NCBI RefSeq assembly: GCF_013304445.1
Contig: NZ_JAAITA010000023.1
Location: forward strand, 1 to 43,006
Direction: 5' to 3'
Source of the DNA: Blautia hansenii
Lineage (GTDB): Bacteria > Bacillota > Clostridia > Lachnospirales > Lachnospiraceae
Length of the DNA stretch: 43,006 bases
The notes below the pieces were generated by a model. That model saw only the letters and a list, made by a program, of their open reading frames with translations. It was not told the DNA's origin and searched no databases. Positions 1 through 43,006 of the stretch are shown here, piece by piece (the first letter of the stretch is position 1; each line of letters starts with the position of its first letter). A program made the position numbers and the translations under genes.

Positions 1-60
1 TAAAGATTTCTCCCACCACCCGCATAGCAGGTGGTTTATTTCATTGCTGACACAATAAGA

Positions 61-117
61 AACTGCTGCAGAAAACCGGTTTTGAACACTTTCTGTTCCC
101 TGTTTTCTGCAGCAGTT
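61..117. terminator. Bidirectional hairpin downstream of the CdaR-like gene
   Basis: A 16-bp perfect stem (61-76 with 102-117) carries a 25-nt loop and has short T-rich flanks on both sides. It lies 19 bases past the stop of the minus-strand regulator and probably ends that transcript. It may also end a plus-strand transcript entering from the left edge. Confidence 0.65.
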
Positions 118-135
118 TTATGTTATACTTATCAA

Positions 136-1221
136 TTAATCCTGATTTTTCATGAAATCCATGTAGCTGGATACCATCAGCGCAATCTTAAAGGTCAGCG
201 CGTCATCAAAAACGCGGATATCCAGTCCTGTACTCTTCTGAATTTTTTCCAGTCTGTACACCAGTGTATTTCTGTGCAGAAACAGCTGTCTGGAAGTCTC
301 AGAAATATTCAGGTTGTTGTCAAAGAATTTGTTAATGGTATTGAGCGTCTCATCATCCAGAGATTCCGGAAGTTTGCCCCCAAATACTTCTTTCATGAAC
401 ATTTCACAAAGAGGCATAGGAAGCTGATAAATCAAACGTCCGATTCCCAGATTGTTATAGCCTACAATATTTTTCTCCACATAGAAGATTTTTCCTACGT
501 CCAGAGCCATCTTCGCTTCTTTATAGGAGCGTGATACATCCTTGATTTCGTGAATAATGTTACCATAAGAAACACGAACCTGAGACATGGCCTCTGCATT
601 TAACATATCCACAATCATACTTGCAATATTTTCGATTTCTTCGTATCCGTCGCTCTCTTCCAAAGTGCGGACAATGATAATGTTCTTCTCATCAATAGCA
701 GTAATAAAGTCATTGTTTCTGGCAATGAACAGATTTTTCAAAATTTCCATGGAATCCTGGTCCTTTTCATTTCTGGTTTCCACCAGCAGGACTACTCTCT
801 TAGATTCCACAGGAATGTGCAGTTTTTTTGCTCTGTTGTAAACATCTACCAAAAGCAGGTTGTCCAGAATCAGGTTCTGAATAAAGTTGGATTTGTCAAA
901 ACGCTCTTTGTAAGCCACAATCAGGTTCTGAATCTCCGCTACTGCCACACGGCCAATCATGTAGGCATCTTCATTGCCTCCTTTGGCAACCAGTATATAT
1001 TCTACTGTCTGATTATCATAAATCTTAAAGAAATGGCAGCCCTTCATCACCTGGCTGTCTGCCATAGATTCTGCAAAAGCTCTCACATCACCGAAATCTT
1101 CTTCCTCTGTAGCAAACGTGGTAGAGTTGACTTTCCCATCTATATCCATGACACACAAATCAATTCTTGTAATCATTCTCAGTTCATCTAATGTTTTTTG
1201 TATTACCTGGCTTGAAATCAT
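136..1221 (-). CDS. CdaR/PucR-type transcriptional regulator
   Basis: 361 aa. The last 60 residues form the PucR-type C-terminal helix-turn-helix (from about residue 303, core SETSRQLFLHRNTLVYRLEK), characteristic of sugar-diacid and purine-catabolism regulators (CdaR, PucR). The middle part resembles the GGDEF-like domain usual in this family, and the N-terminal 100 residues probably sense a ligand. The start follows an AAAGGAGAGAGG ribosome site. It is monocistronic between two terminators and transcribed in the same direction as araA upstream. The ligand cannot be told from sequence; a sugar acid or related carbon source is an inference from family and neighbours. Confidence 0.85.
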   Translation of the reverse strand: MISSQVIQKTLDELRMITRIDLCVMDIDGKVNSTTFATEEEDFGDVRAFAESMADSQVMKGCHFFKIYDNQTVEYILVAKGGNEDAYMIGRVAVAEIQNLIVAYKERFDKSNFIQNLILDNLLLVDVYNRAKKLHIPVESKRVVLLVETRNEKDQDSMEILKNLFIARNNDFITAIDEKNIIIVRTLEESDGYEEIENIASMIVDMLNAEAMSQVRVSYGNIIHEIKDVSRSYKEAKMALDVGKIFYVEKNIVGYNNLGIGRLIYQLPMPLCEMFMKEVFGGKLPESLDDETLNTINKFFDNNLNISETSRQLFLHRNTLVYRLEKIQKSTGLDIRVFDDALTFKIALMVSSYMDFMKNQD

Positions 1222-1308
1222 AATTCCTCTCTCCTTTGGGTCCGTCCCGGGATTTTCTAAAATAATAATACATTATTTTTTTTTAATTGGCAAGCCGTAT
1301 ATGGCAAA

Positions 1309-1351
1309 AGTCCCCCGGGTAAACGGTCAGATACCGCTTCCCCGGAGGACT
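1309..1351 (-). terminator. Intrinsic terminator of araA
   Basis: An 18-bp GC-rich stem with a few G-U pairs (1309-1326 with 1334-1351) has a 7-nt loop and is followed on the minus strand by a short T run. It lies about 30 bases past the araA stop and separates it from the CdaR-like gene. Confidence 0.8.
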
Positions 1352-1382
1352 CTTATCTTGATTCTTCAGGTATATTGGAATT

Positions 1383-2888
1383 TTAAAGGTTTAGTCTATA
1401 GGCTGCCTCATTCCAGCGAAGTTCATTTTTCAGATTGCAAATGGTGGTATCTTTGTCAATGTAAACCGCCTCAATGCCCATGGCTGCTGCCCAGTCTCCC
1501 ATCTGCTCTGAGGTTAAATCGTAGGAGAATGCTGTGTGGTGCGCACCGCCTGCCAGAATCCACGCCTCAGCACCTGTCTGCAGACTTGGTTCCGGTGTCC
1601 AGAAAGCCGTAGCTACCGGAAGCTTCGGCATTGGCTGTTCCACCTTTTTGCAGTTTACCTCATTGATAATCAGACGGAATCTGTCTCCTAAATCAATAAG
1701 AGAAGTTGCAATACCCTTTCCTGTCTTGGATGTAAACACCAGTCTTGCCGGGTCTTCCCGGTCTCCCATGGACAGCGGCTGGCATTTGATGCTGATTGGC
1801 CCTTCTGCAATCGTCGGGCACACTTCCAGCATGTGAGCCTCCAGAATTCCTTCTTTTCCCGGAACCAGATTGTATGTGTAATCTTCCATAAAGGAAGTTC
1901 CTTTTGCGTCTTTTTTGCCCTGTGTCATAATTTTCATCAGACGAACCATGGCCGCTGTTTTCCAGTCACCTTCTCCGCCGAAGCCATAGCCTTTTTCCAT
2001 AAGCCTCTGAATAGCCAGACCCGGAAGCTGCTGCAGACAGCCCAAATCACCGAAATGTGTCACAATAGCCTGATAGTTTTTCTCTTCCAGGAAACGTTCA
2101 AAACCAATTTCAATCTGTGCCTGTACAGCCACATGTCTTCGGAATTCATCCGCATCTCTGCCTTCCAGAAGAATGTCATATTTATCATAATATTCTTCCA
2201 CCAGGGCATCGGTATCTCCCTTAGAAACCTGATTTACTGCGTCTGCAATCTCATTGACCGGATAAGCGTCTACTTCCCAGCCGAACTTAATCTGCGCTTC
2301 TACCTTATCACCTTCTGTAACCGCTACATTTCTCATGTTATCCGCAATTCTCATAACACGGATATGGCTGCTTTCAATCACCCCTACTGCGGTACGCATC
2401 CAGGAAGCTATTCTCTTTTGCACTTCTTTGTCGTCCCAGAAGCCTACAATCACCTTGCGCTCCATTCTCATGCGGCTAACAATGTGACCGTATTCTCTGT
2501 CTCCGTGAGCAGACTGGTTTTCGTTCATGAAATCCATATCAATGGAATCATATGGAATTTCTCTGTTAAACTGTGTGTGCAAATGCAGCAGCGGTTTTCT
2601 GTATTCCTGCAGTCCCAAAATCCAGGATTTTGCAGGCGAAAAGGTGTGCATCCAGGTAATCACACCTGCACAGGTCTCCTCTGCATTGGCCTCATTAAAG
2701 GTCTGACGAATCATAGCATTTGTCAAAAGAGTTGGTTTCCATACCACTTCATAGGGAAGTACCCCTGATTCATTTAATCTGTCTACCATAATTTTGGAGT
2801 GCTCTGCCACGTGCTCCAGACATTCCTGTCCATATAAATCCTGTGAACCTGTACAAAACCAGAACTGATAATTTTTCATTTCCAACAT
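1383..2888 (-). CDS. araA: L-arabinose isomerase
   Basis: 501 aa, the family's usual length. It converts L-arabinose to L-ribulose in the cytoplasm, the first step of arabinose catabolism, and needs Mn2+. The N-terminus FWFCTGSQDLYG is a family signature. The metal and catalytic ligands are visible in GFGGEGDWKTAA (Glu), SFMEDYTYN (Glu), HMLEVCP (His) and GGAHHTAFS (His). The open frame reaches 2918, but AGGAGG at 2898-2903 lies 9 bases before the ATG at 2888, which fixes the start. Ribulokinase (araB) and the epimerase (araD) are not in the window. The divergent AraC-type gene is the likely regulator. Confidence 0.97.
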   Translation of the reverse strand: MLEMKNYQFWFCTGSQDLYGQECLEHVAEHSKIMVDRLNESGVLPYEVVWKPTLLTNAMIRQTFNEANAEETCAGVITWMHTFSPAKSWILGLQEYRKPLLHLHTQFNREIPYDSIDMDFMNENQSAHGDREYGHIVSRMRMERKVIVGFWDDKEVQKRIASWMRTAVGVIESSHIRVMRIADNMRNVAVTEGDKVEAQIKFGWEVDAYPVNEIADAVNQVSKGDTDALVEEYYDKYDILLEGRDADEFRRHVAVQAQIEIGFERFLEEKNYQAIVTHFGDLGCLQQLPGLAIQRLMEKGYGFGGEGDWKTAAMVRLMKIMTQGKKDAKGTSFMEDYTYNLVPGKEGILEAHMLEVCPTIAEGPISIKCQPLSMGDREDPARLVFTSKTGKGIATSLIDLGDRFRLIINEVNCKKVEQPMPKLPVATAFWTPEPSLQTGAEAWILAGGAHHTAFSYDLTSEQMGDWAAAMGIEAVYIDKDTTICNLKNELRWNEAAYRLNL

Positions 2889-2945
2889 ATTAATTTTCCT
2901 CCTATTATACTCTGCCATCCGGCAATTTTTCGTTCCTTTTTCTAC

Positions 2946-3047
2946 GTTTCAGTATACTCTCCAGCGCAAAAAAAGAAAGAACTTTGTTGCCGCAATATGG
3001 ACATTTATTATCTTTTTTGTTACAGTATAAGAAAAGTTTCAGTATAC
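2946..3047. promoter_or_regulatory. araA/AraC divergent control region with 12-bp direct repeats
   Basis: The 12-mer GTTTCAGTATAC occurs twice, at 2946-2957 and 3036-3047, exactly 90 bp apart. A partial copy (TTACAGTATA) starts near 3020. On the minus strand the left copy reads GTATACTGAAAC and supplies a TATACT -10 box for araA, with a poor -35 (CTTTCT) as expected for an activator-dependent promoter. A plausible plus-strand promoter for the regulator is TTGTTG (2984) - 16 nt - TATTAT (3006). The repeats are candidate AraC-type binding half-sites (inference). Confidence 0.5.
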
Positions 3048-3064
3048 CAAAAGGAGGGCTGCAT

Positions 3065-3949
3065 ATGCTGGCTAATTTTGAAAAACGGGAAGGAAAAGAA
3101 CGAGCCTGGACAGGACGCTATGAAAACCTGCACAATTTGCCTCACTGGCACCTGGAATTTGAACTGATTTATATTGAAAAAGGAAGCGTAACGGTTTCCC
3201 TCAACCATACTGCCTATGACCTTCACAGCAGAGAAGCGGCTCTCATTGAAAGCGGGGAAATCCACTATATTAAAGGGGAACCGGGAAGCATTACGTCCAT
3301 TCTCATGTTTGACGGCTCTATCATTCAGGAGATTACCCGACGGGCACAACTCGCCTCTCCTCTTCTGGACTCCTGGATGGCTGCCTTGATTCCGGGGCTC
3401 TGTCAGACTGTAAAAAATGAATTAAAGGAAAAACAGCCCTTTTATGAACTGAAAATCACCAGCCTTATCCGCAGTCTTTTAGTGGACATTTACCGCTGTG
3501 AAGCGCTGTCGACACATAATCTTGTGGAACCAAAAGCAAACCGCTTCCATACTTCCATGGAAAATTATAAAAACCTGCTCAGTGAAATTGAAGAAAAATA
3601 CAGCTATCTCACCTTTGCGGACGCCAGCAGCTTTATGGGACTGTCTCAACCTTATTTTTCTAAATTTTTTAAAAACATTTCCGGAATGACTTTTTCCAGA
3701 TATCTGAATATCATACGGCTTGAAAAAGCTATTGACATGCTTCGGCACAACACAAAACACCTGTCCATTACGGAAATCGCTACTCTGTGCGGGTTTGATA
3801 CCATACGACACTTTAACAGAACTTTCAAAGAAATGACCGGATTTTCTCCTCGTGAACTTCCTGAAGATTATGTGCTGACTTCACGCTCTATCAAGAGTAT
3901 GAAAGGAAACTTTAATCCCACGCTTTCCGGGTCACGGCTGTTGGACTAA
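3065..3949 (+). CDS. AraC-family transcriptional regulator (likely arabinose)
   Basis: 294 aa. It has an N-terminal cupin-like sensor (HWHLEFELIYIEKGSVTV) and a C-terminal double helix-turn-helix of the AraC/XylS type (FADASSFMGLSQPYFSKFFK and SITEIATLCGFDTIRHFNRT, ending FKEMTGFSPREL). An upstream in-frame ATG exists at 2984, but AAGGAGG at 3051 places the start at 3065. It is divergent from araA with 176 bases between, so control of araA is the simplest reading. Gram-positive arabinose operons are often run by a GntR/LacI-type AraR, so an AraC-type regulator here is a variant arrangement. Confidence 0.88.
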   Translation: MLANFEKREGKERAWTGRYENLHNLPHWHLEFELIYIEKGSVTVSLNHTAYDLHSREAALIESGEIHYIKGEPGSITSILMFDGSIIQEITRRAQLASPLLDSWMAALIPGLCQTVKNELKEKQPFYELKITSLIRSLLVDIYRCEALSTHNLVEPKANRFHTSMENYKNLLSEIEEKYSYLTFADASSFMGLSQPYFSKFFKNISGMTFSRYLNIIRLEKAIDMLRHNTKHLSITEIATLCGFDTIRHFNRTFKEMTGFSPRELPEDYVLTSRSIKSMKGNFNPTLSGSRLLD

Positions 3950-3973
3950 AATAAATATCACCGATTTTCAAAA

Positions 3974-4000
3974 ATCCCGCCTGGAAACTCCAGACGGGAT
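3974..4000. terminator. Terminator between the AraC gene and the ABC ATPase
   Basis: A 12-bp stem (3974-3985 with 3989-4000) with one mismatch and a 3-nt loop. On the minus strand it is followed by TTTTT, so it mainly ends the ATPase transcript. It may also end the convergent AraC-type gene. Confidence 0.75.
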
Positions 4001-4020
4001 TCTATTCTCATTCACATTTT

Positions 4021-5133
4021 TTAGTTTGTAATAACCTGCTCTGTTTCTTTGTCAAATACATGAACTTTTTCCATGTCTAATGCAAATTTAACAGTATCGC
4101 CTGTTCTTGCTGTTGTACGAGGATTTACCCTTGCTGTCATAGAGAATCCTTCTGTATCAAAGTACAGATAAACTTCAGCACCAAGTAATTCGTAAACAGT
4201 AATTTTTCCTTCGATTGTGCTGTTCGGGAATGCCTGGATACGAGCTTCATCGTCATATACATGCTCTGGACGAATACCCATAACAACAGTTTTTCCATCA
4301 TATCCGCCTTCGATAAGGGCTTTTTTCTTGGAAGCAGGTACCTGAAGTGTAGTGCTGCCAATCTGTAATTCAACATCGTTTCCTTTTACATGTACAACTG
4401 CATCTAAGAAGTTCATCTGAGGAGAACCGATGAATCCAGCAACGAATAAGTTACATGGAGCATTGTATAATGTCTGCGGTGTATCTACCTGCTGTACAAC
4501 ACCGTCTTTCATAACAACGATTCTTGTACCCAGTGTCATAGCCTCTGTCTGGTCATGTGTAACGTAGATGATGGTAGCACCTAATCTTTCATGTAATTTG
4601 GAAATCTCAGTACGCATCTGAACACGAAGTTTTGCATCCAGGTTTGACAGAGGTTCGTCCATTAAGAATACTTTAGGCTCACGCACGATAGCACGTCCCA
4701 TAGCAACACGCTGTCTCTGACCACCGGAAAGAGCTTTCGGTTTACGGTCTAATAATTTTTCCAGGTCAAGAATCTTAGCTGCTTCTTTTACCATTTTGTC
4801 AATCTGGTCTTTTGGAACTTTTCTCAGTTTCAGACCAAATGCCATGTTGTCATAAACTGTCATATGTGGATACAGAGCATAGTTCTGGAATACCATTGCA
4901 ATATCTCTGTCTTTTGGTTCTACATCGTTTACTACTTTGTCGCCAATCTTTAATGTACCGCCTGTGATTTCTTCCAGACCTGCAATCATACGAAGTGTTG
5001 TAGATTTACCACAACCTGAAGGTCCTACGAAGATGATGAATTCTTTATCTGCAATTTCAAGATTGAAATCTTTTACTGCTTCAAAGCCATTTGGGTAAGT
5101 CTTGTTAATATGCTGTAATGATAAACTTGCCAT
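4021..5133 (-). CDS. msmK: Sugar ABC importer ATPase, MsmK/UgpC family
   Basis: 370 aa. It is the cytoplasmic ATPase of carbohydrate ABC importers (CUT1 type). It shows Walker [10 protein letters not shown], the signature LSGGQRQR, Walker [10 protein letters not shown], the H-loop VTHDQ, and a C-terminal TOBE-type regulatory domain with [17 protein letters not shown] at 5143-5148 lies 9 bases before the ATG at 5133; the seven-codon longer frame lacks this spacing. No permease or binding protein is adjacent, matching MsmK-type ATPases that serve several importers from one unlinked gene. A minus-strand promoter TGGAAA - 17 nt - TATACT lies near 5184-5212. Confidence 0.93.
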
Positions 5134-5349
5134 TTTAATTATCCTCCTAAACATATGCGATTGCTCTCGTTTGAACTGTGTTTAGTATACCTCTATCCCT
5201 GCTTTTTTTCCATAGGTCAAATGCCCAAATATTACTTTAAGTCTTTGTAAGCATGGACAATCCCCTAACCAATCCCGTCATTTTGACTGATTTTCAGAAA
5301 TTCCATATACAATCTATACAACCTGTCCATAAAAGATTTGAAAACAGGC

Positions 5350-5378
5350 TTTACAGCCCTTCTCATCTTCCTTATAAT
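5350..5378 (+). promoter_or_regulatory. Sigma-A promoter of the 88-aa gene
   Basis: TTTACA (5350-5355), a 17-nt spacer and TATAAT (5373-5378), 52 bases before the start codon. The rest of the 297-base gap between 5134 and 5430 shows only the probable msmK promoter near 5184-5212. Confidence 0.7.
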
Positions 5379-5430
5379 AAATATCACAATGCGAAATAGA
5401 AGCGATTACAATACAGAAAGGACGTTTTTC

Positions 5431-5697
5431 ATGTTCCGATTAATGGGAAATATTTATAAAGACACACGCATTCAGAAAAGCACGGTGATCTGTGATGATA
5501 CCAAAAACAGCCGGACAAAAAAGGTATTTCACTGTCTGGACTGCATCTGCCATGAGTTTGATCTTCCATCCCCCATATGGCTGGATGCCAACATCAAAGA
5601 CTTTCAGAAATTTTCAAAAGTACGGTTTTCGCAGGATAATTTTATTGAAATCCTGGACTTTGACTATCTGGAACTACAGATTATTGAAGAAGACTGA
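5431..5697 (+). CDS. Conserved small protein of unknown function
   Basis: 88 aa, beginning MFRLMGNIYKDTRI and ending in an acidic LQIIEED tail. It contains two cysteines in CLDCICHEFD and a conserved-looking PIWLDANIKDF segment. The frame is open from 5338, but AGAAAGGA at 5415-5422 supports the ATG at 5431. There is no signal peptide or membrane segment, so it is probably cytosolic. It has its own promoter and a terminator after it. I recognise the general look from Lachnospiraceae genomes but cannot assign a function. Confidence 0.72.
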   Translation: MFRLMGNIYKDTRIQKSTVICDDTKNSRTKKVFHCLDCICHEFDLPSPIWLDANIKDFQKFSKVRFSQDNFIEILDFDYLELQIIEED

Positions 5698-5706
5698 CAG
5701 ACAACA

Positions 5707-5758
5707 AAAGGCTGCAGCCTGCTCCATTTTTTATTAAAAAGAGCATCCTGCAGCCTTT
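5707..5758. terminator. Bidirectional terminator
   Basis: An 18-bp stem with a small internal mismatch (5707-5724 with 5741-5758) between two convergent genes. T-rich flanks are present on both strands. Confidence 0.75.
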
Positions 5759-5784
5759 CTGCTATTCTCGCTTTTATCCACCTT

Positions 5785-6594
5785 TTATTCTTTGAGAAGA
5801 CCATCCAGTTCTTCTTCCAGCATGGCCTCATCCTCTTCGCTGAGCAGTTTTGAAATCTGGAGCGCCAGCTTACTGTCTTCGTCTTCCTCGTCCTCTTCGT
5901 CAAACTCTTCCAGTTCCGCAATATCCTCCATGGCATCCATGATGTCCAGTTCCTGGGTATCTCCCAGATGCAGTTCGTCGTCCACTTCTGCTTCCGGATG
6001 TTCTTCCTCCGGGATTTCGATTTTATGGATTTCCAGTTCCGTATCCTCCCCGATATCGCTCAGAGATGTAGGCATACTGCTGATAATCTGATGTACCTCC
6101 TTATAAGAAGACATAAATCTTCTCTGAGCCTGATTAATCAGCTCTACGATACCGTTCATTTCTTCCTGTACAGCCACATATTTCTTCTTACCTTCCAGAA
6201 GTTTATCATCAATCTCTGACTGTACAGCTTCCACCCGGCGTTTGGCTTCTTCTTCTGCTTCCGCTATCATTTTTTCACACTTTTCCCGTGCTTCATTTTC
6301 CATGCCCTCCGCCTTTATCTGGGCTTCAAATACCAGCTTTCCGATACTTTCGTAATTGTCAATATACTTCTGGTATTTTTCCTTGATATCTTCCTCCATG
6401 CGGGCCTGATAAGCTTCTTTTAATTCAATTCGTTTCTGAAGCTCTGCAATCTTTGTATCCCGGTCTGCAATCTGCTTCTTATAGTTGACCTGAATCTCTG
6501 CCATTTCGTCTTTCAGCTTCTGAATCAGTTCCTGCACTTCTTCCTTGTCATATCCGCCCATAAGGGTTGTCTTAAACATTTCGTATTCTGCCAT
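5785..6594 (-). CDS. DivIVA-like coiled-coil protein
   Basis: 269 aa. The N-terminus (EMFKTTLMGGYDKEEVQELI) matches the start of DivIVA/GpsB-type proteins, which sit at curved membranes and organise division or polar growth. Residues 15-150 are a long heptad-rich coiled coil. The C-terminal 90 residues are very acidic, with a run of Glu/Asp around 235-245. It is followed directly by the GH18-like gene in the same direction (26-base gap), so the pair is probably co-transcribed. Division or cell-shape function is inferred from the N-terminus; the acidic tail is not standard DivIVA. Confidence 0.75.
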   Translation of the reverse strand: MAEYEMFKTTLMGGYDKEEVQELIQKLKDEMAEIQVNYKKQIADRDTKIAELQKRIELKEAYQARMEEDIKEKYQKYIDNYESIGKLVFEAQIKAEGMENEAREKCEKMIAEAEEEAKRRVEAVQSEIDDKLLEGKKKYVAVQEEMNGIVELINQAQRRFMSSYKEVHQIISSMPTSLSDIGEDTELEIHKIEIPEEEHPEAEVDDELHLGDTQELDIMDAMEDIAELEEFDEEDEEDEDSKLALQISKLLSEEDEAMLEEELDGLLKE

Positions 6595-6620
6595 GATACT
6601 CCACCTCGTATTTTCTTTTC

Positions 6621-8333
6621 TTACTGTAAATATTTACTGATGATTTCCCAGACATCTGCCCGTTCAAATCCCAGTTTCCATGCAGCTACACCAGCCAGCT
6701 CATACTGCTGAACCAGCTTCATTTTCTCCTCCAGGGATTTTTCATCTTCCAGCCAGATTTTCTGTGTTCCCTCAGCTGTAACAAGTTCTCCGTAATTCTG
6801 GGAGACGTCTTTGTTCCAGTAGACCTCCATCCCCTTTTCCTGGACATACTTGTCCGCCTGGTCCATGCCAAAGACCTCACTGGATACCATACCGTTGTTA
6901 TTCTCTGTCCATAATCTGGTATAGAATGGTACAGCGTTAATCACCTTTTCCCTGGGAACTTCTTTGAGCGTCTGCACAATTCCTTCCTCCACAAACGGCA
7001 GAGAAGCCACTGAGCCGGCACTTTCGGAACCTGTGGTATGCTCATCATATCCCATGATAATCACATAATCCGCCACAATTCCCTGTTCCTTTCGGTTATA
7101 GAAAGCCGTATACTGCGGCACCGGGTCATCAATAGACAAAACCAGATTGTTTGCCCTGCAGGTGACAGACAGCTCCCGGATAAACTGGATAAAATGCGGT
7201 GCCTCTTCCTCTGTCAGGGCTTCAAAATCCACATTAATGCCATCCATTCCCACTCTTTTTGCCTCACTTAGAAGCATTTCGATAATATGAGTCCGAGCGC
7301 TTCTCTTTGACAGAGTTTCCAGTGTGCTTACATTTTCATCAAAATTATCAATCAGTCCCCATACCTCCATGCCTTTTGCATGAGCCTTGTCCACATACTC
7401 AGCGCTGGCCAGGGAAGAAATGGTACCCTCGCCTCCCGTAACGGAAAACCAGGTGGGAGAAACGACATTCACCCCCTTTACCTCCTCCATCGTCTGGTCA
7501 AATGCAGAATTGGCTGCCTCGGATGTTACCTGATGCCAGGCCAGGTTAATCTTATAATCTCTGGTAAGACTGGTATAATTCTCTTCATAGCTGCCCTCAT
7601 ATACCAGTTCCGTTTCTTCTGCTGCTTTTAAATCTTCTTTCTGCACATAGCCATCCAAACCGTCCGCAGTCATAACTCTGGACCAGTTTTCCATTTCCTC
7701 CAGAAGCTGCAGGGAATCACCCTCTTTCACTTCTGAAAGAATCGGACTTTTAATCCCCCCCTGATAACGCACCACGGTATCCTTTTTTGCTTCCACAGTC
7801 TGCATGCTCTGCCATTTATAAGAAATCACAGCCCTTGCCGGACTTTCATATACCTGACTTGTTATCTGCATGTATTTCTCCAGAAAGTTCAGAGCAATGT
7901 AATAACTGCCGTCAAATTCCTTTACAAGAACATAACCTTCCTCCTGCTCTGTCCCGGCGGTTGTACTGAACGTAGTTTCCGGCTGAATCTCCATCACCGC
8001 ATCGGGTGTGGTATACAGCATTTTCTGTGTCTCTTCATCCCAGTAAAATCTTCCGTCCAGCGTATCCGTTACCACGCTGTAGGGGATATAGATTTTTCCG
8101 TCTGCCACCCGGCCTTTGCTGTCACTGACCGTATCCTGCAGAATCAAAGCAGCTTCCTCCTGACCTTCCAGCTTATAGTACTGTTCCAAATCCATTCTGG
8201 TATCTGACGGTGTATATTTCTTTACATAACTTGTAATAATACCTGCTGCACCAACAATTACGATAAGAAATAATGCTATAAACACGGGAGGAATCCCTCT
8301 CCTGCGTCTTCTTCTTTTCCTTCGTTTTGCCAT
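6621..8333 (-). CDS. Membrane-anchored GH18-type glycosidase with SH3 domain
   Basis: 570 aa. A very basic N-terminus is followed by one membrane segment (about 14-36), so the protein is extracytoplasmic and probably anchored. Residues 45-180 resemble a copper-amine-oxidase-N-like fold, 183-236 look like a bacterial SH3 domain, and 255-570 form a GH18 domain of the YaaH/YdhD spore-germination type. The catalytic signature is DGINVDFE at 364-371, with Asn where many chitinases have Asp and Glu371 as the acid. Such proteins hydrolyse or bind peptidoglycan or N-acetylglucosamine polymers. The start has AAAGGAG upstream. It precedes the DivIVA-like gene. Confidence 0.85.
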   Translation of the reverse strand: MAKRRKRRRRRRGIPPVFIALFLIVIVGAAGIITSYVKKYTPSDTRMDLEQYYKLEGQEEAALILQDTVSDSKGRVADGKIYIPYSVVTDTLDGRFYWDEETQKMLYTTPDAVMEIQPETTFSTTAGTEQEEGYVLVKEFDGSYYIALNFLEKYMQITSQVYESPARAVISYKWQSMQTVEAKKDTVVRYQGGIKSPILSEVKEGDSLQLLEEMENWSRVMTADGLDGYVQKEDLKAAEETELVYEGSYEENYTSLTRDYKINLAWHQVTSEAANSAFDQTMEEVKGVNVVSPTWFSVTGGEGTISSLASAEYVDKAHAKGMEVWGLIDNFDENVSTLETLSKRSARTHIIEMLLSEAKRVGMDGINVDFEALTEEEAPHFIQFIRELSVTCRANNLVLSIDDPVPQYTAFYNRKEQGIVADYVIIMGYDEHTTGSESAGSVASLPFVEEGIVQTLKEVPREKVINAVPFYTRLWTENNNGMVSSEVFGMDQADKYVQEKGMEVYWNKDVSQNYGELVTAEGTQKIWLEDEKSLEEKMKLVQQYELAGVAAWKLGFERADVWEIISKYLQ

Positions 8334-8460
8334 TTTCCAGCTCCTTTTAAACTCTCTTTTTATGTGTATTATAGCATATTTTTTTCTTTCGTCATCTATT
8401 TCTTCCAGGATTTCATGTTTTTTTCAGATTTTTTTCTTTTTTATACACAATTATGGTGAT

Positions 8461-8670
8461 TCAGCCCTTTACCAAATCAAAGGAAACGGCCTGAAGCTTT
8501 CCATCTTCATCTTGAATGTAATCCCGCATATAACCGCCTTCTTCTGCCATCTTATATGCTTTCTCAATACGTTTCGGTGTGGTAGACCTTCCGTTCAGAT
8601 ACAACGTCACCCCCATATCCTCATAAGTCTCCAGTTCCCGGTGCAGAATCTTCCTTTCGTTTTTATCCAT
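8461..8670 (-). CDS. Small conserved protein of unknown function
   Basis: 69 aa, charged and without a signal peptide or membrane segment (starts MDKNERKILHRELETYEDMG). GGGAGGAAAGT directly before the ATG is a strong ribosome site. The nearest good minus-strand promoter lies at 8947-8975, which would give a 5' leader of about 270 bases containing a folded element (see that entry). Function unknown. Confidence 0.7.
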   Translation of the reverse strand: MDKNERKILHRELETYEDMGVTLYLNGRSTTPKRIEKAYKMAEEGGYMRDYIQDEDGKLQAVSFDLVKG

Positions 8671-8876
8671 ACTTTCCTCCCGCAGAATGCAAATGTTTGT
8701 GATATATTATTATCCTGCTTCTTCTTTTTTTCCGCACAAAACGCCTCATTCAGTTACAAACAGATAAAGAAAGACTCCCCGTATGTTCTGGTATAAGTGG
8801 AAATTTGCAGTGATACAGAATGTATCCGCCTGCTGCAGCAGAATGCTGCATTTCTTGAATCATAAAATCTGCCGAA

Positions 8877-8940
8877 CATGAAAAGACTACCTGAGTTTCA
8901 CTCCTTCCTGTAAAATTTACAGGGCAGTCTTCTCTATCTG
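8877..8940 (-). ncRNA. Candidate structured leader or small RNA (three-way junction)
   Basis: Read on the minus strand, AAGACTGCC pairs with GGTAGTCTT (9 bp, one G-U). This stem encloses two hairpins: CTGTAAA/TTTACAG and GAGT/ACTC. The structure is followed by TTTTC. A promoter lies just upstream (8947-8975), so the RNA would start near 8940 and the fold occupies its first 60 bases. It matches no riboswitch class I can recall. It may also form on the plus strand, in front of mecA. The rest of the 397-base gap (8671-9067) holds a short hairpin GATACA/TGTATC near 8815-8830 and the mecA promoter. Confidence 0.35.
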
Positions 8941-8946
8941 TTCCCT

Positions 8947-8975
8947 ATTATAGCATCTGTACGGTAAATTAGCAA
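8947..8975 (-). promoter_or_regulatory. Minus-strand promoter before the structured leader
   Basis: On the minus strand TTGCTA (8975-8970), a 17-nt spacer and a perfect TATAAT (8952-8947). It is back to back with the mecA promoter at 8986-9015. Confidence 0.6.
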
Positions 8976-8985
8976 GTATTTCTTC

Positions 8986-9015
8986 TTTACAATCCGACGG
9001 TGCATAGTATATAAT
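8986..9015 (+). promoter_or_regulatory. mecA promoter
   Basis: TTTACA (8986-8991), an 18-nt spacer and TATAAT (9010-9015), 52 bases before the mecA ATG. Confidence 0.65.
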
Positions 9016-9067
9016 ATAAAAGGAAAAATAGCATCTTTAGATAAATAACCAGACAGGATGTGATGTT

Positions 9068-9844
9068 ATGAAAATAGAAAAAATAAATGAAAATCAAATA
9101 CGCTGCACACTTACCAGAGCTGATTTGGAAGAGCGGCATATTCGTTTAAGCGAACTGGCTTACGGAAGTGAAAATGCCAAAAGTCTCTTTCGCGATATGA
9201 TGCAGCAGGCTAACCTGGAATTTGGCTTTGAAGCAGACAATACCCCTCTGATGATTGAGGCCATTCCCGTATCTGCAGACAGCATTATTTTAATTATTTC
9301 CAAGGTAGACGACCCAGAAGAACTGGATACACGTTTTTCCAAATTTACTCCTCTGGGCAATTCCGGAACATCGTCTGAGGAAGCCCCTCCGGTGGAAGTA
9401 GAAGGTGCAGACGATATTCTGGGTATTTTCCAGAAAATTTATGAGGCAAAATCCAGAGCCATGGAACGCAAAAAGAAAGAAAGAAATTCTGAAGAAACTA
9501 CAAAAGAGACAAAAAAGACTGAGATTTCTGAGGAAACTCCGGTTTCCGTAAATTTAATGCGCGAGTACACATTCCGGAATCTGGATACTGTCATTGAAGC
9601 CGCTCACGGACTGAATAATTTTTTCCAAGGTTTCAGCGCTTTGTATAAAAACGAAAAGGACGGTACCTATTCACTGATACTGCGTCAGGAGAAAACCCTG
9701 CCGGAAGATTTCAACAAAGTATGCAACATACTTTCCGAATATGGATGCGGTACCTCTTTCTCCCCGGCCAAGCAGGCTTATCTGGAGGAGCACGGCGGTT
9801 GCATGATTCCGCAAAATGCACTGACACAGCTGACAAAACTCTAA
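9068..9844 (+). CDS. mecA: MecA-type ClpC adaptor
   Basis: 258 aa. MecA proteins deliver substrates such as ComK to the ClpCP protease and activate ClpC assembly in the cytoplasm. The N-terminal domain (MKIEKINENQIRCTLTRADL, then FRDMMQQANLEFGFE) matches the substrate-binding half. A Glu/Lys-rich linker covers about 110-160. The C-terminal half (LDTVIEAAHGL, SLILRQEKTLPEDF, EYGCGTSFSPAKQAYLEEHG) matches the ClpC-binding domain. It is single between its own promoter and a terminator. It may act on general proteolysis rather than competence in this organism. Confidence 0.92.
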   Translation: MKIEKINENQIRCTLTRADLEERHIRLSELAYGSENAKSLFRDMMQQANLEFGFEADNTPLMIEAIPVSADSIILIISKVDDPEELDTRFSKFTPLGNSGTSSEEAPPVEVEGADDILGIFQKIYEAKSRAMERKKKERNSEETTKETKKTEISEETPVSVNLMREYTFRNLDTVIEAAHGLNNFFQGFSALYKNEKDGTYSLILRQEKTLPEDFNKVCNILSEYGCGTSFSPAKQAYLEEHGGCMIPQNALTQLTKL

Positions 9845-9853
9845 GATGCAAGC

Positions 9854-9892
9854 AAAAAACCTCCGCAGCAGAATCTCTGCCCGGAGGTTTTT
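9854..9892. terminator. Bidirectional terminator, mecA/DUF1858
   Basis: AAAAACCTCCG pairs with CGGAGGTTTTT (9855-9865 with 9882-9892). A/T tracts on both sides make it work for both convergent genes. Confidence 0.85.
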
Positions 9893-9899
9893 CACATTT

Positions 9900-10100
9900 T
9901 TATTTATTTTCCAGAAAATCGTTAATCTGAGCAACTAACATATTTCCGTCAATTCCGTGAACCATAGCTGCTTCTGCCAGTGATTCTCCCTGTGCGGAAG
10001 GACAGCCGATGCAGTGCATGCCTGCTCTCATAAGAATCGGCACAATATTTTCATCTAAACGAAGCAGTTCACCAATTGTCATATCTGGTGTTACTTTCAT
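9900..10100 (-). CDS. DUF1858 redox-disulfide domain protein
   Basis: 66 aa. It is a single DUF1858 domain (hybrid-cluster-protein-associated disulfide domain) with the diagnostic [18 protein letters not shown], two cysteines as CxxC. Relatives resemble the N-terminus of ScdA/RIC iron-sulfur repair proteins, and roles in nitrosative or oxidative stress are suggested for them. AAGGAGG lies ahead of the ATG. It is transcribed alone. A link with the neighbouring ferredoxin is only by proximity. Confidence 0.88.
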
Positions 10101-10239
10101 GGGTAATTCCTCCTTAAAATTTTCTATTATCTTATTATAATCTCTTTTCTCATTATATTCAACTGTTTTTCTCCATTTTACGCTTCCCTTTTTTCCCCTG
10201 TATGCACAAAAAAATCCTGCTATGTTTCTAAATTAAGAC

Positions 10240-10268
10240 TTGTATTATAGAAATAAATATATTAGAAT
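10240..10268 (+). promoter_or_regulatory. Ferredoxin promoter
   Basis: TTGTAT (10240-10245), a 17-nt spacer and TAGAAT (10263-10268), giving a leader of about 45 bases before the ferredoxin start. Confidence 0.55.
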
Positions 10269-10319
10269 AACCCTAAGAACTGAATCGCAAGGTTCAGAAT
10301 ATATAAGGAGGGTACAATC

Positions 10320-10490
10320 ATGGCATACGTTATTACAGATGAATGTGTAAGCTGCGGAACATGCGCTGGTGAATGTCCAGTGGAAGCTATTTCCGAAGGT
10401 GATGACAAATACGTTATCGACGCTGATACATGCGTTGACTGCGGAACATGCGCTGGTGTTTGTCCTACAGAAGCTATCGTAGAAGGCTAA
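10320..10490 (+). CDS. 2[4Fe-4S] ferredoxin, clostridial type
   Basis: 56 aa. Two CxxCxxCxxxCP clusters are visible (CVSCGTCAGECP and CVDCGTCAGVCP), the classic small clostridial ferredoxin that carries electrons at low potential for pyruvate:ferredoxin oxidoreductase, hydrogenase or Rnf. The two halves are near-duplicates, as usual for the family. AAGGAGG (10305-10311) lies 8 bases before the ATG. Codon choice is restricted, fitting high expression. It has its own promoter and a 16-bp terminator stem. Confidence 0.96.
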   Translation: MAYVITDECVSCGTCAGECPVEAISEGDDKYVIDADTCVDCGTCAGVCPTEAIVEG

Positions 10491-10540
10491 GATTTACATA
10501 ATACAGAAACATCTATGATGTTTTGTATCATGAAGCGTAT

Positions 10541-10579
10541 ACGAAGAGGCAGGAATTTTCGTGATTCCTGCCTCTTCGT
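10541..10579 (+). terminator. Ferredoxin terminator
   Basis: A 16-bp perfect stem (10541-10556 with 10564-10579) with a 7-nt loop, followed by TTTTATTTTTTC on the plus strand. It also abuts the stop of the convergent MerR gene. Confidence 0.9.
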
Positions 10580-10580
10580 T

Positions 10581-11045
10581 TTATTTTTTCTGAAAAAACC
10601 GTTTCTTTTTCTGCCCTTCCTTCTCCACAGCCGCTGCCGCTTCCCGCCTGTACTGCTGGCAGCTGCGGATTCGCTCATCCAGTCTTTTATACCTCTCTTC
10701 CCCGGAATTTTTTTCCTGAAGCCTGTCCGTTACAAGTTTACTGATAATTTCCATAAATTCCCTTGATACGGAAAGGGTCGCCGTTCTATGTTCAGGTTGT
10801 TTTTTCTCTGCCTGATTTTTATAAAAAAGGGTTGTCAGTTCTCCTATTTCTTTCAGTGCATACCCTTTTTTCTTTAGTTCTCTAATACTCAGAAAAACCT
10901 GAATATCCCATCGGGTGTAGTATCTGTGTCCCATTTCGTTTCTTCCAATCGGAAGGCACAGTTCTTCTTCCCAGTACCTGAGCACATGGGATTGAATTCC
11001 CAGAAAGTGAACTGCCTCCGAAACCGAATAAATGGCCTTCTGCAT
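10581..11045 (-). CDS. MerR-family regulator
   Basis: 154 aa. The N-terminal winged helix-turn-helix is clear (YSVSEAVHFLGIQSHVLRYW, then GHRYYTRWDIQVFLSIRELK). A variable, Lys/Arg-rich C-terminal part follows, with no obvious metal or drug ligand cysteines. Usual MerR proteins bend promoters with long spacers; the target here is unknown. The start has AAAGGGG upstream. It is divergent from the thiC riboswitch, but no MerR-type palindrome is apparent there. Confidence 0.8.
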   Translation of the reverse strand: MQKAIYSVSEAVHFLGIQSHVLRYWEEELCLPIGRNEMGHRYYTRWDIQVFLSIRELKKKGYALKEIGELTTLFYKNQAEKKQPEHRTATLSVSREFMEIISKLVTDRLQEKNSGEERYKRLDERIRSCQQYRREAAAAVEKEGQKKKRFFQKK

Positions 11046-11127
11046 ATACTGACCCCTTTCTTTGTTTCTCCTAATTATTATAACAAACCCCTGTTAAATT
11101 GCAAGAAAATACGTTCGACAAAAACTG

Positions 11128-11156
11128 TTGACAACTACTTAAAGCGGTGCTAAACT
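11128..11156 (+). promoter_or_regulatory. thiC promoter
   Basis: Perfect TTGACA (11128-11133), a 17-nt spacer and TAAACT (11151-11156), placing transcription start right before the riboswitch. Confidence 0.8.
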
Positions 11157-11165
11157 GATAAAAAA

Positions 11166-11247
11166 TAACCAGGGAGCCCCATGGGCTGAGAGGAAGTTTG
11201 GCTTCGACCTGTATTACCTGATTTGGATTATGCCAACGTAGGGAGTT
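11166..11247 (+). ncRNA. TPP riboswitch (THI element)
   Basis: The conserved cores of the thiamin-pyrophosphate aptamer are present in order: GGGCTGAGA (CTGAGA at 11186-11191), CGACC near 11205, ACCTGATTTGGATTATGCCA (11216-11235) and CGTAGGGA (11237-11244). When TPP binds, the downstream terminator at 11268 is expected to form and shut off thiC. Confidence 0.97.
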
Positions 11248-11267
11248 TACACATACTGATTTTATAT

Positions 11268-11304
11268 GTCTGTGCATCCTTTCGGCACAGACTTTTTCTT
11301 TTTT
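11268..11304 (+). terminator. Riboswitch-controlled terminator
   Basis: GTCTGTGC (11268-11275) pairs with GCACAGAC (11285-11292), followed by TTTTTCTTTTTT. It lies between the TPP aptamer and thiC, so it is the expression platform for transcriptional attenuation. Confidence 0.92.
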
Positions 11305-11370
11305 GTGGAAAATGGCTGTGCCGCAGGTTCGGATTCTCTGGTTTAAAAAATAAAAGATTGGAGAAAACCT

Positions 11371-12678
11371 ATGACTTACACTACACAAATGCATGCCGCA
11401 AGGCAGGGTATCATCACAAAGGAAATGGAACTTGTTGCCGAAAAGGAAGGTATCTCTCCCGAAGAACTGCGTCAGTACATGGCAGAGGGAAAAGCCGTCA
11501 TTCCGGCCAACAAACTGCACAAATGTCTAAATCCCAACGGCGTGGGCTCTATGCTGAAAACGAAAATCAATGTGAATCTGGGAACTTCAAGGGACTGGAA
11601 AGACGTTGATATGGAATTGCAGAAGGTACAAAGCGCCGTGGAAATGGGTGCAGAATCCATTATGGATTTAAGTTCTTACGGGGATACCAGAAAGTTCCGC
11701 CGGAAGCTGACTCAGGAGTGCCCTGCCATTATTGGAACTGTACCGATTTATGACGCTGTGGTTTACTACCATAAACCATTAAAAGACATCACCACACAGG
11801 AATGGCTGGATATTGTAGAAATGCATGCCAAAGACGGCGTGGACTTTATGACTATTCATGTGGGTATCAATAAAAGCACTGCCTGCCGTTTCAAAGAAAA
11901 CAAGCGGCTTACCAACATTGTTTCCAGAGGGGGCTCTATTATCTTTGCCTGGATGGAAATGACCGGACTGGAAAATCCGTTTTATGAACACTATGACTGG
12001 ATTCTGGATATCTGTCAAAAATACGATGTGACTTTAAGCTTGGGAGATGCCTGCCGTCCCGGCTGTATCGCAGATGCCGGGGACATTTCCCAGATAGAAG
12101 AACTGGTGACACTGGGCGAGTTAACCCGACGGGCCTGGGAAAAGAATGTACAGGTCATTATCGAGGGGCCGGGGCACATGCCTTTAAATCAGATTGAAGC
12201 CAATATGAAAATCCAGCAGACCGTATGTCAGGGTGCACCTTTTTATGTACTGGGTCCTCTGGTGACAGACATTGCACCGGGATATGACCACATTACAGCT
12301 GCCATAGGCGGCGCTGTAGCAGCTTCCCACGGTGCATCTTTCCTGTGCTATGTCACTCCCGCAGAACATCTGCGTCTGCCGGACGAACAGGACGTAAAAG
12401 AAGGGATTATCGCTTCTAAAATAGCGGCCCATGCTGCGGACATTGCCAAAGGAATCCATGGGGCTTCTGACTGGGATTATGCCATGAGCACGGCTCGAAA
12501 AAGGCTGGACTGGGAAGAAATGTTCCGGCTCAGTATGGACCCGGAAAAAGCCAGACGCTACCGGGCAGAGGCCAAACCGGAAAAAGAAGATACCTGCAGT
12601 ATGTGCGGAAACTTCTGCGCTGTAAAAAATATGAACCGGATTCTGGAAGGGGAAATTGTCAGCATCTATGACGAGTGA
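11371..12678 (+). CDS. thiC: Phosphomethylpyrimidine synthase (HMP-P synthase)
   Basis: 435 aa. It is the radical-SAM enzyme that converts aminoimidazole ribotide into the HMP-phosphate moiety of thiamin. Family motifs seen include [51 protein letters not shown] and [15 protein letters not shown]. The C-terminal cluster ligands are C409, C412 and C416, a CX2CX3C spacing, one residue tighter than the CX2CX4C of long ThiC proteins such as E. coli's. The protein also lacks the long N-terminal extension. It is the only thiamin gene in the window and sits under a TPP riboswitch. Confidence 0.96.
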
Positions 12679-12691
12679 TACCGGATATTCC

Positions 12692-12723
12692 AAGAGGCAG
12701 CCGCATGAAAGCGGCTGCCTCTT
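12692..12723. terminator. Bidirectional terminator, thiC/dnaB
   Basis: A 13-bp GC-rich stem (12692-12704 with 12711-12723) followed by ATTTTTT on the plus strand. The dnaB stop codon (12722-12724) overlaps the foot of the stem. Confidence 0.88.
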
Positions 12724-14050
12724 ATTTTTTCATATTCACAAATTTCGTATAATTCGGCATCCAAACCAGATTTACGGTACCAATAGGACCATTTCTCTGT
12801 TTTGCAATGATGATTTCCGCAATGTTTTTGTTCTCGGAATCTTTATTATAATAATCATCACGATAAATAAACATAACCACGTCCGCATCCTGCTCAATGG
12901 CCCCTGACTCTCGCAAGTCTGAAAGCATGGGTCTGTGGTCGGGACGCTGCTCTACTGCACGGCTCAACTGGGAAAGAGCCACCACCGGTACATGCAGTTC
13001 TCTTGCCAGTGCCTTTAGAGAACGGGAAATCTCTGAAATTTCCTGCTGTCTGGACTCGCTTCTTCCGCTCCCCGTCATCAGCTGCAGGTAGTCGATAAAG
13101 ATAATGCCCAGATTGTGTTCCATCTTATATTTTCTGCACTTGGAACGCAGTTCCGAGATAGAAATACCAGGTTTATCATCAATAATCAGGTTTGATTTTC
13201 CGATAATATTGGCGCCTTCAATCAGCTTCGCCCATTCCTCGTCTTCCAGATTACCGGTTCGAATATTCTGGGAATCCACCTTGGATTCCAGAGCCAGGAG
13301 ACGGTTTACCAACTGCTCCTTTGACATTTCCAGACTGAATATAGCCGTTGTCACATCGCTGTGAAAGGCCATATACTGGGCAATATTCAATACAAAAGCC
13401 GTTTTTCCCATAGAAGGTCTGGCCGCCACCAGAATCAAATCCGAAGGCTGAAATCCCGACATCTTATAATCCAAATCGATAAAACCTGTGGGAATACCGG
13501 TAACGCTGCCCTGGGTTCTGGAAGCCTTCTCGATTTTTTCAATGGCGTTTAACACCACCTGGCGGATAGGCACAAACTCTTCACTTCCCCTATTCTGCAC
13601 CAAGTCAAAGATTTTTTTCTCCGTCACTTCCAGAATGTCCTGAGTCTTCTCTTTGCCCAGATAGCAGGCATTGCTGATTTCCTCTGTGGTCTTAATCAGT
13701 TTCCGTAGCATGGATTTCTCTGCTACGATTTCGGCATAGTATTTTACATTGGCTGAGGTGGGAACTGCTGCCAGCAAATCCCGGACAAATTCCATGCTGG
13801 AAATTTCCGGCGGCAAATCCTTTTCTTTCAGTCTCTCCTGCAATGTTACAAGGTCAACTGCTTTTCCCTCGTCATGAAGCTCCACCATGGCCTCAAACAC
13901 GATACCATACTGCTGCTGGTAAAAATCCGCCCCTGTAATCATCTCCGACGCCTCTACAATAGCGTCTCTGCTCATAATCATAGAGCCGATGACCGACTGT
14001 TCTGCCTCCATACTGTGGGGCAGGATTCTCTTAATCAGTGCTTCTTCCAT
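12722..14050 (-). CDS. dnaB: Replicative DNA helicase DnaB
   Basis: 442 aa, the usual length. It unwinds DNA 5'-3' at the replication fork as a hexamer. The N-terminal primase-binding domain starts PHSMEAEQSVIGSMI. The RecA-like domain shows Walker A ARPSMGKTAF, FSLEMSKEQL, Walker B IIFIDYLQLM and the LSRAVEQRPDHRPMLSDLRE motif with the arginine finger region. No intein is present. It follows rplI closely (19-base gap) in the conserved gdpP-rplI-dnaB order. Confidence 0.98.
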   Translation of the reverse strand: MEEALIKRILPHSMEAEQSVIGSMIMSRDAIVEASEMITGADFYQQQYGIVFEAMVELHDEGKAVDLVTLQERLKEKDLPPEISSMEFVRDLLAAVPTSANVKYYAEIVAEKSMLRKLIKTTEEISNACYLGKEKTQDILEVTEKKIFDLVQNRGSEEFVPIRQVVLNAIEKIEKASRTQGSVTGIPTGFIDLDYKMSGFQPSDLILVAARPSMGKTAFVLNIAQYMAFHSDVTTAIFSLEMSKEQLVNRLLALESKVDSQNIRTGNLEDEEWAKLIEGANIIGKSNLIIDDKPGISISELRSKCRKYKMEHNLGIIFIDYLQLMTGSGRSESRQQEISEISRSLKALARELHVPVVALSQLSRAVEQRPDHRPMLSDLRESGAIEQDADVVMFIYRDDYYNKDSENKNIAEIIIAKQRNGPIGTVNLVWMPNYTKFVNMKK

Positions 14051-14069
14051 TTCGGCGGGAACTCCCTTC

Positions 14070-14516
14070 TTACGCTTCTTTTACTACAACTTTCAAGTCT
14101 GCAGTCACCTGTGGATGCAGTTTTACCGGAACCAGTGTGGTGCCTAATTCCCGGATTGGATTTGCAAGCTGCATTTTCTTCTTGTCAATGTCATAACCAA
14201 GCTGCGCTTTGGCTGCTTCGGAAATTTCCTTTGTAGAAACAGAACCGAAGGTTCTGCCGTTTTCTCCCACCTTAATGCTTACCATCACCTGTTTGGTTTC
14301 CAGTTCTGTCTTAAACTGTTTTGCCGCTTCCAGATTTTCTTTTGCCACTTTGTCTTCGTGTGCTTTCTGAAGCTTCAAATCATTGATATTCTTCGGGGTT
14401 GCCTCTACGCCTAACTTTTTGGGAAACAGCATGTTTCTTGCGTATCCGTCGCTTACATTTACCATCTGTCCTTTTTTGCCCAAAGATTTTACGTCTTCAA
14501 TCAGTATTACTTTCAT
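14070..14516 (-). CDS. rplI: Ribosomal protein L9
   Basis: 148 aa. The N-terminal L9 signature is complete (MKVILIEDVKSLGKKGQMVN, then VSDGYARNMLFPK), and the long connecting helix and C-terminal rRNA-binding domain are in place. Its ATG overlaps the gdpP stop as ATGA, so translation is probably coupled. It is the middle gene of gdpP-rplI-dnaB. Confidence 0.98.
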   Translation of the reverse strand: MKVILIEDVKSLGKKGQMVNVSDGYARNMLFPKKLGVEATPKNINDLKLQKAHEDKVAKENLEAAKQFKTELETKQVMVSIKVGENGRTFGSVSTKEISEAAKAQLGYDIDKKKMQLANPIRELGTTLVPVKLHPQVTADLKVVVKEA

Positions 14517-16558
14517 ACTTCTATGTCTCCTTCTTTCATCATCTGGTCAAGTGTTGCTTTTAACTGCCGGATTGCTTCTTCCACAGTTACACCCGGAAGC
14601 TGGGCACCTGCCATATTAATATGGCCGCCGCCACCCATTTTCTCCATAATCAGCTGCACATTGACTTCATCAATAGCCCTGGCACTGATAAAAATTTTGC
14701 CCTGATAATCCGTCAGCACGAAGGTTGCCTTAATGCTGTCCACATTCAGCAGTTCATTGGCCGCCTGGGAAGCCACTACGGTGGGACTATCAATACCCTC
14801 ACTGGGGCATACGGCAATGGCAAAACAGGTTTTATACGTCTCTACATGGCGAATGGCTTCTGCCTTAGCCCTGTAAGATTTCACATCATCGCGGAACATT
14901 TTGCGCACTCTGGTTACATCAGCCCCGCATCTTCGCAGGAACGCTGCAGCCTCAAAGGTACGCACACCGGTCTTTGCCGTAAAGTTATTGGTGTCAATAA
15001 TAATGCCTGAATACAACGCGTCTGCTTCAATATTGTAAATCCTGATATCATCAGAAAAATACTGCAGAATCTCTGCTACCATTTCACAGGCCGAAGACGC
15101 GTAAGGCTCAATATAGGACAGCACTGCATTCTGAATCACTTCGCTGCCCTGACGGTGGTGGTCAAGCACCACAATGGTCTTGGTCTTATGCAGAAGTTCT
15201 TCGCATTCTGTATAACTCGGCTTATTGGTATCTACCACCACAACGACTGTATTGTTATCCACAATTTCTTTTGCTTCATCGCTGTCTATAAACATATGCT
15301 CATCATAATCCGGATTTTTCAGGAAATTTTCCATAATCGGACGCACTGACATGGTGGGATGATTTACCACAATGTGAGCTTTTTTGTTCAGAGATTTTGC
15401 CGCCCTGTAGATACCGATACCTGCACCGATAGAGTCCACATCGGAAATCTTGTGTCCCATGACTACAACCTTATCCTTGCTGACCATAAATTCCCGGAGA
15501 GCATGGGCTTTCACCCGGGCTTTTACCCTGGTATTTTTACCCATTTGCTGGGATTTGCCGCCGTAATATGTCATCTGGTCCCTATCTTTGATAACCACCT
15601 GGTCACCGCCGCGGCCCAATGCCAAATCAATAGCGATACGGGAATATTCATAATTCTGGGCATAAGTAGGTGCATTGATACCGATTCCGATACTAATAGT
15701 AACGGCCATATCATTTCCGATATTAACCGTTTTCACCTCTTCCAGAATGTTAAAACGTTTTTGCTTTAACTCTTCCAGAGAACGCTGACGCATAACCAGA
15801 ATGAATTTATCCTTCTCCAGCTTCTTAATGAGTCCATCCACATCGCTGAAATATTTGTTCAGCTTTCGCTCAATAAGCGCTACCAGAAGAGAACGTCTGA
15901 CTTCCTCTACACTGTTCAGCGCTTCTTCATAATTATCCAGATACAAAAGCCCTGTTACCAGCTTTTCGTCTTCCTTCTGGCGAATGTACTGATTCAGTTC
16001 TGTCTCATCAAAGAAATAGCAGGCAATCAAATCACTGCCTTCCTCAATTTCCAGCAGACCAGACTCCTCCAGCAGCTTTTTCATGGAAATCCGGCGCATA
16101 ACCGCCTTATAATCTCTTTTCTCAAACTGAAAAGCAATTTCTGCATCCTCTTCTTTCGGAAGTTTTTCCTGCGTGATTTCCGGAAACAGACTGCTGATAG
16201 CCTTACGGTATCTCCTGTTCTTCCCTGTCAGTTTTGCAAATTCTTCATTCAGCCATAAAATTTTTCCCTTATAATCCAAAAGGGCATAGGGTACAATAAA
16301 TTCATTCAACAAAGTTTTCTGTACCTGCCCGTACTGAGTCGCAAAGGAAATCAACTCACTCATAATCGTAGCTCTGCTGTGGAAATACATGAAAACCGCA
16401 ATGAGCATATAGACTGCAAGGAATCCTGTCACCAGTGCCCCGGCTTTTACATTCACGGTAAATACCAGTATATCCATGACCAGCAGCACTATGGTCAGAA
16501 TGAAGGGCCACTGCATATAAAATTTCAGCTGGCCTTTAATTTTTAATTTTCCATTCAT
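14513..16558 (-). CDS. gdpP: Cyclic-di-AMP phosphodiesterase GdpP
   Basis: 681 aa. It hydrolyses c-di-AMP to pApA and sets potassium, osmotic and cell-wall homeostasis. Two N-terminal membrane segments lie at about 15-55, followed by a PAS-like domain, a degenerate GGDEF domain (LGRGGDQVVIK) and the DHH/DHHA1 phosphodiesterase (MGHKISDVDSIGAG, VVVVDTN, VLDHHRQG, MGGGGHINMAGAQ). The frame is open to 16681, but that would run through the rpsR terminator; AGGTGAAGAG before 16558 and the promoter at 16617-16645 fix the shorter start. Confidence 0.96.
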   Translation of the reverse strand: MNGKLKIKGQLKFYMQWPFILTIVLLVMDILVFTVNVKAGALVTGFLAVYMLIAVFMYFHSRATIMSELISFATQYGQVQKTLLNEFIVPYALLDYKGKILWLNEEFAKLTGKNRRYRKAISSLFPEITQEKLPKEEDAEIAFQFEKRDYKAVMRRISMKKLLEESGLLEIEEGSDLIACYFFDETELNQYIRQKEDEKLVTGLLYLDNYEEALNSVEEVRRSLLVALIERKLNKYFSDVDGLIKKLEKDKFILVMRQRSLEELKQKRFNILEEVKTVNIGNDMAVTISIGIGINAPTYAQNYEYSRIAIDLALGRGGDQVVIKDRDQMTYYGGKSQQMGKNTRVKARVKAHALREFMVSKDKVVVMGHKISDVDSIGAGIGIYRAAKSLNKKAHIVVNHPTMSVRPIMENFLKNPDYDEHMFIDSDEAKEIVDNNTVVVVVDTNKPSYTECEELLHKTKTIVVLDHHRQGSEVIQNAVLSYIEPYASSACEMVAEILQYFSDDIRIYNIEADALYSGIIIDTNNFTAKTGVRTFEAAAFLRRCGADVTRVRKMFRDDVKSYRAKAEAIRHVETYKTCFAIAVCPSEGIDSPTVVASQAANELLNVDSIKATFVLTDYQGKIFISARAIDEVNVQLIMEKMGGGGHINMAGAQLPGVTVEEAIRQLKATLDQMMKEGDIEV

Positions 16559-16616
16559 CTCTTCACCTGCCGATAAATCCCAAAAGAATTCCATCTTTTG
16601 ATTAATAGGTAACAGT

Positions 16617-16645
16617 ATTATATCATCTTTTAAGATTTTACACAA
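16617..16645 (-). promoter_or_regulatory. gdpP operon promoter
   Basis: On the minus strand TTGTGT (16645-16640), a 17-nt spacer and TATAAT (16622-16617), just downstream of the rpsR terminator. Confidence 0.7.
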
Positions 16646-16646
16646 G

Positions 16647-16674
16647 AAAAAAGCGCACCGCCGAAGCAGTGCGC
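16647..16674 (-). terminator. rpsF-ssb-rpsR operon terminator
   Basis: On the minus strand a 9-bp stem closed by a TTCG tetraloop (16653-16674) is followed by TTTTTT. It separates the ribosomal operon from gdpP. Confidence 0.93.
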
Positions 16675-16686
16675 CTGTCATCTCAA

Positions 16687-16950
16687 TTAGTCCTGAACAT
16701 AAGGCATAATTGCCAGATGTCTTGCTCTCTTGATTTCTACTGTTAACGCTCTCTGATGTTTAGCACAGTTTCCTGTGATTCTTCTAGGAAGAATTTTACC
16801 TCTTTCAGATACGTATCTTTTCAGCTTGTTTGCATCCTTGTAGCTGATTTCGTTATTTTCCTGTCCGCAGAATACGCAAACTTTTTTTCTTCTGCGTCCG
16901 CCTCTTCTCTTCATTGGAGAATCCGGTCTATTACCTTTTTCGTAAGCCAT
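16687..16950 (-). CDS. rpsR: Ribosomal protein S18
   Basis: 87 aa. The core INYKD-like segment ([20 protein letters not shown]) and the C-terminal [12 protein letters not shown] are diagnostic. The N-terminus has a Lys/Arg-rich tract and CVFCGQE, a zinc-binding-type CxxC variant. It is the last gene of rpsF-ssb-rpsR, with AGGAGG ahead of the ATG. Confidence 0.98.
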
Positions 16951-16984
16951 GATTGTTTACCTCCTATCCATATTACTGCCAGCC

Positions 16985-17437
16985 TTAGCTAAATGGCAGT
17001 TCCTCGTCAATTCCATCGGGAATGTTCATAAATCCGTCTGCTGATGCAGCGCTTGGAGACGGTGCAGCCTGTGCAGGTGCTCCCATAGAAGCCTGTCCTA
17101 CATGACCGTCGCTTACAGATTTGCTCTCAGCAAACTCCTGCTCTTCCACAACTACATCTGTGGTATAAACCTTGTTGCCGTCTCTGTTTGTGTAGCTGCC
17201 GGTCTGAATACGTCCAGTCACTACAATACGGATTCCCTGACGGAAATATCTCTCTGCAAATTCTGCCTGTCTTCCGAAAGCCACACAGCCGATAAAATCA
17301 GCGGTTGCCTCTCCGTCTCTCCTGAAACGGCGGTCAACAGCCAGTGTATATCTGGCAATCGCCATAGAATTTTCCCCTGCGGAATATCTTACCTCAGGGT
17401 CTCTTGTCAAACGACCCATTAAAATTACTTTATTCAT
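16985..17437 (-). CDS. ssb: Single-stranded DNA-binding protein
   Basis: 150 aa. The OB-fold start MNKVILMGRLTRDPEVRYS is diagnostic. The C-terminal linker is Gly/Ala/Ser/Pro-rich and ends in the acidic DEELPFS tip that recruits repair and replication partners. It lies between rpsF and rpsR in their usual operon. Confidence 0.98.
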   Translation of the reverse strand: MNKVILMGRLTRDPEVRYSAGENSMAIARYTLAVDRRFRRDGEATADFIGCVAFGRQAEFAERYFRQGIRIVVTGRIQTGSYTNRDGNKVYTTDVVVEEQEFAESKSVSDGHVGQASMGAPAQAAPSPSAASADGFMNIPDGIDEELPFS

Positions 17438-17505
17438 CTTATCACCTCATAAATCTGGAAAGAAAAGGCTGTTTTTCAATGAGCCGATTCGTGCCGTCAA
17501 AAGAA

Positions 17506-17793
17506 TTAAGCCTCTTTCTTAACAACTAAATATCTTAACACATTGTCCATAATGCGGATATGACGTTCTATTTCTGCAGGGCATGCTGCATCAGCTTCGA
17601 ACTGGATGAAGTAGTAGTATCCTTCGCGCATTTTCTGGATTTCGTAAGCTAATCTTTTCTTGCCCCATTCTTCAACTTCTGTTACGTTTCCGTTGTAACG
17701 GGCAATGTAGCCTTTTGCTTTTTCCACTACTGCTGCACGAGCGTCATCTTCAATCTTTGCATTTACGACTAATGCTAATTCGTATTTGTTCAT
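17506..17793 (-). CDS. rpsF: Ribosomal protein S6
   Basis: 95 aa. It starts MNKYELALVVNAKIEDD and has the conserved EEWGKKRLAYEIQK and EGYYYFIQFEA motifs. The frame runs open to 18015, but AAGGAGG at 17804-17810 and homology fix the ATG at 17793. S6 pairs with S18 on the 30S platform, and the two genes flank ssb here. Confidence 0.98.
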   Translation of the reverse strand: MNKYELALVVNAKIEDDARAAVVEKAKGYIARYNGNVTEVEEWGKKRLAYEIQKMREGYYYFIQFEADAACPAEIERHIRIMDNVLRYLVVKKEA

Positions 17794-17845
17794 GCTTGTT
17801 GTACCTCCTTTTGGTCTTTTGGCTCCCTGATGAGCAGGGAACAAG
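17794..17845 (-). promoter_or_regulatory. Possible autoregulatory leader of rpsF
   Basis: Upstream of rpsF the transcript can pair CTTGTT (17845-17840) with AACAAG (17799-17794). This encloses a hairpin TCCCTG/CAGGGA and places the AGGAGG site in the loop next to the closing stem. Many bacteria have an S6:S18-binding leader here. I cannot confirm that the conserved CCG bulge of that class is present, so this is tentative. Confidence 0.35.
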
Positions 17846-17894
17846 GATAATAATATATCACAATTCCCGATTTTACCATAAGAGGACTGGGATT

Positions 17895-18092
17895 TCAAGC
17901 CTTTTTTTTCAATTCTCTGGTGTTTTTTTCCACCAGTCTGCGGGACAGCATGACCTGATGTTCGCAGCCCATGCATTTCAGACGGAAATCTGCTCCTACT
18001 CTCAGAATTTCCCACTCCTGACTGCCGCAGGGATGCTGCTTTTTCAGTTTTACAATGTCTCCCACTTCATAATCAAAATTTCTGTCTTTCAA
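17895..18092 (-). CDS. DUF951 family protein
   Basis: 65 aa. It matches the DUF951 pattern: YEVGDIVKLKKQHPCGSQEW, then WEILRVGADFRLKCMGCEHQ and MLSRRLVEK. The CGS and CxxC cysteines suggest zinc binding. The gene commonly sits next to rpsF in Firmicutes, as here. The start is TTG at 18092, with AAAGGAG ten bases before it. Function unknown, possibly nucleic-acid associated. Confidence 0.88.
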   Translation of the reverse strand: MKDRNFDYEVGDIVKLKKQHPCGSQEWEILRVGADFRLKCMGCEHQVMLSRRLVEKNTRELKKKA

Positions 18093-18120
18093 GATTTTGT
18101 TTCTCCTTTGGTTTCACTTT

Positions 18121-18855
18121 CTATTCTGTCCTCTTCTCTTCCAGATACCTGCAAACTTCACCAATAGGGGCATTGATAACCAAATCCGCAATACGGTCTC
18201 TGGGGGTTCTGTCCTTATTGATAACCACCAGATAACGTCCCCGGAAATCATCTATCAGCGAAGCTGCCGGATACACAGACAGAGACGTGCCGCCGATAAT
18301 CAGTACATCTGCTTCGGAAATAGCATGAACCGCTTCTGACAGCACCTTTTGGTCCAGTGCCTCTTCGTATAAAACCACATCCGGCTTAATCATGCCGCCG
18401 CAGGTTTCACATCTGGGCATGCCGCTGCTCTGCTTCACATATGAAAAATCATAAAAAGCGCCGCATTTCGTGCAGTGATTCCGGTAAACACTGCCGTGCA
18501 GTTCCAGAACTTTACGGCTTCCTGCCATCTGGTGCAGATTGTCGATATTCTGGGTAATCACAGCTTTCAATTTGCCTTCCTTCTCCAAATGTGCCAAATA
18601 CTTGTGGGCCGCGTTTGGCTTTGCGGTATCACACAACATTTTAGCCCGATAAAAGCGGTAAAATTCTTCGGGATTCCTTTGAAAAAAAGTATGGCTTAAA
18701 ATGGTTTCCGGCGGGTAATCCCACTGCTGGTGATACAGACCGTCTACACTTCTGAAGTCGGGAATCCCGCTTTCCGTGGACACGCCTGCCCCTCCGAAAA
18801 ACACCAGATTCTCTGTATGTGCAATGATTTCTCTCAGTTTTTCTACTGTTTCCAT
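18121..18855 (-). CDS. cobB: NAD-dependent protein deacylase (sirtuin)
   Basis: 244 aa. It removes acetyl or other acyl groups from lysines using NAD+. Motifs present: GGAGVSTESGIPDFRS (NAD binding), TQNIDNLH, the catalytic histidine in ELHGS, the zinc site CTKC...CETC, and GGTSLSVYPAAS. AAGGAGG precedes the ATG. It is followed by DUF951 28 bases later and preceded by the sortase in the same direction. Confidence 0.95.
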   Translation of the reverse strand: METVEKLREIIAHTENLVFFGGAGVSTESGIPDFRSVDGLYHQQWDYPPETILSHTFFQRNPEEFYRFYRAKMLCDTAKPNAAHKYLAHLEKEGKLKAVITQNIDNLHQMAGSRKVLELHGSVYRNHCTKCGAFYDFSYVKQSSGMPRCETCGGMIKPDVVLYEEALDQKVLSEAVHAISEADVLIIGGTSLSVYPAASLIDDFRGRYLVVINKDRTPRDRIADLVINAPIGEVCRYLEEKRTE

Positions 18856-18880
18856 ATGCCTGCCTCCTTACCATTCCTGC

Positions 18881-19684
18881 CTAATACGTTCCCTCTCTCT
18901 TGGCCTGCACCACAAAGCGGGTAGCGTCATTTCCCGTACAGGTGGAAAGAGTAATCACCTTATCCTCAGCCGTCACCTCTGTCTGGAAATCCACCAGGGA
19001 CTGGCTTTTCATCTTTTCCAGATAGGACGCAAACTGCTCATCCGGAGCGGAAAACAGGGTGTATACTTCTCCTGCCGCGTCTACCACATGGCTGCTGAAA
19101 ATTTCGTATCTGTAATTTTTATCCGGTGTGCAAATCCATATGTAACGTCCCGGAACGGATTCCTGGTCTTTAAAATGTTTTCTTAAAAGTCCGAACATGG
19201 AACCGTTTTTCATATTATGTCCGTAAATAATGGTATTGCAGTCTTCAAAATTGCTATTATTGGTATAGTCAATGAAAATGGAACCGGCGGCATTATAATT
19301 CCCTTCAAAGGTATGTTTCAGATAATACTCATTGTCCGTCCCCTTCATAATAGGGTAACTGATAGAAGTGCCTTCTATCTGAATCCAGCCGATAACATCC
19401 GGGTTAATGGCTTTTAGGCTGTCAAAATCCACCTGGGGCGGCACAGGCTTCGCTTCCTCTGCTTCCGGCTCAGTCTGGGTTTCCTCCTGCTCTTGCTCCG
19501 GTTCCGGCTCTGTTACGGTAACATATTCCCGCACTCTATTATATTCATCTGTTCCTGCCTTGTATTCCAGGAAGATTTTTCCAAGCTGGAAAGCGGAAAA
19601 CGCAAACACACCTATGGCAATCACTAAGATGAGATTGCGTATTATGTCCCCTGCTGTCCGTTTTTTCTTTTCTTTTTTGCTCAT
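18881..19684 (-). CDS. srtB: Class B sortase
   Basis: 267 aa. It is a membrane-anchored transpeptidase that attaches proteins to the cell wall. One N-terminal membrane segment (about 16-34) is followed by a Glu/Pro/Thr-rich stalk (55-85) and the catalytic domain. The catalytic residues are H156 in YGHNM, C249 in TLSTCTG and R256 in ATRF. The start lies three bases after the stop of the zinc-ribbon protein gene, so the two are co-transcribed. No protein with a clear sortase B sorting signal is encoded nearby. Confidence 0.93.
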   Translation of the reverse strand: MSKKEKKKRTAGDIIRNLILVIAIGVFAFSAFQLGKIFLEYKAGTDEYNRVREYVTVTEPEPEQEQEETQTEPEAEEAKPVPPQVDFDSLKAINPDVIGWIQIEGTSISYPIMKGTDNEYYLKHTFEGNYNAAGSIFIDYTNNSNFEDCNTIIYGHNMKNGSMFGLLRKHFKDQESVPGRYIWICTPDKNYRYEIFSSHVVDAAGEVYTLFSAPDEQFASYLEKMKSQSLVDFQTEVTAEDKVITLSTCTGNDATRFVVQAKREGTY

Positions 19685-19686
19685 GT

Positions 19687-20859
19687 TTATTCCTGTCCCT
19701 CATATCCTGTAGTATTTTCGTAAATTCCCATATAATCTTCCCCCGAAATTTCCGGACTGGGAACCAGTCTTACACTGATATCTGTGGTAATCTTCGTTCC
19801 TTCAGGCAATATCATGCTTTTATAGGAGGAAAAATAATTGGGATTTTCCTGTGTAGGGTTTGTTTCCAGTAAAAGGACACTGTCCAGGAACAGTCCCTCT
19901 TTTTCTTCATCCAGCTTCATCTCTAAAAGTCCAAATTCCGCCCCTGTGCTTTCTATATCATATACACCGGCCGGAAAATCCTGTCCCACAACAACCTCCG
20001 TCCCTGTCTCAATTTCCACACTCTCTGTAAGAGGGTTCGCCATTTTTTCTGTCATAGCCTCTGTCTGGGCATTCTGTGTAGAAAAAGCCACCGGATTCAT
20101 TCCCGTAACGCTGACAAGCGTACCGGCAAACAGCTTTTGTCCTTGGGCAGCGTCTGTATCATATTCCTCCGTTCCGAAAGAATACGAAGCATATACTGCA
20201 TGATTTACATCACGAATTGCACAGGAACTGCCCTCTTCCCCTGTAATCACATACTCTCCTTCCGGAATGTCTGTGCCAACCACATACAGCCCTGCCGGGA
20301 GCGCCTGCTCCCAGGTATCTCCTATAGGCGAAATCTGGTCTTCTATATACTGGTAAGGGTCATACTCCTCCATAAAATCATCGTAGTTCTCCCCCTGTGT
20401 ATCTGTTTCCAAATAGGAATCCGACTCATGGGATTGAGAAACTCCCACTATACACAGTATCACGATAAGAATAAACATTCCCAAAAAGAACACCATGAGA
20501 CCACTTCTTCCCTTGTTCCCTCTCCGGGCTGCACTATTACTCCTTAGTGACGCATAAGGCCCGGCAGAAGCATACGGTCCGGCTGCTGTACGCGTTCCGG
20601 AAGGCGGGTAAACCTGCTGCTTTAACGGCTGTTTCTCTCCTGGAGAGGTTTCGGGCTGCTGCAAAACTTCTTGTCTTTCCTCCCTCTGCCCCTGTGCCTG
20701 AGGTTCCTTTGCCGCAGATTCCCGTGTCTGATATTGCCCTCGATTCAGAACACCGGTATACATATCATCACACTTACGGTTATCCATACCACATTCCATA
20801 CAGATTCCGTTTCTTAACTTTCCGCCGCAGAGGCTGCATTCATTTTTTCGATTCCCCAT
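19687..20859 (-). CDS. Zinc-ribbon, single-pass membrane protein with extracellular region
   Basis: 390 aa. An N-terminal zinc ribbon (C8, C11, C20, C23) is followed by a Gln/Pro-rich linker with a repeated AGPYAS, one membrane segment at about 120-142, and an extracellular region of about 245 residues. The outer region has two similar beta-type units, each with an AG.Y/VG.D(I/F)P.G.Y pattern (ALPAGLYVVGTDIPEGEY and VVVGQDFPAGVYDIES). The frame opens at 20901, but AAGGAG sets the ATG at 20859. It is in an operon with sortase B, so it may be a surface sensor or a sortase partner. Function unknown. Confidence 0.78.
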   Translation of the reverse strand: MGNRKNECSLCGGKLRNGICMECGMDNRKCDDMYTGVLNRGQYQTRESAAKEPQAQGQREERQEVLQQPETSPGEKQPLKQQVYPPSGTRTAAGPYASAGPYASLRSNSAARRGNKGRSGLMVFFLGMFILIVILCIVGVSQSHESDSYLETDTQGENYDDFMEEYDPYQYIEDQISPIGDTWEQALPAGLYVVGTDIPEGEYVITGEEGSSCAIRDVNHAVYASYSFGTEEYDTDAAQGQKLFAGTLVSVTGMNPVAFSTQNAQTEAMTEKMANPLTESVEIETGTEVVVGQDFPAGVYDIESTGAEFGLLEMKLDEEKEGLFLDSVLLLETNPTQENPNYFSSYKSMILPEGTKITTDISVRLVPSPEISGEDYMGIYENTTGYEGQE

Positions 20860-20968
20860 AGGCCAACTCCTTCCCCATATAGAATTCAGTTTTTGTAACA
20901 CTTTATCTTATTATAACATTCCGATTGCAGTTCCGTCATTCTTTTTCTTTCTGTTTCTGCAAATTTTT

Positions 20969-21003
20969 AAAGGGCTTCCCTCCTTGCGGAGAAGAAACCC
21001 TTT
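20969..21003 (-). terminator. Terminator of the GH120-like gene
   Basis: AAAGGG...CCCTTT outer stem (20969-20974 with 20998-21003) with an inner TTCTCC/GGAGGGAA helix and a GCAA loop on the minus strand. It lies 11 bases past the stop. Confidence 0.7.
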
Positions 21004-21014
21004 CTTGTCTCTCT

Positions 21015-23081
21015 TTATTTGATTTTGCTTCGATTGTTTTCCCAGACAAATGCTTCCAGATTTTCTCCACTGACTGCCGGTCCCGGAAGCGCAGATAAGC
21101 CTCTGTGATTTCCGAAATAGTCCTCATTCAGAATAAGGTCGGTTCCGTCCGGATTTTCATATCGTTCTTCCGGCTCAAACGCCTCACCCAGAATATCGCT
21201 GTTGATAATACCGTCTTGCATCCCCTCCAGAAATTCATAAACATTGGTTTTCACTTTACAGTTTCCCTTTTCTTCCGTCAGCTTCACAAAGACCTCATGC
21301 TCGGTATCCACCAGCTTGTTTTCCTCCCGGTTCCACGGTTTTGCGCCATTAAAATATGCATTACCATCAATCCAGACAGGCAGGTGGTCAAAATGGGCGT
21401 GCATCAGTTCATGCATGGTATCCATATCCGCTCTTTCACCCAGCTTAAATTTGGCAATCCATTCCTCATATGTGGGATACCCATTAAAAACAAAGCTTCC
21501 CACATCCAGCTTTTCCGTATCCGGAAGTACCATGTCTGCCGGAATTCTCTCTTGGGGCGTCCAGTTTTGTATAAAAATGTTGTTGTAAATCCGGTTGTCC
21601 CCATGAAGAATGGTCATAAAGCCTGCCACCTCTGTGCGGTGTTTGATGTGATAAGGGGTGTAACGGGGCTGATTCTTACCGTTGGCTGTCATATCTGTGC
21701 CAACGCCCACTGCTGAAAAGGAGCCGCAAATCAGATTGTGTACCAAAGCCACACCCTGGGTAGCCCAGCGCAGCGCTGTTCTGGACAAAAGGAAATTATT
21801 GTCCACCAAAATAGGTCCATGTCCCACTTCGATAAACAAATCCATGCCAAATCCCATGCCATTGTCTTTCATAGGAAGAAATTCCGGCAGGAAGTTGTCA
21901 TGAAGCAGATTCTGGGTGATTCTGGTTCCCTGGGCCTGCCAGTCTGTCCAAATCCCCATGGTGCAGTGGTGAATGTGATTTCTTCTGAAAATCACATCAA
22001 TTGCCGCATGGAATTTAATTCCTGCCACTTCAGCCCCGGTCAGCTGCTGCATGTTGTTAATATGATGAATGTGGTTGTCTTCAATAATAGAAAAGACACA
22101 GCCCATACGCCCTACAATTCCCGCCTGTCCGCAGTCGTGGATATGGCAGCGGCGCACAATATGAGAACCCACAGTTTCTTTGGTCCAGCCGTCATACTGG
22201 GCAATACATACCGCATCCCGTTCCATCTGGGTAGGGCTTTTCACATGTTTGCGGGTAAAATAATTGTCATTCTCCTTCTCTGTCTGATGATAATTTCCCA
22301 GAGAAATCCCGCAGCACTTGCTGTTGGAAATGTCACAGTCCTCAATAATCCAGCCCTTGCTCCAGTGCGCGCCAATCATACCGTCCTGATAGGCAGCCGG
22401 AGGCGCCCAGTTCGTCGCTGCCTTGCTAACCTGAAATCCGCTTAAAGTAATGTATCCCACGCCCTTTTTGTCCGGCATGAAACAGTTGCGGCGCACATTA
22501 ATTTCCACATTTTCCTCATTGGGATTTTTACCCTGGAAGTTGGCATAAATCACGGTTTCCCTGCCGTCCTGCTCTGTGTACCATTTGTATATGGAATATT
22601 CCGGTTCCCAGGAAGCCGGAAACACTTCTCCTTTTAGACATTCTTCCAAAGTTGCGGTCTCGTACAGCATACGGTCATCTAAATATACTGCGCCTCTGTG
22701 CATATCCGTAAATTTTCCGGTTTGCGGGTCTTTGGGTGAGAAATACCAGTCCCCCTCCACAATTTCTGTGTAGGGATTATAAGCTCCGAACACACCGTTC
22801 TCTATGCGAAGCACCCAAGTGTTTCCTCCATAGTGTTTCCAGCCCTTTGCCTCCTCTGCACCGGTGATAACCGCGCCCAGCGGTTCTGTAGAACGGTACA
22901 CGATTCTGGCGTCCTCCCGCCCTGCATTTACAGGATTAACGTATTCCCGGTAAATGCCCGGAGCCACCAGCACTTCGTCTCCTGCTTCTGCCACCTTTGC
23001 AGCATCGTTGATGTGTTTAAAAGGCATTTCCTTACTTCCGTTTCCCTGGCGGGAAGCTTTTTGATTTACATAAATCTTCAT
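21015..23081 (-). CDS. GH120-like beta-xylosidase (right-handed beta-helix)
   Basis: 688 aa with no signal peptide, so probably cytoplasmic. The whole length is right-handed parallel beta-helix, with many DNHIHH/NNIFIQN-type turns. The segments MGIWTDWQAQGTRITQNLL and DLFIEVGHGPILVDNN closely match my recollection of GH120 xylosidases (XylC type), giving D380 as the probable nucleophile and E418 as the acid/base. The two are 38 residues apart because of an extra Pro/Met/Gly-rich loop (398-412). It would release xylose from imported xylo-oligosaccharides. A strong GGAGGG site precedes the ATG. The AraC-type gene upstream is the likely regulator. Another carbohydrate linkage is possible. Confidence 0.75.
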   Translation of the reverse strand: MKIYVNQKASRQGNGSKEMPFKHINDAAKVAEAGDEVLVAPGIYREYVNPVNAGREDARIVYRSTEPLGAVITGAEEAKGWKHYGGNTWVLRIENGVFGAYNPYTEIVEGDWYFSPKDPQTGKFTDMHRGAVYLDDRMLYETATLEECLKGEVFPASWEPEYSIYKWYTEQDGRETVIYANFQGKNPNEENVEINVRRNCFMPDKKGVGYITLSGFQVSKAATNWAPPAAYQDGMIGAHWSKGWIIEDCDISNSKCCGISLGNYHQTEKENDNYFTRKHVKSPTQMERDAVCIAQYDGWTKETVGSHIVRRCHIHDCGQAGIVGRMGCVFSIIEDNHIHHINNMQQLTGAEVAGIKFHAAIDVIFRRNHIHHCTMGIWTDWQAQGTRITQNLLHDNFLPEFLPMKDNGMGFGMDLFIEVGHGPILVDNNFLLSRTALRWATQGVALVHNLICGSFSAVGVGTDMTANGKNQPRYTPYHIKHRTEVAGFMTILHGDNRIYNNIFIQNWTPQERIPADMVLPDTEKLDVGSFVFNGYPTYEEWIAKFKLGERADMDTMHELMHAHFDHLPVWIDGNAYFNGAKPWNREENKLVDTEHEVFVKLTEEKGNCKVKTNVYEFLEGMQDGIINSDILGEAFEPEERYENPDGTDLILNEDYFGNHRGLSALPGPAVSGENLEAFVWENNRSKIK

Positions 23082-23127
23082 GATTTTCCCTCCTGCTTTC
23101 GCAATTCTTATAGGAACATTGTATGGC

Positions 23128-23141
23128 TTTTTCCGGAAAAA
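23128..23141. promoter_or_regulatory. 14-bp palindrome upstream of the GH120-like gene
   Basis: TTTTTCCGGAAAAA is a perfect palindrome about 47 bases upstream of the start codon, in the gap between the AraC gene and the glycosidase. It is a candidate operator. Confidence 0.35.
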
Positions 23142-23187
23142 AGTTTATAAAAACCAGGATATTTCTTTCACAGAACCGGATATATTT

Positions 23188-24354
23188 TTAAAAATCAGTC
23201 TGCCTGTTTTTTTCTCTGTATTCTTTGGGAGACTGGTGCATTCTTTTACGAAAAGCCCTACTGAAATGACTGACGCTTCCATAGTGGAGATACTCGGCAA
23301 TCTCCTGAATTTGACGGTCAGAATATTTTAACAGGTTGCAGGCAGCCTCTGTCTTTACATTGGCAATGTATTCGGTAATGGAAATCCCTTCGTGTTTTTT
23401 AAACAGCTTTTGCAAATATTCTTTGGAAATTCCAGACGCTTCTGCCAGTTCCTGAATGGAAATTCTGCCAAACCGCTTTGTGAGAATATTCTTTTTCGCC
23501 TCCTCCACATGAAAATTGACAGCGCTCTCCTTCTTGTGAGCAGCTACCAGACGTGCAAAATAAAGCTGACTTTCCCGGCGCAGACGATTCATTTCAAATA
23601 TGGTTTTACATTCAGACAGTTTTTTCAGATAAATGTCATTGTTGATAAAGCCTTCCGCAGAGCTTAGTCCTCCTTCAATGGCGGCTCTGGCTGCCAGAGA
23701 AATACTGATAACAGCCATATACTCCTCATTTTTCTTCAAATCCTCTATGAGTACGGGATGGGATGGAGTATGATACAATTCCCTGTTTTTCAGATACTCC
23801 ACATCCCCGGCTTTGATGTGGTCATATAAAACCTGCTCTTCTATATAAGTGTGGTTTTTCTGAAAGGCATCCAGTTGGCGCAGTTCTTCGTTGACAATCA
23901 GATTGCGGTTTTCTTTGTCTTTGGTCTGAAACATTTTCCCGTCCAGAAGCTGCATACTCTCCTCTTCCGATAAGGCCTTTCCCATGAAAAATCCCAGTAT
24001 TGCACACAAATCCTCTAACTGGCAGGGAGGACATTCCCGTATCCCGCGGCTCCGGATAAAATTTCTGCCTTGAAAGTTGTCCGTCTTCCCATAGGAAAAA
24101 GGCCCCAGGATAAAATATTCCTCCTCTCCTTTGCAACCGCACAGGGCAATGGGGACATGGGTATCATAGGGCAGAAAATACACGGATTCCTGGTGCAGAC
24201 ATTCTTTCAATTCATCAAATTTTTCCTGTTCAAAAGACTCCGGCTGCTCCAAAACGGCAGGGAAACTTTCCTGCAAATCCCAGGTCTGGTTGTACACAGC
24301 CACCGGGATTCTGCTGAGGCGGAACAGGAGTTTTATGGTATTTTTTTCGTACAT
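23188..24354 (-). CDS. AraC-family regulator with large N-terminal sensor
   Basis: 388 aa. The C-terminal AraC helix-turn-helix pair is clear (RISIQELAEASGISKEYLQK and QIQEIAEYLHYGSVSHFSRA, ending FRKRMHQSPKEYR). The N-terminal 280 residues are not a simple cupin and resemble the sensor of YSIRK/HTH-type or PocR-like regulators, with CGC and CPPC cysteine pairs. AAAAGGAG precedes the ATG. It lies between the GH13 and GH120 genes in the same direction and probably controls one or both. Confidence 0.85.
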   Translation of the reverse strand: MYEKNTIKLLFRLSRIPVAVYNQTWDLQESFPAVLEQPESFEQEKFDELKECLHQESVYFLPYDTHVPIALCGCKGEEEYFILGPFSYGKTDNFQGRNFIRSRGIRECPPCQLEDLCAILGFFMGKALSEEESMQLLDGKMFQTKDKENRNLIVNEELRQLDAFQKNHTYIEEQVLYDHIKAGDVEYLKNRELYHTPSHPVLIEDLKKNEEYMAVISISLAARAAIEGGLSSAEGFINNDIYLKKLSECKTIFEMNRLRRESQLYFARLVAAHKKESAVNFHVEEAKKNILTKRFGRISIQELAEASGISKEYLQKLFKKHEGISITEYIANVKTEAACNLLKYSDRQIQEIAEYLHYGSVSHFSRAFRKRMHQSPKEYREKNRQTDF

Positions 24355-24394
24355 GAGAGGACTCCTTTTGGGTTCATTGCCATCAGTATATCAT

Positions 24395-24432
24395 AAAAGT
24401 GCCCGGGAGTATCATTTCTCCAGGACACTTTT
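24395..24432 (-). terminator. Terminator of the GH13 gene
   Basis: A 15-bp stem with G-U pairs (24395-24409 with 24418-24432) ending in TTTTAT on the minus strand, just past the stop. Confidence 0.8.
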
Positions 24433-24446
24433 CCACATTTTCACTC

Positions 24447-26123
24447 TTAATTCTGTTTCATTTCCAACACGACAGCCTGATACCCTTCCAGAATCAGCTC
24501 TTTCCCCTCCAGTTTCATGTCCGGATAGTTATTGAGCAGTATGTTCTCCACTTCTGCAGGCAGGGTCACGCTCTGTCTCTCTCTCTGAAAGTTTCCAATA
24601 ACCAGCATGTCTTTGTCTGCCTTTCTGTGGTAAGCCATAAGATTATGCCGTTCCTCTTCAAAGGGAATCACGTCTCCGTACACAAAAGTTTCCTTATATT
24701 CCGGAGTTTTTCTTAAAGCAGTCATCTTTTTATAAAAGGCAAGCACGGAGTTTTCGTCTGTTTCCTGGGCAGCTACGTTAATTTGGGTATAGTTGGGATT
24801 GACCATAAGCCACGGTATACCTGTGGTAAATCCTGCATTTTTTTCATCGTTCCACTGCACCGGAGTTCTGGCATTGTCCCGGTTGTAAAGGGAAACGATT
24901 TTCAAGGCCTCCTCTTTGGTATAGCCTGCATCCAGACATACCTGATACTGATCAAGGGCACTGATGTCGTCTATTTTTTCAATGGGAATCACACCCAGGT
25001 TTTCCATACCGATTTCCTGTCCCTGATAAATAAAAGGCAGTCCTCTCATAAAGAAATACAGCGCAGCCAGCATCTTCTTGCTTTCGTCGCACAAATCGCC
25101 TTCCGGAATATAATAGCTTACCCCACGGGGTTCATCATGATTCTCAATAATATTAGAATAAAAGCCCACGTCTCCTATTTTTTTCTGGGAATGAAAATAA
25201 CACTGTTTGTACGCGTCCGGAGTAATACGCTCATTGGCATACCAGCCTTTATCATTCTTGCCCCAGGAAGTTGTGGCAAAATCAAAAATAGAGGAAAAAT
25301 ATCCATTGTCTCCGATAAAATCAGGAAGTTCTTCTTCCTTTTCGTTAAATACCTCTCCTACGGCAAAAGAATCGTGGGGTTGAAAGGTACGTCTGTTCAT
25401 TTCTCCCAGAAATTCCCCCACCCCTTTTGCATCTGCCAACATGAGGGACATATCGCTTAAACCATCAGCACGGTCAGAAGGATAGTCCTGATAGGGCAGT
25501 TTTTTCTTAATATTGATAATGGCATCAATGCGGAATCCCCCCAGTCCCTTATCCAGCCACCAGTTAATATTTTTGTAGACTTCTTCCCGAACCTCCGGAT
25601 TCTCCCAATTCAAATCCGGCTGTTTTTTGTGGAATGCATGCAGATACTGCTTATCCTCATGTCCCGGCAGGGGTTCCCACACGGAACCGCCGAAGTAGCT
25701 TCTCCAGTTGCAGGGACGTTCTCCCTCTTTGCGGTCTTCTATGTAGAAAAAGTTTCCGTACTTGCCTTCCGGGTCTTCGCAGGCTTTTTCAAACCACTCG
25801 TGCTCATCGGAACAGTGATTTACCACAAGGTCCATTAAAATATACATATCTCTTTTTTTTGCTTCTGCAATCAGGCATTCCATATCTTCCAGTGTGCCAA
25901 AAGCCGGGTCAATATTATAATAATCCGAAATATCATAGCCCTGGTCTGCGAATGGAGAAGGATACATGGGAGAAATCCATATAATATCCACTCCTAAATC
26001 TTTTAAGTAATCCAGCTTGCTGATGATTCCGGGAATGTCTCCGACTCCGTCTCCATTGGAATCATAAAAGCTCTTTGGATAAATCTGATACGCTACTTTA
26101 TCATGCCACCATTTCTTTGTCAT
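24447..26123 (-). CDS. GH13 alpha-glucosidase (oligo-1,6-glucosidase family)
   Basis: 558 aa, cytoplasmic. It is a GH13 subfamily 31-type enzyme that releases glucose from short malto- or isomalto-oligosaccharides. Seen: WWHDKVAYQIYPKSFYDSNG, DLVVNHCSDEH, the nucleophile Asp in GGFRIDAI, the acid Glu in AVGEVFN and the third acid in IENHDEPR. Ala follows the nucleophile where isomaltases usually have Val, hinting at some alpha-1,4 activity (inference). The start at 26123 has GGAGG upstream; two codons earlier a TTG is also in frame. A TATAAT at 26166-26171 with a poor -35 fits an activator-dependent promoter. Confidence 0.93.
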   Translation of the reverse strand: MTKKWWHDKVAYQIYPKSFYDSNGDGVGDIPGIISKLDYLKDLGVDIIWISPMYPSPFADQGYDISDYYNIDPAFGTLEDMECLIAEAKKRDMYILMDLVVNHCSDEHEWFEKACEDPEGKYGNFFYIEDRKEGERPCNWRSYFGGSVWEPLPGHEDKQYLHAFHKKQPDLNWENPEVREEVYKNINWWLDKGLGGFRIDAIINIKKKLPYQDYPSDRADGLSDMSLMLADAKGVGEFLGEMNRRTFQPHDSFAVGEVFNEKEEELPDFIGDNGYFSSIFDFATTSWGKNDKGWYANERITPDAYKQCYFHSQKKIGDVGFYSNIIENHDEPRGVSYYIPEGDLCDESKKMLAALYFFMRGLPFIYQGQEIGMENLGVIPIEKIDDISALDQYQVCLDAGYTKEEALKIVSLYNRDNARTPVQWNDEKNAGFTTGIPWLMVNPNYTQINVAAQETDENSVLAFYKKMTALRKTPEYKETFVYGDVIPFEEERHNLMAYHRKADKDMLVIGNFQRERQSVTLPAEVENILLNNYPDMKLEGKELILEGYQAVVLEMKQN

Positions 26124-26221
26124 AATCAATACCTCCGTCGTTTGCGTATGTTCTTTATGAGTTCTATTATAATGTGCAGAGACACAAAAATCTTACGAAT
26201 ATTTGATTTAAAACTACGATA

Positions 26222-27142
26222 TTATGACTTTCCATCCACATAATGCTTTCGATACTGAAGGGGTGTAAGTCCGGTGTCCTTCTTGAATTCCCGAAGAAAA
26301 TTCCCCAGATTGTAAAAGCCGCAGTCCAGACAAATCTCCATAACTGCCATGTCCGTGGTCTGCAAAAGAATAATGGCCTGCTTAATCCGATATGCATTCA
26401 GATAAGATATCGGGGACTTTCCCAGCGCTTTTTTGAAAAAGCGGCAAAAATACTGTTCGTTCATGTTGGCCTGCTGCGCCAAATCCCGGATATAGATTTT
26501 CTCCTGATAATGGGAACGGATAAAATCCAAAGCAGACTTAATAATTTCCACCCGGTAATCGTCCTCCTTTTCCGGTTCCGTCAACAGGGAATACGACGAA
26601 AACACAGCCAGCATATTCAGCAGTCCGGCACGAATAAAAAGCTGAGAGGACAAATTCTCCGTAACGGTCTGTCCCTCTTCCGAAAGGAAAGAACCAGTCT
26701 CATGAAAAATGCGCAGAATCTCCATGTACTCCTGCCGCACTCTGGCAAAAGTAGGCGACGCCCCAGCCAGATATCTTGGAAGGCGGATACCTCCTTTGGA
26801 CAAAGGCTGCAGCAGCCGGGTCTGTGCCATATCATAATGTTCGAAGCTGAGAATCCTGGGATGAAAAAGGACCGCAGACTCCAGCCCCTGTGTCAAAGGC
26901 TCAATGGAATGCAGTTCGCCGGGATTGATAAAGTAAAAGCATTCTTCCTGAATCCGAAAAGTCTCCATATTAATACGAAGCAGAAACTCTCCCTTTCCAA
27001 AATAAAGAATTTCGATTTCATCATGCCAATGGTGTTTTACCCCCTTCCAGGAACAGGTTTCCTCCACCTCGTAAAGCCCGCAGGGAAAAACGGCTGTTCC
27101 ATGGTCTTTCTGCTCTTTCAACCTGGAAGTATCTGCCATCAT
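26222..27142 (-). CDS. AraC-family regulator (cupin type)
   Basis: 306 aa. The N-terminal cupin sensor (KHHWHDEIEILYFGKGEFLL, then FYFINPGELHSIEP) is followed by a C-terminal AraC double helix-turn-helix (IYIRDLAQQANMNEQYFCRF, MEICLDCGFYNLGNFLREFK). The frame is open to 27211, but the ATG at 27142 overlaps the stop of the DUF1275 gene as ATGA and has GGAG upstream, so translation is coupled. The GH13 gene starts 98 bases downstream and is the likely target. Confidence 0.88.
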   Translation of the reverse strand: MMADTSRLKEQKDHGTAVFPCGLYEVEETCSWKGVKHHWHDEIEILYFGKGEFLLRINMETFRIQEECFYFINPGELHSIEPLTQGLESAVLFHPRILSFEHYDMAQTRLLQPLSKGGIRLPRYLAGASPTFARVRQEYMEILRIFHETGSFLSEEGQTVTENLSSQLFIRAGLLNMLAVFSSYSLLTEPEKEDDYRVEIIKSALDFIRSHYQEKIYIRDLAQQANMNEQYFCRFFKKALGKSPISYLNAYRIKQAIILLQTTDMAVMEICLDCGFYNLGNFLREFKKDTGLTPLQYRKHYVDGKS

Positions 27143-27813
27143 ATGGTTTTCTCCTGCTTGTGATGGAACATGGCAAGAAAAACTGCCAAAAGTCCGATAC
27201 AGCTTACCCATACAGCATTTGCCCCCATATGCAGTGTGAGATAGCTTCCCACGGCAGCGCCTATAATAAAGAAAACAATTACATTATAATACTGCAGACT
27301 GTTTTTCAGACATTGAGCGTCTCTGTTTTTTAAATAGCGGTAGAGATTTTCCGTAGCGCTTCGCAAATTTCCGGTACACATGGTGGTGGCATAAGAATTG
27401 CCGTTCATTTTGCGGAATGCTTCCACCTGCAGAGCACAGACAAAGGAAACCATAACATTAACCAGGGTATCCGTTTTCCCCAGCGGCAGAAAACCTGCAA
27501 GAATCAGGCAGAACAATTCTACCAGGACTACCAGCTGTCTCCAGTGTATGCTTTCTTTCCATTTAAACAGGGATTGAATCATTTCACAGACGAAAATTCC
27601 CAGGACAAAGGCCAGTATGGGAAGCACGTAATAAAAAGCTTTGCCCCAGTTCTGATTGGTCAGATGAACACCCAGAAGCACAATATTTCCCGTCTGGGCA
27701 TTGGCAAAGACGTGACCGCGGCAGATATAGGTATAGGCATCCAGAAATCCACCTACTACAGCCAGCAAGATTCCCAGCAGGTGCGTTTCGGACATTTGTT
27801 TCGTTTGTTTCAT
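27139..27813 (-). CDS. DUF1275 (YoaK-type) membrane protein
   Basis: 224 aa with about six membrane segments. DUF1275 signatures are visible: GGFLDAYTYICRGHVFANAQ, TGNIVLLGV and TTMCTGNLRSATE. The function of the family is not settled. The frame extends to 27903, but AAGGAGG before the ATG at 27813 fixes the start. It is the first gene of a two-gene unit with the AraC regulator, an arrangement that suggests a transported or sensed sugar-related compound (weak inference). Confidence 0.88.
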   Translation of the reverse strand: MKQTKQMSETHLLGILLAVVGGFLDAYTYICRGHVFANAQTGNIVLLGVHLTNQNWGKAFYYVLPILAFVLGIFVCEMIQSLFKWKESIHWRQLVVLVELFCLILAGFLPLGKTDTLVNVMVSFVCALQVEAFRKMNGNSYATTMCTGNLRSATENLYRYLKNRDAQCLKNSLQYYNVIVFFIIGAAVGSYLTLHMGANAVWVSCIGLLAVFLAMFHHKQEKTI

Positions 27814-27896
27814 GGAAAAAGCCTCCTTTGTTTCTGTAATTGCTGTTTTGTCTTTAAAAGGATAGCACAGAAAACAAAAAGGGACAAGGCAAATGC

Positions 27897-27925
27897 TTGA
27901 CAAAGAGAAATATAGGGTCTATACT
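27897..27925 (+). promoter_or_regulatory. tRNA promoter
   Basis: TTGACA (27897-27902), a 17-nt spacer and TATACT (27920-27925), 22 bases before the mature tRNA 5' end. Confidence 0.85.
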
Positions 27926-27947
27926 AGATTCATACAAAAGCAACTAA

Positions 27948-28021
27948 CGCGGGATGGAGCAGTCTGGAAGCTCGTCGGGCTCATAACCCGAAGGTCACAG
28001 GTTCAAATCCTGTTCCCGCTA
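27948..28021 (+). tRNA. Initiator tRNA-fMet (CAT)
   Basis: 74 nt with all arms: acceptor CGCGGGA/TCCCGCT, D arm GAGC/GCTC, anticodon arm TCGGG-CTCATAA-CCCGA, T arm ACAGG/CCTGT. The anticodon CAT is at 27982-27984. The three G-C pairs next to the anticodon loop and an unpaired first acceptor position mark it as the initiator. The mismatch is C1:U72, where most bacteria have C1:A72. CCA is not encoded. Confidence 0.95.
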
Positions 28022-28026
28022 TTGAA

Positions 28027-28069
28027 GAAAAAGCCATTGACCAGGAAAGTCAAGGGCTTTTTCTTTTTT
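28027..28069 (+). terminator. tRNA terminator
   Basis: A 15-bp stem with one mismatch (28027-28041 with 28049-28063) and a T-rich tail TTCTTTTTTG, six bases after the tRNA. Confidence 0.88.
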
Positions 28070-28082
28070 GTTTCCGTATTTT

Positions 28083-28113
28083 TTGTCACGCTGTCTTTTT
28101 TCTCTCATATAAT
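28083..28113 (+). promoter_or_regulatory. Possible feoAB promoter
   Basis: TTGTCA (28083-28088) and TATAAT (28108-28113) with a long 19-nt spacer. No clear Fur box was seen nearby. Confidence 0.45.
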
Positions 28114-28147
28114 ACACTATATTCTTCTGCCGAAAAGGAGTTTTTCC

Positions 28148-28420
28148 ATGCTGTCCATACCTTTATGTAAACTAAAAAAAGACCAGTGTGCCATAGTAGA
28201 AGGAATTTCCTGTCCTTCGGAACATCAGATGGAAAAGTCAGAAATCATCCGGCGCTTTCTGGATTTGGGTTTCTGCCAGGGTACACCTGTAAAGTGTATC
28301 AACACAGGTATTTTCAAAAATCCTCATGCTTATCAGATACGGGGAAGTGTGATTGCCATACGCAACGAAGATGCCCAGATGATTTTGGTTCATGCTGCTG
28401 ACCCTTCCCAAACTATGTAA
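28148..28420 (+). CDS. feoA: FeoA ferrous-iron transport accessory protein
   Basis: 90 aa. It has the SH3-like FeoA fold pattern: IPLCKLKKDQCAIVEGI, RRFLDLGFCQGTPV and YQIRGSVIAIRNEDA. FeoA assists FeoB in Fe(II) uptake. The frame extends upstream through the tRNA, but AAAAGGAG and homology fix the ATG at 28148. feoB begins within 16 bases of its stop. Confidence 0.92.
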   Translation: MLSIPLCKLKKDQCAIVEGISCPSEHQMEKSEIIRRFLDLGFCQGTPVKCINTGIFKNPHAYQIRGSVIAIRNEDAQMILVHAADPSQTM

Positions 28421-28435
28421 ATGGAGGTGGTTATT

Positions 28436-30319
28436 TTGTATCTTCATTCAGAACCAGTCTCTTCTTGTACCATTGCTCTGGCAGGAAATCCCAATGTGGG
28501 AAAAAGTACGATTTTCAATGGCCTTACCGGTATGCACCAGCATACTGGAAACTGGTCCGGAAAAACCGTTTCTCTGGCAACCGGACACTGTGCTGTGGGA
28601 AAACATCTCTATACTTTCACAGACCTTCCCGGCTGTTATTCTCTTCATGCCTGCTCTGAGGAAGAACGCCTGGCTGGTGCCTGTCTCAGAGAAACTGCAC
28701 CGGATGGGGTGCTCGTTATTTGTGATGCCGTATGTCTGGAACGCAATCTAAACCTTGTGCTGCAAATTCTTTCTGTGACTGCCAATGTTATTTTATGTAT
28801 TAATCTCATGGATCAGGCAGCCAAAAAAGGCATACATATTTCCTGCAGCACACTGGAAAAAGAACTGCACATTCCTGTCATCGGTATTACGGCCCGCCGA
28901 AAACGGGAGATTCGGCGTTTAAAACAATTTCTGGATGCCTGTATGTTTCAAAAAGCAATCGTTCCTCCCATGCTTAAGAAGCTTTCCGAGGATCCCATAC
29001 CCCGGGCCGAGATGGCCTCAGAACTGTACCAGAAAGCCGTCCGACTGGAAAAACCGGATACCCGCTCTTTTGATGGTACTTTAGATTACCTCTTTACGGG
29101 AAAATACACCGGCATTTTCTGTATGCTGCTGCTTCTTCTGTGTATTTTCTGGATAACGCTTCTGGGCGCCAATTACATTTCTTCCCGGCTTCACAATCTG
29201 CTGTTCCGTCTGGAGCCTTGGCTGTATGAGCAGTTTTCTCTCCTTCTCCCGGAAAAATTATGTCAACTGCTCATTCAGGGCTGCTACCGGGTAACTGCCT
29301 GGGTTGTCAGTGTCATGCTGCCCCCAATGGCTTTGTTTTTTCCTCTGTTTACGCTTTTGGAAGATTTCGGCTACCTGCCCCGGGCTGCTTTTAATATGGA
29401 CTGCTGTTTTTCCCGCTGCAAGGCCTGCGGCAAACAGGCTCTTACCATGCTTATGGGCTTTGGCTGCAACGCTGTAGGCGTAACCGGCTGCAGAATCGTG
29501 GATTCTCCCAGAGAACGTCTCATTGCCATTTTGACAAACAGCTTTGTTCCCTGCAATGGACGCTTTCCCACCATTTTGGTGGTTCTGGTTCTTTTCTTTA
29601 CCACCAAAAAAGCGACATGTCCGCTGCTTCATACCCTCTGGCTTGCCCTGCTGCTGACCTGTGTCATTCTCTTTGGTGTACTGATGACTTTTTTCTCTTC
29701 CTGGCTTCTTTCCAAAACCGTTTTAAAGGGAGTTCCTTCTTCTTTCGTTTTGGAACTGCCGCCCTACCGCAAACCGCAGATTTGTTCCGTGCTGCTGCAC
29801 TCCGTTGTCCATCGGACACTGCTGGTACTCACAAGAGCAGTTACCGCTGCCATTCCTGCCGGACTACTTATCTGGCTTATGGCAAATACCATGGCAGGAG
29901 GCCAAACGCTTCTGACCCGAATATCTGCATGTTTAGACCCTTTTGCCCGGCTTTTGGGTCTGGACGGCACCATTTTACTGGCTTTTATTCTGGGAATACC
30001 TGCAAATGAAATCGTGATTCCCATTATCATTATGGCCTACACCTCCCAGTCCTCCCTGGTGGATTTTAAAAATCTTTCCACTTTGCACACTCTTCTTCTG
30101 GAACAGGGATGGACGCTTTCTACAGCCGTATCCATGCTGATTTTTTCGGTTCTTCACTGGCCCTGTGCAACCACACTTCTTACCATAAAAAAAGAAACCC
30201 ACAGCTGGAAATGGACAGCGCTGGCCTTTTTGCTGCCCACCTGCATGGGATTTCTGTTGTGTTTTCTTGTCACTTGTATGTTCTACGGATTCTCCTGCGT
30301 GTACTCTTTCGGTGGCTGA
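28436..30319 (+). CDS. feoB: FeoB ferrous-iron transporter
   Basis: 627 aa from a TTG start. It is a G-protein-coupled membrane transporter for Fe2+. The G domain shows G1 GNPNVGKST (17-25), G3 DLPGCYS and G4 NLMD, followed by about eight membrane segments with two Gate motifs (ARxxxMGFGCNAVGVTGCR-like and LGIPANEIVIP). GGAGG at 28423-28427 is 8 bases before the TTG at 28436. The ATG at 28421 would overlap that site and has no site of its own. Length is at the short end for FeoB. The 3' end overlaps the convergent EamA gene by 37 bases. Confidence 0.93.
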   Translation: MYLHSEPVSSCTIALAGNPNVGKSTIFNGLTGMHQHTGNWSGKTVSLATGHCAVGKHLYTFTDLPGCYSLHACSEEERLAGACLRETAPDGVLVICDAVCLERNLNLVLQILSVTANVILCINLMDQAAKKGIHISCSTLEKELHIPVIGITARRKREIRRLKQFLDACMFQKAIVPPMLKKLSEDPIPRAEMASELYQKAVRLEKPDTRSFDGTLDYLFTGKYTGIFCMLLLLLCIFWITLLGANYISSRLHNLLFRLEPWLYEQFSLLLPEKLCQLLIQGCYRVTAWVVSVMLPPMALFFPLFTLLEDFGYLPRAAFNMDCCFSRCKACGKQALTMLMGFGCNAVGVTGCRIVDSPRERLIAILTNSFVPCNGRFPTILVVLVLFFTTKKATCPLLHTLWLALLLTCVILFGVLMTFFSSWLLSKTVLKGVPSSFVLELPPYRKPQICSVLLHSVVHRTLLVLTRAVTAAIPAGLLIWLMANTMAGGQTLLTRISACLDPFARLLGLDGTILLAFILGIPANEIVIPIIIMAYTSQSSLVDFKNLSTLHTLLLEQGWTLSTAVSMLIFSVLHWPCATTLLTIKKETHSWKWTALAFLLPTCMGFLLCFLVTCMFYGFSCVYSFGG

Positions 30320-31242
30320 TTCACCAGATAGATTCCCGCACAGACCAGTACCAGGGCAGTGAGAATCTGCCACCCTTTGGTCTGGCTTTCTTCCCGAAGA
30401 ATCAGAGTGGATAAAAGCACGCCAAACACCGGATTGGTGAAACCAAAAATAGCAATTTTAGACACTGGATGATACTTCAGAAGAATTCCCCAGAGGGAAA
30501 ACGCAACCGAAGAAACCAAAGCCAGATAAACCAGCACGGCAATTCCCGGCAACGTCACGTTTGCAATTTGGCCGCCCAGAAAAAAACCGCCTGTCACCAT
30601 CACCAGACCTCCTGCCATGAACTGCCAGCCGCTTAAAGTCACAGGGTCTTCCTCTTTGGAATAAATTTTCAGCAAGCTGGAGGAAAAAGCGTAGGCCACC
30701 ACAGAAATCAGCAGAAATCCTTCTCCGTCCAGCCGGAAACTCATGCCAATGTCTTCTCCGTTTAAATTCACCAACACTACACCTGCAAATCCTATGATAC
30801 AGGCCGTAATTTTTCTCCCGGTCAGCTTCTCCTGATGAAACAACAGGCTGGCAACTAAAATAGCGACAAAGGTGTTTGACGCAATGATAATCGAACCTTT
30901 TACTCCGGAAGTATGAGCCAGGCCCAGATAGAAAAAGATATACTGCAAAACCGTCTGGAAAACAGACAGTTTTAACACCAGCGGAATAGAGGCCTTCTTT
31001 GGAAGCAGCACTTTCTTCTGTAATAAACTGCCGAAAAGCAGGGCCAGAAATCCCGCCAGGAAAAACCGGATTCCTGCAAACAGAATCTGTGAAGCCGGGT
31101 CATCTCCCGTAATGGCAAAAAGACGGTATCCTGACTTTACCGCCGGAAAAGCGCTGCCCCAGAGGGCGTTGCAGAGAATGGCAAGAAAACACACAATAAA
31201 AGGCTTCTGCAAAAGGTGTGGGGGTTGTGATTGTTTTTTCAT
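30283..31242 (-). CDS. EamA/DMT-family transporter
   Basis: 319 aa with ten predicted membrane segments in two EamA repeats (NALWGSAFPAVKSGYR; GWQFMAGGLVMVTGG). Drug/metabolite transporters of this type export amino acids, nucleotides or other metabolites. The ATG overlaps the FadR-type regulator's stop as ATGA, so it is translationally coupled and the last gene of the lrgAB operon. Substrate unknown. Confidence 0.88.
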   Translation of the reverse strand: MKKQSQPPHLLQKPFIVCFLAILCNALWGSAFPAVKSGYRLFAITGDDPASQILFAGIRFFLAGFLALLFGSLLQKKVLLPKKASIPLVLKLSVFQTVLQYIFFYLGLAHTSGVKGSIIIASNTFVAILVASLLFHQEKLTGRKITACIIGFAGVVLVNLNGEDIGMSFRLDGEGFLLISVVAYAFSSSLLKIYSKEEDPVTLSGWQFMAGGLVMVTGGFFLGGQIANVTLPGIAVLVYLALVSSVAFSLWGILLKYHPVSKIAIFGFTNPVFGVLLSTLILREESQTKGWQILTALVLVCAGIYLVNQPPKEYTQENP

Positions 31243-31967
31243 AGCAGCTTTTCTTCCATCTTTTTGATTTCCTCATCCAGCACATTATAATGCTCCCGAA
31301 TAGCCTTAATGCCTTCCTGCACGTCTTTTTTCCGCAGGTTTTCATAAACCCGTCTGTGGCAATCTCTCAGCTTTTCCCACTCTGCCTGTCCAGCCCGGGC
31401 AGAAGCTTTACTGATAACCCGCTCAAACATATCGGACAGCGCGTCATTTAAAATGCCCAACAGATTATTTCCGGAAATTTTTATCAGTTCATCGTGAAAA
31501 TTCTTATCCTTTTTGGGCCGTTCCTCAGGGGAACAACACTCCAGTTCCTCCAAAAAATAGGCCAAACGTTCCAATTCCTCCTCTTTCGCCTGCCTGGACG
31601 CCAGCAGATATGCTCCAATTTCAACGAAACGGCGAAGCTGGCTGATTTCTATATAATTGCTCTGCTGCGTTACCAACAGAATGGAGAACACACTGCCAAG
31701 GCTGTTTCCCACATGATTTACCAGGAAGTTTCCCTGTCCGTGCCTGCTTTCGATAATTCCCATATTTTCCAGACAACGCAAAGCTTCTCTGACGGAATTT
31801 CTGCTTAGTCCGAGAGTGGACATCAGTTCCCTTTCTGACGGAATTTTGCTTCCAAACTCTACCTCTCCGCTTTCTGCCAGGTTTTTAATATGTTCAATAA
31901 CCAGATGGTATACCTTTTCTGTGTCCTGTGTCTTTTCTGTTTTTTTTTCATCTCCTTTATTTTTCAT
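31239..31967 (-). CDS. FadR-subfamily GntR regulator
   Basis: 242 aa. N-terminal GntR winged helix (KIPSERELMSTLGLSRNSVR, then EALRCLENMGIIESRHGQGN) and a C-terminal all-helical FadR/FCD domain with metal-ligand-like residues in NFHDELIKISGN and HYNVLDEE. Family members (PdhR, LldR, FadR) respond to pyruvate, lactate or acyl-CoA and bind TGGTnnnACCA. A perfect site of this kind sits at the operon promoter (33622-33636), so autoregulation is very likely. The first codons overlap the kinase-like gene by 11 bases. Confidence 0.9.
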   Translation of the reverse strand: MKNKGDEKKTEKTQDTEKVYHLVIEHIKNLAESGEVEFGSKIPSERELMSTLGLSRNSVREALRCLENMGIIESRHGQGNFLVNHVGNSLGSVFSILLVTQQSNYIEISQLRRFVEIGAYLLASRQAKEEELERLAYFLEELECCSPEERPKKDKNFHDELIKISGNNLLGILNDALSDMFERVISKASARAGQAEWEKLRDCHRRVYENLRKKDVQEGIKAIREHYNVLDEEIKKMEEKLL

Positions 31968-32547
31968 CTGTCAAACCTCTGCTTTTCAAATAACTGTATA
32001 TCAGCTCCACCGTTCTCTCTGTTCCCAGTACGCCTGCATTGATGCACAAATCATAATGATTCATGCAGCCCCAGACCTGACCTGTATAATATTTGTGAAA
32101 CTCTGCTCTTTCCTCTTCTGCCTTTTGTATTTTAGCTTTTGCCTTGTGAACGGAAATCCCTTCATGGCTGGTGACCCATTCCAGCTTTGCTTCCATATCC
32201 GCATAAATAAACAGCCTGACACAATTTTCTTCTTCCTGAAAAATATAATTTCCACATCTTCCAATCAACACACAGGATTCCTGACCGCAAAGTTCCCGAA
32301 TCCTGCGAAAAGGGATTCTTCCCGCCCGGCTTTCTCCCTGGTTCATGGCAATGGCATACAGCAGGCTGTTGACCGGCTGTTCCTCATAGAAAGAACGCAC
32401 TTCCTCGTAATCTTCTTTTCCTTTGGCAATTTCCATTAATTCATCCTTACCATAAAAAGGAATGCCCAGCCGCTTTGCCAGTTCCTGTCCGATTTTCTTG
32501 CCTCCACTGCCATACTGTCTGGCAATGGTAATCACTAATTTTTCCAT
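31957..32547 (-). CDS. Cytidylate-kinase-like protein
   Basis: 196 aa. The N-terminus MEKLVITIARQYGSGGKKIG is the P-loop of the cytidylate-kinase-like family (PF13189 type), which has GSGGxxIG instead of a canonical Walker A. CVLIGRCGNYIF and the Arg-rich lid follow. These proteins are probably small-molecule kinases; the substrate is unknown. It lies in the operon between lrgB and the FadR regulator. Confidence 0.85.
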   Translation of the reverse strand: MEKLVITIARQYGSGGKKIGQELAKRLGIPFYGKDELMEIAKGKEDYEEVRSFYEEQPVNSLLYAIAMNQGESRAGRIPFRRIRELCGQESCVLIGRCGNYIFQEEENCVRLFIYADMEAKLEWVTSHEGISVHKAKAKIQKAEEERAEFHKYYTGQVWGCMNHYDLCINAGVLGTERTVELIYSYLKSRGLTDEK

Positions 32548-32559
32548 GAAACTGCCTCC

Positions 32560-33252
32560 TTACACAAATCCTGCAAATACAGATGCACCAATTACTGTCA
32601 AAAGTCCCGCTACTGCAATAGCAAGACTGCTCATAGCTCCCTCCACAGGACCCATTTCCATAGCTTTCGCAGTGCCTATGGCATGGGATGCAGTTCCAAG
32701 AGCCAGTCCCTTGGCTATGGGTTCCTGAATGTGAAACACTTTACACACAAGTTCAGCTATCACATTTCCCAGAATGCCGGTGATAATAATAACTGCCACG
32801 GTAATGGTTACAATGCCTCCCAGTTCCTCTGAAATTCCCATCCCAATGGCTGTTGTAATGGATTTGGGAAGCAGGGTTACATACTGCTCATGGCTCAGTC
32901 CGAAAAGCTTCGCCAGCACCAGCACACTTACCAGACTGGCAAGAACACCGGAAACAATGCCTGCTGCCACCGCTTTAAAATTTTTCTTTAAAAGTGACAT
33001 CTGTTCGTAAAGGGGAACGGCCAAACACACCGTAGCCGGAGTCAGAAGATAACTGATATATTTGGCGCTCTCATTATACTGGTCATAATCTACTTTAAAA
33101 AGTACCAGAACTGCCATGACACAGATGGTTGCAATCAGCAGAGGATTTAAAATAGCCAGTTTAAATTTTCTTCTTAAGAGCAGCCCTGCTTCGTAGGCCA
33201 CCAGACTTAACACAGCACCGAAAAAAACGGAATTACTCAAAAATTCTTTCAT
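32560..33252 (-). CDS. lrgB: LrgB/CidB-family membrane protein
   Basis: 230 aa with about six to seven membrane segments. LrgB motifs: KSITTAIGMGISEELGG, LGNVIAELVCKVFHI and GLALGTASHAIGTAKAMEMG. LrgAB was described as murein-hydrolase/holin modulators and in Bacillus (PftAB) and Streptococcus mutans as a pyruvate transporter. It starts one base after the lrgA stop. Confidence 0.93.
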   Translation of the reverse strand: MKEFLSNSVFFGAVLSLVAYEAGLLLRRKFKLAILNPLLIATICVMAVLVLFKVDYDQYNESAKYISYLLTPATVCLAVPLYEQMSLLKKNFKAVAAGIVSGVLASLVSVLVLAKLFGLSHEQYVTLLPKSITTAIGMGISEELGGIVTITVAVIIITGILGNVIAELVCKVFHIQEPIAKGLALGTASHAIGTAKAMEMGPVEGAMSSLAIAVAGLLTVIGASVFAGFV

Positions 33253-33253
33253 C

Positions 33254-33604
33254 TTACTTCTTCCCTTTCCGAATCATAACCTGAGTCACCTGTCCTGTAA
33301 CCGCCATAACAAACACGGTAGTCACAACCGTAATCACCACTACCGGAATCCACACCGGCAAAAGAGCGTCTTGGGCCTCCAACAGACCTACGCCTGCCGG
33401 AATAAACATGACAGGCATAATTTCTATAAGAAAACCCGCTGCTTCCTTCACCTGGTGAATCTTCAAAATTCCGGTTCCCAGGGCTGTCAGCATAAGCACA
33501 AGTCCGTATACGCTGGCAGGTATCGGCAGGGGAATCAGCCTGCGCAAAAGCTCTCCTAAAAAGGAGAGCAGCAAAATAACACTGAATTGTTTCAAAAACT
33601 TCAT
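33254..33604 (-). CDS. lrgA: LrgA/CidA-family membrane protein
   Basis: 116 aa with four membrane segments and the family pattern LLRRLIPLPIPASVYGLVLM, then MPVMFIPAGVGLL. It partners LrgB. GAGGAAAG precedes the ATG. It is the first gene of the operon, 28 bases after the predicted transcription start. Confidence 0.93.
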   Translation of the reverse strand: MKFLKQFSVILLLSFLGELLRRLIPLPIPASVYGLVLMLTALGTGILKIHQVKEAAGFLIEIMPVMFIPAGVGLLEAQDALLPVWIPVVVITVVTTVFVMAVTGQVTQVMIRKGKK

Positions 33605-33621
33605 CTTTCTTTCCTCTTTTC

Positions 33622-33636
33622 ACTGGTAGTACCAGT
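33622..33636. promoter_or_regulatory. FadR/PdhR-type operator of the lrgAB operon
   Basis: ACTGGTAGTACCAGT is a perfect 15-bp palindrome with the TGGTnnnACCA core of FadR-subfamily sites. It starts three bases downstream of the -10 box and covers the predicted transcription start. A FadR-type regulator is encoded in the same operon. Confidence 0.8.
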
Positions 33637-33638
33637 CT

Positions 33639-33667
33639 ATTATAGGCATGTCCTTTGCTAAAGTCAA
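33639..33667 (-). promoter_or_regulatory. lrgAB operon promoter
   Basis: On the minus strand TTGACT (33667-33662), a 17-nt spacer and TATAAT (33644-33639), near consensus. Confidence 0.85.
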
Positions 33668-33774
33668 GAGATAGCATAAGAAAGACTGTTATTTCGGAAT
33701 TTCTCCGTCTGGACAACCTTCCTTCCTTGTGTTAGCATAATTTACAGAAAGAATTTTTTTAAGGAGATTTCACT

Positions 33775-34995
33775 ATGAATGTAAAAGAACGTTTTCTGAA
33801 ATACATTTCTGTGGACACGACTTCTGACCCATCCTCAGAAACTTTTCCAAGCACCAAAAGCCAGCTGGCCTTTGCAGCAGATTTAGAAGCAGAAATGAAA
33901 GAAATGGGACTTGCAGAGGTGTCCCTGGACCAGTACGGTTATGTTTTCGGCACCATTCCCTCCACCATTCCCGACTATCAGGGAAAAATTCTGGGCTTTA
34001 TCGCCCACATGGATACCTCCAGCGCAGCCTCCGGCGCCAATATTTCTCCGCGTCTTATTGAAAATTATGACGGAAAGGACATTGTGCTTCACACTGAGAA
34101 AAATATTATTATGCGTACAAAGGATTTTTCCAATCTCAGTCAGTATCAGGGACAGGATTTAATTGTGACGGACGGTCTGACCCTCTTAGGCGGGGACGAT
34201 AAAGCGGGAATCGCCGAAATTCTCACAGCCGCTGAATACCTGCTGGCTCACCCGGAAATTCCCCACGGTCCCATTCGTATCGGTTTCACGCCGGACGAGG
34301 AAATAGGCCAGGGAACAGACCACTTTGATGTAGAAAGATTCGGTGCGGATTTTGCGTATACGATGGACGGCGGCGAATGCGGCGAACTGGAATACGAAAA
34401 CTTCAACGCAGCCAGCGCTTTTGTTACATTTCATGGCGTCAGTATTCATCCCGGCTCTGCCAAGAACAAAATGATAAATGCCGTTCTTCTGGCCATGGAA
34501 TTTCAGAGTATGATGCCTGAAAACCAGAAGCCTGAGTATACCCAGGACAGAGAAGGTTTCATTCACCTGGACGGCATTGAAGGTTCTGTGGAAAAAACTG
34601 TTTCCGAATACATTATCCGTGACCACGATATGGAATTGTTCCGGGAGAAAAAGCAATTTATGGAACGGACGGCAGCTTATATGAATGAGAAGTACGGAAA
34701 AGGTACTGTGGAACTGAAGCTTGAGGATTCTTACTTTAATATGAAGCAGCAGATTGAGCCGCATATGAATCTCATTGAGAATGTGCTGACTGTTTATGAG
34801 AAGCTGGATATCCGGCCCCAGGTACTTCCTATCCGGGGCGGTACAGACGGCGCACAGCTTTCCTTTAAGGGACTTCCCTGCCCGAACCTGGGCACCGGCG
34901 ACCATAACTGCCATGGGCACTTTGAGTTTGTGTGTGTGCAGGCCATGGAGAAGTGCGTGGATGTGATTGTGGAATTGGCGAAGATGTGTGTGTAA
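33775..34995 (+). CDS. pepT: Peptidase T (tripeptide aminopeptidase)
   Basis: 406 aa, cytoplasmic M20B zinc peptidase that trims tripeptides. Zinc ligands and catalytic residues appear in GFIAHMDTS, LLGGDDKAG, FTPDEEIG, YTMDGGECGELE and NLGTGDHNCHGHFEF. The start has TAAGGAG ahead. It is divergent from the lrgAB operon. No clear promoter with good spacing was found in the gap. Confidence 0.97.
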   Translation: MNVKERFLKYISVDTTSDPSSETFPSTKSQLAFAADLEAEMKEMGLAEVSLDQYGYVFGTIPSTIPDYQGKILGFIAHMDTSSAASGANISPRLIENYDGKDIVLHTEKNIIMRTKDFSNLSQYQGQDLIVTDGLTLLGGDDKAGIAEILTAAEYLLAHPEIPHGPIRIGFTPDEEIGQGTDHFDVERFGADFAYTMDGGECGELEYENFNAASAFVTFHGVSIHPGSAKNKMINAVLLAMEFQSMMPENQKPEYTQDREGFIHLDGIEGSVEKTVSEYIIRDHDMELFREKKQFMERTAAYMNEKYGKGTVELKLEDSYFNMKQQIEPHMNLIENVLTVYEKLDIRPQVLPIRGGTDGAQLSFKGLPCPNLGTGDHNCHGHFEFVCVQAMEKCVDVIVELAKMCV

Positions 34996-35022
34996 AAGGT
35001 ATCGGATTTGTGAATTTCCTAC

Positions 35023-35061
35023 ATCAGAGTAATTCATGGCATCGCCCTGAATTACTCTGAT
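35023..35061. repeat. 14-bp perfect inverted repeat after pepT
   Basis: ATCAGAGTAATTCA (35023-35036) pairs perfectly with 35048-35061 around an 11-nt loop. There is no T run on either strand, so it is not a normal intrinsic terminator. It lies between pepT and the pseudogenes. Apart from this repeat I see nothing in 34996-35116. Confidence 0.5.
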
Positions 35062-35116
35062 TCCATCTAAATTCATAGTTTCAAACCTGTCTGGGGTACC
35101 GGGGTCTCCATCGTGT

Positions 35117-35227
35117 CTAATCAAGCGCCAGTGTTAATTCTCTTGCACTCCAAAATTCCAATCCATTTTCACGCATATTCTTAATATCTTCAAATCGCTT
35201 ATATTCTTTTGCAATTAATTTGCTCAT
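35117..35227 (-). pseudogene. dinD-like remnant (DNA-damage-inducible protein D N-terminus)
   Basis: 36 codons from an ATG at 35227 read KEYKRFEDIKNMRENGLEFW, then SARELTLALD, matching the start of DinD/BRO-type proteins (FEDI...NG.EFWSAREL..LL.YTKW). A TAG stop replaces the expected Tyr, then TRW continues in frame before homology is lost. So this is a truncated, inactive remnant. DinD genes are often carried by mobile DNA. Confidence 0.7.
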
Positions 35228-35254
35228 GAAATCCCCAATACACTCTATTCTAAA

Positions 35255-35602
35255 TTATAGTTCAATCTTAAATTTTCCTCTGCTCCACAACCACATAGGC
35301 GTATGTATATCGATTGGTACATATTCCGTATCTTTAAGTATTGCCTTCCATCTATCTGCAACAAGCATCTGTACATTTGGCAGTGCCGCCTCTTCCAATG
35401 TAATAATACCCAATTTTGTACTCGCCTGTATTACATGAGTATCCGGAGCTACGGTAATATTTTCCCGGTCATGGAATTTTGTGTCCGTATACTGTTCCAT
35501 AACATAAAGCCAATAATTATTAATTTTATTTCCACCAAGGTATGGAAACATTTTCTTATGCTGCTAAATATATGCTTTAATTTCAGCTACGCTGTCATCC
35601 AT
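35255..35602 (-). pseudogene. Unidentified gene interrupted by an in-frame stop
   Basis: From an ATG at 35602 the frame reads MDDSVAEIKAYI, then TAG, then QHKKMFPYLGGNKINNYWLY and on to WSRGKFKIEL at 35255. The stop is one base from CAG. The readable 98-aa second part contains APDTHVIQASTKLGI, loosely like helix-hairpin-helix DNA glycosylases, but I cannot assign it firmly. The transposable element starts right upstream of its 5' end. It is either a pseudogene or a short protein starting at 35551. Confidence 0.5.
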
Positions 35603-35660
35603 CCTCTGTGTTATCAGTCACTTTATAACAAACCGATTTTTCAATTTTCATGCAAAATAA

Positions 35661-35725
35661 AAGAGGTCTTGGAATAAAGGAATCTGACGTATTTTCCATC
35701 AGATTATTTTATCCTGAGACCTCTT
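35661..35725 (-). terminator. Long hairpin at the left end of the element
   Basis: AAGAGGTCT (35661-35669) pairs with AGACCTCTT (35717-35725), with an inner AATCTGA/TCAGATT helix (35681-35687 with 35699-35705). On the minus strand it is followed by TTTATTTT, so it could block transcription leaving the element leftwards. Confidence 0.5.
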
Positions 35726-35836
35726 GTGTTATCATATGGTTTTGTAACCGTGAAATAAAAAAGCAGAAACCTCCCCGACCAAAGTTTGATTTCTGCTTTC
35801 ACCCAAACATAGCTTACGCTACATTCATGCATACCT

Positions 35837-36358
35837 ATGATAACAATTAAAACAGAAAACTACAACCTTATTTCTCAGGATTTTTACAATAAAACAATAG
35901 ATTCTCTTGATCTGAACCTTATTTCATGTGTCTGCGGTCACTCCGGCTGTCTTATCCGTTATGGCTCTTACAGACGCAGCATCCAGCTTGCTGACAGGGT
36001 TCTCTCCCTTTCAGTCATTCGTGTGTACTGCAAGGCATGCGGGCATACCCATGCACTGTTACTTTCATCCATGATCTCTTATTCACAGATCCCTCTGGTT
36101 CTGCACGTCCGTCTGATTCATGCTTATGAGCATGAAACCGGATTCCGGAACATACTGGCAGAACAATACCTCGTGGATGAAAACAACCTGAAATCCATCA
36201 TCCGGAACTACCGTTTACATTGGAAGCAGCGGCTGCTTTCCATGAGGCTTCACCTCCCCGATATCCCCAGCCTGATTTCAGGATGTTTTTCCCTCTTTTC
36301 CAGACAGTTCATGCAGATGAAATCAACCTCCAATCAACTTTTTATCCTGCCAACATAA
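35837..36358 (+). CDS. Transposon zinc-ribbon protein (DUF6431-like)
   Basis: 173 aa. Two zinc-binding pairs are visible (CVCGHSGC and VYCKACGHTHALL), followed by a helical region that looks like a DNA-binding domain. Small proteins of this type precede the transposase in such elements and probably help bind the ends. No good ribosome site precedes the ATG at 35837. An inverted repeat TGTTATCATATGG/CCTATGATAACA (35727-35739, 35834-35845) reaches its start codon. Confidence 0.65.
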   Translation: MITIKTENYNLISQDFYNKTIDSLDLNLISCVCGHSGCLIRYGSYRRSIQLADRVLSLSVIRVYCKACGHTHALLLSSMISYSQIPLVLHVRLIHAYEHETGFRNILAEQYLVDENNLKSIIRNYRLHWKQRLLSMRLHLPDIPSLISGCFSLFSRQFMQMKSTSNQLFILPT

Positions 36359-36410
36359 CCTTACACGACAGGTCTGCTTTTATCCTTTATCCTTTAGAAA
36401 AAGGAGGCAG

Positions 36411-37664
36411 ATGAAACTTATGAAACAAGAAAAGCAACAGGAAATCGCACTGATGCGCTATGGCGCCATCGCACCTATTATTGCAGGACTTGATGAACGT
36501 TATCCAAGCAAGACCGCTTTTTACACGGAAATTTCTGCAAAAGGACTCATGGGACCCGACGGGAAGCTCCATCATTATGCTCCCGCCACCATTGAAAAAT
36601 GGTATCTGGACTATCAGAACCATGGTTTTGAAGGTCTCGTCCCGAAAGGGCGGTCAGATGCCGGCATGAGCCGCAAGCTTGACGAAGAACTTCAGGAGAG
36701 AATCCGGTATTTCAAGACCAACTATCCACGCATGTCTGCGGCCGCTATTTACAGGCAGCTGAAATCCGATGGCTCTGTAATAAACGGACAGGTATCCGAA
36801 TCCACCGTCAGCCGCTTTGTGAAACGGCTTCAGTCGGAACTGCGGCAGACACCGAACAAGGATATGCGCCGCTATGAACGCCCTCATATCAATGAGGTCT
36901 GGTGCGGGGACAGCAGCGTCGGTCCCCGCCTTACAGATTCGGATGGCAAAAAACACCGGATCTATATCATTGCCCTGATTGATGATGCCAGCCGCTTCAT
37001 TACCGGAATTGATGTGTTCTATCATGATAACTTTATCAACCTGATGTCGGTTATGAAATCAGCCATAGCAAAGTATGGGCGCCCAAAAGTTTTCAACTTT
37101 GACAATGGTAAATCTTACAAAAACAGGCAGATGGAACTCCTTGCCGCAAGAATCGGTACAACACTCAGTTACTGCCAGCCATACACTCCCACCGGAAAAG
37201 CCAAGATTGAACGCTGGTTCCGGACGATGAAGGATCAGTGGATGGCAGCCCTTGATATGCGGGATTTCCATTCACTGGAAGAACTGAGGGGAAGTCTGTA
37301 CGCTTTTGTCCAGCAATACAACCAATCCCCCCATTCTTCCCTCCGTGGACTGTCCCCACAGGACCGTTTCTTTTCGGAACCGGAGCAGATCCGCAGACTT
37401 TCTGAGGAAGACATCCGTCAAAATTTCCTTCTGGAGATTGAACGCCGGGTATCTGCTGACAGTGTAATCGTCATCGACCAGATTGAATACGAAGTTGATT
37501 ATCGTTTTGCACGGCAGCGTATCCGCCTGCGCTATTCCCCGGATATGAAAGAAATCTTCATTGTGGAAGCTGACGGGACGCTGACACCAATCCGGCTTCT
37601 CAATAAAACCGAAAACGCATTGATAAAAAGAGAAAAAGTACGCTTATGCAAAGGAGACGAATGA
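36411..37664 (+). CDS. DDE transposase with integrase (rve) core
   Basis: 417 aa. An N-terminal helix-turn-helix part (AKGLMGPDGKLHHYAPATIE, RMSAAAIYRQLKSDG) is followed by an rve core with the DDE triad in WCGDSSVG (Asp), NFDNGKSY (Asp) and AKIERWFRTMKDQW (Glu), then a Mu-type C-terminal barrel. AAAGGAGG precedes the ATG. The triad is intact, so it may be active. Its stop overlaps the ATPase start as ATGA. Confidence 0.92.
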   Translation: MKLMKQEKQQEIALMRYGAIAPIIAGLDERYPSKTAFYTEISAKGLMGPDGKLHHYAPATIEKWYLDYQNHGFEGLVPKGRSDAGMSRKLDEELQERIRYFKTNYPRMSAAAIYRQLKSDGSVINGQVSESTVSRFVKRLQSELRQTPNKDMRRYERPHINEVWCGDSSVGPRLTDSDGKKHRIYIIALIDDASRFITGIDVFYHDNFINLMSVMKSAIAKYGRPKVFNFDNGKSYKNRQMELLAARIGTTLSYCQPYTPTGKAKIERWFRTMKDQWMAALDMRDFHSLEELRGSLYAFVQQYNQSPHSSLRGLSPQDRFFSEPEQIRRLSEEDIRQNFLLEIERRVSADSVIVIDQIEYEVDYRFARQRIRLRYSPDMKEIFIVEADGTLTPIRLLNKTENALIKREKVRLCKGDE

Positions 37665-38470
37665 TTATGGATTACACTGCAAGATATGGATTGGAGTTCA
37701 ATCCTTTCCTAAAGAACTCAAAGGAAGTCCTCGTAGAAACACAGGAATACAAGGAGGTTCTGTTCCGTCTGAACTACCTGCTTACCACAAAAGGTTTCGG
37801 CCTCCTGACCGGAAGCGCCGGAAGAGGAAAGACCACCGCTGTCAGGAACTGGGCTTCGGGACTGAATACTTCCCTTTATAAAGTAGTTTATTCCAGTCTT
37901 TCCACCCTGACTGTAAATGATTTTTACCGGAATCTTGCCGCTGAACTTGGAGCCCAGCCTGCATTCCGCAAGACCGATAACTTCAAAATCATTCAGGATG
38001 AAATCAACCGTCTCGTACTTGAGAAACGACAGACGCCTGTCATCATCATAGATGAAGCGAACTATATCGGAAACGCTGTACTCAATGACTTAAAAATGCT
38101 GTTCAACTTTGAAATGGATTCCAAAGACCGGGCTGTTGTTCTTCTTTCCGGTCTGCCACAGCTCAACAGCACCCTGCGTCTAAGCATCCACGAACCTTTC
38201 CGCCAGAGAATTGTCATGAATTATAATCTGGAAGGCATGACAAAAGCAGAAGGGCATTCCTATGTTGCTGCCAAACTGAATGGCGCCGGATGCACACAAA
38301 CGGTATTCGAAGACAATGCACTGGAAGCAATCCTCAATGCAGCGAATGGGACCCCACGTATGATCAACAAACTGTGTAATGCAAGTCTGTTGGTTGGAAA
38401 CAGCTCAAATTTAAATATCATAACCGCCGATGCCGTCATGCAGGCAATCAATGACTGTGAACTCGGATAG
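37661..38470 (+). CDS. Transposition AAA ATPase (ExeA/TniB-like)
   Basis: 269 aa. Walker A is GSAGRGKTTAVR, Walker B VIIIDEANYIG, with sensor residues in LLSGLPQLN. It begins YGLEFNPFLK, like ExeA-type and transposition ATPases that choose or load target DNA. The start at 37661 (ATGA overlap) or 37667 (better spacing to AAAGGAG) cannot be separated. It forms the ATPase half of the transposase pair. Confidence 0.88.
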   Translation: MIMDYTARYGLEFNPFLKNSKEVLVETQEYKEVLFRLNYLLTTKGFGLLTGSAGRGKTTAVRNWASGLNTSLYKVVYSSLSTLTVNDFYRNLAAELGAQPAFRKTDNFKIIQDEINRLVLEKRQTPVIIIDEANYIGNAVLNDLKMLFNFEMDSKDRAVVLLSGLPQLNSTLRLSIHEPFRQRIVMNYNLEGMTKAEGHSYVAAKLNGAGCTQTVFEDNALEAILNAANGTPRMINKLCNASLLVGNSSNLNIITADAVMQAINDCELG

Positions 38471-38476
38471 CTTTAG

Positions 38477-38513
38477 AAACCATCATGTAAGATAATCTGC
38501 ATGATGGTTTTTT
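38477..38513 (+). terminator. Terminator of the transposable element genes
   Basis: AAACCATCATG (38477-38487) pairs with CATGATGGTTT (38500-38510), followed by TTT. Confidence 0.85.
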
Positions 38514-38554
38514 CTCATAAAATAACGTGCCTGAAGCGTCCAAAAATATATGCT

Positions 38555-38776
38555 TCATCCCATCGTTAGGTGCTCTGAAAGACCCGTTTTAATCTGACGG
38601 AAAAGGCAGCGTTTAATTTGCCGAATAACAATCTGTTTATCTTCCATTTTACTAGAATTAGCTGTCTCATCATATAAAGATATAATCAATTTTGAAATCT
38701 CATCTTCTATGCCCCATTGTTTTCTCAAAGTCTCTATCTTCATCTGTAAAACATTTTCACATAACTGTATAACCAT
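38555..38776 (-). CDS. Small ORF, possibly a remnant
   Basis: 73 aa (starts MVIQLCENVLQMKIETLRKQ). The frame upstream of its ATG reads ISFIDYAD before a stop, with no ribosome site, so it may be the tail of a decayed gene. It lies between the transposable element and the protease gene. Function unknown. Confidence 0.35.
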   Translation of the reverse strand: MVIQLCENVLQMKIETLRKQWGIEDEISKLIISLYDETANSSKMEDKQIVIRQIKRCLFRQIKTGLSEHLTMG

Positions 38777-38822
38777 GTCTGCATAATCAATAAAGGAAAT
38801 TCTACATCCATGTCAATATTCT

Positions 38823-38984
38823 TTACTTGTATTCCACATTGATATGCTTCAACTTATTTGATTTAAGTTTTGAAAGCAACACGATACTTTCAACATGTTC
38901 ATCGTCGTCCAAACCAATATTTAAATCATTTTCAATAATTGATACCCATTCCTCAGCACAATCATTAAACCATACACTTACTTA
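38823..38984 (-). pseudogene. Short protein remnant next to the protease gene
   Basis: Without a usable start codon the minus strand reads VSVWFNDCAEEWVSIIEN, then DLNIGLDDDEHVESIVLLSK, ending KLKHINVEYK and a stop at 38823. The composition looks coding (regular acidic/hydrophobic pattern). It is probably a decayed gene, perhaps continuous with the 38555 ORF before deletions. Confidence 0.4.
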
Positions 38985-38998
38985 TTTCATTGAATTTT

Positions 38999-41245
38999 CT
39001 ATTCAAATTCAATTTCTTCTTCTGCCTTACTGTATACATCAATCTGATTTTCTATATCGATTCTATTGACAAGCCATCCTCTTACCATACACAATTTTAT
39101 AAATTCATCAATACGATTTATACCATTCATCTCCTTTAACGTAACAACCACACCAAATTGTAATCCTCTTCCTGCTTTTGGAACAAGTCGTTCCTTCGTT
39201 TTAATACTCAATCCCCACATTCCCGCTGAATAAGCTTTTCGAGGCCTTGCATTTTCTTTAATTGCCTCACTAATATGTTTTATATTATCCCATTTTCGAT
39301 ACAGTTTACGTGCATCTTCTTCATAAATATTTTGAATTCCTTCATCTGCTTGTTTGTTGTAATCTATAGCTTTAATCATGGCTTTTCCATCTTTTTCAAT
39401 TATTCTTCCAAAGTGGAGATCCATTTCTGTACTTGTATAATCTACACCCTGATTTCTATCGCTTTTTGGAAAATATGCCAATGTTGCCTTTGCAAAAAAA
39501 GGATGTGCCTTCATATCTTGTGGAACTGGAATATTATACGTATATGTTTCATATTCATCAATGGTTCCATTCATAATAAATCTAATTTCATCATCTTTGG
39601 AATGTGTAATATCCTCAATACGTTTTGGTACAACCCCATACCCCATGGCAAAATATTTATTATCCTGACGATTCCATCCTGCTGCCGAATCAATTATCAG
39701 TGCTTTTGCAACTTCTCTGCTTAATCCTACGATATGGATAAGATATGCCATTTTTCTTGTAATCCAAGGTGCAGCAAATGAAGTTCCACATACTGTTGCC
39801 ATGCCTAAAGGTTCACAAACTGTAATTTTTTCCTGTTTATCTCCCCCATAGTAGCAAATATCTGGTTTATAAAAGAAAGATAGTACCGGTCCTACCCTTG
39901 TATATGAAGCTGGTTTACCGTTAAAATCAACAGCATTAACTATTAATGAGTTAAGTGAATCTGCTGGAGCACCTATTTTCACAGTTCCTGTCATTTTTCT
40001 TGTTTTGTTTGTCCCTGCGACAACAAATATAACATCATACTCACATTGAATCTTATCTAACTCTGCTGCTTCGGGCGATATAAAATTGGGATCGATTTCC
40101 ATCGCCGATCCTAATGAAAGATTCCATACTTTAATATCTCTGTTACTCGCTATGATATCTCTAATCATTTTAAGGATTGTAAACGAACTGAATCCACCTG
40201 CTGTTGCTACTCCAAAATGTTTTACCCTAAATCGTCCACAGCCATCATCCAGTTTTGGATTAAAAGCTGGTCCATCCACAATTATTGAAGTTACCGCTGT
40301 TCCATGGAAACGATCTTCTGTAGTAATTGTGATGTTCGGATCAACCATATTGTGTGAAACGACCCAATTATGAAAATATACCCTTTTGTCAAATTGAGTA
40401 TCAATAACACCAACTGTTGGTTCATTTGTGGGTTCTGGAATCGATATTAAACTTTCTGATTCATCTTTCACAATATCTTCATCTATAACAATTTCTGCTA
40501 AATCTCTAACATGCATTGCAATCAAATATGGGGCATTATTTTGCAAAATCTGAATTTCTCTACCGTCAAGTCTAAGAGTTGTTTCATCAATCATTTTAGC
40601 ATGTATCATATCAATGCCAAATTTGCTTAATAATTCTACTGTATTTACTCCTGTTTTATAAATCGTTACAATTGATCTATCTTTGATTGTTTCATCTACA
40701 CGATCTAATCTAAAACTTTCTACATAATTAGAATCTACAACTACTCTTAAAAAACTAGATTTAGCCATTATATTTACATTATATTTTCCACTATTTATTA
40801 ATTGGGTATCTTTATCTGTTATTTCACCATTATAATACTTATTTAGAACCAATTCACATTTTTCTAAATATTGTATTGATTTCCGCAAAGCTTCAAAAGA
40901 AATAAAATACGTAAAAACATGCTTCTTTACTTTTTCATTTTTTGCGTTATTCTCATCCACAAATTTTGCCCCTCTAATTGACATGTTGGGATGTGAACTT
41001 TTTTCTCCAAGCAAAATCTGCAACCTATTGCTCTTTGCAACAATGCACTTATAATGAACGCTGATTAGAACTCCACCTATCGTCATCTCATTTTTCCAAT
41101 AGTTCTCTAATTGTTTTAACTGTTGTTTCATATTTCCGACATGCTCAGCTGTAACTTTTGAACCTTTTGGAAGATTCGTCGGTCCAAAACCATTCACATT
41201 TTTCCGCTTCTGAAACTGTCCTCTAAGTTGTAATATATCATTCAT
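38999..41245 (-). CDS. S8 subtilisin-like protease, IetS-like
   Basis: 748 aa with no signal peptide, so cytoplasmic. The catalytic triad is D282 (GVIDTQFD), H314 (DRFHGTAVTSI) and S489 (CGTSFAAPW), with the oxyanion Asn413 in VAGTN. A 270-residue N-terminal domain and a 180-residue C-terminal beta-rich domain flank it. The gene overlaps the upstream AAA ATPase by 8 bases. This ATPase-protease pairing is that of IetAS, known as an anti-phage/plasmid-exclusion system. It is AT-rich compared with the core genes, a sign of transfer. An aerolysin-type or housekeeping role is unlikely. Confidence 0.85.
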   Translation of the reverse strand: MNDILQLRGQFQKRKNVNGFGPTNLPKGSKVTAEHVGNMKQQLKQLENYWKNEMTIGGVLISVHYKCIVAKSNRLQILLGEKSSHPNMSIRGAKFVDENNAKNEKVKKHVFTYFISFEALRKSIQYLEKCELVLNKYYNGEITDKDTQLINSGKYNVNIMAKSSFLRVVVDSNYVESFRLDRVDETIKDRSIVTIYKTGVNTVELLSKFGIDMIHAKMIDETTLRLDGREIQILQNNAPYLIAMHVRDLAEIVIDEDIVKDESESLISIPEPTNEPTVGVIDTQFDKRVYFHNWVVSHNMVDPNITITTEDRFHGTAVTSIIVDGPAFNPKLDDGCGRFRVKHFGVATAGGFSSFTILKMIRDIIASNRDIKVWNLSLGSAMEIDPNFISPEAAELDKIQCEYDVIFVVAGTNKTRKMTGTVKIGAPADSLNSLIVNAVDFNGKPASYTRVGPVLSFFYKPDICYYGGDKQEKITVCEPLGMATVCGTSFAAPWITRKMAYLIHIVGLSREVAKALIIDSAAGWNRQDNKYFAMGYGVVPKRIEDITHSKDDEIRFIMNGTIDEYETYTYNIPVPQDMKAHPFFAKATLAYFPKSDRNQGVDYTSTEMDLHFGRIIEKDGKAMIKAIDYNKQADEGIQNIYEEDARKLYRKWDNIKHISEAIKENARPRKAYSAGMWGLSIKTKERLVPKAGRGLQFGVVVTLKEMNGINRIDEFIKLCMVRGWLVNRIDIENQIDVYSKAEEEIEFE

Positions 41246-42284
41246 CCATGCTCTCCTTAAGTTCTCTAGCTACAGTGCTCCTAGGAATCCTCGATAAAAT
41301 TTCTATTTCTCTAATTGTAAATTTCTGAGATTTTAATTCTTTCAAATTTTGAGGCTGTTTACCATTAACTGCATAGTACAATCGTCTAAAATAATCCATT
41401 CCATCATCAGGATCACTAAACGCAACCGCTGTCCTTATTAAATTTTTTAAATCTCCTGGATATGGAATTGGTTCCATCAATCCAATGATTTTACGAAATA
41501 AGCGGATATCCTTACTTGCTAATTTAAATTTTACTAAAAACTTATTTAAAAATTCTTCTGCGATTGACATTAAATCTCCTTTTGTATATCTGTTGAAATC
41601 TATCACAGAATCAAATCTTCTAATTAAAGCTTTATCGAAATGTTCATATAAATTGGTTGTCGCAACTAGTACAACTCTTTCATCCATATAATCCATTCCT
41701 TTAAGCATAGAAGATGTCGCTCTTCCCATTTCTCGCAAATCATTTGTATTAGTTCTGTCTAGTGCAATTGCATCTATTTCATCAAATAGTATTATTACAT
41801 TTTCTGGATGAACAAAATTATTTATTTCTTTAAATAGAGAAGAAATATTTTTTTGTGTCTGCCCTAATTTACTATCAATAACAGCAGCAAAATCCACCAT
41901 ATAAATATCTCTATTTAAGATACGAGACAATTGTTTGACCGCTTCCGTTTTCCCTGTTCCCGGCGATCCTTGAAATAGGAATTTATTTATTCCAGCTTTA
42001 TGTGCAACTGCATGTACAATTCCAAGAATATCCTGTGTGACCGAATCTGGAAGCCATAAACTATCTCCAGATGATTCAATTTTTTCAAATAACGCTGAGT
42101 CACTTTCATTCATTTGAGGTACAAATGTATTCGCATTTGACATTAATGCCATAATATACTCAGCTAATTGGTAATCTCCTGATTTATCAAAGTCTTTTGC
42201 AATCTCATATGCTTCACTTCTAAAACCTGCATCATTTTCTTCTGAATAATATTTTATCAAATTAAGAATGCTTTTCTTCTTCAT
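41238..42284 (-). CDS. AAA+ ATPase, IetA-like
   Basis: 348 aa. One AAA+ module: Walker A GSPGTGKT (106-113), Walker B IILFDEID (164-171), sensor 1 N211 in VATTN and arginine fingers R222-R223 in ALIRRFD. It is of the FtsH/spastin-like classic group, with a short N-terminal helical part and a C-terminal KFTIREIEILSRIPRSTVAR helix-turn-helix-like end. It is the first gene of the operon, under a perfect promoter, and overlaps the protease. It probably senses infection or feeds substrates to the protease (inference from the IetAS family). Confidence 0.87.
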   Translation of the reverse strand: MKKKSILNLIKYYSEENDAGFRSEAYEIAKDFDKSGDYQLAEYIMALMSNANTFVPQMNESDSALFEKIESSGDSLWLPDSVTQDILGIVHAVAHKAGINKFLFQGSPGTGKTEAVKQLSRILNRDIYMVDFAAVIDSKLGQTQKNISSLFKEINNFVHPENVIILFDEIDAIALDRTNTNDLREMGRATSSMLKGMDYMDERVVLVATTNLYEHFDKALIRRFDSVIDFNRYTKGDLMSIAEEFLNKFLVKFKLASKDIRLFRKIIGLMEPIPYPGDLKNLIRTAVAFSDPDDGMDYFRRLYYAVNGKQPQNLKELKSQKFTIREIEILSRIPRSTVARELKESMDE

Positions 42285-42310
42285 AATGTGCCACCCCTGT
42301 CTTTTTCTTA

Positions 42311-42339
42311 ATTATATCTCCACGGGACATTTTTGTCAA
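42311..42339 (-). promoter_or_regulatory. Promoter of the ATPase-protease operon
   Basis: On the minus strand a perfect TTGACA (42339-42334), a 17-nt spacer and a perfect TATAAT (42316-42311). It is one of the strongest promoters in the window. Confidence 0.88.
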
Positions 42340-42352
42340 TATTGGGACAAAA
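42324..42352. promoter_or_regulatory. Candidate operator over the defence promoter
   Basis: TTTTGTC (42331-42337) and GACAAAA (42346-42352) form an inverted repeat with an 8-bp spacer over the -35 box. GGGACA is repeated at 42324-42329 and 42344-42349, exactly 20 bp apart. The site lies between the two divergent promoters. No regulator gene is evident nearby. Confidence 0.5.
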
Positions 42353-42358
42353 TTTAAA

Positions 42359-42388
42359 TTGACTTTTTTTGTTAAGTCGTGTTATAGT
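42359..42388 (+). promoter_or_regulatory. Divergent promoter of the DUF3892-like gene
   Basis: TTGACT (42359-42364), an 18-nt spacer and TATAGT (42383-42388). It implies a leader of about 205 bases before the ATG at 42601. That leader (42395-42600) has CTGTGT...ACACAG and GTACAAATGTAC pairing and no ORF I can support. Confidence 0.6.
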
Positions 42389-42600
42389 GATTATGAAATT
42401 AAAACAAATAAAAAATTTCAATAAAAAAGAAACCAGCATCTAAGCGAATAGAATACTGGCCTCTGTGTACAAATGTACTTCATCCAAAGTAAGTTTAACA
42501 CAGAACAATTTCCCAGACAACCAAAACCTTTGTTCGACTTGATTTCTTTTCTTATTGTTTATATAGAATATTCACAAAAAAATTTGAAAGGAAATAAAAA

Positions 42601-42876
42601 ATGAAAGCAACAAAAATAAAAATGAAAACAGGATGTGCACAGTCCAACAATACAACTGAAATATCCGAAATTTACGTAGAAGGATGTACTAACCCAGGAT
42701 ACTTTGCTAAAGAATCCTTATATGATTACCTAAAAAATAACCCTGATTCCATTCAGGTAAACATTTATCCTTATCCAAACTTAATCCCTGCACTCAGCAG
42801 TAATCAAGAAAAATATGTTCGTTCAGAGCCAAATGATACTCCGAATGATAATCTTTTAAAATTGCCAAGAAACTAA
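42601..42876 (+). CDS. DUF3892-like small protein
   Basis: 91 aa (starts MKATKIKMKTGCAQSNNTTE). The end KYVRSEPNDTPNDNLLKLPR resembles DUF3892 proteins, which end in a VRS.PN.T..DNLL.LP pattern. AAAGGAAA precedes the ATG. It is probably cytosolic. It is divergent from the ATPase-protease pair and shares its control region, so it may be an accessory gene of that cassette. Function unknown. Confidence 0.65.
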   Translation: MKATKIKMKTGCAQSNNTTEISEIYVEGCTNPGYFAKESLYDYLKNNPDSIQVNIYPYPNLIPALSSNQEKYVRSEPNDTPNDNLLKLPRN

Positions 42877-42900
42877 TCCATACTAAGCAATATTTACATC

Positions 42901-42934
42901 AAACACGTAGATGAAAGATGCCATCTACGTGTTT
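42901..42934. terminator. Hairpin after the DUF3892-like gene
   Basis: AAACACGTAGATG (42901-42913) pairs perfectly with CATCTACGTGTTT (42922-42934), 13 bp. The T run is weak. Confidence 0.6.
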
Positions 42935-42960
42935 GCAATTTCTATAATAAACCTAGATTA

Positions 42961-42995
42961 TTCACGGCACAGCCGTGAAAGTGGCTGAAAGCCAC
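42961..42995. repeat. Two adjacent perfect hairpins at the right edge
   Basis: TTCACGGC-ACA-GCCGTGAA (42961-42979) is followed one base later by GTGGCT-GAA-AGCCAC (42981-42995). Both have 3-nt loops. There is no T run. The sequence is cut by the window end, so its role (element end, REP-like unit or attenuator) is open. Confidence 0.5.
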
Positions 42996-43006
42996 ATAGT
43001 TGCTGT

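Follow-up and report, generated by a model that had tools for sequence, protein, structure and literature searches.

Pairs of a AAA ATPase and a subtilase are already known, as toxin-antitoxin and defence pairs, and they raise the question of how such a pair stays silent and is then triggered. We addressed this question for an ietA-like and an ietS-like gene of Blautia hansenii (contig NZ_JAAITA010000023.1, of which the 43,006-nucleotide stretch analysed is called the window here). As far as can be judged from the DNA, the functional unit extends past the two genes and takes in a promoter and paired boxes at 42311-42350 (Table 1). The paired boxes at the promoter and a predicted helix-turn-helix in IetA are what is new here.

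Table 1. Features of the module and its border in the window
Feature	Coordinates	Strand	Basis
ietS-like gene, S8 subtilase, 748 aa	38999..41245	-	ORF, PADLOC and Pfam matches, alignment
IetS catalytic domain and C-terminal beta-domain (tentatively KP-43-like), residues 274-703	39137..40426	-	
Propeptide-like part of IetS, tentative, residues ~188-265	40451..40684	-	Position of subtilisin propeptide
ietA-like gene, AAA+ ATPase, 348 aa	41238..42284	-	ORF, PADLOC and Pfam matches, alignment
Predicted C-terminal helix-turn-helix of IetA, residues ~314-347	41244..41345	-	AlphaFold2, weak profile matches, distant homologue
Promoter TTGACA-N17-TATAAT, 12/12 to consensus	42311..42339	-	
Candidate operator box 2, ATGTCCC, between -35 and -10	42324..42330	-	
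Candidate operator box 1, TTGTCCC, upstream of -35	42344..42350	-	
Terminator-like hairpin after divergent DUF3892 gene (42601-42876), adjoining the module	42900..42935	+	

An intact ATPase and protease

The window IetA matched the Pfam family AAA (6.1e-24) and IetS matched Peptidase_S8 (4e-32). Residues G106, P108-T113 (Walker A), D168-E169 (Walker B), N211 and R222-R223 were invariant in 66 of 66 IetA sequences; with N211 presumably the sensor Asn and R222-R223 presumably the Arg fingers, the window protein has the full set of classical AAA ATPase motifs. The triad of D282, H314 and S489 was invariant in all 65 IetS sequences aligned, placing the window protein, with its subtilisin fold, in subtilase family S8. 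Copies that were broken, truncated or missing had been left out (L051, L058, L060 and L080 for IetA; L046, L058, L060, L071 and L080 for IetS). A fold search with IetA gave AAA domains in all 50 matches listed, and its best 60 of 262 matches to PDB sequences were AAA ATPases; IetS queries returned, among the matches listed, subtilases and chance matches only. No solved IetAS homologue was present among these PDB matches (those listed for IetS; the best 60 of 262 for IetA). Inspection of IetS by eye revealed no hydrophobic leader. Tentatively, its residues ~188-265 occupy the place of a subtilisin propeptide and its C-terminal portion resembles the beta-domain of KP-43.

The two open reading frames share 8 bases, which is also the most frequent arrangement among relatives, and the same-strand order IetA to IetS was seen in 66 of 66 named loci in which both were found. 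In 299 genomes of the family, all 16 clade-level IetA loci adjoined a full-length IetS, with -1 to 13 nt between the ends of the alignments. The G+C content of the module is 0.32-0.35, compared with 0.37-0.50 in the rest of the window, and transposon genes (rve and AAA_22 by Pfam) lie nearby; convincing terminal inverted repeats marking transposon ends were not found. An earlier note on this DNA had described a AAA+ ATPase and a subtilase with intact catalytic residues and an 8-base overlap in an AT-rich setting beside a transposon, and the reading frames, Pfam matches, alignments and base composition bear out that description.

Paired boxes at the promoter

Two TTGTCCC-type boxes stand head-to-tail, 20-21 bp apart, around the -35 element in front of ietA. 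Paired GTCC was found in 64 of 66 upstream regions (window included), the spacing always being 20 or 21 nt, and GTCCC occurred twice in 60 of the 66, against none of 13,200 mononucleotide shuffles. Upstream of 66 of 71 non-redundant IetA genes (<90% identity) at least 9 of the 10 core box bases were kept, as compared to 1 of 1,420 shuffles. The exact pattern occurred 62 times on the two strands of 2.0 Mb of sequence from loci L012-L079, and 60 of these occurrences lay at most 200 nt upstream of ietA; in the window's own genome it was found once, as was a reversed control. At the level of sequence, this conservation indicates that the two genes and the probable DNA switch preceding them have moved together through many groups of bacteria. 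The boxes were absent in relatives from Mycoplasma hyorhinis and Macrococcoides, so that such pairs may not depend on them for acting as toxin and antitoxin. A description of a TGTCCC-box operator was not found in the open-access literature searched. The short candidate operator, present in such diverse copies, offers a directly testable binding site that would tie the antitoxin to gene control, and the boxes provide a DNA signature for finding and annotating this AAA/subtilase clade.

A proposed autoregulated module

What the DNA itself shows is two enzymes, the overlap of their genes, and a pair of boxes that lie on the promoter and are conserved. The reading that we favour, with a probability of about 0.6, is that of a horizontally moved, self-contained and autoregulated module of toxin-antitoxin type, belonging to the IetAS-related AAA+/subtilase kind. 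By analogy with kin, in which others have shown that toxicity of the protease is neutralised by the ATPase, the protease probably harms its own cell and the ATPase probably restrains it. IetS would be a latent intracellular protease that IetA binds and holds in check. We infer further that IetA, alone or with IetS, would occupy the two head-to-tail TGTCCC boxes via its C-terminal helix-turn-helix, and in doing so shut its own consensus promoter and repress the operon. Loss, titration or inactivation of IetA, whether because the element is lost or because a phage or plasmid invades, may then act as the trigger; freed IetS would cut cell proteins and the cell would be stopped or killed, the outcome being abortive defence, maintenance of the element, or both. 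The targets of IetS and a role against phages are, like the trigger and repression by binding, conjectural parts of this scheme.

Distribution and setting of the relatives

A full-length copy was found in 1 of 20 genomes of the genus, and the 16 clade-level loci were scattered sporadically over 15 of the 299 family genomes. We therefore rejected a core housekeeping pair as an explanation, and the accessory status claimed in the earlier note stands. The DNA of the M20 peptidase gene to the left of the region has matches in 17 of the 20 genus genomes, a count that takes in the window's own genome and one partial match. Three relatives were followed beyond this gene, and past position 35013 none of them resembled the window; two had a common gene order after the M20 gene, which the third (G017, 3.6 kb) shared with none. 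Since the contig ends at 43006, comparison with an empty site is limited to the left side.

Degeneration of the pair goes both ways. L046 and L071 carry a frameshift at a T-rich stretch around codon 458 of IetS beside an intact IetA (L071 with further breaks). In L051 it is IetA that is cut short by a premature stop, with the IetS frame intact, a combination not expected under a strict toxin-antitoxin model. Fragments of IetS were seen in L009 and G450, IetS of G556 is cut by a contig edge, and two L. salivarius plasmids carry an orphan IetA.

Relatives of the pair occur in several phyla, judging by record titles, some of which are of metagenome bins, so that the group is not confined to Firmicutes, which corrects the earlier note's label of a Firmicutes version. 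They also occur on plasmids and viral contigs, and 7 of 159 ORFs neighbouring relatives encode resolvase-type recombinases. Both observations would suit pure addiction, in which the pair stabilises mobile DNA and has no selected anti-phage role, as would the maintenance of Salmonella Genomic Island 1 (SGI1) that SgiAT favours, according to excerpts of PMC5006074, and the title of a cited paper describing the pTiC58 pair as a plasmid stability determinant. Defence families are nevertheless common beside the relatives: one set of 75 neighbouring ORFs matched 203 families and a second set of 84 matched 123, with a best E of 7.5e-252; a control set of 79 ORFs matched 35 (best E 4.4e-42). The families next to the relatives include DpdF, TIR-NLR, a CBASS-type cyclase, Cas8c, restriction-modification methylases and AbiEi. 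We thus consider addiction alone rather unlikely, the two functions being compatible. The check for defence-gene neighbours in other genomes that the earlier note proposed came out in its favour, and a defence role fits this neighbourhood as far as gene content can tell.

The same neighbourhood is also what a dedicated anti-phage system would produce, in which IetA senses infection and, in the manner of ClpXP, feeds or activates substrates for IetS instead of restraining it. PADLOC places IetA and IetS among defence proteins and NCBIfam labels their kin anti-phage, a label that reportedly goes back to a 2020 defence survey. However, kin act as antitoxins, and the pore-loop residue of IetA was neither Y nor W in all 71 non-redundant sequences (K in 62, R in 7, H in 1 and M in 1), which argues weakly against substrate threading; we regard this alternative as improbable. 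The equivalent residue is Y or W in four Afg2/VCP-like domains compared. In other AAA relatives it is Y, F, L or H, with K in one; an aromatic pore loop as a hallmark of all other IetA was rejected, as the residue varies among them.

A predicted helix-turn-helix in IetA

AlphaFold2 placed helices at residues 314-319, 324-331 and 335-347 near the C-terminus of IetA. Profile matches of this segment to PDB sequences were weak (best E 0.025), and 7 of 9 were named regulators or DNA-binding proteins; a distant homologue gave Pfam helix-turn-helix matches below threshold. Among the 71 IetA sequences, 65 had both the recognition-helix core and the boxes, one had the core only, none had boxes only, four had neither and one was unscored. 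Fisher's test gave p 5e-6 for this association, a value that ignores kinship and is based on a core pattern picked after viewing the sequences; the contrast amounts to 2-3 independent changes (sign test, median p 0.5).

The reader of the box switch is probably IetA. That its C-terminal helices instead dock IetS, and a different protein binds the boxes, is unlikely: the segment of the window IetA matched no Pfam family and L049 has the helix core with a single box, as this would allow, but the boxes track the pair from phylum to phylum in changing gene neighbourhoods, which makes the pair itself the expected source of the binder, and the names of the profile matches and the four members lacking both core and boxes also speak against docking. 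As a tentative extension of the autoregulated toxin-antitoxin reading, on which we would not rely as yet, one AAA+ ring ATPase may serve as both antitoxin and sequence-specific repressor, its helix-turn-helix reading a head-to-tail pair of boxes spaced by two turns of the DNA. Whether ATP or IetS is bound to it would then govern both protease release and operon output, infection would be sensed through the departure of IetA from both DNA and IetS, and the protein-operator pair would move between phyla as a portable switch.

Comparison with known systems

PADLOC profiles matched IetA (7.9e-38, residues 4-345) and IetS (2.4e-63, residues 256-736), and these matches by adjacent genes make the pair, at the level of profiles, IetAS in the broad PADLOC sense. 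The NCBIfam equivalog cut-offs for IteAS (NF042956, NF042959) were missed widely (161.7 bits against a cut-off of 900, and 100.5 against 510), and the pair is therefore not an IteAS equivalog. The identification as IetAS proposed in the earlier note survives as kinship. As in these systems, the AAA+ gene of the window pair precedes an S8 gene that overlaps it, yet the window IetS is only ~24-25% identical, across 59-62% of its length, to two NCBI-named iteS products (H9, H12). At the loci of these two (L089, L093), the 200 nt preceding the AAA start contain neither GTCCC nor GGGAC.

In autoregulated type II toxin-antitoxin operons, the antitoxin has a DNA-binding part and an operator lies over the promoter. 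The module resembles them in a conserved candidate operator over a consensus promoter; IetA may supply the DNA-binding part through its predicted helix-turn-helix, whose co-occurrence with the boxes comes from few independent contrasts. Unlike them, the module would have a AAA+ ATPase as antitoxin, and its boxes form direct repeats. SgiAT of SGI1 and IetAS of pTiC58, known here from papers alone, also have a AAA antitoxin gene upstream of a subtilase toxin gene. Excerpts of PMC5006074 report neutralisation of the SgiAT toxin, and no post-segregational killing by SgiAT under its own promoter.

The nearest experimentally tested kin are AAA/subtilase toxin-antitoxin modules of mycoplasmas, and the closest experimental reference thus shifts to these from the proteobacterial defence pair. 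TA132/3 of Mycoplasma mycoides subsp. capri (JCVISYN2_0132/_0133), an AAA-ATPase/subtilisin-like toxin-antitoxin pair, has a gene order identical to that of the window and proteins of 353 and 757 aa, compared with 348 and 748 aa. Passages of PMC6755753 describe knock-out of the ATPase as lethal and the double knock-out as viable; in passages of PMC8562856 the protease is toxic alone, the pair is tolerated and M. hyorhinis is named as having a homologue. Compared through M. hyorhinis, the window pair shows the arrangement of TA132/3, with the AAA gene directly upstream of S8 and homology over the full length. The M. hyorhinis IetS aligns along the entire window IetS at 42.6% identity, whereas the recognition helix at the IetA C-terminus is degenerate in this species, which has no TGTCCC boxes.

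Identity and conservation of the gene pair

An ATPase/subtilase pair with an 8-base overlap had been proposed in the earlier note, and this was borne out by the ORF positions, the Pfam matches and the conserved catalytic residues. The pair is found in single copy in the 3.28 Mb genome, in an A+T-rich region at the end of the 43,006-base contig, and its nearest relatives are Lachnospiraceae by record titles. The proposed kinship to IetAS held in part: both PADLOC profiles matched, but the NCBIfam equivalogs IteA and IteS gave 100.5 bits (cut-off 510) and 161.7 bits (cut-off 900), respectively. Because both scores fall below their cut-offs, the window pair is, as judged from sequence, a relative of the named IteAS equivalog and distinct from it.

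Features of the ietAS module and its surroundings in the window
Feature	Position	Strand	Description
Transposon-like trio	35837-38470		weak DUF6431 match, rve transposase, AAA_22 ATPase
ietS-like ORF	38999-41245	minus	748 aa; Pfam Peptidase_S8 4e-32; PADLOC IetS 2.4e-63
Acidic tail of IetS	39002-39047		residues 733-748; low confidence
ietA-like ORF	41238-42284	minus	348 aa; Pfam AAA 6.1e-24; PADLOC IetA 7.9e-38
Boxes	42324-42350		-35 flanked by TTGTCCC (upstream) and ATGTCCC (downstream), spaced 20 bp
DUF3892 gene	42601-42876		small divergent gene, followed by a strong terminator-like hairpin

One scan of genome contigs provided 69 loci with relatives. Leaving aside broken, shortened or missing copies, D282, H314 and S489 were kept in 65/65 IetS proteins (64 loci and the window), and Walker A, Walker B, N211 and two arginines in 66/66 IetA proteins (65 loci and the window). 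The order IetA to IetS on one strand was seen in all 66 loci having both genes, the commonest spacing being an 8-base overlap. A tree of 62 IetS sequences, built by a quick method with 11 near-duplicates excluded and accompanied by long-branch warnings, intermixed Bacillota with Spirochaetota, Pseudomonadota, Fusobacteriota and others, these group names being record titles, some of metagenome bins that are possibly contaminated. M. hyorhinis and two Macrococcoides sequences fell outside the 55-row group containing the window (SH-aLRT 95).

The end of the acidic tail of IetS is conserved in the window clade, and the tail is absent from two distant IetS in the alignment; it may be a contact for IetA. 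In two relatives (L046 and L071), ietS carries a frameshift near codon 458, in a T-rich run, with IetA intact, which could reflect shared decay, phase variation or sequencing error.

Accessory status and genomic context

A full-length copy was present in 1/20 genus genomes, namely the window's own. Matches of any kind were seen in four others: a full-size but divergent subtilase in one, a remnant of 57 residues containing a stop in another, and weak S8 matches only in the remaining two. The 299 genomes of the family contained clade-level IetA at 16 loci in 15 genomes, and each of these adjoins a full-length IetS, the two alignments ending -1 to 13 nt from each other. In two cases a clade IetS had no detected IetA: in G556, where it lies at a contig edge, and in G450, where it is a fragment. 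The placing of the pair in accessory DNA is upheld by these counts. The M20 peptidase DNA of the left flank was matched in 17/20 genus genomes; three of these, read onward, showed no similarity to the window past 35013, and two of the three have one gene order in common beyond M20.

The transposon-like trio lies between the M20 gene and ietAS, and no clear terminal repeats were found around it. The DUF3892 gene is co-linear with ietAS in one relative (L013) and about 5.9 kb apart in another (L012).

Neighbours were surveyed at 48 non-redundant loci, taking up to two ORFs per side of at least 110 aa within 4 kb; 163 ORFs were selected and 159 scanned. Matches to defence families, a check proposed in the earlier note, were common: at E <=1e-10, 75 ORFs matched 203 PADLOC families and the other 84 matched 123 (best 7.5e-252), compared with 35 (best 4.4e-42, mainly UvrD-type helicase models) for a control of 79 ORFs drawn from five arbitrarily chosen stretches of the window's genome. 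The figures count families rather than proteins, names are known for the best 25, and the control comes from a single genome. Of the 159 neighbour ORFs, 7 were resolvase-type recombinases, and many further neighbours were ordinary metabolic genes. An IetA profile search of viral contigs gave 75 loci, six of them clade-level (50-61% identity; two near-identical) and all six with both genes; at a seventh, divergent locus no IetS was detected. Both genes were also present in one unannotated phage-collection record. The neighbour families and viral-contig copies would fit mobile defence or inter-element competition.

A candidate operator upstream of ietA

The ietA promoter (TTGACA-N17-TATAAT) matches the consensus at 12/12 positions, with the two boxes around its -35. 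Paired GTCC was present in 64/66 upstream regions, window included (52 at 20 nt, 12 at 21 nt), and GTCCC occurred twice in 60/66, compared with 0/13,200 mononucleotide shuffles. Adding plasmid, viral-contig and further genome copies widened the set to 107 loci with IetA. Among 71 non-redundant relatives (<90% mutual identity, readable start, at least 100 nt upstream), 66 kept at least 9/10 core bases (shuffles, 1/1,420), and in 65 of these 66 the boxes were followed by a -10-like hexamer (at least 4/6). In the box pairs spaced at 20 bp (n=46), the ten core columns carried 1.7-2.0 bits; the T preceding either box reached 1.4-1.6 and the A following box 1 reached 1.4, with nearly all remaining columns at about 1 bit or below. 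The exact pattern occurred 62 times in loci L012-L079 (2.0 Mb, two strands), 60 of these within 200 nt upstream of ietA. Chance expectation in the window is 0.02 matches; in the window's own genome, the pattern and a reversed control pattern each occurred once. Protein identity among relatives falls to about 50% and neighbour families seldom recur. Given the conservation counts, the boxes have been kept constant despite this divergence and the changing neighbours.

A distant pair on an Enterococcus durans plasmid (L090) has inverted GGGACA and TGTCCC upstream of 1592, 5' of the AAA gene, whose protein ends HTH-like; this may be a related operator of different geometry.

The C-terminal helices of IetA

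At its C terminus the IetA model (mean pLDDT 86.2) has three helices, 314-319, 324-331 and 335-347, with block pLDDT of 91-94 as far as residue 340 and a final block at 70. A profile of 25 such segments matched nine PDB sequences at E <=10 (best 0.025), seven of which carry names of regulators or DNA-binding proteins ('regulatory protein' 4ua1, AlpA, PhiH1 repressor-like protein, SpoIIID and three LacI members). The same position of the E. durans plasmid IetA matched 26 Pfam families, mostly HTH, the matches listed all lying under curated cut-offs; the window segment itself matched no Pfam family.

Using an HTH core pattern defined after the sequences had been inspected, we found core and boxes together in 65 of 70 scorable relatives, core only in one (L049), boxes only in none and neither in four (M. 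hyorhinis, two Macrococcoides and an orphan Ligilactobacillus salivarius IetA). The Macrococcoides helices look intact, with the basic residue of the core lost. Since a tree built without the HTH reduces this association to 2-3 independent contrasts, the link between core and boxes is suggestive. We infer that IetA represses its own promoter. The value of these findings lies in a candidate operator that moves with the pair and in the end of the AAA+ antitoxin that is predicted to read DNA.

The orphan IetA is encoded on two L. salivarius plasmids (L208 and L209, each 4501-5505) among small hypothetical genes, with iscB close by in L209. It is C-terminally shortened (334 aa); no IetS was found in the 10 kb examined, and boxes are absent in L209. 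It is possibly an antitoxin decoy, by which a plasmid entering a cell would be shielded from such modules already resident there.

Comparison with toxin-antitoxin pairs

According to passages of PMC6755753, a minimal mycoplasma cell dies when only the ATPase is lost and is viable when both genes are. Parts of PMC8562856 describe the mycoplasma protease as toxic alone and neutralised by the ATPase, also for the M. bovis, M. feriruminatoris and M. gallisepticum pairs, and list M. hyorhinis as one of the species carrying homologues. For SgiAT, of Salmonella Genomic Island 1, a portion of PMC5006074 reports neutralisation, and an absence of killing when the native promoter drives expression. In Listeria costaricensis (L051, 233-1279), an internal stop precedes the lid and HTH of IetA, with IetS intact and boxes present, which is odd for a strict toxin-antitoxin model.

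The M. hyorhinis IetS shares 42.6% identity with the window IetS over its full length, and it is through this homologue that the T133/A132 pair of Mycoplasma mycoides subsp. capri is likened to the window pair; two listed loci named iteS by NCBI share about 24-25% identity with the window IetS over 59-62%.
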